This document shows positions 1 to 64,000 of a DNA stretch of 64,000 nt, one piece after another. Source of the stretch: an uncultured Erysipelotrichaceae bacterium (GTDB lineage: Bacteria > Bacillota_I > Bacilli_A > Erysipelotrichales > Erysipelotrichaceae); contig CATJXY010000034.1 in the NCBI GenBank assembly GCA_949744505.1, positions 62,001-126,000 on the forward strand, given 5' to 3'. The notes below the pieces were generated by a model that made no database searches, was not told the origin of the DNA, and worked only from the letters and a program-made list of their open reading frames with translations. Both the position numbers and the translations under genes were made by a program. Numbering within the stretch: position 1 is the stretch's first letter; each line of letters starts with the position of its first letter.

Positions 1-1468
1 GTTGTGGATACATTGCATCAGTATAAACCCAATCTGTTTCTCCAAACTTTCCTTTCATTGCATCACCGATCATCTGACCGGTCAAATAACCTGTTACACC
101 ATTAAGATCTTTATGTAAAGTATTTCCTACTGCATATTCTCTCATTCCGGTTGTTTGCTTATCGTAATAACTATTATTGAAAGTTCCGACTGTAGCACCA
201 CCAACTCCAGCAATCGTAGAATTTTTTCCCGGTTTTGAAACAGTTTGCGTCGTACCTACTTCACCGGCTGCATAACAGTTGGTAATTGCCAAAGCAGCAG
301 CAGTTCCGGAATTACTTCCATAAAATCCACCCATGTTAGAAGCAGTGTTTTGCATACCAACCATAGAAGTACTGTAACAATTAATGAAAGAATCCAAATC
401 TGCCTCACTTCTTCCGAAGAATCCACCTACATTTGAAGTTCCTTCAACAACACCTGCAGAGAAACAATTCTTAAATGTATTTCCCAAATGGCAAATACCA
501 GCAAAAACTCCACCATCAGAGTTACAATATAATTTTACATTCGTAAAACAGTTTTCAACCCAGCACCATCCTGGACAAGAAACAAATCCTCCGGAGTGAG
601 TAGCTGTTGAAATATCATAACTGTCAATTGAATAACTGTTTGTTACTTTTGTACCAGAAAGCGGGCCGGCAAAGGATCCGACACAAGAAGTTCCGTAAAC
701 AGTGACATTTCGAACATGGCACTGATCAACTATTGTACGATATCTAGTTGCTTCTGTAGAACTTGCTTCGATTCCAGTTGTTGAACTCCATGCAGTAAAA
801 ATACCTCCCGTGTGAGCTCCTCCATGAACAACTGAGTCTTCAAGAGATACTTGGAACAATTTTCCTTGTCCCATAAATCCAACAACCGCACCGGTATATT
901 GTTGTCCACCGGAATAAACATAGGCATACCGAAAACGGATATTTTGCATCAAAAACTTAGAATCCGGATTACGTCCACCACTTGTATTTCCCGTTGCGGC
1001 AATTAAACCTGTATATGTACCATTTCTATTTATATACAAGTTATAAACTGTATACCCATTTCCTTCAATTGTAATACCTCCCGGATCTGCCACCGGAGAC
1101 CAATTTACTTTATTTCGACCACCTAAGTCAATATCATTCATTAATTCCATGGACTTTTTGTTTACTAATGCCCAACGAAATTGCGCTGCAGTATAAACAT
1201 CCAAAAGTCCATCACCGTCAGCATCTTCAGTAGGTTGAACAGCATTTCCTGTCCAAACCTCTTCAGCAGGGACATTGTTGTCCTTATTCACTTTTTGCAT
1301 TTCCAAGTATTCATTATATCGTTCTTGATAAACACGCGATAAATAAGTATTCCATGCCTCCCCAGGCTGAATGGTTACCTCTGCAAATATCTTGATAGAA
1401 TCAAGACTTACGGAAAAAACCATAAGAATACACAGAATCAATTGAAAAATTCGTTTTAGCCGTTTCAT
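1..1468 (-). CDS. Secreted GLUG-repeat surface protein (3' end off the left edge)
   Basis: The reading frame is open from an ATG at 1468 to the window edge (489 codons), so the C-terminus is missing. A well-placed GGGAGG precedes the ATG. Residues 1-29 form a signal peptide (MKRLKRIF, hydrophobic core, cleavage likely after IFA). An Asp-rich DADGDG stretch near residue 83 is followed by a 'NDIDLGG' segment. After that come repeated Gly/Asn/Ser-rich units of the GLUG or beta-helix type (such as YTGAVVGFMG, HTGGIF, NVGGFFGRS, NMGGFYGSN), each followed by a 'NCYS/NCFS' turn. Such repeats occur in secreted or wall-bound adhesin-like proteins of gut Firmicutes. An anchor, if present, would be on the missing C-terminal part. 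Ligand and function are unknown. Confidence 0.8.
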   Translation of the reverse strand, partial: MKRLKRIFQLILCILMVFSVSLDSIKIFAEVTIQPGEAWNTYLSRVYQERYNEYLEMQKVNKDNNVPAEEVWTGNAVQPTEDADGDGLLDVYTAAQFRWALVNKKSMELMNDIDLGGRNKVNWSPVADPGGITIEGNGYTVYNLYINRNGTYTGLIAATGNTSGGRNPDSKFLMQNIRFRYAYVYSGGQQYTGAVVGFMGQGKLFQVSLEDSVVHGGAHTGGIFTAWSSTTGIEASSTEATRYRTIVDQCHVRNVTVYGTSCVGSFAGPLSGTKVTNSYSIDSYDISTATHSGGFVSCPGWCWVENCFTNVKLYCNSDGGVFAGICHLGNTFKNCFSAGVVEGTSNVGGFFGRSEADLDSFINCYSTSMVGMQNTASNMGGFYGSNSGTAAALAITNCYAAGEVGTTQTVSKPGKNSTIAGVGGATVGTFNNSYYDKQTTGMREYAVGNTLHKDLNGVTGYLTGQMIGDAMKGKFGETDWVYTDAMYPQ

Positions 1469-1525
1469 AAGCTTCCTCCCTTTTCCTTTTTATAATCAGT
1501 GACTATATAAATATAAAATTCACAT

Positions 1526-1587
1526 GGTTACATTCAGTAATATTTAAACACCAAATTTTTCATTAGTCAAGGAAAAGCGGTTACATT
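1526..1587. repeat. Direct repeat GGTTACATT upstream of the surface-protein gene
   Basis: Two identical 9-base copies of GGTTACATT lie at 1526-1534 and 1579-1587, 53 bp apart in the same orientation. That is about five helical turns, upstream of the surface-protein start. They could be regulator half-sites, but no regulator is evident nearby. The rest of 1469-1622 is AT-rich with no gene. Confidence 0.3.
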
Positions 1588-1622
1588 TATTTCTTAATCA
1601 TAGTTTTAACTAAATTAAAAAT

Positions 1623-1644
1623 AAAAAGCGTTTTCACGCTTTTT
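1623..1644 (-). terminator. Terminator of greA
   Basis: A perfect 9-bp stem (AAAAAGCGT/ACGCTTTTT) with a 4-base loop lies just after the greA stop. It is U-rich on the minus-strand transcript side. It closes the alaS-to-greA block. Confidence 0.8.
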
Positions 1645-1647
1645 CGA

Positions 1648-2121
1648 TTATTTAATAGAAATAATTTGAACATCATAAGGTTCTTCAACATGAACCGTTA
1701 CAACAGAATTTACTTTTTTGTCCAAGATTGCCATAGCTAATGGTGTGACATTAGATAACTTTCCGTTTAAAGGATCAGCTTCAACTGAACCAACGATAGT
1801 GAAGGTTTCTTCCTCATTAAGTTCTAAATCTTTCACTGTTACTGTACTTCCCAACTTAACTACACGAGTTCCACCTTTTTTATCATCAATTAACTCAATA
1901 TTCTTCAGCATTACTTCCAAATCACGGATTCTTGCTTCAACACGAGCCTGCTTATCTCTTGCTGCATCATAGTCAGCATTTTCGGATAAATCTCCTTGAG
2001 CACGAGCTGCTTTTAATTCTTCAATCACTTCTTGTCTGACTACATGAATCAGATTTTCATATTCTCGATTTAATTCATCTAAACCTTCTTGGGTTACTAA
2101 AACTTTCTCTGAAGATGCCAT
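1648..2121 (-). CDS. greA: Transcription elongation factor GreA
   Basis: GreA enters the RNA polymerase secondary channel and stimulates cleavage of backtracked transcripts. The 157-aa length is exactly usual. The N-terminal coiled coil (about 1-75) carries the conserved tip motif GDLSENADYDAA at about 43-54. The acidic residues there position the catalytic metal. The C-terminal FKBP-like domain follows, including the 'VGSVEADP' and 'SNVTPLAMAILDK' segments. The start has AGGAG about 9 nt upstream. It is the last gene of a run that follows Bacillus order (mltG-udk-greA) and is followed directly by a terminator. Confidence 0.97.
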   Translation of the reverse strand: MASSEKVLVTQEGLDELNREYENLIHVVRQEVIEELKAARAQGDLSENADYDAARDKQARVEARIRDLEVMLKNIELIDDKKGGTRVVKLGSTVTVKDLELNEEETFTIVGSVEADPLNGKLSNVTPLAMAILDKKVNSVVTVHVEEPYDVQIISIK

Positions 2122-2146
2122 AAATTTCTCACTCCTAACTGCGATA

Positions 2147-2788
2147 TTATATCATATGATCCTGAATTATGCTACTGATTTTTGTTGTAAGTAAATCAAT
2201 TGCCACTTCATTTTTTCCACCCTCGGGAACTATCACATCGGCATATCTTTTAGATGGTTCAATAAACAAATCATGCATGATACGTACTGTTGTTGTGTAT
2301 TGATCTACCACAGATTCTAAACTTCTACCACGGTCTTTGACATCACGTGTCATTCTTCTAATGAAACGTATATCCGCATCTGTATCCACAAATATTTTTA
2401 TATCCAAATGATCTCGTAACTGCTCATTTTCCAATATGAACAATCCTTCAAGAACAATTACATCACACGGTTCTATATTTTCAATCACTTCTGAACGAGT
2501 ATGATTAACAAAATCGTATGTTGGTTTTTCAATCCTTTTTCCTTTTATCAAATTATCTAAATGTTGAATCAAAAGCTCTGTATCAAAAGCAAAAGGATGA
2601 TCATAATTTGTTTTTACTCTTTCCTCATAGCTCATATGAGATTGATCCTTATAGTAATCATCCTGCCGGATAATAACAACCGAGTTGCTATTTTCAAATT
2701 CTCTTTTTAAACGCTGAGCAATAGAACTTTTACCGGAAGCACTTCCCCCTGCGATTCCGATAATAACAGGCTTTTTCATTGCTATCAT
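2147..2788 (-). CDS. udk: Uridine kinase
   Basis: Phosphorylates uridine and cytidine to UMP/CMP in the cytoplasmic pyrimidine salvage pathway. The P-loop GGSASGKS is at residues 14-21. The 'RQDDYYKD' substrate segment and 'DVIVLEGLFIL' Walker B-like strand follow, then 'RRMTRDVKDRGRS', typical of uridine kinases. Length (213 aa) is normal. It lies 13 bp after mltG and 25 bp before greA in the same direction. The Bacillus yrrM-yrrN-yrrO genes usually present between the mltG homologue and udk are absent here. Confidence 0.95.
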   Translation of the reverse strand: MIAMKKPVIIGIAGGSASGKSSIAQRLKREFENSNSVVIIRQDDYYKDQSHMSYEERVKTNYDHPFAFDTELLIQHLDNLIKGKRIEKPTYDFVNHTRSEVIENIEPCDVIVLEGLFILENEQLRDHLDIKIFVDTDADIRFIRRMTRDVKDRGRSLESVVDQYTTTVRIMHDLFIEPSKRYADVIVPEGGKNEVAIDLLTTKISSIIQDHMI

Positions 2789-2801
2789 ACTTTAAATCTC
2801 C

Positions 2802-3857
2802 CTATTTTAAATATTTATTTACATTTTGATTATGTTCTTCCAATGTTTTAGCAAATATTGTAGAACCCTCTCCATAGACATCCCCAATAAAATAATAATA
2901 ATCACTTTCTGCCGGATCCAGCACTGCTTTGATTGCCTCTTCCCCCATAGATAAAATAGGTCCCGGTGGAAGTCCTGGATTCATATAGGTATTATATGGA
3001 CTGTCAATATTTGAATTCAACTCACAGCTCATCCAATCATCATATTCATAAAGTGAGTAACAAACCGTAACACTACTTTGCAAATACATTCCAATATTTA
3101 ATCGGTTATAAAACACACTTGCAATAAGTGGCATTTCATCTGTTTTTCCGGATTCAAACTGGACGATTGAAGCTAGTGTTAAAAGTTCATGTACCGAATA
3201 ATCAGATGCATTGAATTCAGATTCATATAGATGGTAAACTCGCTCTGTTTCATCCAACAAAATTCTCGTAACTTCTTCACAAGTTGTTTCCCTTAAAAAA
3301 TCATATGTATTCGGAAATAAATACCCTTCCAATTTCACTTTTGCATCATCATAAAGTATATCTTCAGTTAAAACATCATATCGATTAATTAACTCTTTCA
3401 AAACTTCATCATCATTCCAGTATTCAAGTAATCCTTCTTTACTCAAATTTGTTGAAGAGGCAATTTTTTCTGCTATTTCTTTTGCCCATATTCCTTCTTG
3501 CAATGTAATTTTTACTGAATCCATCACAGCATTGGAACCATCGCTCATATAATTTAAAATTGTTTCAATTTCCCAACTTTTGTCAATCATATAATTTCCG
3601 ACTTTCAAGTTGGCATCAACACCTTTCAATTTTACTGCTATTTTATCTATACGAGCTGATGAAATGATCTTTTCTTTTTCTAATCTTTCTAGCACACTAT
3701 TGACAGTATCGCCTGAAACAATCTCAAATTCTACAATTTCACTTTCTTTGCTTATCGGAGCACTCAAAGTAAAGTAAGATACTGTTCCTCCTATAATACA
3801 AAGAATCAAAACCAAAAAAATCAATTTAATAAAAATACTAGTTCTTTTCTTCTTCAT
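2802..3857 (-). CDS. mltG: Endolytic murein transglycosylase MltG (YceG family)
   Basis: Membrane-anchored lytic transglycosylase that cuts nascent glycan strands at the outer face of the membrane. One N-terminal transmembrane helix (about 9-30) is followed by a LysM-like region and the YceG catalytic domain. The family motif LASIVQFESG carries the likely catalytic Glu at 235. The second signature 'YNTYMNPGLPPGPI' lies at about 288-301. Length (351 aa) is usual. Its ATG lies 20 bp inside the end of the DUF1292 gene, so translation is probably coupled. Confidence 0.95.
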   Translation of the reverse strand: MKKKRTSIFIKLIFLVLILCIIGGTVSYFTLSAPISKESEIVEFEIVSGDTVNSVLERLEKEKIISSARIDKIAVKLKGVDANLKVGNYMIDKSWEIETILNYMSDGSNAVMDSVKITLQEGIWAKEIAEKIASSTNLSKEGLLEYWNDDEVLKELINRYDVLTEDILYDDAKVKLEGYLFPNTYDFLRETTCEEVTRILLDETERVYHLYESEFNASDYSVHELLTLASIVQFESGKTDEMPLIASVFYNRLNIGMYLQSSVTVCYSLYEYDDWMSCELNSNIDSPYNTYMNPGLPPGPILSMGEEAIKAVLDPAESDYYYFIGDVYGEGSTIFAKTLEEHNQNVNKYLK

Positions 3858-4107
3858 TTATAAAATCCTCATCTTCGATGAAAGTGTTGAAGACTTCTTC
3901 TACCATTGCCCATTCATCTTCATCTTCTACCGGAATTAGATTTCCATCCTCATCATATCGACAAGCATAGACTTCCCCCTCTTCAATTTTCGGATCTGTG
4001 AACAAAACATAGCTTACTCCTTCATCGGATTCGAAAGTAAACAAAATTTCCATTTCAACTTCTGTTCCATCATCTTCCTGAATTAAAATTTTATTTGAAT
4101 CTATCAT
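3838..4107 (-). CDS. DUF1292 family protein (YrzB-like)
   Basis: Small acidic protein of 89 aa, in the position of Bacillus yrzB between ruvX and the mltG homologue. The sequence 'ILIQEDDGTEVEMEILFTFESDEGVSYVLFTD' followed by a 'YACRYDEDGNLIPVEDEDEW' segment is the typical DUF1292 pattern. Family function is not established. The start has AGGAGG upstream. The 3' end overlaps mltG by 20 bp. Confidence 0.88.
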   Translation of the reverse strand: MIDSNKILIQEDDGTEVEMEILFTFESDEGVSYVLFTDPKIEEGEVYACRYDEDGNLIPVEDEDEWAMVEEVFNTFIEDEDFINEEEKN

Positions 4108-4133
4108 ACTATTTTCCTCCTAGTTTCTTTAAA

Positions 4134-4158
4134 AAAGGGCATATTAAAAACGCCCTTT
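4134..4158 (-). terminator. Terminator after ruvX
   Basis: AAAGGGC and GCCCTTT form a 7-bp stem around an 11-base loop. A run of U follows on the minus-strand transcript. The hairpin overlaps the ruvX stop codon, so the operon may be partly attenuated before DUF1292-mltG. Confidence 0.7.
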
Positions 4159-4573
4159 AATTTCTATCCAAATAGCTTTGCAATATGGTTACCGCAGCAA
4201 TTTGGTCAACAACCTTTTTTCTTTTTTTTCTGGATACATCTGCAGAAATAAGTGTTTTTTGTGCAATAACAGTTGTTAGACGCTCATCCCAAAGGATAAT
4301 TGGAATATCGGTTTTTTCTTCCAACATTTCCTTAAATTTGATGCATATTTCACCACGAATACCAACATCACCATTCATATGTTTAGGAAGACCTAATACA
4401 ATCTGTTGAATCGGTTCAAATTCATTGATAACCAAAAGAACTTGCTTTAAACAAGATTCATAATCATCTTTATTGAACCGAATTGTTTTTACTGTTCTCG
4501 CAACAATTCCAAGAGCATCACTTACGGCAACACCACAAGTAACACTTCCTAAATCCAAGCCTAAGCTTCTCAT
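4157..4573 (-). CDS. ruvX: Holliday junction resolvase RuvX / YqgF nuclease
   Basis: RNase H-fold nuclease of the YqgF family, linked to Holliday junction resolution and, in some bacteria, pre-16S rRNA end processing. The first catalytic Asp is in 'LGLDLGSVTCGVAVSD' (about residues 4-19). The 'VLGLPKHMNG' strand follows, then 'LWDERLTT', and the last acidic residue is near 'DQIAAVTIL'. At 138 aa it is standard length. It starts 2 bp after ireB, as in Bacillus (yrzL-yrrK). Confidence 0.94.
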   Translation of the reverse strand: MRSLGLDLGSVTCGVAVSDALGIVARTVKTIRFNKDDYESCLKQVLLVINEFEPIQQIVLGLPKHMNGDVGIRGEICIKFKEMLEEKTDIPIILWDERLTTVIAQKTLISADVSRKKRKKVVDQIAAVTILQSYLDRN

Positions 4574-4575
4574 AT

Positions 4576-4833
4576 CTACTTCTCTTCCAAATAATATCGA
4601 ACCAACTCTTCAATTATTTCATATCTTTCGACAGACTGAATAATGCTTCGAGCGTTTTTGTGACTGGAAATGTAAGCTGGATCATTGGATATCAGATAGC
4701 CGGCCATTTGATTAACGGCATTATACCCTCTCTCTTCCAAAGCTTCTTTCGTCAAACGGAGAACTTGTTTAATGTTATCCCTTCTGATTTCATCATTTTT
4801 AAAAGATAAGGTTTCGGTAGTTCTATTTGTCAT
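4576..4833 (-). CDS. IreB family regulatory phosphoprotein (YrzL)
   Basis: Small helical protein (85 aa) of the DUF965/IreB family. In Enterococcus the homologue is a substrate of the IreK Ser/Thr kinase and modulates cephalosporin resistance. The N-terminal region contains a Thr cluster (TNRTTETLSF) corresponding to the phosphorylated segment. The body 'EERGYNAVNQMAGYLISNDPAYI' is the family signature. It lies between alaS and ruvX, as in most Firmicutes. An AAGGAGG site precedes the ATG. The Enterococcal role is known; conservation of it here is inferred. Confidence 0.92.
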   Translation of the reverse strand: MTNRTTETLSFKNDEIRRDNIKQVLRLTKEALEERGYNAVNQMAGYLISNDPAYISSHKNARSIIQSVERYEIIEELVRYYLEEK

Positions 4834-4878
4834 ATTGATATCCTCCTTTGTTTTATTTTACCCTAATTACATTAAAAT

Positions 4879-7509
4879 TTAAAGAGGTAATCCGAGTTTT
4901 AATTGAATTGTTTTAACTGCTTCTTCTATTTTTGTCACATCTTTACCACCGGCTTGAGCAAGATCCGGTCTTCCACCACCGTTTCCGCCGGTAATCATTG
5001 CAGCTTCTTTTACTAAATTTCCTGCTTTCAATCCACTTGCAACAGCACTCTTACTACATGAAACAGCAAAGCTTACACGCTCTTCAACAACACTGTATAA
5101 GAATGCAACATCACAATTAGCTTTTTCAGTTAAGTTCTGTGCCAAATTTTTCAAATCAGAAGTTTCATTCGGATTAATCTTTGTAATAAGAATATTCAAT
5201 TCATTTACAAGAACAGCTTTATTGGCCATTTCTTTCGCTTTCAAAAGATTTAATCTTTCATTTAATACTTCCTTTTCCTTTTTCAATTGAGAAAGTTCAT
5301 CCAATACTTGATCTACTTTTCCATCAACATTGTTCAAACTATTCATCTTTAAACTCTTAGAAATTTTCTTCAAAGTTTTTTCTTTTTCAATCATTTCAAG
5401 ATATGCGGCTAATCCGCTCTTTACAGTAATTCTTCTGATTCCGGAACCAATACTTTCCTCAGACACAATTTTAAACATTCCGACTTCCTGTGTATTGTTT
5501 ACATGTGTCCCTCCGCAGAATTCTTTTGATACTTCTCCCATGCTGACAACACGAACCGTATCTCCATACTTTTCATCAAATAAAGCAATCGCACCTGTTC
5601 TCTTAGCTTCTTCGATATTTAAAATTTCTGTTTTAACAGGATATTTAGCACCAATCCATTCATTGATCATCAATTCAATTTGTTCTAATTGATCCATTGT
5701 AACTTTTTCAAAATGGGTAAAGTCAAAACGGCCATACTCATCACAAACATAAGAACCTGCCTGTGCAACATGACTTCCGAGCACAATACGCAAAGCACTG
5801 TCCAAAAGATGCAATGCAGAGTGATTTGCCATAATTTTATTACGACGAGCCTCATCGATTTTTAGTTGACAAGCCATGCCTTCTTTAAGTGATCCCTCGA
5901 TTACTTCAATATGATGCAAATGTTGTTTATGAGGAGCTTTCTTACAATCCAAAACTTTTGCTTTAAATCCATCTGCGATGATCATTCCACTATCAGCAAT
6001 TTGTCCTCCACTCTCTGCATAGAAACAGCTTTGATCGAAAATGACATCTCCTTCATCACTAATCTCATCTACACGAACTCCGCTTATAAAAAGGCCTGTC
6101 ACTTTTCCACTTGTTATTGTTTCCTTATAACCAGTAAAGTCAAATTCATTCTCGAATTCCATTAAATCTTTTGATTGGGAAGCCATGGACTGTTCATCAC
6201 CTCGTGCATTTCTTGCACGTTCGCGTTGTTTTTCCATTTCACGATTAAAACCATCTATATCAATTGTAAATCCTTTTTCTTCAGCTATCTCGGCAGTCAA
6301 CTCTTTCGGATAACCGTATGTATCATAAAGCTTGAACATGACTTCTCCGCTTAATACCTTTGATTCATTATTTTCAAGCACTTCATTTAACAACTTTTCT
6401 CCATTGGATAGTGTTGCATGGAAAGCCTCTTCTTCGTTTTTAACAAGCTTACTGATGAATGCGACTTTTTCTGATAGATAAGGATAGAAATCATTCATGT
6501 TCTCAGCGACCACACTTACCAATTGATACATAAATGCTCCGGATATACCGATTTTGATACCATAACGCACAGCACGACGTAATACTCTTCTCAATACATA
6601 TCCTCTTCCCTCATTTGAGAACATAGCACCATCTGCCAAAGCAAATGTTACAGTTCGAATATGATCCGCGATAACACGATAAGCCATTTTATATTCACCC
6701 TCATATGGATGCTTAGCAAGCTTTTCGGCCTCATGAATGATAGGCAAGAAAAGATCCGTATCAAAGTTTGTTTCCCCATCTTGGATTACGGCAACTAATC
6801 TTTCCAACCCCATTCCGGTATCAATGTTTTTATGCGGAAGTTCTTTATAATCCTTCCTATCAATTTCCGGATCACAATCAAATTGAGAGAAAACTACATT
6901 CCATATTTCTACATAACGATCATTTTCCATTTCTTCGAAGAAAAGCTTTTCTCCTAATCCCAACGGATCATACTTAGGTCCTCGATCATAGAAAATCTCA
7001 CTATCCGGTCCTCCCGGTCCTTTTCCAATCTCCCAGAAATTATCCATTGTCTTTAGAATATGAGATGGATTCATTCCACATTTCTCTGTCCAAATGCGAT
7101 ATGCATCATGATCATCCGGATACACTGTTACATAAAGACGTTCTTTATCAAATCCGATCCATTTTGGACTGGTTAAAAATTCCCAAGCAAAAGGAATTGC
7201 CTCTTCTTTAAAATAATCCCCAATCGAAAAGTTTCCCAGCATTTCAAAGAATGTATGATGCCTTGCCGTTCTTCCGACATTCTCAATATCGTTGGTACGA
7301 ATACACTTTTGAGCATTTGTAATGCGATCGCATTTCGGTTTTTCGCTACCATCAAAATATTTCTTCAATGCTGCAACACCGGCATTGATCCAAAGAAGAG
7401 TCGGATCATTGTGCGGAACTAAACTTGCTCCGGGTTCGACCATATGACCATTTTCTTTGAAGTATTCAAGAAACATACTTCTTACTTGGCTTGATGTTAA
7501 TTGTTTCAT
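4879..7509 (-). CDS. alaS: Alanyl-tRNA synthetase
   Basis: Class II synthetase that charges tRNA-Ala, 876 aa, full length. It opens with the motif 1 region (MVEPGASLVPHNDPTLLWINAGV) and the 'RHHTFFEMLGNFSIGDYFK' segment of the active site. The editing domain has the zinc-binding 'NHSALHLLDSAL' and 'CGGTHVNNT' motifs. The C-terminal DHHA1-type domain ends with 'GGNGGGRPDLAQAGGKD'. It is expressed from its own promoter under an alanine T-box (see 7531-7746) and leads into ireB-ruvX. Confidence 0.98.
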   Translation of the reverse strand: MKQLTSSQVRSMFLEYFKENGHMVEPGASLVPHNDPTLLWINAGVAALKKYFDGSEKPKCDRITNAQKCIRTNDIENVGRTARHHTFFEMLGNFSIGDYFKEEAIPFAWEFLTSPKWIGFDKERLYVTVYPDDHDAYRIWTEKCGMNPSHILKTMDNFWEIGKGPGGPDSEIFYDRGPKYDPLGLGEKLFFEEMENDRYVEIWNVVFSQFDCDPEIDRKDYKELPHKNIDTGMGLERLVAVIQDGETNFDTDLFLPIIHEAEKLAKHPYEGEYKMAYRVIADHIRTVTFALADGAMFSNEGRGYVLRRVLRRAVRYGIKIGISGAFMYQLVSVVAENMNDFYPYLSEKVAFISKLVKNEEEAFHATLSNGEKLLNEVLENNESKVLSGEVMFKLYDTYGYPKELTAEIAEEKGFTIDIDGFNREMEKQRERARNARGDEQSMASQSKDLMEFENEFDFTGYKETITSGKVTGLFISGVRVDEISDEGDVIFDQSCFYAESGGQIADSGMIIADGFKAKVLDCKKAPHKQHLHHIEVIEGSLKEGMACQLKIDEARRNKIMANHSALHLLDSALRIVLGSHVAQAGSYVCDEYGRFDFTHFEKVTMDQLEQIELMINEWIGAKYPVKTEILNIEEAKRTGAIALFDEKYGDTVRVVSMGEVSKEFCGGTHVNNTQEVGMFKIVSEESIGSGIRRITVKSGLAAYLEMIEKEKTLKKISKSLKMNSLNNVDGKVDQVLDELSQLKKEKEVLNERLNLLKAKEMANKAVLVNELNILITKINPNETSDLKNLAQNLTEKANCDVAFLYSVVEERVSFAVSCSKSAVASGLKAGNLVKEAAMITGGNGGGRPDLAQAGGKDVTKIEEAVKTIQLKLGLPL

Positions 7510-7530
7510 ATTTATCCTCCTACATTTAAT

Positions 7531-7746
7531 AAAAAAACGTTCCTGAAATTCAGGAACGAATTAACTCCGCGGTACCATCCTAATTCATATTTTACAATAT
7601 GCACTCTACTCTTTAACGCAGAGATACGGAAGTTTTTTCCTTCACTTAATAAAGTAGCTTCAGTAGATTTTCCTGAAAATTTTCACCGACCATTTTCTCT
7701 CTGAAAAGAAATTTTCTAACTTACTCATCTTTATTCTCGTTTTCGA
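7531..7746 (-). promoter_or_regulatory. Alanine-specific T-box leader of alaS
   Basis: The minus strand carries the T-box consensus AGGATGGTACCGCG (7581-7568), followed by a terminator hairpin (7538-7558, CGTTCCTG/CAGGAACG) and a U-run (7537-7531). Stem I closes with AATAAAG (7735-7729) pairing with CTTTATT (7654-7648). A GCU triplet (7658-7656) sits in the specifier position, reading Ala, as expected for alaS. Uncharged tRNA-Ala should stabilise the antiterminator and permit alaS transcription. Confidence 0.93.
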
Positions 7747-7751
7747 AACGA

Positions 7752-7780
7752 ATTATAACATAACCATTTTTTTAATTCAA
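7752..7780 (-). promoter_or_regulatory. Vegetative promoter of alaS leader
   Basis: TTGAAT (7780-7775) and TATAAT (7757-7752) are separated by 17 bp, a near-consensus sigma-A promoter. Transcription would begin about 7745, just before stem I of the T-box. Confidence 0.8.
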
Positions 7781-7793
7781 TCATTTTCCTAAT

Positions 7794-8864
7794 TTATTGT
7801 TCATCAAATACCTTTTTATTATCTTCAAAACAATACCATACACTTTCCCATGTTCCAACTTCCTCATTTTTTGAAATATAACGATAGCTGACAATGAATA
7901 ACTGAATGATAGAAGCAATCAAAGGTGATAAAAGAACACCGAAGAAACCAAAAATATATCCACAGAATAAAGCAGTAAATAAAGTAAATACCGGCCGAAG
8001 ATTCATCACTTTCTTAAAGATCATCGGTTGAACAATATTCGCTTCAATTTGTTGAATAACAAAAATCGAAAAAATAATCATCCATGGGAATTCTTTCATT
8101 GTTGCCCATGCAGCAATCCAGATCAAAATCTGCCCAATAATTGCCCCAATATAAGGAATAATGTTAAGTAATGCTAAAAGCAGAGCGTAAATAAAAGCAT
8201 TCGGAAGATTAAATAAAAATAAAGTTATTCCTACAGAAAAAGTTATAAACAGGACATCGTATAAAACACCTATCAAATATGTTGGAATAACATGACTGCA
8301 CGTCTTATAAAATCTTGCCAGTACATCTACATTTCTCATATATTTTTTAAGCAAATCTTTAAAAAAATCTAAGTCTAAAGAAATGAAAAATGCGGCTATA
8401 TAACCCAATGAAATTTTAGATATTCCTGATACCATTCCCATTGTTGAGTTAATTGTTGTATCCATGATCATTTTCAATGTTGTATCAATTTTATCTGTGC
8501 TGAACCAGCCTTCGGAAGCCTTTACTACAAGTTCTTTTATAGAATTCGGCATTAAATTCCAAAGTTTATTCATTTCACTTATTAACATTGGTGCAATCAA
8601 AACAAGAATTCCCAAGCACAAAATAAGAAATCCACCATAAACAAGTAAACATCCAAATATTCTTTTTCCAGGTATCTTTTCAATACAAGGTTCAATTATA
8701 AAAACAATAAAAATCGAAAAGACAAGAGGAAAAAATAGCTGAATGCAGTTTAAAAAGAAATCAAGGCAATGAATCAAATCTAAGCAAACCAAAATCAAAT
8801 AAACAATGAGGATACCTAATAGTATTTCCTCAGTGTGTTCAAAAAAATCATTAAATTTTTTCAT
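7794..8864 (-). CDS. AI-2E family transporter / permease
   Basis: Polytopic membrane protein of 356 aa with about eight hydrophobic segments. The family signature is in the second half: 'NIIPYIGAIIGQI' followed by 'IQQIEANIVQPMIFKKVMNLRPVFTLF'. Members export small molecules or act as Na+/H+ antiporters; the AI-2 assignment applies to few. No substrate can be deduced here. It starts at ATG 8864, downstream of the small gene at 8893-9048. Confidence 0.88.
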   Translation of the reverse strand: MKKFNDFFEHTEEILLGILIVYLILVCLDLIHCLDFFLNCIQLFFPLVFSIFIVFIIEPCIEKIPGKRIFGCLLVYGGFLILCLGILVLIAPMLISEMNKLWNLMPNSIKELVVKASEGWFSTDKIDTTLKMIMDTTINSTMGMVSGISKISLGYIAAFFISLDLDFFKDLLKKYMRNVDVLARFYKTCSHVIPTYLIGVLYDVLFITFSVGITLFLFNLPNAFIYALLLALLNIIPYIGAIIGQILIWIAAWATMKEFPWMIIFSIFVIQQIEANIVQPMIFKKVMNLRPVFTLFTALFCGYIFGFFGVLLSPLIASIIQLFIVSYRYISKNEEVGTWESVWYCFEDNKKVFDEQ

Positions 8865-8870
8865 AAAATA

Positions 8871-8894
8871 AATACCCTTCTTTTAAAGGGTATT
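8871..8894 (-). terminator. Hairpin between small gene and AI-2E permease
   Basis: A 9-bp inverted repeat (AATACCCTT/AAGGGTATT) with a 6-base loop overlaps the stop of the 8893-9048 gene. The following minus-strand sequence is T-rich but interrupted, so it may be a weak terminator or an attenuator in front of the permease. Confidence 0.45.
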
Positions 8895-9048
8895 ATTCAT
8901 TGTTCTGCATGTGATGTATTTGACGCATCACTTTTTTCTTGCAGCGATTTGCTTTATACATTGCCATATCAAGTTCATCTTCTTTTTCAACTGCAAGAAA
9001 CGCTCCGGCCATAAGCCCTGTTGCAAAACCCAATAGTATTCTTTTCAT
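8893..9048 (-). CDS. Small membrane-associated protein, 51 aa
   Basis: A short frame starts at ATG 9048 with GGAGCGAG upstream at good spacing. The protein begins MKRILLGFATGLMAGAFLA, a single membrane-spanning or signal-like helix. It continues with a charged, Lys/His-rich tail ('KANRCKKKVMRQIHH'). The pattern resembles short YtxH-like proteins, but the family cannot be assigned. It sits 44 bp after recD2 in the same direction. Confidence 0.6.
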   Translation of the reverse strand: MKRILLGFATGLMAGAFLAVEKEDELDMAMYKANRCKKKVMRQIHHMQNNE

Positions 9049-9092
9049 ATTACTCGCTCCTTACAATTGTATTATTTGCAAAAAGCGATAGT

Positions 9093-11279
9093 TTATACCT
9101 CGCCGTCAAGAATTTTTTCAATTCTTTTACCAAGTGTTGTTTTACGAAGATATCGATCTCCGGTTTGAATAGCATGAATCAATGCTTCTTTTTCTCCAAC
9201 CAAGATCAAACTCTTTCTGGCACGTGTAATTCCGGTATAAACAAGTCTTTTTTGTAACATAAATCCATATTCCTTAACACATGGCATAATAACGATTGGG
9301 TATTCAGAACCTTGACTTTTATGAATAGAAATACAATATGCGTGGGTGATGTGGATAAAGAAATCCGGTGTATATTCAACAATAACTCCATCAAAATCAA
9401 CAATGATTCGATCTTGATTATTTTCATCTTCATTTTTATAAATAATTTCAACTAAAGTACCGATATCCCCATTAAATACATCATCATCCGGTTGATTTTT
9501 AAGCTGCAAGATTTTATCTCCTTCGCGAAATATACGATATCCGACTTTTAGTTCCCGTTTATATGGATCATGCGGATTCAAACATGCTTGGAGTGTATTA
9601 TTTAAACTATCAATACCTGCCAGTCCCGAATATTTTGCACTGAGCACTTGTATCTCATTCATGTCATAGCCTTTTGCAAGTGCATTTTCTACAATTTGCA
9701 ATACTGATTTTCTAATATCGTAAATTCCTCGTTCAAAGAACGCAACATCTCCGGTTAAATGAAGTTTCTCCGTTTCCCCTATTTTTATTTGATGACTTAA
9801 TGAAACAACATCGCTTCCTTCACTTTGTCGATAGATTCTAGAAAGACGTACTATCGGAAATAATTCAGATTGAATCAAATCTCGCAAAAGACAACCGCAC
9901 GAAACGCTTGGAAGCTGATCCTCATCACCGATAAAACAAATTTTTTTTATGAAAGCACCTGCTTTCGCCAAATTATAAAATAACCAATTATCAACCATTG
10001 AAAACTCATCAATAATCAACAAATCAATTAATAACGGTTCTTCCTCATTTTTACCAAAACTATTTGTTTCCAAATCCCATTGCAAAAGACTGTGAATTGT
10101 ATAGGCACTGACATTCGTTAATTCAGCCAATCTTTTTGCGGCTCTACCTGTCGGGGCACAACAGGCAATTGTTAAATTTGGATATAAATGCGCAAAAAGC
10201 TTAATCATTGCTTGAACAACAGTCGTTTTTCCAGTTCCCGGACCCCCTGTCAAGATAAGCGCATCGTTTTCAAAAAAACTATAAATAGCTTGGATTTGAA
10301 TTTCATCATAAGATATATTCATCTCTTTTTGAAAATCAACAAGGGCTTGATCCAATTCTTTTTTATCATACAAATCCAACTCTACTGCCGGAAATGTAGT
10401 CAAATATTGAGCAATATATCGTTCAGCCAGATACTGCGAAGCATGATAAAGTCGACCTTCTTCCAAAAAACATTTCTGTTTCATTAAAACATCATCCAAA
10501 ATATCTTCAAAATCATAGCTCAAACCATAAAAATTCTTGTCAAATACTTCTTTTACTTCCTCTTTTAAACAATAGGTATCCCCATTTTTCATGCATAGAT
10601 CCATAACTGTACAAACCAATGCCGCAGCTAAACGTCGAGGATCGTCTTCGGAAAAACCCATGCTTAAAGCCAATTTATCACTGATTTGAAATCCGATTCC
10701 ATCCACTTCATCAATCAAACGATAAGGATTTTCTGATACTTTTGATTTTGCTTCTTTTCCATATGCTCGATCCAATCGCATTATATTACGAATGCCCAAG
10801 CCATGAGTAGAAAAAAACTCTACATTTGCCTCAACATCATCTTGATTACAAATTCCATCTTGTAAAGCTTCTTTTTTCTTCTGTGTCATTTTTGGGACAG
10901 CATCTAAAATATTCGGATTTTCCTTAATTAAAGATAAGCAATCTTTGCCCAATGTTTCAAAAATCGTCAAAGCAAATTTCTTTCCAATTCCTGGAAACAT
11001 AGGCCCTGACAAATAACGGATGATCGAATCTTCATCACTGGCAAGAACCTTAGAAAAGGATTCAATCTGAAATTGCATTCCATATTTAGGATGCTCCTTA
11101 TAAATTCCTTTAAGGTTATAAAGTGTATCTGGATCTAAAAGAGGTAAATAACCTGTCACAGTAATATTTTTTTCATCTAACTCATAGAGTGTGAATTTGG
11201 CTACAGTAAAAGCATTCGAATCATGACGAAAGATGATTCGTGCAAATTTCCCTTGAATTGACTGCAACTCCTCACTCAT
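9093..11279 (-). CDS. recD2: ATP-dependent helicase RecD2 (RecD-like)
   Basis: Superfamily 1B 5'-3' DNA helicase of the RecD2 type, which acts outside a RecBCD complex. The 728-aa length and long N-terminal region (HhH-like residues about 80-210) are typical of RecD2. Walker A is GGPGTGKTT at about 345-353 and Walker B is 'LLIIDEFSMVD'. The C-terminal motif 'AYCISIHKSQGSEYP' and 'VYTGITRARKSL' complete the helicase core. It starts 15 bp after the CPBP gene, and in Firmicutes RecD2 has been linked to replication fork repair. Confidence 0.95.
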   Translation of the reverse strand: MSEELQSIQGKFARIIFRHDSNAFTVAKFTLYELDEKNITVTGYLPLLDPDTLYNLKGIYKEHPKYGMQFQIESFSKVLASDEDSIIRYLSGPMFPGIGKKFALTIFETLGKDCLSLIKENPNILDAVPKMTQKKKEALQDGICNQDDVEANVEFFSTHGLGIRNIMRLDRAYGKEAKSKVSENPYRLIDEVDGIGFQISDKLALSMGFSEDDPRRLAAALVCTVMDLCMKNGDTYCLKEEVKEVFDKNFYGLSYDFEDILDDVLMKQKCFLEEGRLYHASQYLAERYIAQYLTTFPAVELDLYDKKELDQALVDFQKEMNISYDEIQIQAIYSFFENDALILTGGPGTGKTTVVQAMIKLFAHLYPNLTIACCAPTGRAAKRLAELTNVSAYTIHSLLQWDLETNSFGKNEEEPLLIDLLIIDEFSMVDNWLFYNLAKAGAFIKKICFIGDEDQLPSVSCGCLLRDLIQSELFPIVRLSRIYRQSEGSDVVSLSHQIKIGETEKLHLTGDVAFFERGIYDIRKSVLQIVENALAKGYDMNEIQVLSAKYSGLAGIDSLNNTLQACLNPHDPYKRELKVGYRIFREGDKILQLKNQPDDDVFNGDIGTLVEIIYKNEDENNQDRIIVDFDGVIVEYTPDFFIHITHAYCISIHKSQGSEYPIVIMPCVKEYGFMLQKRLVYTGITRARKSLILVGEKEALIHAIQTGDRYLRKTTLGKRIEKILDGEV

Positions 11280-11294
11280 ACTAAACCCTCCACA

Positions 11295-11993
11295 CTATAA
11301 CATCATCAATGTTGCAATTGTATTGTTCATACAATGCAACAGCATACACGCAACAATTGAATCATGTTTCTCATATAAAATCCCAAATTGCATACCCATT
11401 ACCGCATAAGTTAGAATGTATGCACAATCTAAAAAATCTCCGCTTAACAAGGATTGGTAGATGTGTAGAAATCCAAACGCAAGACTACTTATCAAAAGAC
11501 ATGTTTTGTAATTTAATAATTCACGTAATTTTCCATATAGACAGCCCCTAAAAACAATTTCTTCTACAACCGGAGCAAAGATAACAGTAACGATTGTAGT
11601 TAAAATTGGATTTGCCAACAAAGAACTTAATACTTCTTGTTGATTATTACTTGTAGAACTATCCTGTAATAAAAATAACAAAATTATATTACAAAGAATC
11701 ATTGAAAGATATAGCCACCCAAAGCGAATCAATGTATCTTTTATAATTTGTAACGGTTTTTCTAAAAATTTAGTCCACGCTCTTTTCAATAACGGTTCTG
11801 CTAAAATAATTGCGACTATAAAAACAAACAAATATAAGCTTGCTTGAATAAAAACAGGATATTCTACAGCATATGGATCCAACCACAAGGTAATTTTAGT
11901 TGCTATCAGCGGATAAAGAAATAGATATCCTCCAAAATAATGAATCAATAATAAAATTACTCTTTTAAATGACAAATAACTGTTATATTTCAT
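11295..11993 (-). CDS. CPBP family intramembrane metalloprotease
   Basis: Polytopic protein of 232 aa with about six membrane helices. The glutamate motif 'PVVEEIVFRGCLYG' (EExxxR) is followed by 'FGFLHIYQ' and 'MLLHCMNN', the three metal-binding elements of CPBP (Abi/Rce1-like) proteases. Roles range from prenyl-protein-type processing to bacteriocin immunity; substrate unknown. Its start overlaps the end of mnmA by 11 bp and the gene is followed by recD2, so the three are probably cotranscribed. Confidence 0.9.
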   Translation of the reverse strand: MKYNSYLSFKRVILLLIHYFGGYLFLYPLIATKITLWLDPYAVEYPVFIQASLYLFVFIVAIILAEPLLKRAWTKFLEKPLQIIKDTLIRFGWLYLSMILCNIILLFLLQDSSTSNNQQEVLSSLLANPILTTIVTVIFAPVVEEIVFRGCLYGKLRELLNYKTCLLISSLAFGFLHIYQSLLSGDFLDCAYILTYAVMGMQFGILYEKHDSIVACMLLHCMNNTIATLMML

Positions 11994-13143
11994 TTAATTT
12001 CCTCTTTAAACGTTCGTTTAATTCAATTCCATCACTATAAATTTCTTCAATTACACCGCCACCCAAACATTCATCATTTAAATAGAAAACAGCTTCTTGC
12101 CCAGGTGTAACTGCACTGACTTTTTGCGGATAAAATATCAAAGCATTCGTTTCGTCAATAAATTTTAATGTACAAGGATTATCTTTTTGACGATATCTGA
12201 ATTTTACACAACAGTTTAATTCACCTTCAGGTTTATCACTCTTAAACCAATTGATTCCGCTTACCAAGCATTTATCCGAATATAACCATGAATTATTTTC
12301 TCCCTTAGCTACATATAATTCATTTTTTTCAACATCTTTTCCAACCACAAACCAAGGTCCGCCTTCACCACCAATATCCAGCCCTTTTCTTTGGCCGATT
12401 GTATAAAACAAAACTCCTTCATGCTGTTTTAAAATATGATGGGTTTCGATATCAATAATATTTCCGCTTTTTGCCGGAAGATAATTCTTCAAAAACTCAC
12501 GAAAATTTCTTTCTCCGATAAAACATATGCCGGTTGAATCTTTTTTCTTTGCAATACTTAATTCACATTCTTCGGCAATTTTTCTAACTTCCGGTTTCGT
12601 TATATCACCTAAAGGAAATAACGTTTTTCTTAAAGCTTCTTTTGGCATTTGTGCCAAAAAATATGTCTGGTCTTTATTTAAATCAGATGCTTTTAACAAA
12701 ATACTTTCTTGTTCATTATGAACTACTTTAGCATAATGTCCCATAGCAATCATATCAAATCCCTTTTTCATAGCAAAATCTAAAAAAGATGAGAATTTAA
12801 TATATTTATTACATAAGATATCCGGATTCGGTGTTCTTCCTTTTTTATAGTTCTCAATAAAACTGGAAAATACATAATCCCAGTATTCTTTAATAAAATC
12901 AATACGCAAAAGTTCCAACCCTAGTTTTTCGGCAACTGCCTTAGCATCCATATAATCCTTCTCTTGTGGACACACATCATTGTCTAATGTCGGATTTCCT
13001 AAAAAATCATTATTTGCCATTGAATCCCAGTTACGCATAAAAGCACAGGAAACATCATATCCCTGTTCTTTTAATAGATACGCTGCAACAGCAGAATCAA
13101 CTCCCCCTGACAAGCCAACCAATATTTTCATATTTTTCTTCAT
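11983..13143 (-). CDS. mnmA: tRNA-specific 2-thiouridylase MnmA
   Basis: Makes the 2-thio group of U34 in tRNA-Lys/Glu/Gln. The PP-loop 'LVGLSGGVDSAVAAYLL' lies near the N-terminus. The two catalytic Cys are in 'NPDILCNKYIKF' and 'STGICFIGER'. The 'GHYAKV' and 'KDQTYFLAQ' motifs are also present. A longer frame reaches 13200 but would run into spx. The ATG at 13143 comes directly after the spx stop and fits the family N-terminus (MKKNMKILVG). Translation is probably coupled to spx. Length is 386 aa. Confidence 0.93.
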   Translation of the reverse strand: MKKNMKILVGLSGGVDSAVAAYLLKEQGYDVSCAFMRNWDSMANNDFLGNPTLDNDVCPQEKDYMDAKAVAEKLGLELLRIDFIKEYWDYVFSSFIENYKKGRTPNPDILCNKYIKFSSFLDFAMKKGFDMIAMGHYAKVVHNEQESILLKASDLNKDQTYFLAQMPKEALRKTLFPLGDITKPEVRKIAEECELSIAKKKDSTGICFIGERNFREFLKNYLPAKSGNIIDIETHHILKQHEGVLFYTIGQRKGLDIGGEGGPWFVVGKDVEKNELYVAKGENNSWLYSDKCLVSGINWFKSDKPEGELNCCVKFRYRQKDNPCTLKFIDETNALIFYPQKVSAVTPGQEAVFYLNDECLGGGVIEEIYSDGIELNERLKRKLNEI

Positions 13144-13145
13144 AA

Positions 13146-13574
13146 CTACTTTAACCGCACCTTTCCACATCCCGGATAATTCGGGCAAGATGTACAACAA
13201 GATGTGGCTGCAATATTTCTGAGCTTTGCCGGAATAAAAACATCAATTTCATCTTCATCATATCCAACTTTAAAACTTTTCTCATCTAAAATGATTGGTC
13301 TTTTCAAAACCGAAGGATTATTTCTGATAAATTCAATTAATTGATTGGTTGACATGGAATCAACATCAATCTTCTTTTCTTGCAAAATCTTACTTCGTTT
13401 AGAAATAATATCATCCGTTCCATTTTCACTACGCATCAATAAATGACGAATCTCTCCATCACTTAATAAAGTCGTAAATATATTCTTTTCTACAAATGGA
13501 AGTCCTTTTTCCTTTAGCCATGCTTTAACTTTACGGCATGAAGCACAGCCAGGAGATGTATAAATCACAATCAT
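13146..13574 (-). CDS. spx: Spx/ArsC-family transcriptional regulator with Cys-rich tail
   Basis: Spx proteins bind the RNA polymerase alpha C-terminal domain and redirect transcription under thiol stress. The redox switch CASC lies at residues 10-13. The Spx-type segment 'NNPSVLKRPIILDEKSFKVGYDEDEI' is clear. Length is 142 aa, against about 131 for typical Spx. The C-terminal region ends with the Cys-rich stretch SCCTSCPNYPGCGK, four extra Cys, unusual for the family. It is just upstream of mnmA and divergent from trpS. An AGGAGG site precedes ATG 13574. Confidence 0.88.
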   Translation of the reverse strand: MIVIYTSPGCASCRKVKAWLKEKGLPFVEKNIFTTLLSDGEIRHLLMRSENGTDDIISKRSKILQEKKIDVDSMSTNQLIEFIRNNPSVLKRPIILDEKSFKVGYDEDEIDVFIPAKLRNIAATSCCTSCPNYPGCGKVRLK

Positions 13575-13594
13575 CTGTTAACCCTCCTGTTTCA

Positions 13595-13623
13595 ATTATT
13601 CTATAATACACCAAAACTGTCAA
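13595..13623 (-). promoter_or_regulatory. Probable promoter of spx-mnmA
   Basis: TTGACA (13623-13618) and AATAAT (13600-13595) with a 17-bp spacer sit about 20 bp upstream of the spx start. The -35 is consensus and the -10 is moderate. Confidence 0.55.
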
Positions 13624-13648
13624 TTCTTCTAATAAAATAACTAAAAAG

Positions 13649-13677
13649 TTGAAAGAAGTCAAAAAAAGTGATTAAAT
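13649..13677 (+). promoter_or_regulatory. Probable promoter of trpS
   Basis: TTGAAA (13649-13654) and TTAAAT (13672-13677) with a 17-bp spacer lie 22 bp before the trpS start. It is the only promoter-like pair in the short divergent gap. Confidence 0.5.
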
Positions 13678-13698
13678 AATGTACAAGAGGTGAAATTT

Positions 13699-14691
13699 AT
13701 GGAGAGAATGTTAAGTGGAATTAAGCCAAGCGGTCAGTTAACACTTGGTAACTATATTGGAGCATTAAGAAACTTTGTAAAATATCAAGATGATTATGAG
13801 ATGATCGTATTCATTGCCAATTTGCATTGCATTACTGTTTATCAAGATCCAAAAGAACTTCGTAAAAATTTAAAGGATGCGGTTGCCTTGTATCTTGCAT
13901 GTGGTTTAGATCCTGAAAAAGCAATTATCTTTTTACAAAGTGATGTCATGGAACATGCTCAATTAGGTCATATTTTATGTTGCAATACGTACATGGGAGA
14001 ACTAAATCGTATGACACAATATAAAGATAAGGCATCAAAAGGAGAGACCGGACTCACTGCCGGATTTTATGTTTACCCTACTTTAATGGCTGCAGATATT
14101 CTAATTTATGATGCAGATTATGTTCCTGTCGGAGAAGATCAAAAGCAGCATGTTGAATTAGCTCGTGATATTGCGAACAGATTCAATAATCGATATTCAG
14201 AAACATTCAGAGTACCGGAACCTGTTGTTCAAAAAGTGGGTGCTAGGATCATGTCATTAAGCGATCCAAATAAAAAGATGAGTAAATCAGATCATGGTGA
14301 TAAAGGTTGTATTTACCTATTGGATGACTTAAATGTTGCAAGAAAAAAAGTTATGAGTGCTGTTACCGATAGTATTGGCATGATTAATTTTGATCCTGTA
14401 AACCAACCGGGAATTTCGAATTTAATTCAAATTATGGCGTCTTTAAATGGCGAGTCTATTGAAAAAGTCGTTGAAAAGTATAAAGACTGTGGATATGGAG
14501 AATTTAAAAAAGCGGTTGCCGATGTTGTTTGCGATACTTTAAGCAAAATTCAAGAACGCTATCATGAAATCATAAATAGTAATGAACTTGAGAAAGTATT
14601 GGAAGAAGGTGCAAAAAAAGCTTCTTATTTAGCTCATAAAAAGCTTCTTAAAGTTCAACGCAAAGTCGGTTTGGATATTTTTAAAAAATAA
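13699..14691 (+). CDS. trpS: Tryptophanyl-tRNA synthetase
   Basis: Class I synthetase that charges tRNA-Trp. The HIGH-like signature is in 'SGIKPSGQLTLGNYIGA' (near residues 5-21). The KMSKS loop is intact (KKMSKSDHG) near residue 195. Length is 330 aa. An in-frame GTG lies 9 bp upstream at 13690, but AAGAGGTG is spaced properly for ATG 13699. It is the first plus-strand gene, divergent from spx-mnmA. Confidence 0.97.
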   Translation: MERMLSGIKPSGQLTLGNYIGALRNFVKYQDDYEMIVFIANLHCITVYQDPKELRKNLKDAVALYLACGLDPEKAIIFLQSDVMEHAQLGHILCCNTYMGELNRMTQYKDKASKGETGLTAGFYVYPTLMAADILIYDADYVPVGEDQKQHVELARDIANRFNNRYSETFRVPEPVVQKVGARIMSLSDPNKKMSKSDHGDKGCIYLLDDLNVARKKVMSAVTDSIGMINFDPVNQPGISNLIQIMASLNGESIEKVVEKYKDCGYGEFKKAVADVVCDTLSKIQERYHEIINSNELEKVLEEGAKKASYLAHKKLLKVQRKVGLDIFKK

Positions 14692-14714
14692 TCAATTATA
14701 AAGTACTTTATAGT

Positions 14715-14755
14715 AAAAAAGAATCTGGCAAATAATATCGTCAAATTCTTTTTTT
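14715..14755. terminator. Bidirectional terminator between trpS and mreD
   Basis: The arms AAAAAAGAATCTG (14715-14727) and TCAAATTCTTTTTTT (14741-14755) pair over about 10 bp with one mismatch further in. U-runs appear on both strands. The structure overlaps the mreD stop and lies between convergent genes. Just before it, at 14697-14712, is a perfect palindrome (TATAAAGTACTTTATA). Confidence 0.6.
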
Positions 14756-15322
14756 ATTTTTCATATTCACTTCTACCCCTTTAAAAAATAAACTTTCATT
14801 TATCTTTTGAGCTTTCTCTTTTCTCAAGATATATGCCTCCTTAAAATCAAAACCAATAATCATGATAATAATTGGAATAATATTTCCAATTAAAGTTGGA
14901 ATACCTCTTCTTACTAACCAATTTATAAATTCAAGTTTCGTACGGGAGGAATAAAGCATATAGCCGTACAACATTCCTTCTTTAATAAATATGGCAAGCA
15001 ATAAAATAATAACATATTCAATCAAACTTTCATTTCCATTCGGAAAAATTTGTTTCACTAAATACAAAACTACCCAATAAATAAGTCCTATTACAAAGGA
15101 AAAATAACCTAAATGCAGTGAGTTATAACATCCCAAAATAAAAGCTAAAATAAAATCATCAAATTTGTTTAATTTTCTCCCTATTAAAATTAATGCAATG
15201 AATTGAAATTGAAATATAATCGAGGTAGACATTTTTAATAAATCACTTGGAAATAAGGTTCCAAATAAAACATCCAACAATTCTGCAATAAAAAGAAATA
15301 AAAAATTAATTCTGTATGTCAT
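14741..15322 (-). CDS. mreD: MreD-like rod-shape determining membrane protein
   Basis: Integral membrane protein of 193 aa with about five hydrophobic segments, next to mreC as usual. It carries the short 'FFLLFIAELLDVLFG'-like N-terminal helix of MreD and the 'LGYFSFVIGLIYWVVLYLVKQ' core. MreD is a membrane part of the elongasome. Sequence conservation in this family is weak, so the call rests largely on topology and position. It overlaps mreC by 17 bp. Confidence 0.75.
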   Translation of the reverse strand: MTYRINFLFLFIAELLDVLFGTLFPSDLLKMSTSIIFQFQFIALILIGRKLNKFDDFILAFILGCYNSLHLGYFSFVIGLIYWVVLYLVKQIFPNGNESLIEYVIILLLAIFIKEGMLYGYMLYSSRTKLEFINWLVRRGIPTLIGNIIPIIIMIIGFDFKEAYILRKEKAQKINESLFFKGVEVNMKNKKRI

Positions 15323-16121
15323 ATTCAGTTATCCTTTTAACTACATTCACAAATCTAATCGATGAAAAGTCCACTGACGGTACTACATTATAACTAATTC
15401 CAAGAGAGCTTTCTTTTTCGTTAATAGAATCAACATAGCCTATTAAAATTCCAGATGGAAAAACCCCTCCCATCCCACTTGTTACGACTATCATTCCTTT
15501 TTCAATTGGCTTTGATGTACTTAGCAATCGAACTGTATAAAATCCAGTATTACTGTTATATTTTTCCAAAACTGCATCACAGCTATTTTCAGAATCAATT
15601 AAAATTCTGACAACACATTGATTTTCTTCTCTTTCTGTAATAAAAAGTGTTACCTTTGAAAAAGTATCTTCAATTTGAGTAATTCGTCCGATCATTCCCT
15701 CATCATTTATAACTGCATAATGTCCATCTATGCCATCTTTTTTTCCAACTCCGATTATAATTTCATCACTATAAAAGTCCAAAGGACGAGAAATTATAGT
15801 TGTTGTTAGTACTTCATATTCACTAAGTGATTCTTTTAAATGTAATTGTTTTTTCAGTTCATTAATCTCTTGTCTAAGTTCTTCATTTTCAGCTTGTAAC
15901 TTTTTTTCTAGTGATATTTCCCTCTTGCTGATCATTGATTTTATCTCATAAATCGGTTCGGAAATAATCTGATTTTCAATATGAAAAACACTGTTAAAAA
16001 TAGAATTAACAATAAATTCAAGAGGATTCTCTAAATTAAATTGTTTTGTTAGTAAAGATGTTATAGATATGATTATCAATGTACCGATTATGATAGTCTT
16101 TTTTGTTTTTAACGACTTCAT
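15306..16121 (-). CDS. mreC: Rod-shape determining protein MreC
   Basis: Single-pass protein that links cytoskeletal and periplasmic parts of the elongation machinery. N-terminal helix (about 9-28) is followed by a coiled coil (about 60-95, rich in E/L/K). Then come the two beta domains, including 'DGIDGHYAVINDEGMIGRI' and 'KPIEKGMIVVTSGMGGVFPSGILIG', the latter a strong MreC motif. Length 271 aa is normal. The ATG overlaps the radC stop by 4 bases. mreB, which often precedes mreC, is not present here. Confidence 0.92.
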   Translation of the reverse strand: MKSLKTKKTIIIGTLIIISITSLLTKQFNLENPLEFIVNSIFNSVFHIENQIISEPIYEIKSMISKREISLEKKLQAENEELRQEINELKKQLHLKESLSEYEVLTTTIISRPLDFYSDEIIIGVGKKDGIDGHYAVINDEGMIGRITQIEDTFSKVTLFITEREENQCVVRILIDSENSCDAVLEKYNSNTGFYTVRLLSTSKPIEKGMIVVTSGMGGVFPSGILIGYVDSINEKESSLGISYNVVPSVDFSSIRFVNVVKRITEYDIQN

Positions 16122-16792
16122 AACAAACCTGCTTCTGCAAAACTGAAATAAGATCCATGTCCGACAATAATATGATCAATTACCGGAATTCCCATCACTT
16201 CCCCCGCCTCTTTTATTCGATCCGTTGTCTGCATATCACTTATTGAGGGAGTACAGTCATTAGAAGGATGATTATGTGCAATAATAATTTTGCTTGCATT
16301 TTTTCGTACTGCTTCTTTAAAGATTTCCCTAGGATGAACTACACTTTTATCTAAAGTCCCGATAAAAAGTGTTTCATAGCACATCACATGATTTTTAGTA
16401 TCTAAAAACAAAGCAAGGAAATGTTCGTTTTTTTCGCTACCAATGAGTTGCTGAAGCCAATTAATCTGATTTTGAAAAGACCAGGTTTCTGAATTTTTAA
16501 ATTTCTGATAAGCAAGCCTCTTTGATAATTCGATACATGCTAAAAGTTCTAATGCTTTATTTTCTTTTATTCCTTTTATAGACATTAGATCTTCTTTTTC
16601 TAATTTTACAAAATAATTCAACCCATCTGATTTCAATAAAATTTGATCTGCAATATCTAATACACTGTTATTCTTATTACCACTTCTGATGATTAATGCC
16701 AAGAGTTCACGATTAGCCAACGATTGCACACCAGATTCCAAGGCTTTTTCTCTTGGTCTTTCACTGAGTGGAACATTTTTTATGGCAACGAT
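16118..16792 (-). CDS. radC: RadC family JAB1/MPN protein (non-ATG start)
   Basis: RadC proteins carry an N-terminal helix-hairpin-helix and a JAB/MPN metalloprotease-like domain. The metal site 'IIIAHNHPSNDCTPSISD' (HxHPS..D) is intact. The canonical frame from TTG 16741 drops the family's conserved N-terminus (VPLSERPREKALESG). That segment is encoded upstream in the same frame with no ATG, GTG or TTG before the TGA near 16850. A strong SD, GGAGGTG (16804-16798), fits ATC at 16792 as the start. I therefore extend to 16792, giving 224 aa. The start is inferred; the protein assignment is firm. Confidence 0.85.
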   Translation of the reverse strand: MVAIKNVPLSERPREKALESGVQSLANRELLALIIRSGNKNNSVLDIADQILLKSDGLNYFVKLEKEDLMSIKGIKENKALELLACIELSKRLAYQKFKNSETWSFQNQINWLQQLIGSEKNEHFLALFLDTKNHVMCYETLFIGTLDKSVVHPREIFKEAVRKNASKIIIAHNHPSNDCTPSISDMQTTDRIKEAGEVMGIPVIDHIIVGHGSYFSFAEAGLL

Positions 16793-17232
16793 GATATCAC
16801 CTCCAAATAAGCTTCTTTTGTATTCGTGCTCAATTTTTCAAGTTGGTTTTGATCTGTTATCCATGCACTTTTTTGGTAATATTCAATTCCATTTTCTTCT
16901 AGTTTTTGTTTAACTTCTATTAAAGAAGACACATCATTGGTTGCATTACAAAAAGCAGTGATTGAATTGTTCTTCGTATATGTATGACATTCAATGTTGA
17001 TATTTGCGCAACGGGCAATCAATTCATCGACAACTTCTCTACTGTTAAATATTCCTAATTGTAACCAATGAATTTCCATTTCTTCATTTGTAAAAGAATT
17101 ACTTTGCTCGATAGAATCTACATCTCTCACAATTTCATTTTGATTAAACTGTTTATTAAATGCAACATAATAGAAACCGGTAAAAATAAGACATAACACA
17201 CATGCAAAAACTCGTACTGCATTTCTATTCAT
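16780..17232 (-). CDS. Membrane-anchored protein with SPOR-like domain
   Basis: 150 aa. Residues about 7-25 form an N-terminal hydrophobic anchor (RVFACVLCLIFTGFYYVAF). The segment 'HWLQLGIFNSREVVDELIARC' resembles the opening strand and helix of a SPOR domain, and a C-terminal helical tail follows. The SPOR assignment is by eye and weak. It overlaps the proposed radC start by 13 bp and lies ahead of radC-mreC-mreD. A cell-envelope role is inferred from context. Confidence 0.6.
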   Translation of the reverse strand: MNRNAVRVFACVLCLIFTGFYYVAFNKQFNQNEIVRDVDSIEQSNSFTNEEMEIHWLQLGIFNSREVVDELIARCANINIECHTYTKNNSITAFCNATNDVSSLIEVKQKLEENGIEYYQKSAWITDQNQLEKLSTNTKEAYLEVISSLP

Positions 17233-17332
17233 ATTCTTCCCTCCTGATACAGTTTATGCAATTTTAAGTCTTTTATTCCCATCATACAGCATCGCTATAC
17301 ATTTTAAATCAGTATATTCAATGTATAAAAAA

Positions 17333-17358
17333 GCTATCTAAAACAATTGACAGATAGC
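17333..17358 (-). terminator. Terminator of rsuA
   Basis: GCTATCT/AGATAGC inverted repeat (17333-17339 and 17352-17358) with an A/U-rich flank on both sides. It overlaps the rsuA stop. The 17233-17332 gap holds no gene. Confidence 0.65.
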
Positions 17359-18062
17359 TATTTTTTTAAAGCAAGAAGCATTTTAATTTCACTTTCACTT
17401 AATAATCTATATTCTCCCACTTTTAACTTTTCATCTAAAACTAAAGGTCCCATTTTAATTCTTTTTAAAAAAGTAACCTCACTATCGCAAGCATGCATCA
17501 TTCGTTTTACTTGATGATATTTTCCTTCTTGAATTGTTAAATAAAGCGAAAAATCATTTATTACTTGAACTTCGGCAGGCATACATTTTTCTTCATCATT
17601 GATCCAAATACCCTCGCGAATCATTTTAACATGTTTTTCATTAAGAGGTTTTTCTATCTCCACATAATATGTTTTATCAACATGATGTTTTGGTGATAAT
17701 AATTGATGAGTCAAATCCCCATCATCTGTGATTAATAGAAGACCTTCTGTATCCTTATCCAACCTTCCTACAGGAAATAACCCCTTTGAATTAAAATCTA
17801 AGCAATCAAATATTGTTTTTTTATGCTCGGATTTCGTTGCAGTGATTACTCCTTGTGGTTTGTTCAACATGATATATGTATGAGCAGAATAAGAAACAAG
17901 TTGATCTACAAGCATAACATGATCTTTATTTTCATCAATCTGAAAATCTGCATTTCTTATGATGGTTCCATTAACACTAACTTTTTCAGAACGAATCAGT
18001 TTTTTTGCTTCACTTCGAGTTGCCAATTTGCAATGTGCTAAATATTTATCCAATCTCATCAT
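17358..18062 (-). CDS. rsuA: 16S rRNA pseudouridine synthase, RsuA family
   Basis: S4 domain at residues 1-50 ('RLDKYLAHCKLATRSEAKKL') followed by the pseudouridine synthase core. The catalytic Asp is in 'PVGRLDKDTEGLLLITDDG'. The 'MLNKPQGVITATKSEHKKTIFDCL' segment is characteristic of RsuA/RluB. RsuA modifies 16S U516 in E. coli; the exact target in this organism is inferred. Length is 234 aa. It sits directly after the MurJ homologue, as Bacillus ytgP-ytzG. A second ATG three bases downstream is an alternative start. Confidence 0.9.
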   Translation of the reverse strand: MMRLDKYLAHCKLATRSEAKKLIRSEKVSVNGTIIRNADFQIDENKDHVMLVDQLVSYSAHTYIMLNKPQGVITATKSEHKKTIFDCLDFNSKGLFPVGRLDKDTEGLLLITDDGDLTHQLLSPKHHVDKTYYVEIEKPLNEKHVKMIREGIWINDEEKCMPAEVQVINDFSLYLTIQEGKYHQVKRMMHACDSEVTFLKRIKMGPLVLDEKLKVGEYRLLSESEIKMLLALKK

Positions 18063-18063
18063 T

Positions 18064-19695
18064 TTATTTTTTCCCTTTCAATCGAACCATTATGGTTTGA
18101 AGATCCATACGAAAAATTTCTTGTGGCAATTGCAGAAAATAAGTACAACCAAAATATACTGAAATTCCACAAATACCTAAAATAGCAAGTTCGAAAAATG
18201 TTTGAATTCTTGATACACAAGATGGTCCGATATTAAAATAATACATAATTTTAAACACAATTCCCATACTTAATATTCCAATAAATGTAAATAGCAGTCT
18301 TCTAACGACTCGTTTATAATTGATCTTAAATTTTTTCTTTATCATCCAAAGGTCCAATGTGATAATAACAATTGAAGTTAAAACACTAGATGTGATTGCC
18401 CCGGTATATCCTGTCAAAATGATCAATGGGAAAAAAGTAATTAATTTTACTGCAAATCCAATCAACAAATTTACCATAGCCAATTTTCTAAGACGCAATG
18501 CCATCATCATGGATGAACAAATCGGTGTAATCGTTCCACACAAGCCGATTAATGAACTCCATGCAAGAAGTTCCGATCCCAAATCCAAGGTTCCATTTCC
18601 ATACATAAGATAATAAATTGGTTTACTCAAATAAAGTAAACAGAAACAAAGAGGTAGTGCTAAGTATAAAACCGTATCTAAACAATCTAATATATTTTTA
18701 CTCAACTCTTTATAATTATGATTTTCTAATGCAACCGTGATATAAGGAATGATTCCCGTAGAAAAGCCAATTGAAAATACTTGCGGAATACTGGTCAGCT
18801 TATCACATTGTAAAGTAATGATTGATAAAATTACTTTTGCTTGATCATAAGCAATATTTGCCATTTGAGCAGCAGAAATGAAAAAATTATTATTGACGAT
18901 ATTCATGCTATTTCCCAATATTGCGACAATAAAATATGGTAATCCAAAGTAAAATAATTCTTTTAAAAGGTATTTTTTACTTTTTTCTTCCGTTTTTTGA
19001 TTAGCAGCTAAACTTTTCATTTGCGGATAATGATTTCTATCAAAAAACATATAATACACAATTGCGGAAATAGCACCAATCGAAGTCGCCAATACCGCCA
19101 TATAAACTGCATAGATGGCATCTAATTGAATAACTTTTACAAGAATAAATCCAAGTAGTAATAGAGAAAAAACCCTCATTAATTGCTCTAAAACCTGAGA
19201 AAAAGCATAGGAACCCAATTCTTTTAGACCTTGATAGTATCCACGAATAGAACTTAAAAAAGGTACGATTGCAATAGCAAGCGCCATAATGCAATAAACA
19301 GTACGTAATGTATTTAAATCTTGTTCAATCACATTACTTCCTAATGCCATTTTAGCCATTGGTGTAGAAAAAGAAATAAAAAGAATTGCCGCAGTGAAAC
19401 CTGCAACCATCATCAGCCCTATAGAAAGCTTTCTGATTAGAATTACTGTTTTATAGTCCTTTTTGTCGTAATACTTTGCAACCATCGTTGCAATTGCAAA
19501 AGGAATTCCTGCCGTACAAATGTTGAGAAATATATCATAATTTGTATATGCAAGAGAATAAAATACTGTATTTTGAGTCGTTGCAAGAGCTGTAAAAGGA
19601 GCCACATACAGAAGCCCCAATAATTTAGAAATAAAAACACCTGCCGTACTAGTTAAAGCACCGGCTATAAATGATTTCTTAGCTCGATTACTCAT
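18064..19695 (-). CDS. MurJ-like lipid II flippase (YtgP, MOP superfamily)
   Basis: Membrane protein of 543 aa with about 14 helices, belonging to the MOP exporter superfamily (polysaccharide transport/SpoVB-YtgP branch). The opening 'FIAGALTSTAGVFISKLLGLLYVAPF' is typical. In Bacillus the closest equivalent, YtgP, works as a lipid II flippase (MurJ). Length and position before rsuA match YtgP (about 544 aa). It could alternatively be a SpoVB-like sporulation flippase; context favours YtgP. It overlaps the lipoprotein gene by 8 bp. Confidence 0.85.
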   Translation of the reverse strand: MSNRAKKSFIAGALTSTAGVFISKLLGLLYVAPFTALATTQNTVFYSLAYTNYDIFLNICTAGIPFAIATMVAKYYDKKDYKTVILIRKLSIGLMMVAGFTAAILFISFSTPMAKMALGSNVIEQDLNTLRTVYCIMALAIAIVPFLSSIRGYYQGLKELGSYAFSQVLEQLMRVFSLLLLGFILVKVIQLDAIYAVYMAVLATSIGAISAIVYYMFFDRNHYPQMKSLAANQKTEEKSKKYLLKELFYFGLPYFIVAILGNSMNIVNNNFFISAAQMANIAYDQAKVILSIITLQCDKLTSIPQVFSIGFSTGIIPYITVALENHNYKELSKNILDCLDTVLYLALPLCFCLLYLSKPIYYLMYGNGTLDLGSELLAWSSLIGLCGTITPICSSMMMALRLRKLAMVNLLIGFAVKLITFFPLIILTGYTGAITSSVLTSIVIITLDLWMIKKKFKINYKRVVRRLLFTFIGILSMGIVFKIMYYFNIGPSCVSRIQTFFELAILGICGISVYFGCTYFLQLPQEIFRMDLQTIMVRLKGKK

Positions 19696-20266
19696 TTTCC
19701 TCTAGATTCTCCTCATCCGCAGATGAATATTCCTCAGAACTAGAATTTTCTGGTTCAACCTGTCCATATACTCCTTTCAATTGCATATAGACTCTTTGTT
19801 GATTAATTCGTCCGGAATCTCTCCATAATACAACCATTTTTAAATCCACAGATGGTTGATCTACTGTCCCACTCAAATCAATCCCCTTAATATATCCTAA
19901 TTCTCTATTTACTTGATTCGGAATCATAACATAATCTCCTGAATTAAAAATACCAAAAGAAGCGGACATTCCTTCCATCTGTGCAAAAACCGTATCATTT
20001 TCAACAACGATTGCTTGGACATCATACATTGCTATTCTTGGATTATCAATAATAATATCATAGCGATAACTACCATCTGCCAAAATATTCATAACTACTT
20101 CAACATCAAAAAAATCCGTACTTTCAACAAATCTTTCATTATCCAAAACCGAATTATAATATGCTTCATATCTATTCATTCTCTCAGCTGTATCATCCGT
20201 ATTTGATGAATTTGTACAACCGCTAAATAACAACCCCATACAAAGAATCAAAATGATTTTCTTCAT
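19688..20266 (-). CDS. Putative lipoprotein
   Basis: 192 aa. The N-terminus MKKIILILCMGLLFSGC is a lipoprotein signal with lipobox LFSGC, so the mature protein should be membrane-attached on the outside. The rest is acidic, with a predicted beta-rich body and a Ser/Glu-rich tail ('SSSEEYSSADEENLEENE'). A GTG 9 bp upstream is possible, but AGAGGTG is spaced for ATG 20266. It does not match a family I know and precedes the flippase gene; any role in envelope assembly is speculation. Confidence 0.7.
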   Translation of the reverse strand: MKKIILILCMGLLFSGCTNSSNTDDTAERMNRYEAYYNSVLDNERFVESTDFFDVEVVMNILADGSYRYDIIIDNPRIAMYDVQAIVVENDTVFAQMEGMSASFGIFNSGDYVMIPNQVNRELGYIKGIDLSGTVDQPSVDLKMVVLWRDSGRINQQRVYMQLKGVYGQVEPENSSSEEYSSADEENLEENE

Positions 20267-20337
20267 GAAATTCACCTCTGAACTATTATATCATTTAAAA
20301 AAACAATAAACAATTGTTACTTGAAGAATTAAAGAAA

Positions 20338-20360
20338 AGGATATCATATTTTGATATCCT
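20338..20360 (-). terminator. Terminator of DUF1540 gene and dpa operon
   Basis: AGGATATCA/TGATATCCT, a 9-bp stem with a 5-base loop. The minus-strand transcript continues with a U-rich stretch. It lies 8 bp after the DUF1540 stop and closes the five-gene run dpaA-dpaB-dapA-cse60-DUF1540. Confidence 0.7.
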
Positions 20361-20367
20361 CATTTAT

Positions 20368-20517
20368 TTACTGCTTAGGTTCAAAAGTATTACATTCTGT
20401 CTCTGCATCACAACATGGGCGAATACAGTTACAACAACCCACTTCAATTTCTGAAGCTTTGCATACTTGGGATTCGTTATACTTACAAGTATTAACATTA
20501 CATCTTATTCTATTCAT
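20368..20517 (-). CDS. DUF1540 small Cys-rich protein
   Basis: 49-aa protein from ATG 20517, preceded by a very strong GAAGGAGG. Eight Cys in 49 residues, with the DUF1540 layout: 'IRCNVNTCKYN', 'VCKASEIEV' and 'DAETECNTF'. The Cys pattern suggests metal binding or disulphide cross-linking. The family is common in spore formers, and function is not established. It follows cse60 by 36 bp with no terminator between, so it may be part of the sporulation operon. Confidence 0.8.
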   Translation of the reverse strand: MNRIRCNVNTCKYNESQVCKASEIEVGCCNCIRPCCDAETECNTFEPKQ

Positions 20518-20553
20518 GGTCTTTACCTCCTTCTCACTTATTATCTATCTAAT

Positions 20554-20739
20554 TTATTCTTTTATTCGCACAACAATACATGCACTAAAAGAAAAAATTT
20601 GTTCATTCAATGTAGAAAAATGAGAAGTCGCATACTGAATCGAAACAATATTCTTTTCCTCTAATTCACTCAAATAATCATTAACAGCATCCATTAGATC
20701 CTCTTCATGTTCATAATCAAATATTTTTACTTGCAACAC
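20554..20739 (-). CDS. Sporulation protein Cse60-like
   Basis: 61-aa protein (GTG start at 20739 with GGGTG at good spacing; TTG three bases on is an alternative). The sequence 'VKIFDYEHEEDLMDAVNDYLSELEEKNIVSIQYATS' and the ending 'FSACIVVRIKE' look like Bacillus Cse60, a sigma-E-dependent protein of unknown function. Recognition is from memory of the family pattern, not from a search. Position between dapA and DUF1540 within a dipicolinate operon supports a mother-cell role. Confidence 0.6.
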   Translation of the reverse strand: MLQVKIFDYEHEEDLMDAVNDYLSELEEKNIVSIQYATSHFSTLNEQIFSFSACIVVRIKE

Positions 20740-20773
20740 AAAAATTCACCCTATTGAAGAATACCATGAATCA

Positions 20774-21640
20774 TTAAATTTTTTTGTCGTTTTTAAGACA
20801 TATGTTAATTTGTTCTCTAGCAGATTCACTCACGCAAGTTAACGGTAATCGAAGTGTATTGTTACACAAACCCATCATTGAACATGCAGCTTTGATTCCG
20901 GATGGATTTCCTTCATTCATGATACAATTAGCTGCATGTTTAATTCTATTAATTAAATTTTGATTTTTGATTCCACACTGACTTTCTAAAATAAGTTTTG
21001 ATATTTCATCACCATAAATATGCCCGATAACTGAAATAATACCATTCATTCCCACTTCTAGCCCTTCTAATAATTGCTCGTCTTCACCACTATAAATACG
21101 CAAATGGTCAGTAGAAGCTAATATATCCGCAATATGTGTTAAATCATTATCAGCATGTTTATAAGCCTGAATATTTGAATATTTATTTGCCAATTTGACT
21201 AATGTTTCTGCTTCCAGAGCACAAGAGCACCTCTTTGGTACATTATAAATCATAACTTGTTTATCTGTTGCCTCAGCAATTTTAGAAAAATGTTCATATA
21301 ATCCCATTTGAGATGGTTTCACATAATAAGGAACAACTGCCATAACACCAGTAATTGGATAATCTTTAATTTTGTCTAAAAAATTCAGTGTTGATTCTGT
21401 ACAGTTTGTGCCAATTCCCATCCAGACCTCTTCACTTTTCACACAAGAAAGAACTATTTCTAAGATTTTTAGTTTTTCCTCATCTTTTAAAAAACAAGAT
21501 TCTCCGGTTGTACCACACACAACAAATCCATCGGATCCTTGTTTTTGACAATGATGAATAATTGTCTTTAAAGCCTCTTCATCAATAGACATATCTTCTT
21601 TATATGGAGTAATCAAAGCAATCATCATTTGTGCGTTCAT
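20774..21640 (-). CDS. dapA: 4-hydroxy-tetrahydrodipicolinate synthase
   Basis: Condenses pyruvate with aspartate semialdehyde, the committed step to lysine, diaminopimelate and dipicolinate. The motif 'GFVVCGTTGESCFLKDEEKLKIL' is the standard DapA substrate segment. The catalytic Tyr is in 'MIYNVPKRC' and the Schiff-base Lys in 'IQAYKHADNDL'. Length is 288 aa. It overlaps dpaB by 4 bp, and in Bacillus dapA lies in the spoVF (dpaAB) operon. This copy is likely dedicated to spore dipicolinate, although a housekeeping role cannot be excluded. Confidence 0.95.
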   Translation of the reverse strand: MNAQMMIALITPYKEDMSIDEEALKTIIHHCQKQGSDGFVVCGTTGESCFLKDEEKLKILEIVLSCVKSEEVWMGIGTNCTESTLNFLDKIKDYPITGVMAVVPYYVKPSQMGLYEHFSKIAEATDKQVMIYNVPKRCSCALEAETLVKLANKYSNIQAYKHADNDLTHIADILASTDHLRIYSGEDEQLLEGLEVGMNGIISVIGHIYGDEISKLILESQCGIKNQNLINRIKHAANCIMNEGNPSGIKAACSMMGLCNNTLRLPLTCVSESAREQINICLKNDKKI

Positions 21641-22221
21641 ATATTTTCTCCTTTCTTCATTGTGAGTAAAGGTTGAATTTGAACTTGTTTCAATGCCGCA
21701 TTAAAAGTTTCTTCGATCAAATCAAATCTGCTAATCAGACTATTTGGCTTATGAATCGGATCATCTTGATAGACCGGTGTCAAATAAATGTGCTTTTTCT
21801 GAATTAACTGAAATAAATTCACCGAAGAATTTCCTAAAAAATCATTACTTGCAATTGCCAATATCAATTCTTTTTGATTTCGAAGCATCGATTTTACAGA
21901 CAATAAAGTCGGATCATCATAGATTCCTTGATTCAATTTACTTATGAAAGTTGCTGTTGCAGGTGCCACAATACAAGCATCATATTGATTAGAGGGACCT
22001 GTTTTTTCCGCTTCTTCAATTGTATGAATAATTTTATTTCCTGTTATTTTAACAATTCGGTCAATCCGTTGTTTGGCAGATGAAAATCGATTTTCCACCG
22101 TATAGGTATTATTTGAAAATACACATTGAATTTCATAGCCTGATTTAACAAAATGTTCAATTTGCTCAAATACAATTTCATGATTGCAAAAAGAACCACT
22201 AATACACCACAATAATTTCAC
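21637..22221 (-). CDS. dpaB: Dipicolinate synthase subunit B
   Basis: Flavoprotein-like subunit of dipicolinate synthase (SpoVFB). With DpaA it converts the DapA product to dipicolinate, the Ca-chelated solute of the spore core. The 194-aa length is typical. The start 'LWCISGSFCNHEIVFEQIE' and the 'DACIVAPATATFISKLNQGIYDDP' flavoprotein fold segment are conserved. It overlaps both dpaA and dapA by 4 bp, a tightly coupled arrangement. Expression should be in the mother cell. Confidence 0.92.
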   Translation of the reverse strand: MKLLWCISGSFCNHEIVFEQIEHFVKSGYEIQCVFSNNTYTVENRFSSAKQRIDRIVKITGNKIIHTIEEAEKTGPSNQYDACIVAPATATFISKLNQGIYDDPTLLSVKSMLRNQKELILAIASNDFLGNSSVNLFQLIQKKHIYLTPVYQDDPIHKPNSLISRFDLIEETFNAALKQVQIQPLLTMKKGENI

Positions 22222-23015
22222 ACTAATCCCCTTTCTTTAATTGCCTCATATAAAATCAAAGCTGCACTTTTTGGTGAAAATTTTCCGGGAATACCAGGTA
22301 AATATTCATATTGAACTAATGAACAGTTCTGTAATTTTTTTTCTACCCCTACGGCATTTGATGCGATATCAATAATAAAAGGTTTTGACAAAGCTGATTT
22401 TATCATCTCACAAGTAATCATAAGACTTGGTGCAGTGTTTACAAGAAAATCAGTATTGATTCGATATTCTGGATAATATAATGTTTCAATGTATTTATTG
22501 TTTAAAAATATTCCATTCAACTTTCTTGTTGAAACAATTCTTACAGGACAATCCAAATCAACAAGCATCTTAACAAGAGCCTTTCCACAAATCCCATAAC
22601 CAATCACATCAACCTTGGTTTCACGAATTCCCATTTCACTATTTCTCAAAATTGAATCTAAAACTCCTTCTGCAGTTAAAATTGCATTTTTTTCATTTAT
22701 TTGAGTATCCTCTAAAATACAAATAGATTGAGCTTGACATCTGCTTAAAAGTTCATGATTTACACCACTGTAAATTACACAATTTTCGTTTTGGCATTCA
22801 AGAAAATCAAAAATATTGATTTTCTCTTTACCGCAAAGTATTTCTCCTTTTGCATTCATTCCTTGCATTGGTAACACAATCCAATCAAAATTTTTTTTAG
22901 AAATCATATCGAATTGGTTTTGATTCATTATTGTCGTGACGAAATGATGATCTTTTTTAAGATATTCCGCAAGATATTTCATTCGCTTGTCTGAAATAAA
23001 AATAGCTACATTCAT
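22218..23015 (-). CDS. dpaA: Dipicolinate synthase subunit A
   Basis: NAD(P)-binding subunit of dipicolinate synthase (SpoVFA). The Rossmann-type 'VDVIGYGICGKALVKMLVDL' (GYGxxG) is in the second half. The N-terminal half carries 'FDWIVLPMQGMNAKGEI'. Length (265 aa) is slightly below the Bacillus protein. It is the first gene of the run dpaA-dpaB-dapA-cse60-DUF1540. Its presence separates this organism from clostridia that lack dpaAB and use an EtfA-type route. Confidence 0.92.
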   Translation of the reverse strand: MNVAIFISDKRMKYLAEYLKKDHHFVTTIMNQNQFDMISKKNFDWIVLPMQGMNAKGEILCGKEKINIFDFLECQNENCVIYSGVNHELLSRCQAQSICILEDTQINEKNAILTAEGVLDSILRNSEMGIRETKVDVIGYGICGKALVKMLVDLDCPVRIVSTRKLNGIFLNNKYIETLYYPEYRINTDFLVNTAPSLMITCEMIKSALSKPFIIDIASNAVGVEKKLQNCSLVQYEYLPGIPGKFSPKSAALILYEAIKERGLV

Positions 23016-23028
23016 ACTACCACCACTA

Positions 23029-23037
23029 TATTGTATG
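23029..23037 (-). promoter_or_regulatory. Possible mother-cell sigma (E/K) -10 element of the dpa operon
   Basis: CATACAATA on the minus strand (23037-23029) fits both the sigma-E (CATACAnT) and sigma-K (CATAnnnTA) -10 patterns. A -35 is poor (CAATCTT, 13 bp upstream). The element is only 13 nt from the dpaA start, which would leave a very short leader, so the call is tentative. Confidence 0.35.
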
Positions 23038-23051
23038 AATTAGTATTCATA
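23034..23051. repeat. Inverted repeat upstream of dpaA
   Basis: TATGAAT and ATTCATA arms (7 bp each, perfect) separated by 4 bases. It overlaps the putative -10 of dpaA and could be an operator. No terminator-like U-run follows. Confidence 0.5.
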
Positions 23052-23071
23052 AGATTGACAATTTAATAAAA

Positions 23072-23097
23072 AAAGTTTCCAATTTCTTGGAAACTTT
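23072..23097 (-). terminator. Terminator of rpsO
   Basis: Perfect 11-bp stem (AAAGTTTCCAA/TTGGAAACTTT) with loop TTTC and a minus-strand U-run. It lies just after the rpsO stop. Confidence 0.85.
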
Positions 23098-23101
23098 ACA
23101 A

Positions 23102-23368
23102 CTATTTACGAAGACCTAAACGCTGAATCAATTCACGATAACGATTAATATCTTTATCTCTCAAATAAGCTAAGAAGCTTCTTCTCTTACCGATCATCTT
23201 CATCAATCCACGTTGTGAATGATAATCATGTTTGTGCTCTTTTAGATGCTCTGTTAAATGGTTGATTTGTGCTGTCAATACGGCTACCTGTACTTCAACG
23301 GATCCTGTGTCTCCTTCAAAGCGAGCATAGTCTTTCATGATCTGCTGTTTTTCTGTTTTTGTCAACAT
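23102..23368 (-). CDS. rpsO: 30S ribosomal protein S15
   Basis: Primary 16S rRNA-binding protein S15, 88 aa. The '[37 protein letters not shown]' segment and '[23 protein letters not shown]' tail are canonical. The frame is open to 23419, but ATG 23368 is preceded by AGGAGG at 7 nt and gives the standard N-terminus [10 protein letters not shown]. The 5' leader (23369-23445) contains a small hairpin (GGATT/AATCC), possibly an S15 autoregulatory site. Confidence 0.97.
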
Positions 23369-23452
23369 ATTTTTTCCTCCTAATAATGTCCTAATGATCC
23401 AAGAAGAACGATTTTTCAAGGATTCGATTAATCCTAGATCAAAAGCTTAAAT

Positions 23453-23481
23453 ATAATATCATAAATTTCATTTAAAAACAA
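23453..23481 (-). promoter_or_regulatory. Promoter of rpsO
   Basis: TTGTTT (23481-23476) and TATTAT (23458-23453) with a 17-bp spacer, about 85 bp before the rpsO start codon. Confidence 0.65.
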
Positions 23482-23503
23482 GCACTTTAATCATCTTTTC
23501 TAA

Positions 23504-25114
23504 TTATGCTTGATATACACAATCTCCATTCATCCAAGTTTCAAGAATTTGGATTTCATTAATATGGAACGGATCACATTTGATTGGATTTTCGCTCAAT
23601 ATAACAAAATCCGCAAGCATTCCCTCTTTAATCTGTCCTTTGATATTTTCTTCAAAAGAAGCATGAGCACTACCTATAGTGAAAGAATTTATTGCCTCTT
23701 CAACCGTCATCGCCTGATCAGAAAGATAAGGACCTATGTGTTCTTTTAATGTGCATCGAGTTACAGCACATTGAATTCCTCCCATTACATTAGGAAGTTC
23801 CACCGGACAATCTGATCCATTTGAAACACAAACTCCTCTATCCATTAATGTTTTGAAATTATAACTGCTTTGAGCACGCTCTTTACCGATTCTCTCTTCG
23901 ACGATTTTAATATCATAATCTAAGAAAATTGTTTGTGCATAACAATGAAGATTCAATCGCACCATTCTATCCAATTGATCCGGTCGTGTGATTTGACAAT
24001 GAACAATACCATGCCGATGGTCTTTTCTTGGATTTTCAATCAATGATTTTTCAATTGCATTCATAACACGATCTAATATTCCATCCCCTATTGAATGGAT
24101 AGCTACTTGCATTCCTTTTGAATTTGCATACCCAATCATCTCATCAAATTTTTGCTGTGAATAAACCGGAATACCACAAGTAGTTGAATCATCGATGTAA
24201 GGAACACTCATAAATGCTGTTCTCGCACCTAAAGAACCATCTCCCAACATTTTTAAAGGTCCAAACTTGAATAGTTCACTCCCTACTCCGGTATTATATC
24301 CTTCCTCAATAAAAGATTTCAGATCATCTAAATTTGTAAAATGATTTTGTTCGTAGACACGAACAGTCATTTTTCCTTCATTTTCCAATTCACGATATGC
24401 CTCAATGACTTCATGATAATCTAGATTATGGAAAACAACAAAGTCATCAGTTTGAGCGGAAGTCACACCATAAGAATTCAGATGTTTCATAGCCTTAGTA
24501 AGCATTTCCTTTAATTCTGCTCGAGTTGGCTGAGGCAATTTTGAATAAACCATATCCAATGCATTTTCACGAAAGATACCCAATGGTTCTCCATTTTCAT
24601 CAACATCAAAATGTCCGCCTTCTACTTGCTCTGTGTTCTTTGTAACCTGAATCATTTCCAAAGCCCTTGAATTAACAACACAGGCATGACCACAAGCTCT
24701 GACAAGACAGAGCGGGTTATTAGGAGCAATTTCATCTAAATCATAACGGGTAGGAAAGCGATGACCATCACTAAAGAAGTCATGATTCCAGCCTCTTCCT
24801 CTTAACCATTGATTCGGTTTTACATCACGACGTTTTATTTCAGAAGCAATGTATTCTTTCAATTCTTGTAATGAAGATGTATGTTCTGCCAACTGCAATG
24901 AATCAAGACCATATCCATCATTTAAAACATGCATGTGAGAATCATTAAAACCCGCACAAACAAATCGTCCTTTCAAATCAACTAATTCAGCATCTTTATA
25001 CTGTGATTCCAATTCTTTAAGTGTTCCGACACCACAAAACTTACCGTTATTTGTAGCAAATGCTTCAACCATTTTTTCCCCGGTATAAATTTCACCATTA
25101 TAATAAATTTTCAT
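23504..25114 (-). CDS. Amidohydrolase, YtcJ-like
   Basis: 536-aa metal-dependent hydrolase of the amidohydrolase superfamily. 'GFNDSHMHV' gives the first HxH metal site near residue 60. 'VAIHSIGDGILDRVMNAIE' and 'GIVHCQITRP' carry further metal-binding His. 'VSNGSDCPVE' gives the distal Asp. YtcJ-type enzymes act on diverse N-acyl or amide compounds; the substrate cannot be predicted. It follows the lysine-riboswitch-controlled AGCS gene by 15 bp and probably shares its transcript, so the substrate may relate to lysine or another amino acid. Confidence 0.88.
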   Translation of the reverse strand: MKIYYNGEIYTGEKMVEAFATNNGKFCGVGTLKELESQYKDAELVDLKGRFVCAGFNDSHMHVLNDGYGLDSLQLAEHTSSLQELKEYIASEIKRRDVKPNQWLRGRGWNHDFFSDGHRFPTRYDLDEIAPNNPLCLVRACGHACVVNSRALEMIQVTKNTEQVEGGHFDVDENGEPLGIFRENALDMVYSKLPQPTRAELKEMLTKAMKHLNSYGVTSAQTDDFVVFHNLDYHEVIEAYRELENEGKMTVRVYEQNHFTNLDDLKSFIEEGYNTGVGSELFKFGPLKMLGDGSLGARTAFMSVPYIDDSTTCGIPVYSQQKFDEMIGYANSKGMQVAIHSIGDGILDRVMNAIEKSLIENPRKDHRHGIVHCQITRPDQLDRMVRLNLHCYAQTIFLDYDIKIVEERIGKERAQSSYNFKTLMDRGVCVSNGSDCPVELPNVMGGIQCAVTRCTLKEHIGPYLSDQAMTVEEAINSFTIGSAHASFEENIKGQIKEGMLADFVILSENPIKCDPFHINEIQILETWMNGDCVYQA

Positions 25115-25129
25115 ATCAAAGACCTCCTT

Positions 25130-26602
25130 TTAATCTTTTTTGTCTTCATAGAACAAGACTGTATTTTCATCTACTTGTCCTATTCCCATATAACGAGCTT
25201 TATAATCCTTCAATAATATAAAATACTTATTTGAAAGAAGTAAAATAACAAAAACATTAACGAAGGTAGGAATTGCAGATGTGATATCTACTAATGTCCA
25301 AATAAAACCGGTATTGCTCGTCTTAACGAGATAAATCGTCCACAAAAGACCCGGAAGTGATCTTATAACATAGAACACTTTGATCAAAGCTTTGGAGAAC
25401 GCTGTTTCTTTCATATTGATATGCTCAAGAATCGCCATATAATATGTAAACCATCCTCCAGAAGTTGTTACAGTAAAAACAATCATAATAATGGCTAAAA
25501 TAATGCTTCCAATCGATCCAAATCCTTGTGAAAAAGAACTGAGTGCTAATGCACCGCCGGTTGTTCCCTCTGTCCACATGCCACTTAAAATAACAGAAAG
25601 AGCTGAAATCGTACATACGATAAAAGTATCAAAAAATACTTCAAACGATCCCCATAGTCCTTGTTCAATTGGATGTCTTGTCTCAGCGGAGGAATGAATC
25701 ATCGGTGATATACCCCATCCAGCCTCGTTGGAATAAACTGAACGTGCCATTCCGGTTTGAACAATTTTTGCCACAGCAGCACCAGCAAAACCCCCCAATG
25801 CCGCAGTTCCGGTAAATGCATTTGAAAAAATCATTGCAAACGCATTAGGAACTTGAGAAATATTCACAAAAACCATCAAAATTCCCATTAAAATATATGC
25901 AATACTCATCAAAGGAACTAACTTACTAAAAATAGATGCAACACCTTGTACTCCTTTTGCCGTAATCAAATAGGTTGTTGCAGCTAACAAAATACCGATT
26001 ATAATTTCCCCTTCTACGAAGAAATCTCCTAATTGAATTCCACTAAAATTAAAAGCACCGGCAACGACTTCAGAAGCTGTTAAATTAGAGGATGTGATAA
26101 AGAAGGTTGAGAAAATGCCTATTCCGAAAATAATCGCAAAGATTTTCCATTTACCACCCCAATGTTTTTCTTCCCCCAATCCTTTTTGCATATAGTAAGT
26201 AGGGCCACCATACTTTTCACCTTTTTCGTTAGTTTCACGATAATAACAACCTAATGTAACCTCTACTTGTTTTAAAATAAGTCCAAAACACGCTGTTAAC
26301 CACATCCACAAAACCGCACCGGGACCTCCCGAAGCAACTGCTGTTGCAACTCCGGCTATATTACCAAATCCGACAGTCCCTCCAATCGCCGTACAGATTG
26401 CTTCAAATGGCGAAAGCATCTTACCGTTTTCTTTACTGTTTTTCTCAGTAATACGGCCGGCTGTTCTTTTCATGATCCAACCAAAGTGACGAAATTGAAA
26501 AAAACCAGACCGAATTGTAAAATACAATCCTGCAATCAACATGAGTGCGATAAGTGGGACTCCCCATAAAACACCGTTCAACCAATTCAAAAATTCAATC
26601 AT
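25130..26602 (-). CDS. AGCS family sodium:amino acid symporter
   Basis: Amino acid-Na+ symporter of the alanine/glycine:cation symporter family, about ten membrane helices. The family core 'CTAIGGTVGFGNIAGVATAVASGGPGAVLWMW' is near residues 80-115. 'EAGWGISPMIHSSAETRHP' is the other strong AGCS segment. AAAGGAG upstream supports ATG 26602 (490 aa) rather than an upstream in-frame start at 26629. AGCS members usually carry alanine or glycine, but a lysine riboswitch in front suggests lysine or a related amino acid here. Confidence 0.9.
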   Translation of the reverse strand: MIEFLNWLNGVLWGVPLIALMLIAGLYFTIRSGFFQFRHFGWIMKRTAGRITEKNSKENGKMLSPFEAICTAIGGTVGFGNIAGVATAVASGGPGAVLWMWLTACFGLILKQVEVTLGCYYRETNEKGEKYGGPTYYMQKGLGEEKHWGGKWKIFAIIFGIGIFSTFFITSSNLTASEVVAGAFNFSGIQLGDFFVEGEIIIGILLAATTYLITAKGVQGVASIFSKLVPLMSIAYILMGILMVFVNISQVPNAFAMIFSNAFTGTAALGGFAGAAVAKIVQTGMARSVYSNEAGWGISPMIHSSAETRHPIEQGLWGSFEVFFDTFIVCTISALSVILSGMWTEGTTGGALALSSFSQGFGSIGSIILAIIMIVFTVTTSGGWFTYYMAILEHINMKETAFSKALIKVFYVIRSLPGLLWTIYLVKTSNTGFIWTLVDITSAIPTFVNVFVILLLSNKYFILLKDYKARYMGIGQVDENTVLFYEDKKD

Positions 26603-26652
26603 ATTTCTTTTCTCCTTTTGTCCTTGCAATTGCTTTGCTGAATCAAAAGAAA

Positions 26653-26677
26653 GGACGACAGCCCAAAGCTATCGTCC
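26653..26677 (-). terminator. Lysine-riboswitch expression-platform terminator
   Basis: On the minus-strand transcript GGACGATAGC pairs with GCTGTCGTCC through ten pairs, including one U-G, followed by UUUCUUUU. It sits between the aptamer and the AGCS start, the usual place for an intrinsic terminator controlled by lysine. Confidence 0.8.
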
Positions 26678-26693
26678 GAATATATCCATCCGA

Positions 26694-26862
26694 TCAATAG
26701 CTCCTCCACTGTTTAATCCAGTGAGAGTCCATGACATATTTTGCCATGTCCCAACTCAAGAATTTGGTCAAAATCTTGGTTTCGGCGATGAATCCTTTCT
26801 TTCTGTTTCAACGGATGACCTTCCTTCACAGAATTACTTTTATTCATCGCGCCTCTATTGCA
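26694..26862 (-). promoter_or_regulatory. Lysine riboswitch (L-box) upstream of AGCS transporter
   Basis: The minus strand shows the conserved L-box core: AATAGAGGCGCGATG at the 5' end, AAAGTA, GAAAGG, TCGCCGAA, GGACTCTCACTGG and GGAGGAGCTATT at the 3' end. P1 closes with AATAG/CTATT. P2 has a perfect 9-bp GCGATGAAT/ATTCATCGC. P3, P4 (GACAT/ATGTC) and P5 (CACTG/CAGTG) are all present, matching the five-helix lysine aptamer. It should repress the AGCS-amidohydrolase transcript when lysine is abundant, by transcription termination. The motifs resemble Bacillus lysC closely. Confidence 0.9.
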
Positions 26863-26877
26863 AGGTTTACGCAAATT

Positions 26878-26906
26878 ATAATATTCTTATTTTTCTATGT
26901 TGTCAA
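26878..26906 (-). promoter_or_regulatory. Promoter of the lysine-riboswitch transcript
   Basis: TTGACA (26906-26901) and TATTAT (26883-26878), 17-bp spacer, sited about 15 nt upstream of aptamer helix P1. A shifted TATAAT with a longer spacer overlaps it. Confidence 0.75.
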
Positions 26907-26992
26907 TTATTTTCAAAATCACAATGAAAAAACTTTCATTTTACCTTCTCTATTTCATTCACAATAAACATTGATGAACTGTTTATATTAAA

Positions 26993-27796
26993 CTAATCAA
27001 AATCATGATTGTAATATTTAACCAAAGCTTGTGTCCCCAAATCTTCATACCCTTTTTCAGATAATGCTTCATACATATGACAAACCGTATTAAGCATTTC
27101 TAAATTCAAATCTTTATCATGTGCCATTTCTTGAGCTATACGCATATCTTTGATAAAGTGCTTGATATAAAATCCAGGATTAAAATCATGATTTAAAATT
27201 CGTTTAGAAGTGTTGTCCATTTGCCAACTTCCTGCTGCTCCTTTTGAAATAGCCTCAAGTACTTTTGACTCATCTAATCCAACTGCCTTACTGTAAATAA
27301 GTGCTTCACTTAATGCACTAATTGCTCCGGCAACAGCAATTTGATTTGCCATTTTGGTATGCTGACCACATCCAGCACTTCCCATATAACAAATATTATT
27401 CCCCATTAAATTCAATAATGGAAGACATCTTTCCATAATTTCTTTTTCGCCACCTACCATAATGGAAAGTGTTCCGGCTTTTGCTCCGCTATCTCCACCA
27501 CTTACCGGTGCATCTAATAAATGAATATTCTTTTTCTTTCCTTTTTCATATAATTTTTTTGCTAAATCAGGCGAAGAGGTCGTCATATCAATACAGATTG
27601 AACCTTCTTTACAATTCGCAAATATTTTTTCATAAACTTCTTCTACAGTTGAGGATACTTTTGCCCCTATTTCTTTTAACGATTCTGCTTTAGATAAAGT
27701 TCGATTATAAACTGTCACCTGATATCCTGCCTTTAAAAGATGTGAAACCATACTTTTTCCCATCACACCCGTTCCAATCCATGCACATTTTTCCAT
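26993..27796 (-). CDS. NAD(P)-dependent 3-hydroxyisobutyrate dehydrogenase-like oxidoreductase
   Basis: Beta-hydroxyacid dehydrogenase of the 6-phosphogluconate dehydrogenase-like family, 267 aa. The dinucleotide site '[15 protein letters not shown]' is N-terminal. The substrate segment '[23 protein letters not shown]' is near residue 110, and the catalytic Lys is in '[12 protein letters not shown]'. The start is set at ATG 27796 by GAGGTG at 6-nt spacing; the frame reaches 27856 but lacks a site there. Substrate is not resolvable; 3-hydroxyisobutyrate, tartronate semialdehyde and succinic semialdehyde are all options. Confidence 0.88.
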
Positions 27797-27858
27797 ATCA
27801 TTCACCTCATTATCATTATAACATATATTTTTCAGCAACCATTTGATATTAATCATAA

Positions 27859-28953
27859 CTATTCCTTCAAAAATTCCAATAATACTTCATTCAAACAAGC
27901 AAATCCTCTTTCCGTTGGAATTATTCTTTCTTCCGTTTCAAAAAGCAGTCCTTTATCTATATTCGCATCCAAGGCACTCTTATAAATATCCTTGATATCT
28001 TCATGAAATCTTTGATAAAAAAGTTGTTTACTGATTCCTTCTTTCAATCGAAGTCCCATCATAATCATCTCAAACATAATATCTTCTTTTTCAAGATGAA
28101 TTTCTTCTTTACACCATTTATGATCAAAATACTCTAAGAAATTCATTGTATTATCATATCGCTTATCTTCGATTTTTCCACTTGCCCCCATACCCAATCC
28201 GATAAAATCATCATAATGCCAATATGTTTTATTATGTAATGATTCACCATTCTCTTTTGCAAAATTGCTGATTTCATAATGATGATAACCATTCTCTTCT
28301 AAAATATGGCAGGCGATTTCATACATATCTGCTTCAACTTCTTCATCTAATGGCGTAAATCCCTTTCTTGCAAAATCACTGTTTTCTTCAATTGTCAAAG
28401 AATAAAGTGAAATATGATCGATTTTCCATGACAATACTTCTAATAAAGATTCTTTCCATTCATCGATTGTTTGAGTTGGAAGCGAATAAATTAAATCTAT
28501 GGAAATATGTTTAATTCCGACTTGATTTAATTCCTCAATACATTCCTTTATTTGTTTTACAGTATGCTTCCTGTTCATCATTGACAAAAGCTTTGGCTGT
28601 ATCGCTTGCACACCTAATGAAACTCGACTGATGTGATGTTTTTTTAATATTTCAATTTTGTCTTTAGTTAGAGATTCCGGATTTGCTTCAATTGTAAATT
28701 CCTTACAATCTTTCGCATGAAAATTACAATGACTCAATAAATCATCCAGCAATTCATTGCTCAATGAAGTCGGTGTTCCTCCACCAATATAAATCGTATC
28801 AAATTGCATGTTCTTACACTTTTCAGCCATTTCAGCATACAATGCATGCATATATTTTTCTGCGAGACTCTCATTGTATTTTACTCTGCAAAAATCACAA
28901 TAGCCACAAATTGAATTGCAAAACGGAATATGTACATAAAGACTTTTTATCAT
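27859..28953 (-). CDS. hemW: Radical SAM protein HemW (coproporphyrinogen oxidase-like)
   Basis: Radical SAM protein of the HemN/HemW family, 364 aa. The [4Fe-4S] Cys motif 'CNSICGYCDF' is at about residues 13-22 in the 'SLYVHIPFCNSICGYCDFCR' context. 'TIYIGGGTPTSLSNELLDDLL' and 'EFTIEANPESLTKDKI' follow. HemW is a heme chaperone rather than a true coproporphyrinogen dehydrogenase. AGAGGG upstream supports ATG 28953; the frame continues to 29067 within the preceding gene. It keeps its association with lepA. Confidence 0.93.
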   Translation of the reverse strand: MIKSLYVHIPFCNSICGYCDFCRVKYNESLAEKYMHALYAEMAEKCKNMQFDTIYIGGGTPTSLSNELLDDLLSHCNFHAKDCKEFTIEANPESLTKDKIEILKKHHISRVSLGVQAIQPKLLSMMNRKHTVKQIKECIEELNQVGIKHISIDLIYSLPTQTIDEWKESLLEVLSWKIDHISLYSLTIEENSDFARKGFTPLDEEVEADMYEIACHILEENGYHHYEISNFAKENGESLHNKTYWHYDDFIGLGMGASGKIEDKRYDNTMNFLEYFDHKWCKEEIHLEKEDIMFEMIMMGLRLKEGISKQLFYQRFHEDIKDIYKSALDANIDKGLLFETEERIIPTERGFACLNEVLLEFLKE

Positions 28954-28963
28954 AATTTTCCCT

Positions 28964-29863
28964 CTAAAAAATACTATAAACAAACTTCTTTCCAACTTTT
29001 GTTTTCTGATAGAAGCGATATTGAACAAGCTGTTCCATTGCTTGTCTTCCTGTTTCATAGCAAACATTGTTTTCTTCTATATATTGTGAAATCGTATAAT
29101 AATGTCCGGGTTGATGATGTTTTGTATAAAAAGAAACAGCTGCTTTTGAAAGCATAGGATACCGATACATCAAAGTTTCCATTCCTTCTTTATGAAGTGG
29201 AATTTCTTTTTTTACCATTAATCGATGATTTAAGATTTGATTAAACACCTTAATAAGTGCAAGTAAATTATAAGTTTGATCTTCTTCTTTTGTGCATTCA
29301 GTGTTAAAACATTCTTGATTTAAATACGGAATAAATTTTTCGCAATTCACTTGTTTCAAAACACAAGCAGTCAAAACTATTTTCTGAGTCAAACTAAAAT
29401 CATCTCTTGTTATTAATGAAGTTAAACGGATCATAAAAGGACAATTTCTTTCTAAATACATTTGGCAATCCTTTTCTTCAAAGAAAAATAAAAATAAATG
29501 CTCTTTACAAGTCAAATATTCAATCTCTTTCCGATAACACTCTTTCAAAAAATTCTCACACAAAAATATTTCATTTTCATTTTTTATACTGTTTTTAATC
29601 CAATCGTTCAAAACATGCAAATCTCCATCTTCATCGGGAAGCATCAACATTTTTTCCATCAACATCATCATTTTTTTACATACATATCCATTAAGAACAA
29701 TATAAGTTCCTCTTTTTAAGCATGCATCTTCTACTTTAAAATGAGAACGATACTCCTCAACATCTTTCCAAACCTGATCAATCATCGAAATATTCAAATA
29801 CTTTGCTAATTCTTTTTTTGTATAATACTTTTGTTCACTTGTCTTATATGCAAGATCATCCAT
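28964..29863 (-). CDS. Uncharacterised protein with C-terminal winged-helix-like segment
   Basis: 299 aa, rich in Cys/Met/Phe. The C-terminal part 'GHYYTISQYIEENNVCYETGRQAMEQLVQYRFYQKTKVGKKFVYSIF' looks like the winged helix at the end of some Fic proteins. The middle carries no HPFxxGN catalytic motif, so a Fic enzyme is not supported. An N-terminal helix-turn-helix-like stretch ('YYTKKELAKYLNISM') also suggests DNA binding. GAGGTG precedes the ATG. It lies 10 bp ahead of hemW in the lepA-hemW neighbourhood. Function unknown. Confidence 0.65.
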   Translation of the reverse strand: MDDLAYKTSEQKYYTKKELAKYLNISMIDQVWKDVEEYRSHFKVEDACLKRGTYIVLNGYVCKKMMMLMEKMLMLPDEDGDLHVLNDWIKNSIKNENEIFLCENFLKECYRKEIEYLTCKEHLFLFFFEEKDCQMYLERNCPFMIRLTSLITRDDFSLTQKIVLTACVLKQVNCEKFIPYLNQECFNTECTKEEDQTYNLLALIKVFNQILNHRLMVKKEIPLHKEGMETLMYRYPMLSKAAVSFYTKHHQPGHYYTISQYIEENNVCYETGRQAMEQLVQYRFYQKTKVGKKFVYSIF

Positions 29864-29911
29864 GTTTCTTCACCTCAAGACAAGTTTACACAACAAAAGC
29901 TAAAAAGACTG

Positions 29912-30418
29912 TCAAAATTGATTGGAAATAAGTGCAAATTCCTCGCACTCAAATGGTTCATATTTTGATTGAATTTTAGCCAATGATGCTTCAAAATCAA
30001 TTTCTTCTACTTGGTTTTCATTTTGATTTTTCAAATGAGAACTGATACAATTTGACATTTCTGTATTTAAACGGACAGTCCTTTTAGCAATGATTTCATT
30101 TTCTTTATTTAAATAAACCACATTAAAAAGATAACCTTCCCCTTTATTAAATTCTTTAAAACAAGAACTGTAATCATCTGCATGAACATTAAACGGGCAA
30201 TCGCTCGTTTCTAACGCATCTTCAACTTGAATCAAAAATAAGTCCACAATCCCTCTTTCAACAAAAGAAATTGTCACTTTATTACGTTTCAATGCTTTGC
30301 ATTCGTATTCTGTCCAAAACTCATCTTTTACTACCAAAACCCATTCATCATCAATGAAGTCAATAGCTGTCCCCTCATCCAACTCAAATTCAAACTTTTG
30401 TCCTAACTCCAATTTCAT
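29912..30418 (-). CDS. Hypothetical protein, 168 aa
   Basis: A soluble, acidic protein with beta-rich N-terminal region ('KLELGQKFEFELDEGTAIDF', 'WVLVVKDEFWTEYECKALKRNKVTISFVERG') and a charged C-terminal tail. No signal peptide or transmembrane segment. The family is not recognised. It lies between lepA and the 28964-29863 gene, where Bacillus has none. The frame shows normal composition for the region and a GG-rich site upstream (AGGTGGTCGT) 7 nt from ATG. Confidence 0.6.
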   Translation of the reverse strand: MKLELGQKFEFELDEGTAIDFIDDEWVLVVKDEFWTEYECKALKRNKVTISFVERGIVDLFLIQVEDALETSDCPFNVHADDYSSCFKEFNKGEGYLFNVVYLNKENEIIAKRTVRLNTEMSNCISSHLKNQNENQVEEIDFEASLAKIQSKYEPFECEEFALISNQF

Positions 30419-30462
30419 ACGACCACCTCTTTTTTATTTTACCATGATTGATATTGAAAAAA

Positions 30463-30485
30463 AAGAATAAGCATTTGCCTATTCT
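30463..30485 (-). terminator. Terminator of lepA
   Basis: The minus-strand transcript forms AAGAAUAGGCA/UGCUUAUUCUU with one G-U pair, followed by a run of U. It overlaps the lepA stop. Confidence 0.75.
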
Positions 30486-32281
30486 TCATCCATTGATAAA
30501 ACTGCCATAAAAGCTTCTTGTGGTATTTCTACACTTCCTACGGCTTTCATTCGTTTTTTTCCTTCTTTTTGTTTTTCGAGAAGTTTCTTTTTACGGCTGA
30601 TATCCCCACCATAACACTTAGCCAATACATTTTTTCTTAATGATTTAATATTGGTTCGAGCAATAACTTTTCCATTCACTGCAGCTTGAACAGGTATTTC
30701 AAATTGTTGCTTCGGTATCAAATCTTTTAATTTAACCGTAATTGCATTTCCTCTTTGGTAAGCAAAGTCTGTATGTACAATAAAACTTAAAGCATCTATG
30801 ACTTCTCCATTTAAAAGAATATCCATTTTTTGAAGTTTACTAGCACGATATCCGATTAATTCGTAGTCAAAAGACGCATAACCTTTTGTACAAGATTTTA
30901 GCTTGTCAAAAAAATCAAATACTATTTCAGCTAAAGGAATTTCATATACAATTAAATTTCTTCCATCATTCATGACATTCATATCAGCATAAACACCACG
31001 TTTATTCTGACAAAGTTCCATTACTGCCCCTACATAATTGGAAGGAACCATAATTGTTGCCTTAACATAAGGTTCTTCTAAACGTAATATACGTTGTTGT
31101 TCCGGCATCTTCGCCGGATTATCAATAAGAACCATAGAGCCATCTGTCAAATAACAGTGATAAATAACACTTGGAGCTGTCGCAATCAAATCCAAATTAT
31201 ACTCACGCTCTAATCGCTCTTGTATGACATCCATGTGTAAAAGACCTAAAAATCCACATCGAAATCCAAATCCTAATGCTTGAGAAGTCTCTGCTTCAAA
31301 TTTCAAGCTTGCATCATTCAATTGCAACTTTTCAAGTGCTTCTCTTAAATCGTTATACCGTTTCGAATCAGTCGGATAAAGCCCACAATAAACCATTGAA
31401 TTAAAAGTTCGATACCCCGGTAATGCTTCCTTAGCAGGATTTTCTGCATTGGTAATCGTATCTCCGACCCGAACATCTTTAACAGATTTGATGCTTGCCG
31501 CAATCCAACCGACTTCACCACAGCCAAGTTCATTCAATTTCACTTCTTTTGGATTTCTCACTCCGACTTCGGTTACCAAAAATTCAGAATTATTTGCCAT
31601 AAAACGAATTGTATCACCCGGTTTTACCGAACCTTCTTTAATACGAACAAACGCAATTACTCCACGATAACTATCATAATAAGAATCAAATACAAGCGCC
31701 TTTAATGGAGCATCCGGATTTCCTGATGGTGGTGGAACATTTTTCACAATTGACTCCAAAACCTGATCCACATTCAATCCTGTTTTGGCACTGATGCGTG
31801 GCGCATCTGATGCCGGAATTCCAATTTCATTTTCTATTTCTTCAATAACAACTTCCGGCTGAGCACTAGGCAAATCAATCTTGTTGATAACCGGAATAAT
31901 TTCCAAATCATTATCTAAAGCTAAATAAACATTTGCCAAAGTTTGAGCCTCTATTCCCTGTGCTGCATCAACCACAAGAATCGCACCTTCACAGGCAGCC
32001 AAACTTCTTGATACTTCATAAGTAAAATCTACATGCCCCGGTGTATCAATCAAATGAAAAACATACTCATCCCCATCTTTTGCTTTATATTTTAACTGAA
32101 CCGCATTCAGTTTAATTGTAATTCCTCTTTCTCTTTCCAAATCCATTGAATCAAGGAGCTGTGCTTGCATTTCACGTTTTTGTACTGTATCCGTCATTTC
32201 AAGAATGCGATCAGCCAATGTACTTTTTCCATGATCTATATGAGCAATAATCGAAAAATTTCGAATATGTTTTTGATCCAT
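30479..32281 (-). CDS. lepA: Elongation factor 4 (LepA)
   Basis: Ribosome-associated GTPase of the EF-4 family, 600 aa. G1 '[13 protein letters not shown]' is near residue 12, G3 'DTPGHVDF', G4 'NKIDLPSA'. The C-terminal LepA-specific domain follows and ends '[33 protein letters not shown]'. GGAGG upstream supports ATG 32281 over 32308. It is three genes upstream of hemW with two genes of unknown function between them. Its terminator overlaps the stop. Confidence 0.97.
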
Positions 32282-32337
32282 GAAAATACCTCCTTTCAAT
32301 TCATTCATTATAACAAAATCACTCTGAAAAGTAAAAT

Positions 32338-32369
32338 AAAAACAAGCCTAACCATATTAAGCTTGTTTC
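32338..32369 (-). terminator. Terminator of the 32386-33006 gene
   Basis: AAACAAGC/GCTTGTTT with a 13-base loop, followed by a U-rich stretch on the minus strand. It lies after the stop of the upstream membrane-protein gene and just before the lepA leader. Confidence 0.75.
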
Positions 32370-32385
32370 TTTGAATTCTATGATT

Positions 32386-33006
32386 TTATTCTTCATTAGA
32401 ATCTGTTTCTTCTAATAAATAAACTTGTCTTATTTCCACATAATACTCATTATTTTCATGATAAATATTAATTTCTTGACCATCAATTGTATAATTTGCA
32501 ATTGCCTCTTCACCAAAATCATCTTGAGATAAATTCACTGCATTCATCGCATTAAATCTTTCCGGTGCTGATTGATCCAGTAATGAATTGGCAAGATCTA
32601 ATATTTTTGCAGTTGAATCTTTATCATTAGTTAATTTACACTCTTCAATTTCATTAGGAAGTGTTTTACTGTATTCTTCACTCGCCACATGATCAAGTCC
32701 ATAAGCTTCAATACTTTCATTATTGTCCTCAACCGACTTTACTTGCAACCCAACTTCCGGACTTACAGAATCAGTCTTTACAGAATCAATCGATTTTACA
32801 GCTACTCCGACACTCAAAAAAAGAATTACACAACTACTTACCAAGAAGAATGGACGATTTTTAATCTTTTCGTTGCCATTTGTAAATAATGATTTCTTTT
32901 TCTCCATTAATTTAGCAATTTTACTTGCTTCAATATATCGATAAAATAAGTATATTCCAATCAATATCGAAAATATTGAAAACAAGATTATAATAGACTG
33001 TTCCAT
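32386..33006 (-). CDS. Two-pass membrane protein paired with LytTR regulator
   Basis: 206 aa with two hydrophobic segments: about 4-24 (SIIILFSIFSILIGIYLFYRY) and about 53-69 (FFLVSSCVILFLSVGVAV). The remainder is an acidic outside domain ('SPEVGLQVKSVEDNNESIEAYGL...'), rich in Asn/Glu. No known family is recognised. It starts 8 bp after the LytTR gene stop (33015), which marks a two-gene operon. Solitary LytTR regulators often pair with a small membrane inhibitor; that analogy is inference. Confidence 0.7.
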   Translation of the reverse strand: MEQSIIILFSIFSILIGIYLFYRYIEASKIAKLMEKKKSLFTNGNEKIKNRPFFLVSSCVILFLSVGVAVKSIDSVKTDSVSPEVGLQVKSVEDNNESIEAYGLDHVASEEYSKTLPNEIEECKLTNDKDSTAKILDLANSLLDQSAPERFNAMNAVNLSQDDFGEEAIANYTIDGQEINIYHENNEYYVEIRQVYLLEETDSNEE

Positions 33007-33014
33007 ATCAACAC

Positions 33015-33536
33015 CTAACTTTCTATTGACTTCAGAAATTCTTTTTTAAAACTTCTATTTACTTCAACTTCTTGATTATTTCGTAATGTTAATATAAGCT
33101 TACCGTTAAATCCGGATGCAATTGCTTCCACAGCTGCTATATTCACAATTTCTGATTTTGAAATACGAATAAATCCTAATGGTTCTAACTTTTCCAACAG
33201 TTGATAAAGTTTTAATGAAAAATCCACTCGAGTATCTTGAATTTTTGTATAAACTTCATTGCCATATGCTTGAATTAAATCAATATCTTGTATTTCAATA
33301 TTAACCATGCCTCTATATGTTCTTCCGCTCAGTGTTTTTTTCTTTACCTGTGAGGAAAAGAGAATGTTTTCACTTAAACTTTCAAGTTGATCCATAGTAA
33401 AAACAAGATTAATTTTATCTTCTTCTATATCCTCTTTACACGCACATAAAACAATCTGAGGATTTGCAGACTCTTCTACATTCAATTTTTGTTCTATCCG
33501 CTTTTTGCTGATTTCATCAAATTTAATTTTAAACAC
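33015..33536 (-). CDS. LytTR-domain DNA-binding regulator
   Basis: 173 aa from a GTG at 33536, preceded by GGGGAG. The frame itself continues to 33596 without a better site. The C-terminal part, 'DIDLIQAYGNEVYTKIQDTRVDFSLKLYQLLEKLEPLGFIRISKSEIVNI', is the LytTR DNA-binding domain, ending 'EVNRSFKKEF'. The N-terminal half ('EQKLNVEESANPQIVLCACKEDIEEDKINLVF') lacks a receiver domain. So it is a solitary LytTR protein, likely regulating itself and the adjacent membrane gene. Its promoter contains a palindrome at 33548-33559. Confidence 0.85.
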   Translation of the reverse strand: MFKIKFDEISKKRIEQKLNVEESANPQIVLCACKEDIEEDKINLVFTMDQLESLSENILFSSQVKKKTLSGRTYRGMVNIEIQDIDLIQAYGNEVYTKIQDTRVDFSLKLYQLLEKLEPLGFIRISKSEIVNIAAVEAIASGFNGKLILTLRNNQEVEVNRSFKKEFLKSIES

Positions 33537-33547
33537 AGTGTTTCTCC

Positions 33548-33559
33548 CCTTAATTAAGG
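33548..33559. promoter_or_regulatory. Palindromic operator candidate at the LytTR promoter
   Basis: Perfect 12-bp palindrome CCTTAATTAAGG between the -10 (33568-33573) and the GTG start of the LytTR gene. Its position just downstream of the -10 would suit autorepression. Confidence 0.5.
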
Positions 33560-33567
33560 TTAATGAT

Positions 33568-33596
33568 ATTGTATATAATAACCAAAAAAAGTGCAA
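33568..33596 (-). promoter_or_regulatory. Promoter of the LytTR operon, overlapping the fmt terminator
   Basis: TTGCAC (33596-33591) and TACAAT (33573-33568) with a 17-bp spacer. The -35 lies inside the stem of the upstream fmt terminator. Confidence 0.65.
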
Positions 33597-33617
33597 CTTT
33601 CACAGTGTAAGTTGCAC
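33591..33617 (-). terminator. Terminator of fmt
   Basis: Perfect 9-bp stem GTGCAACTT/AAGTTGCAC with a 9-base loop and seven U on the minus strand. It follows the fmt stop at 33633 and contains the -35 of the next promoter. Confidence 0.85.
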
Positions 33618-33632
33618 ATAATGTAAATCAAG

Positions 33633-34574
33633 TTACTCAGATTTTTGAAAACATTTACCGATTAATTCTTTCCCATGACCATTCATGAAATCAATCGCAT
33701 TCATTTTCTTCTTTCCTTCTAACTGTAAAACATCAATAAGTAAAATTGCTTTACCTAAACTTACCGCAAATGCATTGTCCATAAGACCTAATACTGTCCC
33801 AGATGGTTTATCACATTTTCTATCCAGATATCTCACTGCATGAAATTTTATGATTTTACCTTCTAATATTCCATAACCCACCGGCCAACTAATCAAACCG
33901 CGAATCGTATTATATATTTTTAGCGAATCCCATGAAAAATCTATAAATTCTTCTTCTTTTGAAATATTCCATGCAAAAGTTGCTTCTTCATGATTCTGCG
34001 GAATACTGAGTGCATGACCATTAAAAATATCAGGTAATGTTTCATGTAAAAGTTTTGCCCCTGCATTCATGAGTTTATCATGAAGTATTTCAGTAGTATC
34101 AGTAAATTCTATAGGAACTTCTACTTTGGCCACCATATCTCCGGCATCCATTTTTTTAACCATTTTTACAATTGTGATACCTGTTTTGCTTTCTCCTTCA
34201 ATAATTGCCTTATGAATTGGTGCACCACCCCGATATTTCGGAAGCAAAGAAGCATGAACATTAATACAACCCAATTTTGGTGCATTCAATACTTCATCAG
34301 GAATAAATTGCCCATAAGCACATGTTACAATTAAATCTAAATTTGCATCCAATACAGGTTGAAAATCCGTTTTGATTGAATCCGGTTGAAAAACATTCAA
34401 ATTATTTTTAACTGCCAATTCTTTAACGGGAGTCGCTCTTAAAAGTTGTTGTCTTCCTACTTTTTTATCTGGCTGTGATACAACAAGCGCAATTTCGATA
34501 TCTTCTTGTAACAACTGATTTAATATCCCACAAGCAAACTCGGGAGTTCCCATAAAACAAACTCTTTTTTTCAT
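33633..34574 (-). CDS. fmt: Methionyl-tRNA formyltransferase
   Basis: Formylates initiator Met-tRNA. The N-terminal fold starts 'KKRVCFMGTPEFACGIL'. The catalytic signature 'NVHASLLPKYRGGAPIHKAII' contains Asn/His. 'GDMVAKVEVPI' and a C-terminal OB-like domain follow. Length 313 aa is standard. It is isolated from the usual def/priA neighbours. Terminated by a strong hairpin. Confidence 0.95.
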   Translation of the reverse strand: MKKRVCFMGTPEFACGILNQLLQEDIEIALVVSQPDKKVGRQQLLRATPVKELAVKNNLNVFQPDSIKTDFQPVLDANLDLIVTCAYGQFIPDEVLNAPKLGCINVHASLLPKYRGGAPIHKAIIEGESKTGITIVKMVKKMDAGDMVAKVEVPIEFTDTTEILHDKLMNAGAKLLHETLPDIFNGHALSIPQNHEEATFAWNISKEEEFIDFSWDSLKIYNTIRGLISWPVGYGILEGKIIKFHAVRYLDRKCDKPSGTVLGLMDNAFAVSLGKAILLIDVLQLEGKKKMNAIDFMNGHGKELIGKCFQKSE

Positions 34575-34623
34575 TCATATCACTTCTTTCCGCGCTTTAT
34601 TATAACAGGAAAAAGCATAAGAA

Positions 34624-34911
34624 TCAATTTCTGAATTCCCGCATAACATCTCCGATAAATTGAACTGAATTTCCAACAGTTTGAGTGACAAAATCTGATA
34701 AATCCACACCCAATTGTCCGGCAAAATTTTCTTTTGTCTGATATGTCACACGAACAGAATGTTGTTGTTCTATCACCTCATGATTTGCTATTTGTTCCTC
34801 AAAACTTTGAATTTTATTTTCAAGAAAATTTTGTTCATTCAAAGAATTCAAACTACTCCCCAAACAAACTACCAATAAGATGAAAAAAACATCCAGAATA
34901 ACCCGTTTCAT
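34624..34911 (-). CDS. Small membrane-anchored protein in the yqxA position
   Basis: 95 aa. N-terminal hydrophobic segment (about 5-20, LDVFFILLVVCLGSSL) followed by a soluble Gln/Glu-rich region. ATG overlaps the spoIIP stop (ATGA), with GGAGGG as SD, so it is translationally coupled. Bacillus has yqxA (DUF3679, a small membrane protein) at the same place between spoIIP and lepA. Sequence similarity to yqxA could not be confirmed by reading. Confidence 0.65.
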   Translation of the reverse strand: MKRVILDVFFILLVVCLGSSLNSLNEQNFLENKIQSFEEQIANHEVIEQQHSVRVTYQTKENFAGQLGVDLSDFVTQTVGNSVQFIGDVMREFRN

Positions 34912-35747
34912 TCAATCCCTCCACTCTTTAATGCTTCCACCAAAATATCAAGACTGTTCAAGACTTCTTCAAGTGTATTGGTATCTGCACCCAGTTCCAA
35001 TAAAATCATATTAGGATCCATGTCTTGATTGTATACAGCCTGTCGTTCAAAGACCGATCTCATTATACCTGGTTTCACTGCATTTATTTTGTCGGTTAAT
35101 GAAATCGAATGGTTCATTACTGTAGAAGCGTTATCACTCTTCATTCCTACCACAAACATCATCTTGGCATATTGTTTTCCATTTTCATCCACATAAGTAA
35201 CCGCTGATTTAGGAGCAGCGTCACGATGTAAATCAATTGTAAGATCAAATCCCCCATAATTCACAAATGCTTCTTGAATAAATTGTCGAGAAATTAAATA
35301 TAATTGATTGTAATTATATCCTTTTCGATCTGCTTCTAATAAAAAATCATTTCCTTCGACAACAACATAAAATCCTGCCTCTTCTAGTTTTTTAGCCAAT
35401 ATATAAGAAATTTCCCAAACCGTTCCATTATCTGCGTATTCTTCATATTGATGTGTACTATAAATATAAATTGTTGGTTTTTTTCCATCTTTTAAAACCG
35501 GAACAAATGGTACTGCCACTTGAACTTCCTCTTTGATTTCATCAGTAAGTATTGAAGATGGGGGTGCAATAGCGAGTTGCTTTTTTAAACTTTCCGGATT
35601 TACTTCAATTGTCGGATTCAATAACTTTTCTAAAAACTGATTAGGACCATCATTCATTGATTTTCCAAGCACATCTAAAAATGAAATCGAATTTAAAATA
35701 AAACAGATCAAAAAAATTTTTCCTAATATTTTAAGACTTATCTTCAA
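34908..35747 (-). CDS. spoIIP: Stage II sporulation protein P (SpoIIP)
   Basis: Cell-wall amidase/endopeptidase needed for septal thinning and engulfment, working with SpoIID and SpoIIM in the mother cell. N-terminal membrane helix about 8-26. The catalytic domain begins 'PTIYIYSTHQYEEYADNGTVWE' (metal His, Glu), then 'LTIDLHRDA' (His) and 'NMILLELGADTNT' (Glu). The start is a TTG with GGAGGGG at the right spacing. A sigma-E-like promoter lies just upstream (35766-35794). Follows gpr, as in Bacillus. Confidence 0.95.
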   Translation of the reverse strand: MKISLKILGKIFLICFILNSISFLDVLGKSMNDGPNQFLEKLLNPTIEVNPESLKKQLAIAPPSSILTDEIKEEVQVAVPFVPVLKDGKKPTIYIYSTHQYEEYADNGTVWEISYILAKKLEEAGFYVVVEGNDFLLEADRKGYNYNQLYLISRQFIQEAFVNYGGFDLTIDLHRDAAPKSAVTYVDENGKQYAKMMFVVGMKSDNASTVMNHSISLTDKINAVKPGIMRSVFERQAVYNQDMDPNMILLELGADTNTLEEVLNSLDILVEALKSGGIE

Positions 35748-35765
35748 AAAAACCCCTCCTGCTTT

Positions 35766-35794
35766 ACTTTATGGTAAAACAGAAAGGATTATGT
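35766..35794 (-). promoter_or_regulatory. Sigma-E-like promoter of spoIIP
   Basis: CATAAAGT (35773-35766) matches the sigma-E -10 (CATACAnT) at all but one fixed base. ACATAAT (35794-35788) resembles the -35, with a 14-bp spacer. Bacillus spoIIP also has a sigma-E promoter after gpr. Confidence 0.5.
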
Positions 35795-36663
35795 TAAAAC
35801 TCTTCAAAGCGTCTATGTAATGTGTAATTGATTGTTTTTGATATAATTTCAGACAAATGCTTGATTTCTTCATCCATTTCTTTTGGTGTAACAACCATTT
35901 GGTATGATTCATTAACTTGAACAAGTTTTTTAATTTTATTTTGATCTGCTTCATTAAGATTCTCAAGAATCTCATCAATTAACGCTTCAATCGAAACAAC
36001 GGTAGCAACACCCATTGCGATGACCGGAACTTTCATCGATTCATAATTTAGTGCCATTCTATGATTTCCTACACCGGCACCGGGTTGAATTCCGGTATTG
36101 GTGATTTGAATAACACGATTAATTCGCTCTATGGAACGAGTTGCCAAAGCATCAATCGCTAATATACAATCCGGCTCATACACCTGGGCTACCGCTTTTA
36201 CAAACTCTGCTGATTCTAATCCGGTCTGTCCCATTACTCCCGGAGTAATAACCGCCACATCAGCAGCTCCACTTTTTTCGTCTAATTCATCATATCGATA
36301 TAAATGAGAAGTAACAATAATATTTTTAGCTGCCTTAGGTCCCAACGCGTCTGCTGTTATTTCCTGATTTCCCAAACCAACCACTAAAAATCGACAAAGT
36401 GGTTTTTTTATACCATCCAGTAATCCTTTTAAGCAATCCATACAAACTTGAATGATATCTTCCCTTTCTTCTTTTTCATCCAACCTTTTAAATTCTACAC
36501 TGATATAATCTCCTACTGCTTTATTAACTTCATTTATTTCGTGTAAAATTTTAACGTGGTTTGCCTCTACATGATTATATGATTTTTTTTGATGCCAAAT
36601 GTTCTCATTATCTAATAAATTTGTGACTTCTTCATAAGCCAAATCAGTCCTGTGCTTTTTCAT
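35794..36663 (-). CDS. gpr: Germination protease (GPR)
   Basis: Aspartic-like protease that degrades small acid-soluble proteins during germination; made as a zymogen in the forespore. The N-terminus MKKHRTDLAYE carries the usual RTDLA processing/SASP-like motif at residues 5-9. 'LVVGLGNQEITADALGPKAAKNIIVTSHL' and 'VAVITPGVMGQTGLESAEFVKA' are diagnostic, as is 'CILAIDALATRS'. Length 289 aa. The ATG is set by GAGGTG; a GTG lies 9 bp upstream. It is divergent from rpsT. Confidence 0.95.
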   Translation of the reverse strand: MKKHRTDLAYEEVTNLLDNENIWHQKKSYNHVEANHVKILHEINEVNKAVGDYISVEFKRLDEKEEREDIIQVCMDCLKGLLDGIKKPLCRFLVVGLGNQEITADALGPKAAKNIIVTSHLYRYDELDEKSGAADVAVITPGVMGQTGLESAEFVKAVAQVYEPDCILAIDALATRSIERINRVIQITNTGIQPGAGVGNHRMALNYESMKVPVIAMGVATVVSIEALIDEILENLNEADQNKIKKLVQVNESYQMVVTPKEMDEEIKHLSEIISKTINYTLHRRFEEF

Positions 36664-36770
36664 GATGTTCACCTCATTTTTATAGTGTCCACTTTTTTGA
36701 ATTTTAAAAGTATTTCCTGCTTTTAGCTCTAATTAAAGCGCAAAATCTTGCAATTTAGTTTTCAGTCTGT

Positions 36771-36776
36771 TATAAT
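36771..36776 (+). promoter_or_regulatory. Promoter of rpsT (-10)
   Basis: TATAAT at 36771-36776 is preceded by TTGCAA (36748-36753) with a 17-bp spacer. It drives rpsT about 35 bp downstream. Confidence 0.8.
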
Positions 36777-36809
36777 TCAAAAGGTAAAATTAGTGTAGGA
36801 GGTGCAATC

Positions 36810-37073
36810 ATGCCAAATATCAAATCAAAGAAAAAGCGTGCTATTACAAACTTGAAAAGAAATGCACATGTTAGTTCTGAAAAATCTGCTTTGAAAACAG
36901 CTATTAAAAATGTATTGAAAGCTGTAGAAGAAAATGATAAAGATGCTGCAGTTGCTGCATTCAACAATGCAAACTCTGCATTGGACAAGTCTTTTGTAAA
37001 TGGTTTACATCACAAAAATTATGTAGCTCGTCAAAAGGCTCGTTTACAGAATGCTGTAAATTCACTTCAGTAA
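36810..37073 (+). CDS. rpsT: 30S ribosomal protein S20
   Basis: Small basic protein S20, 87 aa: 'MPNIKSKKKRAITNLKRNAHVSSEKSALKTAIKN' and 'DKSFVNGLHHKNYVARQKARL' are clear family segments. GTAGGAGGTG precedes the ATG. It is divergent from gpr, as in Bacillus, and has its own terminator. Confidence 0.97.
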   Translation: MPNIKSKKKRAITNLKRNAHVSSEKSALKTAIKNVLKAVEENDKDAAVAAFNNANSALDKSFVNGLHHKNYVARQKARLQNAVNSLQ

Positions 37074-37084
37074 TAAATTTGATT

Positions 37085-37112
37085 AAAAAAGCACTGGCAA
37101 CAGTGTTTTTCT
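37085..37112 (+). terminator. Terminator of rpsT
   Basis: AAAAAGCACTG and CAGTGTTTTT pair around GCAA with a one-base bulge and a U-run on the plus strand. Confidence 0.75.
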
Positions 37113-37123
37113 TTTAAAAAAAC

Positions 37124-37150
37124 CTTCAGAAATATAAACTATCTCTGAAG
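37124..37150 (-). terminator. Terminator of groEL
   Basis: CTTCAGA/TCTGAAG 7-bp stem with a 13-base loop and a U-run on the minus strand (AAGGTTTTTTT). It lies just beyond the groEL stop. Confidence 0.75.
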
Positions 37151-37162
37151 ATTTTTTATATA

Positions 37163-38788
<1,626 letters not shown>

Positions 38789-39067
38789 TTACTCTACAAT
38801 TGCTAAAATCTCTTCACAAGAAAGAATGATGTAATCCTCACCCTCTTGCTTGATTTCTGTTCCACTGTATTTCTTATAAAGCACTTTATCGTTTACTTTT
38901 ACAGGAATTACAGTTGTTTTTCCATCGACACTGACTCCATCTCCAACCGCAACAACTACTGCATAAGCTTCATCTTTTGGCTTTTGAGAAAGAATGATTC
39001 CACTTGATGTTTCATTTTGTTCTTTCTGTTTTTTTAAAACTACATTGTTAAATAATGGTTTAATCAT
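38789..39067 (-). CDS. groES: 10 kDa co-chaperonin GroES
   Basis: GroEL cap, 92 aa from ATG 39067 (AAGGAGG upstream). The mobile loop segment 'KEQNETSSGIILSQKPKDEAYAVVVAVG' is conserved. 'NDKVLYKKYSGTEIKQEGEDYIILSCEEILAIVE' is the standard C-terminal half. The frame continues to 39091 without an SD. It opens the groES-groEL operon. Confidence 0.95.
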   Translation of the reverse strand: MIKPLFNNVVLKKQKEQNETSSGIILSQKPKDEAYAVVVAVGDGVSVDGKTTVIPVKVNDKVLYKKYSGTEIKQEGEDYIILSCEEILAIVE

Positions 39068-39084
39068 AAAGTACCTCCTTATTT

Positions 39085-39111
39085 TTAGCACTCACAAGCA
39101 TCGAATGCCAA
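39085..39111. promoter_or_regulatory. CIRCE operator 1 (groES)
   Basis: TTAGCACTC-N9-GAATGCCAA, the CIRCE inverted repeat with two mismatches in the right arm. It lies between the promoter and groES, where HrcA would bind. Confidence 0.8.
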
Positions 39112-39118
39112 CACCATT

Positions 39119-39147
39119 ATATTAATCCTTTTTTAGCACTCTGTCAA
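39119..39147 (-). promoter_or_regulatory. Promoter of groES-groEL
   Basis: TTGACA (39147-39142) and TAATAT (39124-39119), 17-bp spacer. The -35 overlaps CIRCE 2; CIRCE 1 lies just downstream of the -10. Confidence 0.7.
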
Positions 39148-39159
39148 TTGGTTTGCTAA
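39133..39159. promoter_or_regulatory. CIRCE operator 2 (groES)
   Basis: TTAGCACTC-N9-GTTTGCTAA, second CIRCE-like repeat with two mismatches in the right arm, spaced 48 bp from the first. It spans the -35 region. Confidence 0.75.
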
Positions 39160-39164
39160 AAAAA

Positions 39165-40139
39165 TTATTCATCAATTTCAATGATTTTGTTGATTTCATT
39201 AGATAAGTTCAATGCAGTATTATAGTAATATTCAAAAGAAACATCCCGAATTTCGTTGGGGTGATTTAAATCTTCTTCAATAAATTCAATACATTCATTT
39301 AATAAAGAAAGTTTTATATCCAATAAATACCGATTATAATCTGGTTTAATAATTAATTTTTCATATACAGTATCAACGAAAATTCTTCGTTGTTCATCAT
39401 TCATATAAAATGGAAAAGTAATTCTGTTCTCGGTCCCATGAGCAATTAATCGAGCGATATCCAACGAATATGGCATCATCCCACCAAATGCCCAATCAAT
39501 AAGAACAACTCGTCTTTTATTATAAATCGCATTGAATTGCAAAAAATCTCCATTACAAAAAGTTCTTGGACAATCTTTTTGTCTTAGTATAAATTTATCA
39601 TAGGCTTTTTTTAATTCGATTTCATTTTTTAAGCATTCAGATCTTCTTAAAATTCGATTCATATATTTATCAAATCGATCCTGTTTTATATTTTTATAAT
39701 CTTCCTTATTCATCCAAGATTCATTCATGATTTCTGTAATACTTTCAGCACATAAATAAGCCATTTCATTACTAAAATTTCTGAGATCTTTCCCTTCTAT
39801 AAATTCAAGTAAAATCCAACATTTTGTACAATCTAAATATTTTCCATAATAAGTCGGAACAGAAAAAGAATGTTTGCTCAAAAAATTTTCATAAATTTCG
39901 CTTTCTTGGATTGTTGTTTTTTTTAATACATATATTTCTTTATTCGTTGTCACTTTATAACAATTATATCTTCTAATCTCTTTAGTCCCTACTAACCCTT
40001 CACAAAATTGTTCTATCTTTAATATTTTCAATGGATGTTGAACAATTTTTCTCATAATTGAGATAACTTTTATATCCAAGTTTACTTTCTCTAAAAAAGA
40101 AATGCTATGAGTTTCATTTATTTTCGATGGTGAATCCAT
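39165..40139 (-). CDS. Phosphotransferase (aminoglycoside/choline kinase-like)
   Basis: 324 aa. 'GTKEIRRYNCYKVTTNKEIYVLKKT' resembles the N-lobe nucleotide loop of APH/ChoK kinases. The catalytic loop is 'CNGDFLQFNAIYNKRRVVLIDWAFGGMMPYSLDIARL' (Brenner-type D..N and the D-W metal site). Substrate is unknown; choline, hydroxylated amino acids and drugs are family options. No SD near the first ATG 40139; ATG 40055 is an alternative. The 3' end of the regulator gene overlaps it by 26 bp. Confidence 0.75.
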   Translation of the reverse strand: MDSPSKINETHSISFLEKVNLDIKVISIMRKIVQHPLKILKIEQFCEGLVGTKEIRRYNCYKVTTNKEIYVLKKTTIQESEIYENFLSKHSFSVPTYYGKYLDCTKCWILLEFIEGKDLRNFSNEMAYLCAESITEIMNESWMNKEDYKNIKQDRFDKYMNRILRRSECLKNEIELKKAYDKFILRQKDCPRTFCNGDFLQFNAIYNKRRVVLIDWAFGGMMPYSLDIARLIAHGTENRITFPFYMNDEQRRIFVDTVYEKLIIKPDYNRYLLDIKLSLLNECIEFIEEDLNHPNEIRDVSFEYYYNTALNLSNEINKIIEIDE

Positions 40140-41136
40140 ATTTATCTATCCTATCTTGAATTTCTTTAACCTGTTTTCCTTTTGTAATATTCCATTCCTC
40201 TTTTAATAAATTCAACTCACGTTGGTAAGTTTGAATGACTTTCTCGTTTTCACCTAAGATTTCATACAATTTAACAATTGCATCAAGCATATCTGTATAA
40301 CGTGGCTTAGGTGCTATATCATGACACAGTTCATAGATTTCAATCGCAACTTCATATTGACAATTTGAGGCAAATCGATTTGCTATCTCCATCAAAATAC
40401 GCCAATCATTTTTATTATCTTCCATAAGATTCATATAGAGCTTCTTTGTGTTATTAAATCCGGATTTCTTCTCCTGAATTAAAATCTCATAGTATGAAGA
40501 CAAATAACTTCCTCTCCCTTCTTCTAACAGCTTCTTTGCCTCATTCAACCTTCCATCAGCTATGAGGTTATCAATCAAAAAAAGTGCAGTTCTTTGGTTC
40601 TGTTGTTCATTCATTAACGTTTTTAATATATTAACTAACTTTGAATGATTATTTACATTCCAATCATTTATCATTCCATTTGAAGCATTATTCAATGTGT
40701 TTAAATCGAATTTATTATCCGGTTTAATTTTCAGTGCTTTTAATGCGTAATGAGCTGCCTTTTCATTCAAGCAACATGCTTCAAAATGATACAAATCACC
40801 CAGTATTGAATTCGCTTTATAATTATCCGGGTTTCTTTTTAATTGATCAATCAAAAATGTTTCACTATGATTAAAAAATTCATTTGTAAGAGGATATCCA
40901 TTTTCTACAGCGTGTTCGATACGAGTATATTCCAAATCAGTCGGATATTCAAATAATTCATCAATAGTTATCCCAAAATAAGAAGCTATCGCCGGTAATT
41001 GACTTATATCCGGATAGCTAGAATTGCTTTCCCATTTACTTATAGCTTGTGCCGTTACATTAAAAACCTCTGCAAGTTCACTCTGTGAAAGAGCTTTTTC
41101 TGTCCTCATACGTTTGATTGCTTTACCTAAATTCAT
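40114..41136 (-). CDS. XRE-type regulator with TPR-like C-terminus
   Basis: 340 aa. N-terminal HTH at about 3-60 ('AIKRMRTEKALSQSELAEVFNVTAQAISKWESNSSYPDI'). The remainder is helical repeats ('YKANSILGDLYHFEACCLNEKAAHYALKALK', 'IEIYELCHDIAPKPRYTDML') of TPR type. This layout is seen in peptide-responsive or cofactor-sensing regulators. It overlaps the phosphotransferase by 26 bp, so the kinase is a likely target or partner. It has a promoter at 41165-41193. Confidence 0.82.
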   Translation of the reverse strand: MNLGKAIKRMRTEKALSQSELAEVFNVTAQAISKWESNSSYPDISQLPAIASYFGITIDELFEYPTDLEYTRIEHAVENGYPLTNEFFNHSETFLIDQLKRNPDNYKANSILGDLYHFEACCLNEKAAHYALKALKIKPDNKFDLNTLNNASNGMINDWNVNNHSKLVNILKTLMNEQQNQRTALFLIDNLIADGRLNEAKKLLEEGRGSYLSSYYEILIQEKKSGFNNTKKLYMNLMEDNKNDWRILMEIANRFASNCQYEVAIEIYELCHDIAPKPRYTDMLDAIVKLYEILGENEKVIQTYQRELNLLKEEWNITKGKQVKEIQDRIDKYGFTIENK

Positions 41137-41164
41137 ACTTTTTCTTTCTCACTTTCTATCTAAA

Positions 41165-41193
41165 ATGATAAATGAGATTTCTTCAACTATCAA
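41165..41193 (-). promoter_or_regulatory. Promoter of the XRE regulator
   Basis: TTGATA (41193-41188) and TATCAT (41170-41165), 17-bp spacer, about 30 bp before the start. Confidence 0.55.
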
Positions 41194-41237
41194 TTGATTC
41201 TTCTTTGATTTTTTTTAACTATTCGTTGAATAAAAAA

Positions 41238-41261
41238 AGTTTGGTCAAATATGACCAAACT
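41238..41261 (-). terminator. Terminator of obgE
   Basis: Perfect 10-bp stem AGTTTGGTCA/TGACCAAACT with a 4-base loop and seven U on the minus strand. It closes the rplU-prp-rpmA-obgE run. Confidence 0.88.
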
Positions 41262-41273
41262 ATTATTTATGTT

Positions 41274-42569
41274 TTAAAAATCAACTTCATCTGTAAATTC
41301 AAATTGGTAATCAGCAATTCCAACGATATCGCCCTCTGCAACACCGGCTTCACGTAAAGCATCATCAACCCCTAGTTTCTTTAATTCATTACCAAATCGA
41401 ATAGCATCCATTTCCGTTTCAAAGCGACTCATTTCAAACAATTTCTGAATACGCTCCCCTTCAACATTCCATAAATGCTCACCAAGTCTTTGAATCGTAA
41501 ATGGCTTCGACTTTGGCTCAAATTTAAATAAGACTCCTTCTGATTTGTTTTCTTCTTCATTATACAACGGGAATTCCGGCGTAACAGCCAATAAATCTGC
41601 TGCTCTATATAATACTTCATCGACTCCCTCGTGAATAATCGTACAGGTCGGAAATATTTCTAGATTCGGATAGGCATTTTTAAATCTTTCAAGATTCTCT
41701 TCAGATTTTTCCATATCCATTTTATTAGCCAAAATAACCTGGGGTCTTTCTAAAAGACGCATTTGATATTGAGACAACTCTTTATTGATGATTTCATAAT
41801 CTTCAATCGGATCTCTTCCATCTGCACCAGACATATCTAAAATATGAATCAAAACACGACAACGTTCAATATGTCTTAAAAACTGATGACCCAATCCTTT
41901 TCCCTCAGCAGCACCTTCAATCAGCCCAGGTAAATCTGCCATGACAAAACTTCTTCCATCCTTGACTTGGACCACTCCTAAATTTGGAACTAGTGTTGTA
42001 AATGGATACTCGGCAATTTCCGGTTTTGCGGCCGATACGACAGAAAGTAAAGTACTTTTTCCAACGGACGGGAACCCAACAAGACCTACATCAGCCAAAA
42101 GTTTTAACTCTACTTCAACTTCCTTTTCTTCGCCCGGCTGTCCCATCTCACAAAACTCAGGGGCAGAATTTCTGGAAGTAGCAAAATGCCAATTTCCTTT
42201 TCCGCCTTTTCCACCTTTTGCAATAATCGCAGACTGTTCATCTTGTGTTAAATCCGCAATAATCGCACCTGTTCTACTATCTTTAACAATTGTACCAATC
42301 GGGACACGGATAACAATATCTTCCCCAGCAGCACCATGCATTTTTTTTGTTTTTCCAACTCCACCATTTTTAGCAGAAATCAGTCTGTTATAACGAAGAT
42401 CCAAAAGCGTTGATTTATTGGAATCAACCTGAAAAATAATACTTCCGCCATTTCCACCGTCACCGCCATTTGGTCCTCCTAAAGGAACATATTTCTCTCT
42501 TCTAAAAGAAACAATACCATTTCCGCCATTCCCGGCTCGTAGCTTTAATTTTACACGATCAACAAACAT
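41274..42569 (-). CDS. obgE: GTPase ObgE / CgtA
   Basis: Essential ribosome-assembly and stress GTPase, 431 aa. The Gly-rich Obg fold fills about 1-155 ('GGNGIVSFRREKYVPLGGPNGGDGGNGG'). The G domain has 'GFPSVGKSTLLSVV' (G1), 'DLPGLIEGAAEGKGLG' (G3) and 'NKMD' (G4). A C-terminal OCT domain is present. Follows rpmA as in most Firmicutes. Confidence 0.97.
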   Translation of the reverse strand: MFVDRVKLKLRAGNGGNGIVSFRREKYVPLGGPNGGDGGNGGSIIFQVDSNKSTLLDLRYNRLISAKNGGVGKTKKMHGAAGEDIVIRVPIGTIVKDSRTGAIIADLTQDEQSAIIAKGGKGGKGNWHFATSRNSAPEFCEMGQPGEEKEVEVELKLLADVGLVGFPSVGKSTLLSVVSAAKPEIAEYPFTTLVPNLGVVQVKDGRSFVMADLPGLIEGAAEGKGLGHQFLRHIERCRVLIHILDMSGADGRDPIEDYEIINKELSQYQMRLLERPQVILANKMDMEKSEENLERFKNAYPNLEIFPTCTIIHEGVDEVLYRAADLLAVTPEFPLYNEEENKSEGVLFKFEPKSKPFTIQRLGEHLWNVEGERIQKLFEMSRFETEMDAIRFGNELKKLGVDDALREAGVAEGDIVGIADYQFEFTDEVDF

Positions 42570-42602
42570 AAATTTGCCTCACTTTCTAAGTTAACATGAA
42601 AA

Positions 42603-42624
42603 AATCCCCAATTTACTGGGGATT
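42603..42624 (-). terminator. Terminator between rpmA and obgE
   Basis: AATCCCCA/TGGGGATT stem (8 bp) with a 6-base loop and a following U-run on the minus strand. It should separate ribosomal-protein from obgE expression in part. Confidence 0.75.
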
Positions 42625-42630
42625 CCATTG

Positions 42631-42915
42631 TTATGCTGCAGGATAAACTGAAACCTGAGTTCTGTTTTTTCCAAGACGCTCGTATTTAACAGTTCCTTCA
42701 CACATTGCAAACAATGTGTCATCACCGCCACGTCCAACATTTGTACCCGGATGGATCTTTGTTCCTCTTTGACGATAAATGATTGAACCGGCATTAGCTT
42801 TTTGACCATCTGCCAATTTTGCACCTAGTCTCTTAGAATGAGAATCACGTCCGTTCTTTGTAGAACTTACCCCTTTTTTCGAAGCGAAAAATTGAATATT
42901 CAATGAAAACTTCAT
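42631..42915 (-). CDS. rpmA: 50S ribosomal protein L27 with Prp-cleaved N-terminus
   Basis: 94 aa. '[27 protein letters not shown]' is the L27 core. The N-terminus [15 protein letters not shown] includes the QFF-A junction, the known Prp cleavage site of Firmicutes, so the first nine or so residues are removed before ribosome assembly. Its protease gene (prp) lies directly upstream, 3 bp away. Confidence 0.95.
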
Positions 42916-42918
42916 GGA

Positions 42919-43230
42919 TTACACCTCCTGTATTTGTATCTTGATAAAATCCGGATAACTTTCCTCAACCGTTCTCAGTTGAACTAATCCGGTATTGAGT
43001 ATAATTTGAGTTTTGGAATCTGCATTTAATGCTTCAATGCTTATTTTACTATCAACAGACATTTTAACATTTTCATTAGACATTTCATCTAATGCATTTA
43101 AAAGTCCAAACATGATCGAACTCACAGCCGCACACACCAAATCTTTTCCTATCTCATCATACCCCGCATGTCCTTTTACATCAATTTTGTTAATTTGATC
43201 CGAAGAACATTGTACTTTAATTTGAATCAT
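42919..43230 (-). CDS. prp: Ribosomal-processing cysteine protease Prp
   Basis: 103-aa protease (YsxB) that trims L27. The catalytic His is in 'VKGHAGYDEIG' near residue 21. The Cys is in 'GKDLVCAAVSSIMFGLLNAL' near residue 33. It is located between rplU and rpmA, as in Bacillus and Staphylococcus. Both partners are present, so L27 processing is probable. Confidence 0.93.
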   Translation of the reverse strand: MIQIKVQCSSDQINKIDVKGHAGYDEIGKDLVCAAVSSIMFGLLNALDEMSNENVKMSVDSKISIEALNADSKTQIILNTGLVQLRTVEESYPDFIKIQIQEV

Positions 43231-43232
43231 GA

Positions 43233-43544
43233 CTATGCTTCAATAGACTCAACAACAAGTTTTGTGAATGGCTGTCTATGACCCATTTTACGGCGTGTTG
43301 AGCTTTGTTTAGCTGTGTATTTGAAAATAACAATTTTCTTAGCCTTGCCCTGCTCAAGAACCTTACATGTCACTTTAGCACCTTCAACATAAGGTGTACC
43401 TAGTTTCAAAGTTTCATTGCATGCTGCAACAACTTTGTCAAAAACAACTTGTGCATCTTTTTCAACATCAAGCTTTTCTACAAAAATAACTTGACCTTCT
43501 TCAACACGTAGCTGTTTTCCACCTGTTTCAATAATTGCGTACAT
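43233..43544 (-). CDS. rplU: 50S ribosomal protein L21
   Basis: 103 aa. '[30 protein letters not shown]' and the C-terminal '[28 protein letters not shown]' are the L21 signature. The Lys/Arg-rich RNA-binding segment is intact. AAGGAGG precedes the ATG. It opens the rplU-prp-rpmA operon and carries an L21 leader. Confidence 0.97.
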
Positions 43545-43559
43545 TGTATTGCACCTCCT

Positions 43560-43652
43560 TAATTTCTTTCTGATGACTCGCCATGACGGGTGGTTTTTTT
43601 AACACTTTAACCCGACTATGTGCGGTTGCAGTCACTAAAAGGACTTACAACA
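43560..43652 (-). promoter_or_regulatory. L21 leader-like structured 5' UTR of rplU
   Basis: Between promoter and start, the minus-strand RNA has 'CAACCGCACATAGTCGGGTT', followed by GTG-rich and ACCACCCG segments. These match my memory of the Firmicute L21 leader (RF00559). Paired G/C-rich stretches such as CGGGTT/AACCACCCG are visible. Autoregulation by L21 is a family-level claim. Confidence 0.6.
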
Positions 43653-43657
43653 CAGGG

Positions 43658-43686
43658 AGTTTAACATATTTTGCAAAATAAGTCAA
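43658..43686 (-). promoter_or_regulatory. Promoter of rplU-prp-rpmA
   Basis: TTGACT (43686-43681) and TAAACT (43663-43658) with a 17-bp spacer. It sits directly before the structured leader. Confidence 0.7.
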
Positions 43687-43764
43687 TAAATACTCTTTCA
43701 TAAATTCAATCCTCAGAACTTTTTTTATCCATTAAGTGAAGCTTTCTACTACATTTATAATTTA

Positions 43765-44433
43765 TCATCTTTTCAATACAATTGGAGGCAATATTTTAGA
43801 ATTCGGTTTTTCGTTTTTCACCGCCTCAATTAAGACCGTAATTGCTTCTTTCTTATTTTCATCATACACAAATTGCAATGCCTTCACTTCTAAATTGCAT
43901 TTTGAGCATTCAATCAAAATCTCAGTAATTCGTGATGCGCGATGAACTAAATAAAATCGTCCTTTATCTTTTAAAAACCTACTGGCAGAATAACAACATT
44001 GGTGCAATGTCATATATTTTTCATGCCTTGCCACTTCCAAATATTTATTCTCATTACGATTATGAACATTACTCGTATCAAAATAAGGTGGATTACATAC
44101 AACAACATCAACTTTTGAAATCACAACATCTTTTACATCGCTGACAATAATTTCAACATTACTCAAATGATTCTGAATCATATTCTCACATGCAAGTTCA
44201 CAAGCTTCTTCAAATACATCAATTCCAATCATTTTATTAGGCTCAAAGCGAGAAGCATATAAAAGAAGTGCTCCATTATTGCATCCCATATCCACAACAC
44301 TTTCACCTTTTTTTACTTTCATAAAATTTCCCAATAATGCTGTATCTGTATTCATACGAAACATATCTTTTCTTTGATAAAGATGTATATCTGTGTTTGG
44401 AAGATAATCCCAAGTCTTATTCGTCGATTTCAT
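43765..44433 (-). CDS. tRNA1(Val) m6A37 methyltransferase-like (TrmN6/YabB)
   Basis: 222-aa SAM-dependent methyltransferase. 'VVDMGCNNGALLLYASRFEPNKMIGIDVFEEACELA' is motif I-II. 'VVVCNPPYFDTSNVHNRNENKYLEVARHE' includes the NPPY motif of N6-adenine enzymes. The family modifies A37 of tRNA1(Val); target here is inferred. ATG 44433 is chosen for its GGAGG site; it overlaps the histidine kinase end by 17 bp. Confidence 0.85.
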   Translation of the reverse strand: MKSTNKTWDYLPNTDIHLYQRKDMFRMNTDTALLGNFMKVKKGESVVDMGCNNGALLLYASRFEPNKMIGIDVFEEACELACENMIQNHLSNVEIIVSDVKDVVISKVDVVVCNPPYFDTSNVHNRNENKYLEVARHEKYMTLHQCCYSASRFLKDKGRFYLVHRASRITEILIECSKCNLEVKALQFVYDENKKEAITVLIEAVKNEKPNSKILPPIVLKR

Positions 44434-45877
44434 TATATACCTCCATTTCAAAAAAGAAAGTTGTTCCTTTATTAAGCTCACTTTCAACCCCGTATTCCAT
44501 ATTATGTGCTTCCAAAATAGCCCTTACAATAGCAAGACCTAACCCGCTTCCATTTGATGACCTTTTAAATTTCTTATTTATCTTATAATAACGATCCCAA
44601 ATGTATGGTAAATCCTCTGGTGCAATTCCCGAACCATTATCAGAAATTTCAATACGAATATTTCTTTTTCTCTTCTTCACTCGAATTGTAATTTTAGTAC
44701 CATCCGCAGAATGCTTGATTGCATTGGAAATAAAATTAGCAATAACTTGCCCAATTTTTATTTCATCGGCATACACCGTATAATCATTTTCGCACTCAAC
44801 TTCTAATAAAATTTGATGTTCATCGATAAGTCCTTGATAAAGCATCACAATTTCATCTATTTTTTCTTTAATGTTAAAATAGCTACAATTCAACTCATAT
44901 GTTCCGGATTGCATTTTGCTTAATTCCTGCATATCCAATACAAGCCGATCCAAATATTCGGTTTCTTTGACGATAACATCCAAATGTTCTTCCCTTTTTT
45001 CAGGGTTATCACCGGATATATCCTTAATCATCTCTGCATAAGCTCGAATCATTGTTAAAGGTGTCTTAATATCATGTGAAACATTCGCAATCAAATCTTT
45101 TCTAAGTTCATCAACTTTTCCCAATTTATCTGCTGCTTCATTTAATGTATGAGCCAACTCTTCTATTTCCGTATATGATTTTCCCTCAAAATGAACATCA
45201 TAGTTTCCTTGAGCCAATTCGTCGGCAGAACTCTTTATTTTCAAAATCGGTTTTGATATGAATTTAGAAAAAATGCCTGATGCAAGAATCGAAATCCCCA
45301 TCACAATTAAAGCCATATAAAAATACTGTGATGTAAAAATTTCCAAAGTTGTATCCAATGGATCGATCGGACTATTTACAAATAGATAATAATTAACTAA
45401 TTGTGAGTTGATTTTTGTACCGTAAATAATTGTTTCTTGCTTTGTTTTAGGATTTTCAACTATTTGAGAAAATTCATTATTGGTTTCATCTACCAATGAC
45501 AAAAAGGCCGTCCCTTCACGAGTCGGTCTGATTCTTGTCTCATTTGAAAGACGTATCGTTTGATTAAAAATACATGATGCACCTAGATTCTCAGGATCAT
45601 AAGCCAATTTGCCACTTTCATAATAAATAATCGGACAAACATTATAACTTATTGCCGTAGAAAGAATCTTATCTAAAGAGGCCTGACTAATTTCTTCACT
45701 TTCCAAAATACTTTCAATTTCTGTAGCCACTGTTTTTGCGGTATTGGATTTAATATTTCGATAGTATGGTTTAATTAACACATTCTGTAAACTAATTAAC
45801 ACAACTAAAATTCCTAACGCAAACGCAAGAAATGTAATCAGAATCTGAAATTGTACCCCTTTAAATCTAAGCTTCAA
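44417..45877 (-). CDS. Sensor histidine kinase (two-component)
   Basis: Membrane sensor of about 486 aa. Transmembrane helix about 9-33, an extracellular domain about 35-170, second helix near 185, then HAMP. H-box 'IANVSHDIKTPLTMIRAYAEM' (phosphorylated His), N-box and 'DNGSGIAPEDLPYIWDRYYK', then 'GSGLGLAIVRAILEAH'. The likely start is TTG 45877 after GGGG at 6 nt, which overlaps the response regulator by 11 bp. It resembles PhoR/WalK kinases in layout; the signal is unknown. Confidence 0.93.
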   Translation of the reverse strand: MKLRFKGVQFQILITFLAFALGILVVLISLQNVLIKPYYRNIKSNTAKTVATEIESILESEEISQASLDKILSTAISYNVCPIIYYESGKLAYDPENLGASCIFNQTIRLSNETRIRPTREGTAFLSLVDETNNEFSQIVENPKTKQETIIYGTKINSQLVNYYLFVNSPIDPLDTTLEIFTSQYFYMALIVMGISILASGIFSKFISKPILKIKSSADELAQGNYDVHFEGKSYTEIEELAHTLNEAADKLGKVDELRKDLIANVSHDIKTPLTMIRAYAEMIKDISGDNPEKREEHLDVIVKETEYLDRLVLDMQELSKMQSGTYELNCSYFNIKEKIDEIVMLYQGLIDEHQILLEVECENDYTVYADEIKIGQVIANFISNAIKHSADGTKITIRVKKRKRNIRIEISDNGSGIAPEDLPYIWDRYYKINKKFKRSSNGSGLGLAIVRAILEAHNMEYGVESELNKGTTFFFEMEVYNEIDE

Positions 45878-46526
45878 ACTTATACCCCATTCCTCGAACT
45901 GTAACAATCATATCACGATATTCTTTTAGGTTATGCCGAAGCATTTTAATATGGGTATCTACTGTACGATCATCCCCAAAATAATCATAATCCCATACTT
46001 CTTCTAAAAGACGCATACGTGATAATGCGATATTCTTATTTTTAACCATAAATAACAATAAGTCAATCTCTTTCGGAGTTAAATTTGCTTTTTCATTGTT
46101 TACATAAACTACTCTTCCTTCAACATCAATCTCAAGACCTTTAAATTTAAGTGTCTCTGTTTTTTGAGAAGTTCTTTCAACAATAACTTTGATTCGGGCC
46201 ATCAGCTCTTTTGGAGAAAACGGTTTTACAACATAATCGTCTACCCCAATCTCAAATCCAAGCAATTTATCGTATTCTTCTTGTCTTGCACTAAGCATGA
46301 TAACCGGTATATTTTTAATTTTTTTAATTTGTCTGCATGCAGAGAAACCATCTAATTTCGGCATCATGATATCTAAGACAATTACATCATAATCATTTGC
46401 CTCTACTTTTAATACCGCATCATATCCATCATCTGCCTCATCAACTTCATAACCATTAATCAATGCATACTCTCTTACGACTTCTCTGATTTTTTCTTCA
46501 TCATCGACAATTAAAATTTTTGCCAT
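45867..46526 (-). CDS. OmpR/PhoB-family response regulator
   Basis: 219 aa. Receiver 'ILIVDDEEKIREVVREYA' (acid pocket) with phosphorylation Asp in 'YDVIVLDIMMPKLDG', near residue 52, and Lys in 'VVKPFSPKELMARI'. The winged helix ends 'VWDYDYFGDDRTVDTHIKMLRHNL'. The ATG 46526 has AGGTGG upstream; the frame continues to 46559. It is cotranscribed with the kinase. The operon lies between dnaE and a tRNA methyltransferase. Confidence 0.95.
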   Translation of the reverse strand: MAKILIVDDEEKIREVVREYALINGYEVDEADDGYDAVLKVEANDYDVIVLDIMMPKLDGFSACRQIKKIKNIPVIMLSARQEEYDKLLGFEIGVDDYVVKPFSPKELMARIKVIVERTSQKTETLKFKGLEIDVEGRVVYVNNEKANLTPKEIDLLLFMVKNKNIALSRMRLLEEVWDYDYFGDDRTVDTHIKMLRHNLKEYRDMIVTVRGMGYKFEA

Positions 46527-46584
46527 AAATACTTCACCACCTTCTTTTAGTTTAACCATATAATGTGAATAATAAGTGAAAAAT

Positions 46585-49500
46585 CTACATCTTTATCATT
46601 TTTATATTTTTCACAAGGCAAGAACCCTTTTGAGCTTCCATGTTTCCTTCAAAAATAATAAAATTACCCTTTTGTATTGTTTCTTGATGTTTTTTATATA
46701 CATTTGGCATCACAACAAGATCCATACTTCCCGATTCATCCATGACATTTACAAATGCCATTAAATCTCCATTTTTAGTTCGATGCTGTTTCACTCTTTG
46801 TATCAAAGCAAATCCCCGAATAGAAGAATTCTTTTGAGCCAAAAATACCAAAGGTTGAACTTGAAGATTTAAATTTTGTTTCATCTGAACGATTGGATGC
46901 ATCGATAAATAAAACCCTAATACAGCCTTCTCCCGTTCACATCTTTCCAATACATTTTCTTTTGCAATGATTGGCACTGGGGTTGAGACAAGTCCTAAAT
47001 CAATACGACTTTGTCCCTCAATATCAATACGTACAAGATCACCATAGGAAATCGCATCATCCAAAGATAAAAGCATACTCTTTCTATTCAATTTAAACTC
47101 ATCTAAAGCACCGGCATCAATTAATGTTTCAATTGCTTTCTTATTAAATTTTCTAGTCAAAATACGAGCCACAAAATCGTAATAATCTTTAAATAAACCT
47201 CTTTCCGCACGCTCTGTTAAAATTTGTGAACATGCAGCACTTCCAAGACCCTTAATGCACAACAAGGACATACGAATTGCATTTTTTTCAATTTCAAAGT
47301 TCATTGTAGAAAAATTAACAGAAGGTTTTCTGACTTCAACTTTTAATCGTTTACATTCCTCAATATATTGATAACACTTACTTTCCGATTGAGCAACACT
47401 ATTTAATAAGGCACAGAAAAACTCCAAAGGATAGTTTGCCTTTAAATAAGCCATTTGATAAGCAACAACACCATAAGCAACAGAATGACTCGTATTAAAT
47501 CCGAAATTTGCAAATTTCAAAATAAGTTCATAGACATCATGAGCTAATTTCTCACTGTAATTATTTTTTATACATCCTTGAATAAACTCCTCTTGAAGCG
47601 ATTCAAGATAATTTAATTTCTTTTTACTTATCGCCCATCTCAAAGTATCCGCTTTTGCCAATGAAAAACCTGCCATTTTTTGCGATATTTGCATAATTTG
47701 TTCTTGATAAATCATAACGCCGTATGTACTCTTTAAAATCGGTTCCAAATCCGGATGAAGATATGTAATTCTATCTGGATTCTGCCTATTGTTAAGATAC
47801 AATGGTATATTTTCCATCGGACCCGGTCTAAACAAAGCAATAACCGCAACAATATCATCAAAACATGTCGGTCTGATTTTTCTAATCAAATTCATCATGC
47901 CATCACTTTCAAGTTGAAATATTCCAACTGTATCTACATTTTGAATGATTTTAAAAGTTGCTGGATCATCAAATGGAATTTTCATGATATCTAAATTTAC
48001 TTTTACTTGTACTTTGCGAACTACTTCATCAATAATCGTTAAATTTCTCAAACCGAGAAAATCCATTTTAATCAAACCCAATGACTCTAAATATTCAGCT
48101 GTATACTGAGTAGATACCGTATCCTCCTCTAAGGCAATACATGGAACCACTTCATCTAGTGGTCGCTTGGAAAAAACAATTCCTGCCGCATGAGTACTGA
48201 TGTGTCTTGGTAATCCTTCAATTCTACATGCCGTTTTAAATAAATGCATATATCTAGGATCTGCTTGGATATATTTTTTAAACTGTGCAGATTGCTCAAA
48301 TGCTTCTTTTAATGTTATTTTTAATTGTCTTGGCACAAGTTTACAAATTGTATCCACTTCTCTTAAAGGAATATTCATCACACGACCCACATCACGAATA
48401 GCCTGTTTTGCAGCCAATGTACCAAAGGTAGAAATATGTGCAACATGATCTTTCCCATACTTTTCTTTTACATAATGGATTACTTCATCCCTTCGATTGT
48501 CAGGAAAATCGGTATCAATATCCGGCATAGATATTCTTTCCGGATTCAAAAATCGTTCAAACATTAATCCATATTTCAAAGGATCTATATGAGTAATTCC
48601 TAAAACATATGCTACAAGAACTCCGGCAGCACTTCCTCTTCCGGGTCCCACATAAATGCCATGCTTCTTTGAATAGCGTATAAAATCCCAAACAATAAGA
48701 AAATAGTCTTCAAAATGCATTTTGACGATAATATCCAATTCATATTTTAAGCGCTCCATATAGGGTTTAGTCACACAATTTCTTTTTTTTGCACCGGCTA
48801 AGCAAAGCTGGGTTAAATATTGAGCACTGCTAACTCCATTTGGACATTCAAATTGTGGCAATTCTGTTTTTCCTGTTTCCAATTCAATATTACACATAGC
48901 AGCAATTTGATCACTTACATCCAAATCTTCTTTTTCATATATTTTTTTCATTTGATCTTCTGACAAAAAATAACGATTTGGGAGTGAGGTTAACGCTGTA
49001 TCTTGTAAAGTTAATCCATTTTTTATTCCTTTCAAAACTTTCAAAACCTCTTCATCTTCAGGATCTTTATAATATACTTTAGGTAAAGCAACGGTTTCTA
49101 CATCACAACTTTTAGCCAATTGCTTCAAATATGAATTTTTCATTCTCCAAAAAGAAGTTTCATTATAAGATAGACCGATAAAAAGTGATTCAAAAGATTC
49201 TTTTAATTCTGTAATTTGCTCAATTAAATCTTCTTCTTTATCATTAATCAAATTCTTCTCAAAGATTCCCCCTTCTCCTTCTGCGATTATAATACAGTGC
49301 TTACTTAATTGCTTAAAGAGATCAAAAGACAAACTATTCATTTCCGTATTCAACAATGTAGAGGCTTTTAAACAATTTCGATATCCTATATCATCTTTTG
49401 CCAACATGACAAAAGGAACCTTTTCATCATAGACATTGATAAGTACCTCTACTCCTAATATTGGCTTAATTCCATGTTTTTTACACAAAAAATAAAAATC

Positions 49501-49641
49501 CATGGCTCCATGCATTACATTCTTATCCGTGAGCGCTACAGCAGAAAAACCACGCTCTTTGGCGCATTGCACAATATTTGCCACGCTCATGGTAGATTCT
49601 AGAAGGCTATAAGCACTTCGTACATATAAGTGAACACCCAC
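46585..49641 (-). CDS. dnaE: DNA polymerase III alpha subunit, DnaE type
   Basis: 1018-aa DnaE. PHP domain at the N-terminus ('HLYVRSAYSLLESTMSVANIVQCAKERGFSAVALTDKN'). Catalytic aspartates in 'MPDIDTDFPDNRRDEVI'. 'YVGPGRGSAAGVLVAYVLGI' precedes it. C-terminal HhH and an OB-fold ('IQRVKQHRTKNGDLMAFVNVMDESGSMDL') are present. GTG 49641 is favoured by GAGGTG at 6 nt. It is shorter than E. coli DnaE (1160 aa), as in many Firmicutes, where PolC is the main replicase and DnaE extends primers. Confidence 0.95.
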   Translation of the reverse strand: MGVHLYVRSAYSLLESTMSVANIVQCAKERGFSAVALTDKNVMHGAMDFYFLCKKHGIKPILGVEVLINVYDEKVPFVMLAKDDIGYRNCLKASTLLNTEMNSLSFDLFKQLSKHCIIIAEGEGGIFEKNLINDKEEDLIEQITELKESFESLFIGLSYNETSFWRMKNSYLKQLAKSCDVETVALPKVYYKDPEDEEVLKVLKGIKNGLTLQDTALTSLPNRYFLSEDQMKKIYEKEDLDVSDQIAAMCNIELETGKTELPQFECPNGVSSAQYLTQLCLAGAKKRNCVTKPYMERLKYELDIIVKMHFEDYFLIVWDFIRYSKKHGIYVGPGRGSAAGVLVAYVLGITHIDPLKYGLMFERFLNPERISMPDIDTDFPDNRRDEVIHYVKEKYGKDHVAHISTFGTLAAKQAIRDVGRVMNIPLREVDTICKLVPRQLKITLKEAFEQSAQFKKYIQADPRYMHLFKTACRIEGLPRHISTHAAGIVFSKRPLDEVVPCIALEEDTVSTQYTAEYLESLGLIKMDFLGLRNLTIIDEVVRKVQVKVNLDIMKIPFDDPATFKIIQNVDTVGIFQLESDGMMNLIRKIRPTCFDDIVAVIALFRPGPMENIPLYLNNRQNPDRITYLHPDLEPILKSTYGVMIYQEQIMQISQKMAGFSLAKADTLRWAISKKKLNYLESLQEEFIQGCIKNNYSEKLAHDVYELILKFANFGFNTSHSVAYGVVAYQMAYLKANYPLEFFCALLNSVAQSESKCYQYIEECKRLKVEVRKPSVNFSTMNFEIEKNAIRMSLLCIKGLGSAACSQILTERAERGLFKDYYDFVARILTRKFNKKAIETLIDAGALDEFKLNRKSMLLSLDDAISYGDLVRIDIEGQSRIDLGLVSTPVPIIAKENVLERCEREKAVLGFYLSMHPIVQMKQNLNLQVQPLVFLAQKNSSIRGFALIQRVKQHRTKNGDLMAFVNVMDESGSMDLVVMPNVYKKHQETIQKGNFIIFEGNMEAQKGSCLVKNIKMIKM

Positions 49642-49701
49642 ATTTAACACCTCACTATTATTTTAACATAAATAAGATTAAAATGAAATTTGTTCTAACT
49701 G

Positions 49702-49730
49702 GAATAATTATTTCTTCTCACTCATAGATT
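49702..49730 (+). promoter_or_regulatory. Sigma-E-like promoter of spoIVA
   Basis: GAATAAT (49702-49708) and CATAGATT (49723-49730) with a 14-bp spacer resemble the mother-cell sigma-E consensus. spoIVA is sigma-E dependent in Bacillus. Confidence 0.5.
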
Positions 49731-49753
49731 AAACTGAATAAGGGAGGTTTTTT

Positions 49754-51232
49754 ATGGATACAACAGATATTCTTAAGAACATTGGTGAGCGGTGCGGTGG
49801 CGATATATACTTAGGGGTAGTAGGACCTGTAAGAGTCGGAAAATCAACCTTCATCAAAAAATTCATGGAAAAAGCAGTTATTCCATATGTAGCGGATGAA
49901 TACGAAAAAGGAAGAATGATCGATGAACTTCCTCAATCAGGTGAAGGGAAAACAATTATGACAACCGAGCCAAAATTTGTCCCTAATAATGCCGCAACAA
50001 TAACATTTGATGATGGATTTACTGTAAAAGTTCGTCTAGTTGACTGTGTTGGCTTTGTAATCCCTGAAGCAAAAGGATACAAAGACGAAAACGGAATACG
50101 AATGATTCGTACACCTTGGTATGATGAAGCTATTCCATTCAATGAAGCAGCCAAAACCGGAACCGAAAAAGTCATTCAAGATCATTCAACAATCGGTATT
50201 GTAGTTACCACAGACGGAACAATTACTGATTTACCACGAGAATCTTATATTGAAAGTGAGGCCGAAGTTATTGATGAATTGCTCCAGATCGGCAAACCTT
50301 TTATCATCGTAGTCAATTCAAAAGATCCATCTTCAATTGGTTGTAAAGCAATTGTTGATAAGTTAAAAGAAAAATATGATGTACCGGTACTTCCAATGGC
50401 TGTACAAAATATGAATGAAACAGATGTTCATACTTTATTACGTGAAGCACTCTATGAATTTCCTATTTCTGAAATTAATGTTGAAATGCCAAAATGGATT
50501 ACAGTTCTTCATGATGAGCATTGGCTAAAACATAGCTTAGATGAATCCATTGCTGAATCAATGCAACAAATTCAAAAATTAAAGGAAGTTGAAGGCATTT
50601 TAGATATCTTGAATATGAACGAATATATCGATAAAGCCAGCATTTCCACAGTTGATACTGGAAAAGGAATTGCTTATATCGATATCACAACAAAAGCAGG
50701 ATTATATAATCAAGTATTAAAAGAAATCATGGGAGAAGAAATCGGTGATAAGGCACAACTTTTAGCATTAATGCAAGATTTTGCCAAAGCAAAAAAAGAA
50801 TATGACACAATCAGCAGTGCCTTAAAAATGGTCAAACAGACCGGATATGGATTTGCCTCAGCAAGTCTTCAAGATATAAAATTATCTACACCTGAGCTTG
50901 TCAAACAACAAGGACGTTACGGAGTCCGAATCAAAGCTGTTGCCCCTAGTATCCATATGATCAAAGTTGATGTAGAAAGTGTATTTGAACCAATCATCGG
51001 GTCAAAAGAGCAAAGTGAAGAACTTATCAACTATCTTCTCAGAGATCAAGGAACAAATGATCAAGCCATTTGGGAATCAGATATTTTCGGTAGAAAACTT
51101 TCTGATTTAGTAAAAGATGGTATGAATTCGAAATTATCTATGATTCCAGAGTCAGCCAGAATACGCCTTCAAGGTATTTTGACAAGATTAGTCAACCGTG
51201 GTAAAGGAAATGTTATTGCCATAGTATTATAA
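49754..51232 (+). CDS. spoIVA: Stage IV sporulation protein A (SpoIVA)
   Basis: ATPase that polymerises on the forespore surface to anchor the coat basement layer. 492 aa matches Bacillus. N-terminal Walker A 'GPVRVGKSTFIKKFM' at about 25-39. The 'LVDCVGFVIPEAKGY' segment and 'VVTTDGTITDLPRESYIESEAEVI' are diagnostic. The C-terminal 'IRLQGILTRLVNRGKGNVIAIVL' is the membrane/SpoVM-binding end. Convergent with the SleC-like gene. GGGAGG upstream. Confidence 0.97.
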   Translation: MDTTDILKNIGERCGGDIYLGVVGPVRVGKSTFIKKFMEKAVIPYVADEYEKGRMIDELPQSGEGKTIMTTEPKFVPNNAATITFDDGFTVKVRLVDCVGFVIPEAKGYKDENGIRMIRTPWYDEAIPFNEAAKTGTEKVIQDHSTIGIVVTTDGTITDLPRESYIESEAEVIDELLQIGKPFIIVVNSKDPSSIGCKAIVDKLKEKYDVPVLPMAVQNMNETDVHTLLREALYEFPISEINVEMPKWITVLHDEHWLKHSLDESIAESMQQIQKLKEVEGILDILNMNEYIDKASISTVDTGKGIAYIDITTKAGLYNQVLKEIMGEEIGDKAQLLALMQDFAKAKKEYDTISSALKMVKQTGYGFASASLQDIKLSTPELVKQQGRYGVRIKAVAPSIHMIKVDVESVFEPIIGSKEQSEELINYLLRDQGTNDQAIWESDIFGRKLSDLVKDGMNSKLSMIPESARIRLQGILTRLVNRGKGNVIAIVL

Positions 51233-51306
51233 AAGCTTGGTTTTTGTAATGACCTCCTCAAGTTAGTTTAACTTTTGGAAGTCACTACATTTTACCAAGT
51301 TTTTTT
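51233..51306. terminator. Extended bidirectional terminator hairpin
   Basis: Outer arms CTTGG/CCAAG flank a long imperfect hairpin: TGTA, TGAC and TCC segments pair with GGA, GTCA and TACA, and AAGTTA with TAACTT. Two mismatches on the plus strand become G-U pairs in the minus-strand RNA. It serves both spoIVA (T-run on plus strand) and the SleC-like gene. Confidence 0.75.
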
Positions 51307-53194
51307 AATCTCCTAAGTTATAATTTGCATTTTGAATATTATAAATCAAGTTATTATAATTACTAAATATGAAATCATATAATTTAAAGTTCTCTTCTGA
51401 GTAAGCAATTGGTAAAATTCTTTGAACTGCTGCAAATTGAGCAAACAAGGCTGTCCATGTTGCATTTCCGACAACACCGTCAACGCTCAGTCCGTTTTGA
51501 GATTGAAAGTTTCTTACTGCCCTTTCTGTTGCAGAACCGAAAATGCCATCCACGGATAAAGCATTATTTCCATTGACTTGATTCAATGCTTCCTGAACAA
51601 GACGAACGTCCTCTCCTCTTGATCCTACACGAAGTGCTGTACCCGGATATGGAAGTGGAGTCACAGTTGGTGGAGAAACATTTTGTATATTTTTATAAAC
51701 AGACACCAACCGATTCCAAGTCACTCGACCAACAATTCCATCAGCAGGTATTCCAACCCACCTTTGAAATGCAATAACTGCTGCCTCTGTTGATTTTCCA
51801 AAATTTCCATCTATCTTTATGGATGGAATTTCATCAGTAAATTCTGTGATACTTTGTAAGAAAAATTGGATTTCCTGCACATAAACATTTCGATCTCCAC
51901 GACGTATGCTGAATCCCGGATATTCTCCGATTTCCCTATCCACTATCCCTTCTGATCCGAGTTCTGCAAGTTTTTTTACAGCAACATAAATATAATTAAT
52001 TTTATACCAAGTTGCATTCCCAACAATGCCATCCGCCGTTAAATTAAACTGCCTTTGGAAAATCTTAACACTGTTTTCAGTTTGTTCCCCAAAAACTCCA
52101 TCAACCGGATAAATCGGTGTAATATTAGGATAATTTATTGCGATTCGATTCAATTGATTTTGAATGATTGCTACAGAATCACTTCTTGTCCCTCGTCGAA
52201 GTGCCATTCCGGGATAGGATCCTGCAATACCCTCTATTCGATCTGTTTGAGCAATTTCAATATCATTGCCATAATAATGACGAAGAATTTCATATGAATT
52301 ATATCCTCGATTAGCTAAATCTACAGTTCCCCATTGTTTCATCCCCGGACATGTTGCCTGTTTACCATCACAATATTCCGCATAATAAGGATCAATCGTA
52401 TTAATTTTACGAATATAGTTATTAAATATATCATCTACAACTTCGCTGACACTTTCAAAAATATTTCTACCATGTACATAGTATTGATCATATGCCGTCG
52501 AATTTGTAATATCAAAATTGTAGCCTTGTGATGGATACCACTCTGTATAAACACGATTTAATGCCAATGAAATTTGCGCAAGAATATTAGCTCTTAAGCT
52601 CTCTTTTGGCCATGTAGGATAAATCTCACTGGATGCAACGTTTTTTATATAATCAATAAATGAAACTGATACATTTCTGGCAGAAGAAGATGGTCTACCT
52701 AAATGAACCCGAATCTTTTCAGGTATAATAACAGGATGCAAAATTCGTAAACTTACCGGAACTTGGTCTAACAAAGTAAATGTATCTCTTAAAATAGGCG
52801 CTTCTGGTCGAAGTACATCTTCATCCATAAGAAGTGCCCTCGGTATAACAGTTGTTTCGTTGGGAACTACATTTTCTTCATTTGGCATCATTTCAATTTG
52901 TAAAAGTGAAGTCTCACCGTCAAATACTTGTACATCATAAATGAGCCTTTCTGTATAATCATTTTTTATTAATTCAACATTAATTACCGAATATGGCATT
53001 TCTTCATTAGATTGATCTAAGGATAAACTACGATCCGGTGCCGGAAGTTCAATCAATCCGACTTTTCCTTCAGCATTTGTACTATAAATCTGATTAAAAT
53101 TATAATTATCACTGAAAACACGCACAAAAACACCTTCTAATGGTAATGCTTCCTGTGCAACAGTTGTTTCAATCAGCAACCTTCCTTTTCCCAT
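51305..53194 (-). CDS. SleC-like spore cortex-lytic protein candidate (SpoIID-like domain, three PG-binding domains)
   Basis: 629 aa. A beta-rich N-terminal region (about 1-165) is followed by a SpoIID/LytB-like segment ('PKESLRANILAQISLALNRVYTEWY...NIFESVSEVVDDIF'). Then come three peptidoglycan-binding type-1 domains, recognised by 'VDGVFGEQTENSVKIFQRQFNLTADGIVGNATW', 'IDGNFGKSTEAAVIAFQRWVGIPADGIVGRVTW' and 'VDGIFGSATERAVRNFQSQNGLSVDGVVGNATW'. SleC of Clostridia has the same SpoIID plus PG-binding combination. No signal peptide is evident. Facing spoIVA and behind a sigma-E-like promoter, it fits a mother-cell cortex role. The catalytic domain is not resolved. Confidence 0.7.
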   Translation of the reverse strand: MGKGRLLIETTVAQEALPLEGVFVRVFSDNYNFNQIYSTNAEGKVGLIELPAPDRSLSLDQSNEEMPYSVINVELIKNDYTERLIYDVQVFDGETSLLQIEMMPNEENVVPNETTVIPRALLMDEDVLRPEAPILRDTFTLLDQVPVSLRILHPVIIPEKIRVHLGRPSSSARNVSVSFIDYIKNVASSEIYPTWPKESLRANILAQISLALNRVYTEWYPSQGYNFDITNSTAYDQYYVHGRNIFESVSEVVDDIFNNYIRKINTIDPYYAEYCDGKQATCPGMKQWGTVDLANRGYNSYEILRHYYGNDIEIAQTDRIEGIAGSYPGMALRRGTRSDSVAIIQNQLNRIAINYPNITPIYPVDGVFGEQTENSVKIFQRQFNLTADGIVGNATWYKINYIYVAVKKLAELGSEGIVDREIGEYPGFSIRRGDRNVYVQEIQFFLQSITEFTDEIPSIKIDGNFGKSTEAAVIAFQRWVGIPADGIVGRVTWNRLVSVYKNIQNVSPPTVTPLPYPGTALRVGSRGEDVRLVQEALNQVNGNNALSVDGIFGSATERAVRNFQSQNGLSVDGVVGNATWTALFAQFAAVQRILPIAYSEENFKLYDFIFSNYNNLIYNIQNANYNLGD

Positions 53195-53214
53195 ATATGA
53201 CCCTCCTCAGATTC

Positions 53215-53244
53215 AATATATGTATCCTCATAGATTTTATATAG
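53215..53244 (-). promoter_or_regulatory. Sigma-E-like promoter of the SleC-like gene
   Basis: CATATATT (53222-53215) differs from the sigma-E -10 by one base. CTATATA (53244-53238) resembles the -35, with a 15-bp spacer. Confidence 0.45.
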
Positions 53245-53259
53245 GCATCAAACTAAAAA

Positions 53260-53279
53260 AGAGAACCTTTCAGTTCTCT
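53260..53279 (-). terminator. Terminator of the PncA-like gene
   Basis: AGAGAAC/GTTCTCT 7-bp stem with a 6-base loop and a U-run on the minus strand. It overlaps the leader of the next (SleC-like) gene. Confidence 0.75.
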
Positions 53280-53291
53280 GCTTGGTATATT

Positions 53292-53810
53292 TTACCTAAT
53301 AACTTTTATTTGACATGCTTCCATAGCTTTTAACGCAATTTCATGACTCTGCACCGTCACTCCGGCACAGCATCTAGCATCAACACTAATTAGGCATTCC
53401 GGTAAAAAAGCTTTTACAAGTATTGCGTTAGAAAGAACACATATATCTGTACAAAGTCCTACAAATTGAACTTCTTCTAAATCTTTCTCATTTCTTTTTA
53501 GCCATTTCCCCAAATCAATTGATCCAAACGTATTTTTATTAAAAATTTCGATTGCTTTGTTTGTGTCAAGTAATTTAGAAATCTGCCATCCCTCTGTATT
53601 TTCAATACAATGCATAATAGGAAGATTAATTCCTTCTTGGGTATCAAGATAGTTTTCTTGATGTGTATCCCTTGTAAAAATAACTTTTCCTTCCCATTCC
53701 TCAATTTTCTTTTTCACATTAGAAACAATCAAAGTGGCTTCTTTTGTTCCTAATGATCCATCAATAAAATCATTTTGCATATCAACAACAACCAATACTC
53801 TTGTTTTCAT
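53292..53810 (-). CDS. Isochorismatase-family cysteine hydrolase (nicotinamidase-like)
   Basis: 172 aa. The catalytic Asp is in 'VVVDMQNDFIDGSLG' near residue 10. 'KVIFTRDTHQENYLDTQEG' has the metal-site His/Asp pattern of nicotinamidases. The nucleophilic Cys is in 'VGLCTDICVLSNAI' near residue 120. It probably deamidates nicotinamide for NAD salvage; the family includes other amidases. It follows rnc with 6 bp. Confidence 0.85.
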   Translation of the reverse strand: MKTRVLVVVDMQNDFIDGSLGTKEATLIVSNVKKKIEEWEGKVIFTRDTHQENYLDTQEGINLPIMHCIENTEGWQISKLLDTNKAIEIFNKNTFGSIDLGKWLKRNEKDLEEVQFVGLCTDICVLSNAILVKAFLPECLISVDARCCAGVTVQSHEIALKAMEACQIKVIR

Positions 53811-53816
53811 CTTTTA

Positions 53817-54497
53817 TCACACCACCAATTTTTCAAATGCATTTTTAGCCGCATTCTGTTCCGCTCGTTTTTTGCTTGTCCCGCTTCCCTTACCTAAAAT
53901 AATATCATCTAATTTAACAACAACTTCAAATTCCGGACAATTGCTTGGCCCCTTAGAACCAATCAATTCGTAATGTACTGTTTTTCGATGGTCACTTTGT
54001 ACATATTCTTGCAATTTAGATTTATAGTCAGTTGTTGCTTCCGTTGCCGGATGCTTGATCTTAGGCAAAATCACTTCATTTAATATAATATCTACCGGTT
54101 CCATTCCACCATCTAAATATAAAGCTCCAAGCAATGCTTCAAAACTATCTGCCATAATTGATTTTCTATTTCTTCCCCCTGTTTTTTCTTCCCCGACTCC
54201 TAACTTTAAAAATTCATTTAGTTTAAGCTCTGTAACGTATCCTGCTAAGGCTTCTTCGCAAACCAATTGAGCACGTGTTGTTGTCATTTGACCTTCATGC
54301 ATTGCAGGTTGTAGGTTATAAATTTGCTTGGATGACCACAGTTGTAAAACGGCATCTCCCATAAACTCTAAGCGTTCATTATCTTCAAATTTTTTCTTAT
54401 GCTCGTTCACATAAGAACTATGTATAAATGCCTGATTAATTAAATCATGGTTATTGACATGAATATTTTTTGATTCGAGCCATTCAAATATAGTCAT
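53817..54497 (-). CDS. rnc: Ribonuclease III
   Basis: Double-strand RNA endonuclease that processes rRNA and mRNA, 226 aa. The RNase III signature 'NERLEFMGDAVLQLW' is near residue 40. The 'DSFEALLGALYLDGG' acidic motif and C-terminal dsRBD ('TDYKSKLQEYVQSDHRKTVHYELIGSKG...SKKRAEQNAAKNAFEKL') complete it. ATG 54497 is preceded by AAGGAGG; the frame begins earlier within recG. Confidence 0.96.
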   Translation of the reverse strand: MTIFEWLESKNIHVNNHDLINQAFIHSSYVNEHKKKFEDNERLEFMGDAVLQLWSSKQIYNLQPAMHEGQMTTTRAQLVCEEALAGYVTELKLNEFLKLGVGEEKTGGRNRKSIMADSFEALLGALYLDGGMEPVDIILNEVILPKIKHPATEATTDYKSKLQEYVQSDHRKTVHYELIGSKGPSNCPEFEVVVKLDDIILGKGSGTSKKRAEQNAAKNAFEKLVV

Positions 54498-54516
54498 AAT
54501 CTTCCTCCTTAATAAC

Positions 54517-56529
54517 TCAGTCCATAACATTTATTTTATCCGAATTATTGTGAATATATTTCCTGATTTCACAGTATTCCGGATTCATTATATCATTTAA
54601 AATATCTTTTGCATCATTTTTTGCAGTATTTATAATGTTTGTATCTTCAAAAAGATTGCCAAGTACAAAACTCGGAAGTCCGCTTTGACGTGTTCCCAGG
54701 AAGTCACCCGGACCTCTTAATTTAAGATCTTGAATAGAAATTTCAAACCCATCTGTTGTTTTTTCTAATACATTCAAGCGTTTCAAACTTTCTTCATCTG
54801 TACTTGATGTCAACAAATAACAAACTCCTTGCTTGTTTCCTCTTCCAACTCGCCCCCGCAATTGATGCAATTGACTCATGCCAAATCGATTCGCATCATA
54901 AATAACCATACATGTAGCATTTACAACATTCACCCCAACTTCAACTACTGTTGTAGTTACAAGAATCTGAACTTCATTTTTACTAAATTGGTGCATGATT
55001 GCTTCTTTTTCTTCTCCACTCATACGCCCATGTAAAAGTCCGCATTTAGCTTTTCCATTAAATACTTCACACAAAGATTCATATACCTGTGTAACATTTT
55101 TTACATGGAATTCCGGATTTTCCTCAATTGCACTGCAAACGATATAAATTTGTTCTTTTCTATTTAAAATTTCTAAAAGATCATCCAAAATGGAAACAAT
55201 AGAATTCTCTTTAATCAAATGTGTTAAAATTGCACTTCTTCCTTTAGGCATTGTTAATATTGTTGAAATATCCAAATCTCCATATAATGTTGTAGCTAAA
55301 GTTCGAGGAATCGGTGTTGCACTCATTAATAAAAAATCAACTTTCTTTCCTTTTTCCTTTAATTTACGTCTTTGTTCTACACCAAAACGATGTTGTTCAT
55401 CTGCTACAACAAGTCCTAATTCCGCAAAATCAACATTCTCTTGTATCAAGCTATGGGTTCCCACTAAAATATCAATTTCATGATTTTTCAAAGCAGACAG
55501 AATCTCTTTTTTATTTGCTGTAGGAAGTGATGAATATAAAGTTGCAACTTTTACTTCGGTATTTTTAAATAGTTCTTTCAATGATTCACCATGCTGTTTT
55601 GCCAGTATTTCTGTCGGTGCCATCAAGGCTCCCTGATAGCCTGCCAATGCCGATGCATATAAAGCTAAGGAAGCAACTAAAGTTTTTCCACATCCCACAT
55701 CTCCTTGAACAAGTCGATACATAATGCGATTACTTTGCATATCTTCCAAAATTTCATTGATTGTCTTTATTTGATCATTTGTCAAAGAATATGGTAAATG
55801 ATTTGCCAACCGATAGATATCATCAATATCAAAATTCTTTTGAATTCCACTGACAATTTCTGTATTTTTTGCCTTTGCCGCTAGCATTGAAATGTGAAAT
55901 TTCAAGAATTCCTCATATTTCAAGGTACGCAATGCTTGTTTTAGTTCTTCATGAGACTGCGGAAAATGAATATATCTCAATGCAACTCTGCGATTAACAA
56001 GCCGATATTTTTTCATATAAGAAGGTGGAATAAAATCAACAATATGGCTCTGAGAGGCAAGATAGACTTTTTTCATCACTGTTTGAATATCTTTTTGAGT
56101 TATTCCATCTTTTAAAGGATAAACCGGCGTTAAGCCGAGTTGTTCTTTTAATGACTTACTGTTCATTTGTAGAGCAGTCACTTTACATGATCCTTCATAT
56201 TTTCCTATAATCGTAACGATTTGCCCCAATTTAAATTGATTGGTCCACGGCCTGTTAAAAATGGTAATATGAAACAGATTTTCTTCATTTTCAACATCAA
56301 ATTTGCTCATCACTCGCCCACCGAATCGAACTGTTTTTACCGAACTGATCATTCTTGCTTCAAAAACGACTCGGTCTTTTACTTGCCATTTTTCATAAGG
56401 TGTAATTTCAAGACATTCATAACGAAAAGGATAATATCCAAGGACATCATCACTATTTTCTAAGCCCAATTTTGCTAACATTTCACATTTTTTTGGAGTA
56501 ATCTTCATCTCCTTAAACGATAATGCCAT
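54517..56529 (-). CDS. recG: ATP-dependent DNA helicase RecG
   Basis: Fork-reversal helicase, 670 aa. The N-terminal wedge OB region ('VVFEARMISSVKTVRFGGRVMSKFDVENEENLFHITIFNRPW') precedes the helicase core. Walker A 'GDVGCGKTLVASLAL', Walker B 'VADEQHRFGV' and motif VI 'QLRGRVGRGNKQG' are all present. 'MSATPIPRTLATTLYGDLD' is diagnostic of RecG. It precedes rnc. Confidence 0.97.
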   Translation of the reverse strand: MALSFKEMKITPKKCEMLAKLGLENSDDVLGYYPFRYECLEITPYEKWQVKDRVVFEARMISSVKTVRFGGRVMSKFDVENEENLFHITIFNRPWTNQFKLGQIVTIIGKYEGSCKVTALQMNSKSLKEQLGLTPVYPLKDGITQKDIQTVMKKVYLASQSHIVDFIPPSYMKKYRLVNRRVALRYIHFPQSHEELKQALRTLKYEEFLKFHISMLAAKAKNTEIVSGIQKNFDIDDIYRLANHLPYSLTNDQIKTINEILEDMQSNRIMYRLVQGDVGCGKTLVASLALYASALAGYQGALMAPTEILAKQHGESLKELFKNTEVKVATLYSSLPTANKKEILSALKNHEIDILVGTHSLIQENVDFAELGLVVADEQHRFGVEQRRKLKEKGKKVDFLLMSATPIPRTLATTLYGDLDISTILTMPKGRSAILTHLIKENSIVSILDDLLEILNRKEQIYIVCSAIEENPEFHVKNVTQVYESLCEVFNGKAKCGLLHGRMSGEEKEAIMHQFSKNEVQILVTTTVVEVGVNVVNATCMVIYDANRFGMSQLHQLRGRVGRGNKQGVCYLLTSSTDEESLKRLNVLEKTTDGFEISIQDLKLRGPGDFLGTRQSGLPSFVLGNLFEDTNIINTAKNDAKDILNDIMNPEYCEIRKYIHNNSDKINVMD

Positions 56530-56594
56530 CTATTTCTCCTTTTCATTACAATGCTACCATTATATCATGCTCCTTTTTTTCTTACAAATAAAAA

Positions 56595-56622
56595 CAAGCA
56601 CACTTTAAATCAAATGTACTTG
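56595..56622 (-). terminator. Terminator of fakA
   Basis: The minus-strand RNA forms CAAGUACA/UGUGCUUG, one U-G pair, followed by UUUUUAUUU. Loop is about 12 bases. Confidence 0.55.
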
Positions 56623-56643
56623 CTATAAATCCCTTTTCGTTAA

Positions 56644-58269
56644 TTATTCAACACCGATAAAGAATGAATATACCGGTTGATTTCCCTGAATAATTTCTAC
56701 TTCACAATCATAATTTTTTTCAATATATCCTGATACAACGGCAACTTCGTCTTCATTGACTCCATCTCCTACAATCAATGTTACGATTTCATCATCCTCA
56801 TCCACTAATTCTTTTATCAGTTTGCATGTTGCAACAAGCATATCCGGTGTAGACACAACGATATCTTTTTCTTTAATACCGATATAATCACCTTCACTAA
56901 TTGACAACCCTTCATATGATGTATCTTTAATCGCATAAGTAACCTGACCTGTTTTAACATGTTCAATTGCTTCTGTCATTTCTTCGATATTTTCTTCCTT
57001 ATCTGCTTCCGGATTGAACATTAAACATGCAGAAACTCCCTGAGGGATCGTTTTTGTCGGAAGAACTGTAATATCTAAATCTTCCATGACTTCTTTAGCT
57101 TGAGAAGCCGCCAAAATAATATTGCTGTTATTTGGAAGAATAAATATATGCTCTGCATTTACACTTTTAATTGCCGCTACAAAATCCTCTGTAGAAGGAT
57201 TCATAGTTTGTCCACCTGAAATGACAACATCACATCGGTATTCTTCAAAACAATTCTTCAATCCTTCACCGGCTGCAACGGTAATTAAAGCATACTTACT
57301 TTTTGGCTTTTCTTCTTTTACTTCTTCTTTAGCATTTTCTATAATTGTATTATGTTGTTCAGACATATTTTCAATTTTCAATTTAATAAATTCTCCATAG
57401 CGTTGCCCCATGTTCAAAGCTTCTCCCGGAGTTAATGTATGAACATGAACTTTTACAATATCGTCATCTTGAACAACCACAATGGATTCTCCAAGCAACG
57501 CAAGATTTTTCTTAAGCTTATTCTCAGTAAAAGTCATCAATCCTTTTTTTGATAATCTCAAAATAAATTCTGTACAATATCCAAATTCATTCGTTTCAGG
57601 TAAAGCTGCGGCATTCTGTGTCACGTTATCATTTTCTTCAGAAAGAATTGGTTTCCCCAAAACAGCTGCTTGAAGACCCTCAAGTATAATAACAAGTCCA
57701 CTTCCTCCACTATCAACTACACCTACTTCTTTTAATACAGGAAGAAGATTTGGTGTATTATCCAAACTGATACGAGATAATGCAATTAATTCCTCGAAGT
57801 ATTCTTCAACCGTACACATTGGATGCTCTTTTACATAATCCAATGCTCTTGTACTACCTTCTCTGATAACAGTTAAAATCGTTCCTTCAACCGGGCGCAT
57901 TACAGCTTTATATGCAACTTTAGAACCATTCACAAAACCATGAGCTAATTGTTCAACTGTAATTTCACTGTTTCCTTCAATTCCTTGATAAAAACCACGA
58001 AAAATTTGAGAAAGAATAACACCAGAGTTTCCTCTAGCTCCCATCAAAAGACCTTTTGATAATGTTTTTGCCACTTCACTTAAATTATCAGAAAGGCATT
58101 TTTTACTGTCATTGACACCCGAAGAAAAAGTCAAAGACATATTTGTTCCCGTATCACCATCCGGAACGGGAAAAACATTCAAAGCATCCACTTCTTTATG
58201 ATGATTTGAAAGATTGTTAGATGCACTATCCAACATGGTTTTAAATAGTTGACCATTTATCGTATTCAT
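56644..58269 (-). CDS. fakA: DAK/YloV family protein, fatty acid kinase FakA-like
   Basis: 541 aa. N-terminal DhaL/Dak2 ATP-binding domain with 'FPVPDGDTGTNMSLTFSSGV' (metal Asp) near residue 35. 'GARGNSGVILSQIFRGFYQGI' continues it. A middle and C-terminal FakA-type domain follow ('GTEFILRLSKK', 'GGQTMNPSTEDFVAAIKS'). It phosphorylates fatty acids held by FakB proteins in Staphylococcus. No fakB lies nearby. Follows the Asp23 gene by 13 bp, as Bacillus yloU-yloV. Confidence 0.9.
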   Translation of the reverse strand: MNTINGQLFKTMLDSASNNLSNHHKEVDALNVFPVPDGDTGTNMSLTFSSGVNDSKKCLSDNLSEVAKTLSKGLLMGARGNSGVILSQIFRGFYQGIEGNSEITVEQLAHGFVNGSKVAYKAVMRPVEGTILTVIREGSTRALDYVKEHPMCTVEEYFEELIALSRISLDNTPNLLPVLKEVGVVDSGGSGLVIILEGLQAAVLGKPILSEENDNVTQNAAALPETNEFGYCTEFILRLSKKGLMTFTENKLKKNLALLGESIVVVQDDDIVKVHVHTLTPGEALNMGQRYGEFIKLKIENMSEQHNTIIENAKEEVKEEKPKSKYALITVAAGEGLKNCFEEYRCDVVISGGQTMNPSTEDFVAAIKSVNAEHIFILPNNSNIILAASQAKEVMEDLDITVLPTKTIPQGVSACLMFNPEADKEENIEEMTEAIEHVKTGQVTYAIKDTSYEGLSISEGDYIGIKEKDIVVSTPDMLVATCKLIKELVDEDDEIVTLIVGDGVNEDEVAVVSGYIEKNYDCEVEIIQGNQPVYSFFIGVE

Positions 58270-58282
58270 AACAAACCTCCAA

Positions 58283-58642
58283 CTATTCTACTACTTTTAT
58301 TCCCTGAACAAATACGTTTACTTTACTAATATCCTGTTCAAGTGTTTTTTCCAAAACATATTTCACTTTGCTTTGTACTGCTGTGATCACTTCGGTAATC
58401 TTCACTCCAAAACTAACTATAATATATACATCCAACTCAAGTCCTTCATCAGTTCTTCTGACAACAACTCCCTTTGAATAGTTATCTTTCTTTAAAAGTT
58501 CTGCAAGTCCGTCTTTTAGAAATTTCTGAGAAGCCATTCCAACCACTCCATAGCATTCTGTCACAACTCCACCGGCTAATGTAGCTACCGCTTCCTGTGA
58601 GATGTTAATATTTCCAAAACTTGTAACTCTTTCAATAGACAT
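58283..58642 (-). CDS. Asp23/Gls24 family envelope stress protein (YloU)
   Basis: 119 aa. The Asp23 pattern 'INISQEAVATLAGGVVTECYGVVGMASQ' is N-terminal. 'GLELDVYIIVSFGVKITEVITAVQSKVKYVLEKTLEQDISKVNVFVQGIK' is the usual amphipathic repeat. The family supports envelope homeostasis. Paired with fakA, as in Bacillus. Confidence 0.92.
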   Translation of the reverse strand: MSIERVTSFGNINISQEAVATLAGGVVTECYGVVGMASQKFLKDGLAELLKKDNYSKGVVVRRTDEGLELDVYIIVSFGVKITEVITAVQSKVKYVLEKTLEQDISKVNVFVQGIKVVE

Positions 58643-58671
58643 AAGAGTCCCTCCTTTTTTAAATCCAAAGT

Positions 58672-58680
58672 ATTATAACA
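58672..58680 (-). promoter_or_regulatory. Extended -10 promoter of the Asp23-fakA operon
   Basis: TGTTATAAT, an extended -10 (TGnTATAAT), with no good -35. It lies about 30 bp upstream of the Asp23 start, between it and the ftsQ gene. Confidence 0.5.
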
Positions 58681-58718
58681 TAAATTGTTTGAATATGGAA
58701 ATATTGATATTTTTTTCA

Positions 58719-59576
58719 TCAATCTTCCACAAAACTTTCTTCTTGTTCACCCTGTTCTTCACTATTTTCATCTTCTTCGGGAGCAGGATTAACAAACGAA
58801 CAATCATCTCCCCAAACGTTTCCGGTCATATCATCAACATATAAACATGCAATATTGGAATTTAATTCCGAAAGTATCCCATTATACCCTTCCAATGAAA
58901 CAAGACCATAAGCACTCGTATAAATACTCAAACCATCAATTGTAACAATTCTCATTGCTGTGGCATCATATGGTTCTTCGCGATGATGGATTTCTGAAAT
59001 TTTATCAAAAAATCGTGCATCTAATTCACTAAGTTGCTTAGCTATTTTTACAAGCGCTTCTCCATCAAAACCATCTATGTAAGGAAGATGAACAATAAAC
59101 TCTATTTTTTCATCTTCAAGTGGTATCAAGGTTCCATCTTCAAACAGAACTTGTGGTCCATCTGTATATAAATATCCAATCATCTTTTTTTCTTTAATAA
59201 ATATTTCAATATTACCATTCGTATTTCTTATAACACTTGATTCTTTTATAAGTGGATCCTTCAATAATGTATGTTCACTAAATTTTTCAAATACAAACCA
59301 ATATCTACTTGAATAAGATAAACTAAGCATTTTCATGATGTCACTTTGAGTATAATAATTATTCCCACTTAAAGAAATATTTTTAATCTTGCTTGCATCA
59401 CTCTTAAAAAATCCTATCAAAGTTATCACAAATGAAAGAAGCATCGTTACAATAAAAATTTTCGGCTTTGCATGTTGAATCAGAAAACGAGCTCGTGCTT
59501 CATTTTGTTTTTTTATAACTACATCCACCGAACTCTTATTGTTTTTCTCTGTTTTCTTTCTTTTTAGCTTAATCAT
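58719..59576 (-). CDS. ftsQ: Cell division protein FtsQ/DivIB
   Basis: 285 aa. Cytoplasmic basic N-terminus, membrane helix about 38-57 ('PKIFIVTMLLSFVITLIGF'), POTRA-type domain ('KIKNISLSGNNYYTQSDIMKMLSLSYSS') and beta domain. The C-terminal tail is acidic and Glu-rich ('PAPEEDENSEEQGEQEE'). DivIB is a divisome component. It overlaps murB by 8 bp in the dcw-type cluster. Confidence 0.88.
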   Translation of the reverse strand: MIKLKRKKTEKNNKSSVDVVIKKQNEARARFLIQHAKPKIFIVTMLLSFVITLIGFFKSDASKIKNISLSGNNYYTQSDIMKMLSLSYSSRYWFVFEKFSEHTLLKDPLIKESSVIRNTNGNIEIFIKEKKMIGYLYTDGPQVLFEDGTLIPLEDEKIEFIVHLPYIDGFDGEALVKIAKQLSELDARFFDKISEIHHREEPYDATAMRIVTIDGLSIYTSAYGLVSLEGYNGILSELNSNIACLYVDDMTGNVWGDDCSFVNPAPEEDENSEEQGEQEESFVED

Positions 59577-60471
59577 TCCAGTTGAACTTCTCCACTTCCA
59601 TCACAAGATCTTCATTTAATTCTTCCTTAGCCCGCTTTTGTATTTCCTTTACAAGAGTTATAAAGTCCCATGCTGTGGCATGTCCCAAGTTTACAATAAA
59701 ATTGACATGCTTTTCACTTACTTGAGCATCTCCGATTTTTTTACCGCGAAAACCAAGTTGCTCAACAATCTGCCAGGCCAATTTCCCTTCTGGGTTTCTA
59801 AATACGGAACCGGCATTAAAATGATCCAACGGTTGCGTTTTCATCCTTCTCTCTCTCCGATCATCCATGATTTCTCTGATTTCATCTACCGGCTTTTCAG
59901 TCAATGAAAATTGAACCCCTAGAATAATCCAATCTCTTTGCATATGAAAAATACTTTTACGATATTCAAATTGACATTCTTGATTTGTAATCCATTCACA
60001 TTTTCCATCGCGATAAATATAGACACGATCGATAACATCTTTCATATTTGATTTGTATGCACCGGCATTCATATAAGTAACTCCACCTACCGTTGCCGGG
60101 ATACCACTTGCAAACTCAAGTCCGGAAAGTCCCTTTTTCATTGCTTCATAACTTAAAGAAATAATTGAGCAACCTGCTTGTGCAACCAATTTATTTTCAT
60201 CAAAATAATACTCATTAAAATACCGATCTAATCTAATCACTATTCCATTAAATTCGGCATCATTACATAACAAGTTTGAACCTTTTCCGATAATTTTATA
60301 AGGAACACGTTTTTTTAATAGAATATTCATAATTTGACTTAAAGCTAAATCGTTTTTCGGATAAATTACAGCACGAGCTGTTCCACCAATCCTTAAAGTT
60401 GTACAAGTACTTAATGGAACATACTCAGAAATATCACCATATAACGCTATTTCATTTACAATCTCATCCAT
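59569..60471 (-). CDS. murB: UDP-N-acetylenolpyruvoylglucosamine reductase
   Basis: Flavin enzyme that reduces UDP-GlcNAc enolpyruvate in peptidoglycan precursor synthesis, 300 aa. 'TTLRIGGTARAVIYP' and 'YKIIGKGSNLLCND' are the FAD-binding segments. 'LSGLEFASGIPATVGGVTYMNAGAY' is diagnostic. The catalytic Ser is in 'HFNAGSVFRNPEG'. It overlaps both ftsQ and murG by 8 bp. Confidence 0.96.
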   Translation of the reverse strand: MDEIVNEIALYGDISEYVPLSTCTTLRIGGTARAVIYPKNDLALSQIMNILLKKRVPYKIIGKGSNLLCNDAEFNGIVIRLDRYFNEYYFDENKLVAQAGCSIISLSYEAMKKGLSGLEFASGIPATVGGVTYMNAGAYKSNMKDVIDRVYIYRDGKCEWITNQECQFEYRKSIFHMQRDWIILGVQFSLTEKPVDEIREIMDDRRERRMKTQPLDHFNAGSVFRNPEGKLAWQIVEQLGFRGKKIGDAQVSEKHVNFIVNLGHATAWDFITLVKEIQKRAKEELNEDLVMEVEKFNWND

Positions 60472-61555
60472 GATGATCCCCTTTCAACTGTTTGATCCAA
60501 GCAATAATATCTTCACTGGCATTAATATGTCCGCATTTTAAAGCCGCCTCACTCATTGCTTTGAGTTTTCTGTCATTCATAAGATATTCTTCCAATTTTC
60601 CGATTACATTTTCGACATTAAAATCTTTTTCCTCAATCATGAAACATGCTCCACGATCCATCAAAACTTTTGCGTTCAATACTTGATGATTATTAGGAAC
60701 ATATGGACTTGGAATTATGATTGATGGTAATCCCAAAGCAGTTATCTCAGCAGCGGTTGTTGCACCACCTCGAACAATAGCAAAATCAACATTACGCATA
60801 ATTTTGAGTCCATCAATATAAGGAACAACATGGACACAATCATTTCCTTTAAATTTTTCAATAAATCCATCAAAAGAGGCTTTTCCTGTAACATAAAGAA
60901 CTTGATAACTTTTATTCTTCAACTGATTAAGCATAGCTATCATTTTTTCATTAACACTTTCTGAACCTAAACTTCCCATGACAATAACAACACTTTTTTT
61001 ATTCGGATTCAACCCAATTTCTTTTAAGACAGATTTATCTTTTTTAGTTAAAACTGCCTCAGAAGCACGTGGATTCCCCAATATACGTGTCTTATTTTCA
61101 GGAAATTGTTTCAAATTTTCCTCGTAACAACCTACAATTGCGTCTACATATTTAGATAATAGACGGTTTGCTTTACCGGCATATGAATTTTGTTCATGAA
61201 TCATCGTAGTCACATGAGCATGATGTGCCGCTAAAAGAACAGGCACACTAATGTAATTTCCAAAACCAATCGCAAAATCAGGTTTAAAATTTTTAACGAT
61301 TTTACGACAATTTAAATAAGCCCCTAATAGCATCACTACTGCTTTACCTTTTTCAATCAAAGAACCATTTAGTCCTTTACATTCAATTGATTTATAATTG
61401 TATCCCAATGATGGAATCATTTGAGCTTCCATACGATCTGTACTTCCAACAAACAAAAATTCATGATTGGGATTTTCTTTTTTTAAAGCTTCCACCAAAG
61501 ACAAAGCCGGATAAATATGTCCACCCGTTCCGCCGGTTGCAATTAAAATACGCAT
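60464..61555 (-). CDS. murG: Lipid II-forming GlcNAc transferase MurG
   Basis: Adds GlcNAc to lipid I at the inner membrane face, 363 aa. The Gly-rich N-terminal loop 'ILIATGGTGGHIYPALSLVEAL' is intact. 'EQNSYAGKANRLLSKYVDAIV' and 'VRGGATTAAEITALGLPSIIIPSPYVPNNHQ' are the second domain motifs. ATG 61555 has AGGATGTG upstream; the frame continues to 61573. Confidence 0.96.
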   Translation of the reverse strand: MRILIATGGTGGHIYPALSLVEALKKENPNHEFLFVGSTDRMEAQMIPSLGYNYKSIECKGLNGSLIEKGKAVVMLLGAYLNCRKIVKNFKPDFAIGFGNYISVPVLLAAHHAHVTTMIHEQNSYAGKANRLLSKYVDAIVGCYEENLKQFPENKTRILGNPRASEAVLTKKDKSVLKEIGLNPNKKSVVIVMGSLGSESVNEKMIAMLNQLKNKSYQVLYVTGKASFDGFIEKFKGNDCVHVVPYIDGLKIMRNVDFAIVRGGATTAAEITALGLPSIIIPSPYVPNNHQVLNAKVLMDRGACFMIEEKDFNVENVIGKLEEYLMNDRKLKAMSEAALKCGHINASEDIIAWIKQLKGDHHG

Positions 61556-61612
61556 ACTTTCACATCCTAACATTTTATATTATATCATGCTCACTTTTTT
61601 GTTTAAAGTTTT

Positions 61613-62695
61613 TTATGAGCTTTTTGCAATCCCCATTAGCAGTCCTAATGACGCCATGATCATGATCAAAGAACTTCCACCATAAGAGATAAGCGGTAAT
61701 GTAATCCCCGTAACAGGAAATAATCCTACAACAACCCCAAGATTAATCAATACTTGAATTGCAAATAATGCAATAATACCAATCGCAACATAACATAAAA
61801 AAGGATCTTTTGCTTCTTTGGCAATTTTTATTCCTTGAAGCAATATAAGTACATAAATACTAATTACAAGCATGCACCCAATCCATCCAAGTTCTTCAGC
61901 AATGATAGCAAATATAAAATCAGTTTGAGGTTCAGGCAGATAAAAATATTTCTGCATGGAATTGTCAAATCCAGCCCCCAATATTCCTCCCGGTGCAATT
62001 GCATATAGCGATTGAATAATTTGAAATCCGCTACCTAAAGGATCTTGCCATGGATCTAAAAAAGATAAAATTCTTGCCAACCGATAAGGCGCAGAAAGGA
62101 TCAATCCAACTAATCCCATCACTCCACAAGATCCAACAATTACAAAGTATCGAAACGGTGCTGCACTTGCATAAATAATTACTACAATTGAACATACCAT
62201 GACAAGGCCACTTCCAAAATCCGGTTGTAATAAAATAAGACCAAACCCTAAAAGTGTCCAAAAAGCCGGGATTAATAAATCTTTCTTAAATGTTTTGATG
62301 CGATCTTTTTTAGAAAGATAATCCGAAACAGATAAAATCAAAGCTAACTTAAAAAACTCTGATGGTTGAACAAGGAAGCTTCCTACTCCAAACCAGCTTC
62401 TTGAACCATTTCTCTGAACTCCCAGTCCAGGAATTAATACTAAAACAAGAGAAATATAACAAAGAATTAAAATTTGCTTTTGATAGCCTCGCAATTTTTG
62501 CAAATTCACTCGTGATGTAACAGCCATGGCAATTGTACCAATGAGGGCAAAAAGAATTTGCCTCGAAACATAATGCATAGCATCATTATATTTAAATTCT
62601 GCCCAAATTCTACTAGAAGAATAAATCATAATAATTCCGGTCAAAACAAGTGCAAAAATTTCAAGTGCCAAAAGTCTTGTCTTTCTATGAAACAT
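61613..62695 (-). CDS. ftsW: SEDS-family glycosyltransferase FtsW
   Basis: Septal peptidoglycan glycosyltransferase with about ten membrane helices, 360 aa. 'LPEPQTDFIFAIIAEELGWIGCML' and 'VVVGLFPVTGITLPLISYGGSS' are the SEDS signatures, closer to FtsW than RodA. It opens the ftsW-murG-murB-ftsQ run. ATG 62695 lies after GGGTGAT; an upstream GTG at 62707 has no SD. Confidence 0.92.
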   Translation of the reverse strand: MFHRKTRLLALEIFALVLTGIIMIYSSSRIWAEFKYNDAMHYVSRQILFALIGTIAMAVTSRVNLQKLRGYQKQILILCYISLVLVLIPGLGVQRNGSRSWFGVGSFLVQPSEFFKLALILSVSDYLSKKDRIKTFKKDLLIPAFWTLLGFGLILLQPDFGSGLVMVCSIVVIIYASAAPFRYFVIVGSCGVMGLVGLILSAPYRLARILSFLDPWQDPLGSGFQIIQSLYAIAPGGILGAGFDNSMQKYFYLPEPQTDFIFAIIAEELGWIGCMLVISIYVLILLQGIKIAKEAKDPFLCYVAIGIIALFAIQVLINLGVVVGLFPVTGITLPLISYGGSSLIMIMASLGLLMGIAKSS

Positions 62696-62796
62696 ACCAT
62701 CACCCACTTATTAAAGTGTATGAAATCATATATCAAACAAGAAGTATTTTTTTTAATTTCCTAATCACTATTTATCTAAAGAAAAAAGATAAAGAT

Positions 62797-63024
62797 TTAA
62801 ATAACTTTATCCTCTAAATTAATCCATGAAATAATCTTTTCTGCTACATACCATGATATAAATGGATTTATGAATATAAGATAAATTAGCATAACAATAC
62901 AAGGAAATAATTGATACGCCCACATTCCGAAAAAAAATGAAAAAACAAGAGAAAGAATAAACGCAAGTGACCCATATAATGAGAATAATAATATAAAATA
63001 AAAAATATAATATAAAAATCTCAT
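62797..63024 (-). CDS. Small integral membrane protein
   Basis: 75 aa from ATG 63024 (an alternative GTG at 63033 also has a GGAAGGA site). Three hydrophobic stretches fill most of the chain ('FLYYIFYFILLFSLYGSLAFILSLVFSFFFGMWAYQLF' and 'CIVMLIYLIFINPFISWY'). No family recognised. Isolated between ftsW and the divergent VanZ gene. Confidence 0.55.
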   Translation of the reverse strand: MRFLYYIFYFILLFSLYGSLAFILSLVFSFFFGMWAYQLFPCIVMLIYLIFINPFISWYVAEKIISWINLEDKVI

Positions 63025-63171
63025 TTCACACACATCCTTCCTCGCCTAACTGTTATTATAAATGTGTCCATGTCTTATGTCAAAAGAAAACAATAATCAA
63101 GGCCAACACATTTAATATTATTTCATCAAGAATACACAAAGTAGTTTTATAATTAAGTCAAGGTGATAAAT

Positions 63172-63735
63172 TTGAATTCTTTTATTATAAAACTGATTAT
63201 TCAAAGTCTTCCATCTACATCCACATTATTTTTATTTTTTATTGTAATAAGATTATTCTATCTTAAAATAGAAAATAAAGAAATTAAGATTAAAAATGAA
63301 ATATTATTAGCAATATTTCAATTATGGATTTCCTTTATGCTTTCATTAACCATGCTCAGTGAGATTCGTATCACACAACAAGGATTAAGTATCGGGACAT
63401 CTGAATTAGCAGGAATTAATCTAAAACTCTTCCGAGTTTTTAACGATGTACGAATCATTTCTTTTCAAAATGGTTATTGGCCTTATTTTTGGATCAATGT
63501 AATTGGTAATTTAGTTTTATTTATTCCTTTTGGCTTTTTTCTCCCTCTTTTATCGAATAGTTTTTCTTTTACCAGAACAATTTTCTATGCTTTTCTTTTT
63601 TCAACAACAATTGAAATTACGCAATTAATATTACCAAGAGGAAGTGATATCGATGATGTATGGCTAAACTGCTTAGGTGCCATAATAGGATGGTTATCTT
63701 ATCGATTCATATATATGCGAAAGCAGAAATTTTAG
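63172..63735 (+). CDS. VanZ-like family protein
   Basis: 187-aa membrane protein from TTG 63172, with AAGGTG at 6 nt; a GTG at 63163 is 9 bp upstream. Five hydrophobic segments. The VanZ pattern 'GYWPYFWINVIGNLVLFIPFGFFLPLL' then 'TTIEITQLILPRGSDIDDVWLNCLGAIIGWLSY' is clear. VanZ homologues can modify teicoplanin susceptibility, but most have unknown roles. Confidence 0.88.
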   Translation: MNSFIIKLIIQSLPSTSTLFLFFIVIRLFYLKIENKEIKIKNEILLAIFQLWISFMLSLTMLSEIRITQQGLSIGTSELAGINLKLFRVFNDVRIISFQNGYWPYFWINVIGNLVLFIPFGFFLPLLSNSFSFTRTIFYAFLFSTTIEITQLILPRGSDIDDVWLNCLGAIIGWLSYRFIYMRKQKF

Positions 63736-63745
63736 GAGGTTTTTT

Positions 63746-64000
63746 ATGTGTGGACGTTATATTTATTTAGATGAAAAAAACAAAGAGATGAAATATAGAA
63801 TTGAACAATTAAAGAAAATGTTCGTTGAAGAAGAACTCGAAGGAGTTTCTTTACATGAAATTTTCCCCTCACAAAAAACCCCTGTTTATGTAATTCAGGA
63901 TAACGAATTAATCCCTCAGATCATGCGGTTTGGATATGATGGGTTCAATCATAAGTTACTTATTAATGCGCGATGTGAAACCATCAAAGAAAAAATCACA
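63746..64000 (+). CDS. SRAP (HMCES/YedK-like) protein, 3' end cut by window
   Basis: The frame starts ATG 63746 after AGGAGG and runs to the end (85 codons). MCGRYIYL gives the catalytic Cys at residue 2, exposed after Met removal. 'LIPQIMRFGYDG' is the WG-like strand. 'LLINARCETIKEK' carries the conserved Asn, Arg and Glu. SRAP proteins crosslink to abasic sites in single-stranded DNA. Ten bases after the VanZ stop. Confidence 0.9.
   Translation, partial: MCGRYIYLDEKNKEMKYRIEQLKKMFVEEELEGVSLHEIFPSQKTPVYVIQDNELIPQIMRFGYDGFNHKLLINARCETIKEKIT

Follow-up and report, generated by a model that had tools for sequence, protein, structure and literature searches.

What would an AGCS-family carrier and a metal-dependent amidohydrolase do together behind a lysine riboswitch? 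The question is raised by a locus in the window, the 64,000-nucleotide stretch of DNA from an uncultured Erysipelotrichaceae bacterium analysed here, in which an earlier note had described a lysine riboswitch and terminator followed by an operon of an AGCS and a YtcJ-like gene. The substrates of most AGCS and YtcJ-like proteins are guesses. A riboswitch whose ligand is known gives a clue to what the unit under its control produces and thereby offers a short substrate list for two large orphan families. The features of the locus are collected in Table 1; the coordinates in the note were correct, and matches to TIGR00835, PF01235 and PF07969 bear out the gene pair that it named.

Table 1. Features of the riboswitch-carrier-hydrolase unit, in positions of the window.
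Feature	Position	Strand	Support
Predicted promoter, TTGACA-17-TATTAT	26878..26906	(-)	sigma-70-like, 11/12 consensus positions; directly ahead of the aptamer
Lysine riboswitch aptamer, RF00168	26690..26865	(-)	113.1 bits, E 2.1e-29, full length (Infernal/Rfam)
Predicted antiterminator hairpin	26665..26704	(-)	-16.8 kcal/mol; GGAGCUAUUG (3′ side of P1) paired to CGAUAGCU (5′ arm of terminator)
Intrinsic terminator of the expression platform	26653..26677	(-)	11 bp stem, loop 3, U tract; -18.2 kcal/mol; GGACGATAGCTTTGGGCTGTCGTCC + TTTCTTTT
AGCS-family (TC 2.A.25) carrier, divergent clade	25130..26602	(-)	490 aa; TIGR00835 340.8 bits, PF01235 332.8
Amidohydro_3 / YtcJ-like metal-dependent amidohydrolase	23504..25114	(-)	536 aa; PF07969 348.9 bits

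Judged by its sequence, the RNA upstream of the AGCS gene is a genuine lysine riboswitch of class RF00168. Infernal, which the earlier note had proposed as a check on this assignment, agrees: the match exceeds the gathering threshold of 30 bits and is the highest in our survey of 196 genomes of the family. Another riboswitch class was considered for this RNA and rejected, given the RF00168 call. Moreover, in an alignment of 99 aptamers of the family it shows no deviation at the 28 columns with conservation of 95% or more, and the remaining AGCS-linked aptamers likewise agree with all 28. There is therefore no hint of an altered ligand. The promoter and terminator calls come from consensus scans and are suggestive only; the terminator is the one that the note had claimed. 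In folding predictions, terminator and antiterminator have near-equal energies, contest one segment and are mutually exclusive, and the fold of the leader lies 5.1 SD below shuffles. Pairing elements of the GCUAUUG / GAUAGC type are also seen in the leaders of relatives (L062-L065). The leader thus appears to have the textbook architecture of a lysine OFF switch acting via termination, and we infer the switching step itself.

The carrier, whose likely start codon is the ATG at 26602, scores well over the TIGR00835 cut-off of 272.65. An AlphaFold model (pLDDT 68) recovers a LeuT-like AgcS fold, the best fold match being AgcS (6cse; TM 0.71/0.80). The confidence of this model is low exactly at residues 276-310, and we draw no substrate from it. 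Family and fold are thus shared with AgcS of Methanococcus maripaludis (6cse/6csf; Foldseek E 8.9e-17, 27% identity), but the Gln, Gly and Leu positions common to AgcS and 45 sampled relatives are replaced. Comparing the riboswitch-linked carriers with these 45 other AGCS proteins (AgcS numbering by chain index), Q170 and G271, each found in 45/45, have both become Ser (S172 and S288 in the studied carrier), while L279 (42/45) has become Trp (W296), G164 (40/45) Phe and G374 (43/45) Tyr. The studied carrier lacks all three of the Gln, Gly and Leu residues that mark a typical AGCS protein and, on these residues, is not a typical alanine/glycine symporter. The family itself is wider than the alanine and glycine carriers that the note had named as usual for it, as its member GutA transports glutamine (PMC12795558).

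A tree of 56 AGCS proteins places the carrier in a clade of 10 sequences, six of them riboswitch-linked and four without a riboswitch, which stands on a long branch with 100/100 support apart from the 46 others, AgcS included. An Amidohydro_3 gene adjoins the carrier in all 10 members. By contrast, none lies within about 2.6 kb of the carrier at 76 more distant AGCS loci from named genomes, some of which are cut by contig ends. A scan of 56 of the distant loci, which did not include L162-L181, showed a glycine riboswitch ahead of 14. A search of 395 genomes of the class returned no additional clade members. The Gln at the Q170 position is retained in the riboswitch-free members from Blautia, G021 and Psychrobacillus.

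The hydrolase gene begins 15 bases past the AGCS gene, and its product is far over the PF07969 cut-off of 29.7 bits. Its metal ligands H60, H62, K288, H340, H372 and D435 form a two-metal site of the H,H,K,H,H,D type that is kept in 34/34 relatives, among which H143 is invariant too. No signal peptide was apparent in the hydrolase on inspection by eye, which suggests that cleavage follows import. Its structural model is confident (pLDDT 95.7), the nearest structures being the uncharacterised hydrolases 3igh and 3icj; remoter Foldseek neighbours include imidazolonepropionases, prolidases, ochratoxinase and Lys/Arg carboxypeptidases.

Nearly every known L-aminoacylase falls in metallopeptidase family M20 or M38 (PMC11511702), and the epsilon-lysine acylase SmELA of Streptomyces mobaraensis is classed as YtcJ-like (PMC10699109). 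SmELA and SgELA (EC 3.5.1.17) release lysine from Nepsilon-acyl-lysine and share with our enzyme the YtcJ-like type and the HxH, two His and Asp ligands. However, epsilon-lysine acylases are described as having no bridging carboxylated lysine (PMC11511702), whereas the studied enzyme has K288, which by that published description places it outside the group as defined. It may therefore act like an epsilon-lysine acylase without being one. The metallo bile salt hydrolase BwBSH1 shares PF07969 and the full six-ligand site H, H, KCX, H, H, D, but has a mass of 101 kDa and taurine-conjugated bile acids as its substrates, and its description makes no mention of a lysine riboswitch (PMC13081902).

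The earlier note had suggested comparison with relatives. The order riboswitch, AGCS, hydrolase is kept in five genomes and four genera of the family (G000, G030, G033 and, in one genus, G102 and G141), whose AGCS proteins are 58-81% identical. An internal stop in the G102 hydrolase proved not to be a break, the gene having an intact reading frame of 534 aa. The same order is found in a metagenome-assembled genome labelled Lachnospiraceae (L102). At four further AGCS-hydrolase pairs, G021/L066, L103, L104 (Psychrobacillus) and L105 (Blautia), no lysine riboswitch was detected, and the pair is therefore not under lysine control everywhere.

The five unit-bearing genomes of the family probably belong to lysine auxotrophs. 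dapB was absent from 5/5, and none had a lysA match above the curated cut-off, the best being a single sub-threshold match in G102 (165.6 bits against 297.9); most control genomes were positive in matching searches. As these genomes are drafts, 95-98% complete, one absence alone is weak, but the pattern is 5/5 for two genes. The source genome also encodes a riboswitch-controlled ABC importer of the lysine/arginine type, and the AGCS-hydrolase unit is thus not its sole lysine route.

To place the unit among others of its kind we took a census of 99 lysine-riboswitch units, a biased sample made up mostly of the better-scoring family matches. Of these, 42 were ABC amino-acid importers and 29 were biosynthetic units (22 lysA-like and 7 dapA-like by the first gene read). 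The rest comprised 12 YfcC, 5 AGCS, 4 APC, 3 NhaC and 3 OppA-like units and 1 lone hydrolase. A hydrolase follows the carrier in 20 of 21 units with a secondary carrier other than NhaC (AGCS 5/5, APC 4/4, YfcC 11/12) compared with none of the 48 ABC, NhaC and Opp units, a contrast for which the Fisher test is inflated by kinship among units. AGCS and APC carriers precede Amidohydro_3, while YfcC precedes an M20D or other M20 enzyme. Carriers of three families and hydrolases of two unrelated ones nevertheless converge on one design. The APC carrier resembles, among others, the fructoselysine carrier FrlA (187.8 bits, far under the cut-off of 800).

Published riboswitch-regulated lysine transporters include LysP, YvsH, LysW/NhaC and the LysXY ABC system (PMC5584792). 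The aptamer class, the terminator platform and a transporter target are common to those systems and to ours, but our targets are an AGCS carrier and an Amidohydro_3 enzyme, and AGCS is missing from the published transporter table. The view in the note that such transporters are of LysP or NhaC type was too narrow, given YvsH and LysXY (PMC5584792) and also YfcC with M20D (PMC11477304). That last pair, C. difficile CD3100-3099, whose function a review leaves uncharacterised (PMC11477304), follows equal logic, with a riboswitch, a secondary carrier and an amide hydrolase in that order; its YfcC and M20D proteins are unrelated to the AGCS and PF07969 proteins here. A search of the open-access literature found no published account of a lysine riboswitch with an AGCS or amidohydrolase pair of this kind.

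On balance, we think that the unit is probably a lysine-repressed salvage operon, by which bound lysine is imported and then freed in the cytosol. At low lysine, the nascent leader would fold the antiterminator and both genes would be transcribed; with lysine on the aptamer, P1 would form, the terminator would fold and transcription would end. The AGCS-type symporter would bring in a lysine-containing compound, most likely charge-masked, for which the candidates are lysine acylated at Nepsilon or Nalpha and a lysine (iso)dipeptide. In the cytosol, the two-metal Amidohydro_3 enzyme would then cleave the amide to yield lysine for cells apparently unable to synthesise it. In this scheme we infer the switching, the substrate, the direction of transport and the order of steps. 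The suggestion that the hydrolase may free lysine, made in the note, finds support here. The note had also left open whether the carrier imports lysine or a lysine-containing compound. We favour the compound, because the carrier clade always adjoins an amidohydrolase and because the carrier and hydrolase pattern recurs with other families under lysine riboswitches; free lysine, although a possible cargo, ranks below it.

Were the AGCS protein an importer of free L-lysine or of basic amino acids, the hydrolase would act on a separate lysine peptide or amide supplied by other importers. Lysine importers are indeed the usual targets of the lysine riboswitch (PMC5584792). Moreover, LysP uses a cation-pi contact from a Trp, together with Ser and Asn, to recognise the side chain of lysine (PMC12764776), and the clade has W296, S381 and Y388 where other AGCS proteins mostly have L, I/V and G. 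The constant company of an amidohydrolase nevertheless weighs against this arrangement, as does the separate ABC importer of lysine type with a riboswitch of its own, and we regard it as unlikely. We would give a little more room, although still as a minority possibility, to a special case close to the salvage of bound lysine in general, namely that the substrate is a lysine dipeptide and the hydrolase an Xaa-Lys or isopeptide dipeptidase like its remote amidohydrolase relatives. The Lys/Arg carboxypeptidase 3mtw, prolidases and the arginine carboxypeptidase 3be7 are among the Foldseek neighbours, but these are remote (11-15% identity); solo relatives of the hydrolase adjoin Opp peptide importers, and OppA-like genes lie behind lysine riboswitches in three genomes. 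To our knowledge, there are no peptide carriers among AGCS, which counts against the dipeptide.

Alternatively, the carrier might move Ala, Gly, Gln or mainly sodium, with low lysine read only as the cue for some general response to nitrogen or pH, as proposed for NhaC/LysW. Membership of the AGCS family is in its favour, and NhaC genes behind lysine riboswitches have been suggested to act in homeostasis (PMC11477304, PMC5584792). We consider this improbable, since residues universal among other AGCS proteins are altered in the studied carrier, the hydrolase gene adjoins it, and the 14 riboswitches found at distant AGCS loci are for glycine, not lysine. Least credible of all is a part for the hydrolase in lysine biosynthesis, for instance as an N-acetyl-diaminopimelate deacetylase. 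Riboswitch-controlled lysine operons of Thermotogales do contain amidohydrolases (PMC5584792), and a dapA gene is close by. However, that dapA appears to share an operon with dipicolinate synthase genes, its probable role being the supply of dipicolinate for spores, and with dapB and an above-cut-off lysA missing in 5/5 genomes a biosynthetic role was rejected as largely excluded.

The unit points to a putative route by which chemically bound lysine would be imported and then freed. If this is true, acylated or peptide-bound lysine sustains lysine-auxotrophic bacteria in part, and the recurring pair of carrier and hydrolase under lysine riboswitches, which we have met in the literature only as a C. 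difficile annotation, would represent a general salvage strategy. More tentatively, at somewhat short of even confidence, we propose that a distinct AGCS lineage carries masked lysine (acyl-lysine or a lysine isopeptide) and forms, with a cytosolic Amidohydro_3 amidase, the first recognised bound-lysine salvage pathway under lysine-riboswitch control. Its logic would have arisen on several occasions, by joining carriers (AGCS, APC, YfcC) and hydrolases (Amidohydro_3, M20) of unrelated families.

The hydrolase tree does not track the carrier tree, and the partner hydrolases of the AGCS clade form no single clade: those of L102, L103 and L104 sit on other branches, the placement of L104 being unsure owing to its long branch. 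The AGCS clade seems to have swapped hydrolase partners within Amidohydro_3 repeatedly. Close relatives of the hydrolase adjoin an asparaginase-like Ntn hydrolase gene or Opp genes, without a lysine riboswitch, and this hydrolase family therefore has other uses as well.

Other lysine riboswitches likewise precede a secondary carrier and a hydrolase. In loci L067–L070 the riboswitch is followed by an APC permease with partial likeness to the FrlA and LAT types, and then by an Amidohydro_3 enzyme; the permease reading frame is broken in L070. In L253 and L256 the riboswitch comes with a YfcC-like carrier and with an M20 enzyme that resembles glutamate carboxypeptidases and belongs to another M20 subgroup than that of the M20D units. 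At L071 (G084:C21) a broken Amidohydro_3 gene immediately follows the riboswitch and the carrier is absent, perhaps a decaying unit. OppA-like oligopeptide-binding protein genes lie immediately 3′ of the riboswitch in three genomes (L222, L247, L254), suggesting peptide uptake under lysine control.

No lysine riboswitch was detected at the AGCS and Amidohydro_3 pairs L066, L103, L104 and L105 (G021, a Dehalococcoidales-labelled MAG, Psychrobacillus and Blautia). The G021 and Blautia proteins are very highly similar, a closeness that suggests recent transfer. Riboswitch-free relatives of the hydrolase (51–55%; L082, L090, L092; L083, L087, L088, L091) neighbour asparaginase-like Ntn hydrolase or oligopeptide ABC genes.

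Near the studied unit, dapA is grouped with dpaB and dpaA, and the genome lacks dapB and lysA. Therefore, dapA appears to be retained solely for spore dipicolinate.

Other leaders and dipicolinate genes in the window
Feature	Position	Strand	Remark
T-box leader, upstream of alaS	7549-7740	-	ordinary
dpaB, dpaA, dapA	20774-23015	-	dipicolinate synthase subunits and dihydrodipicolinate synthase
L21 leader	43564-43637	-	ordinary
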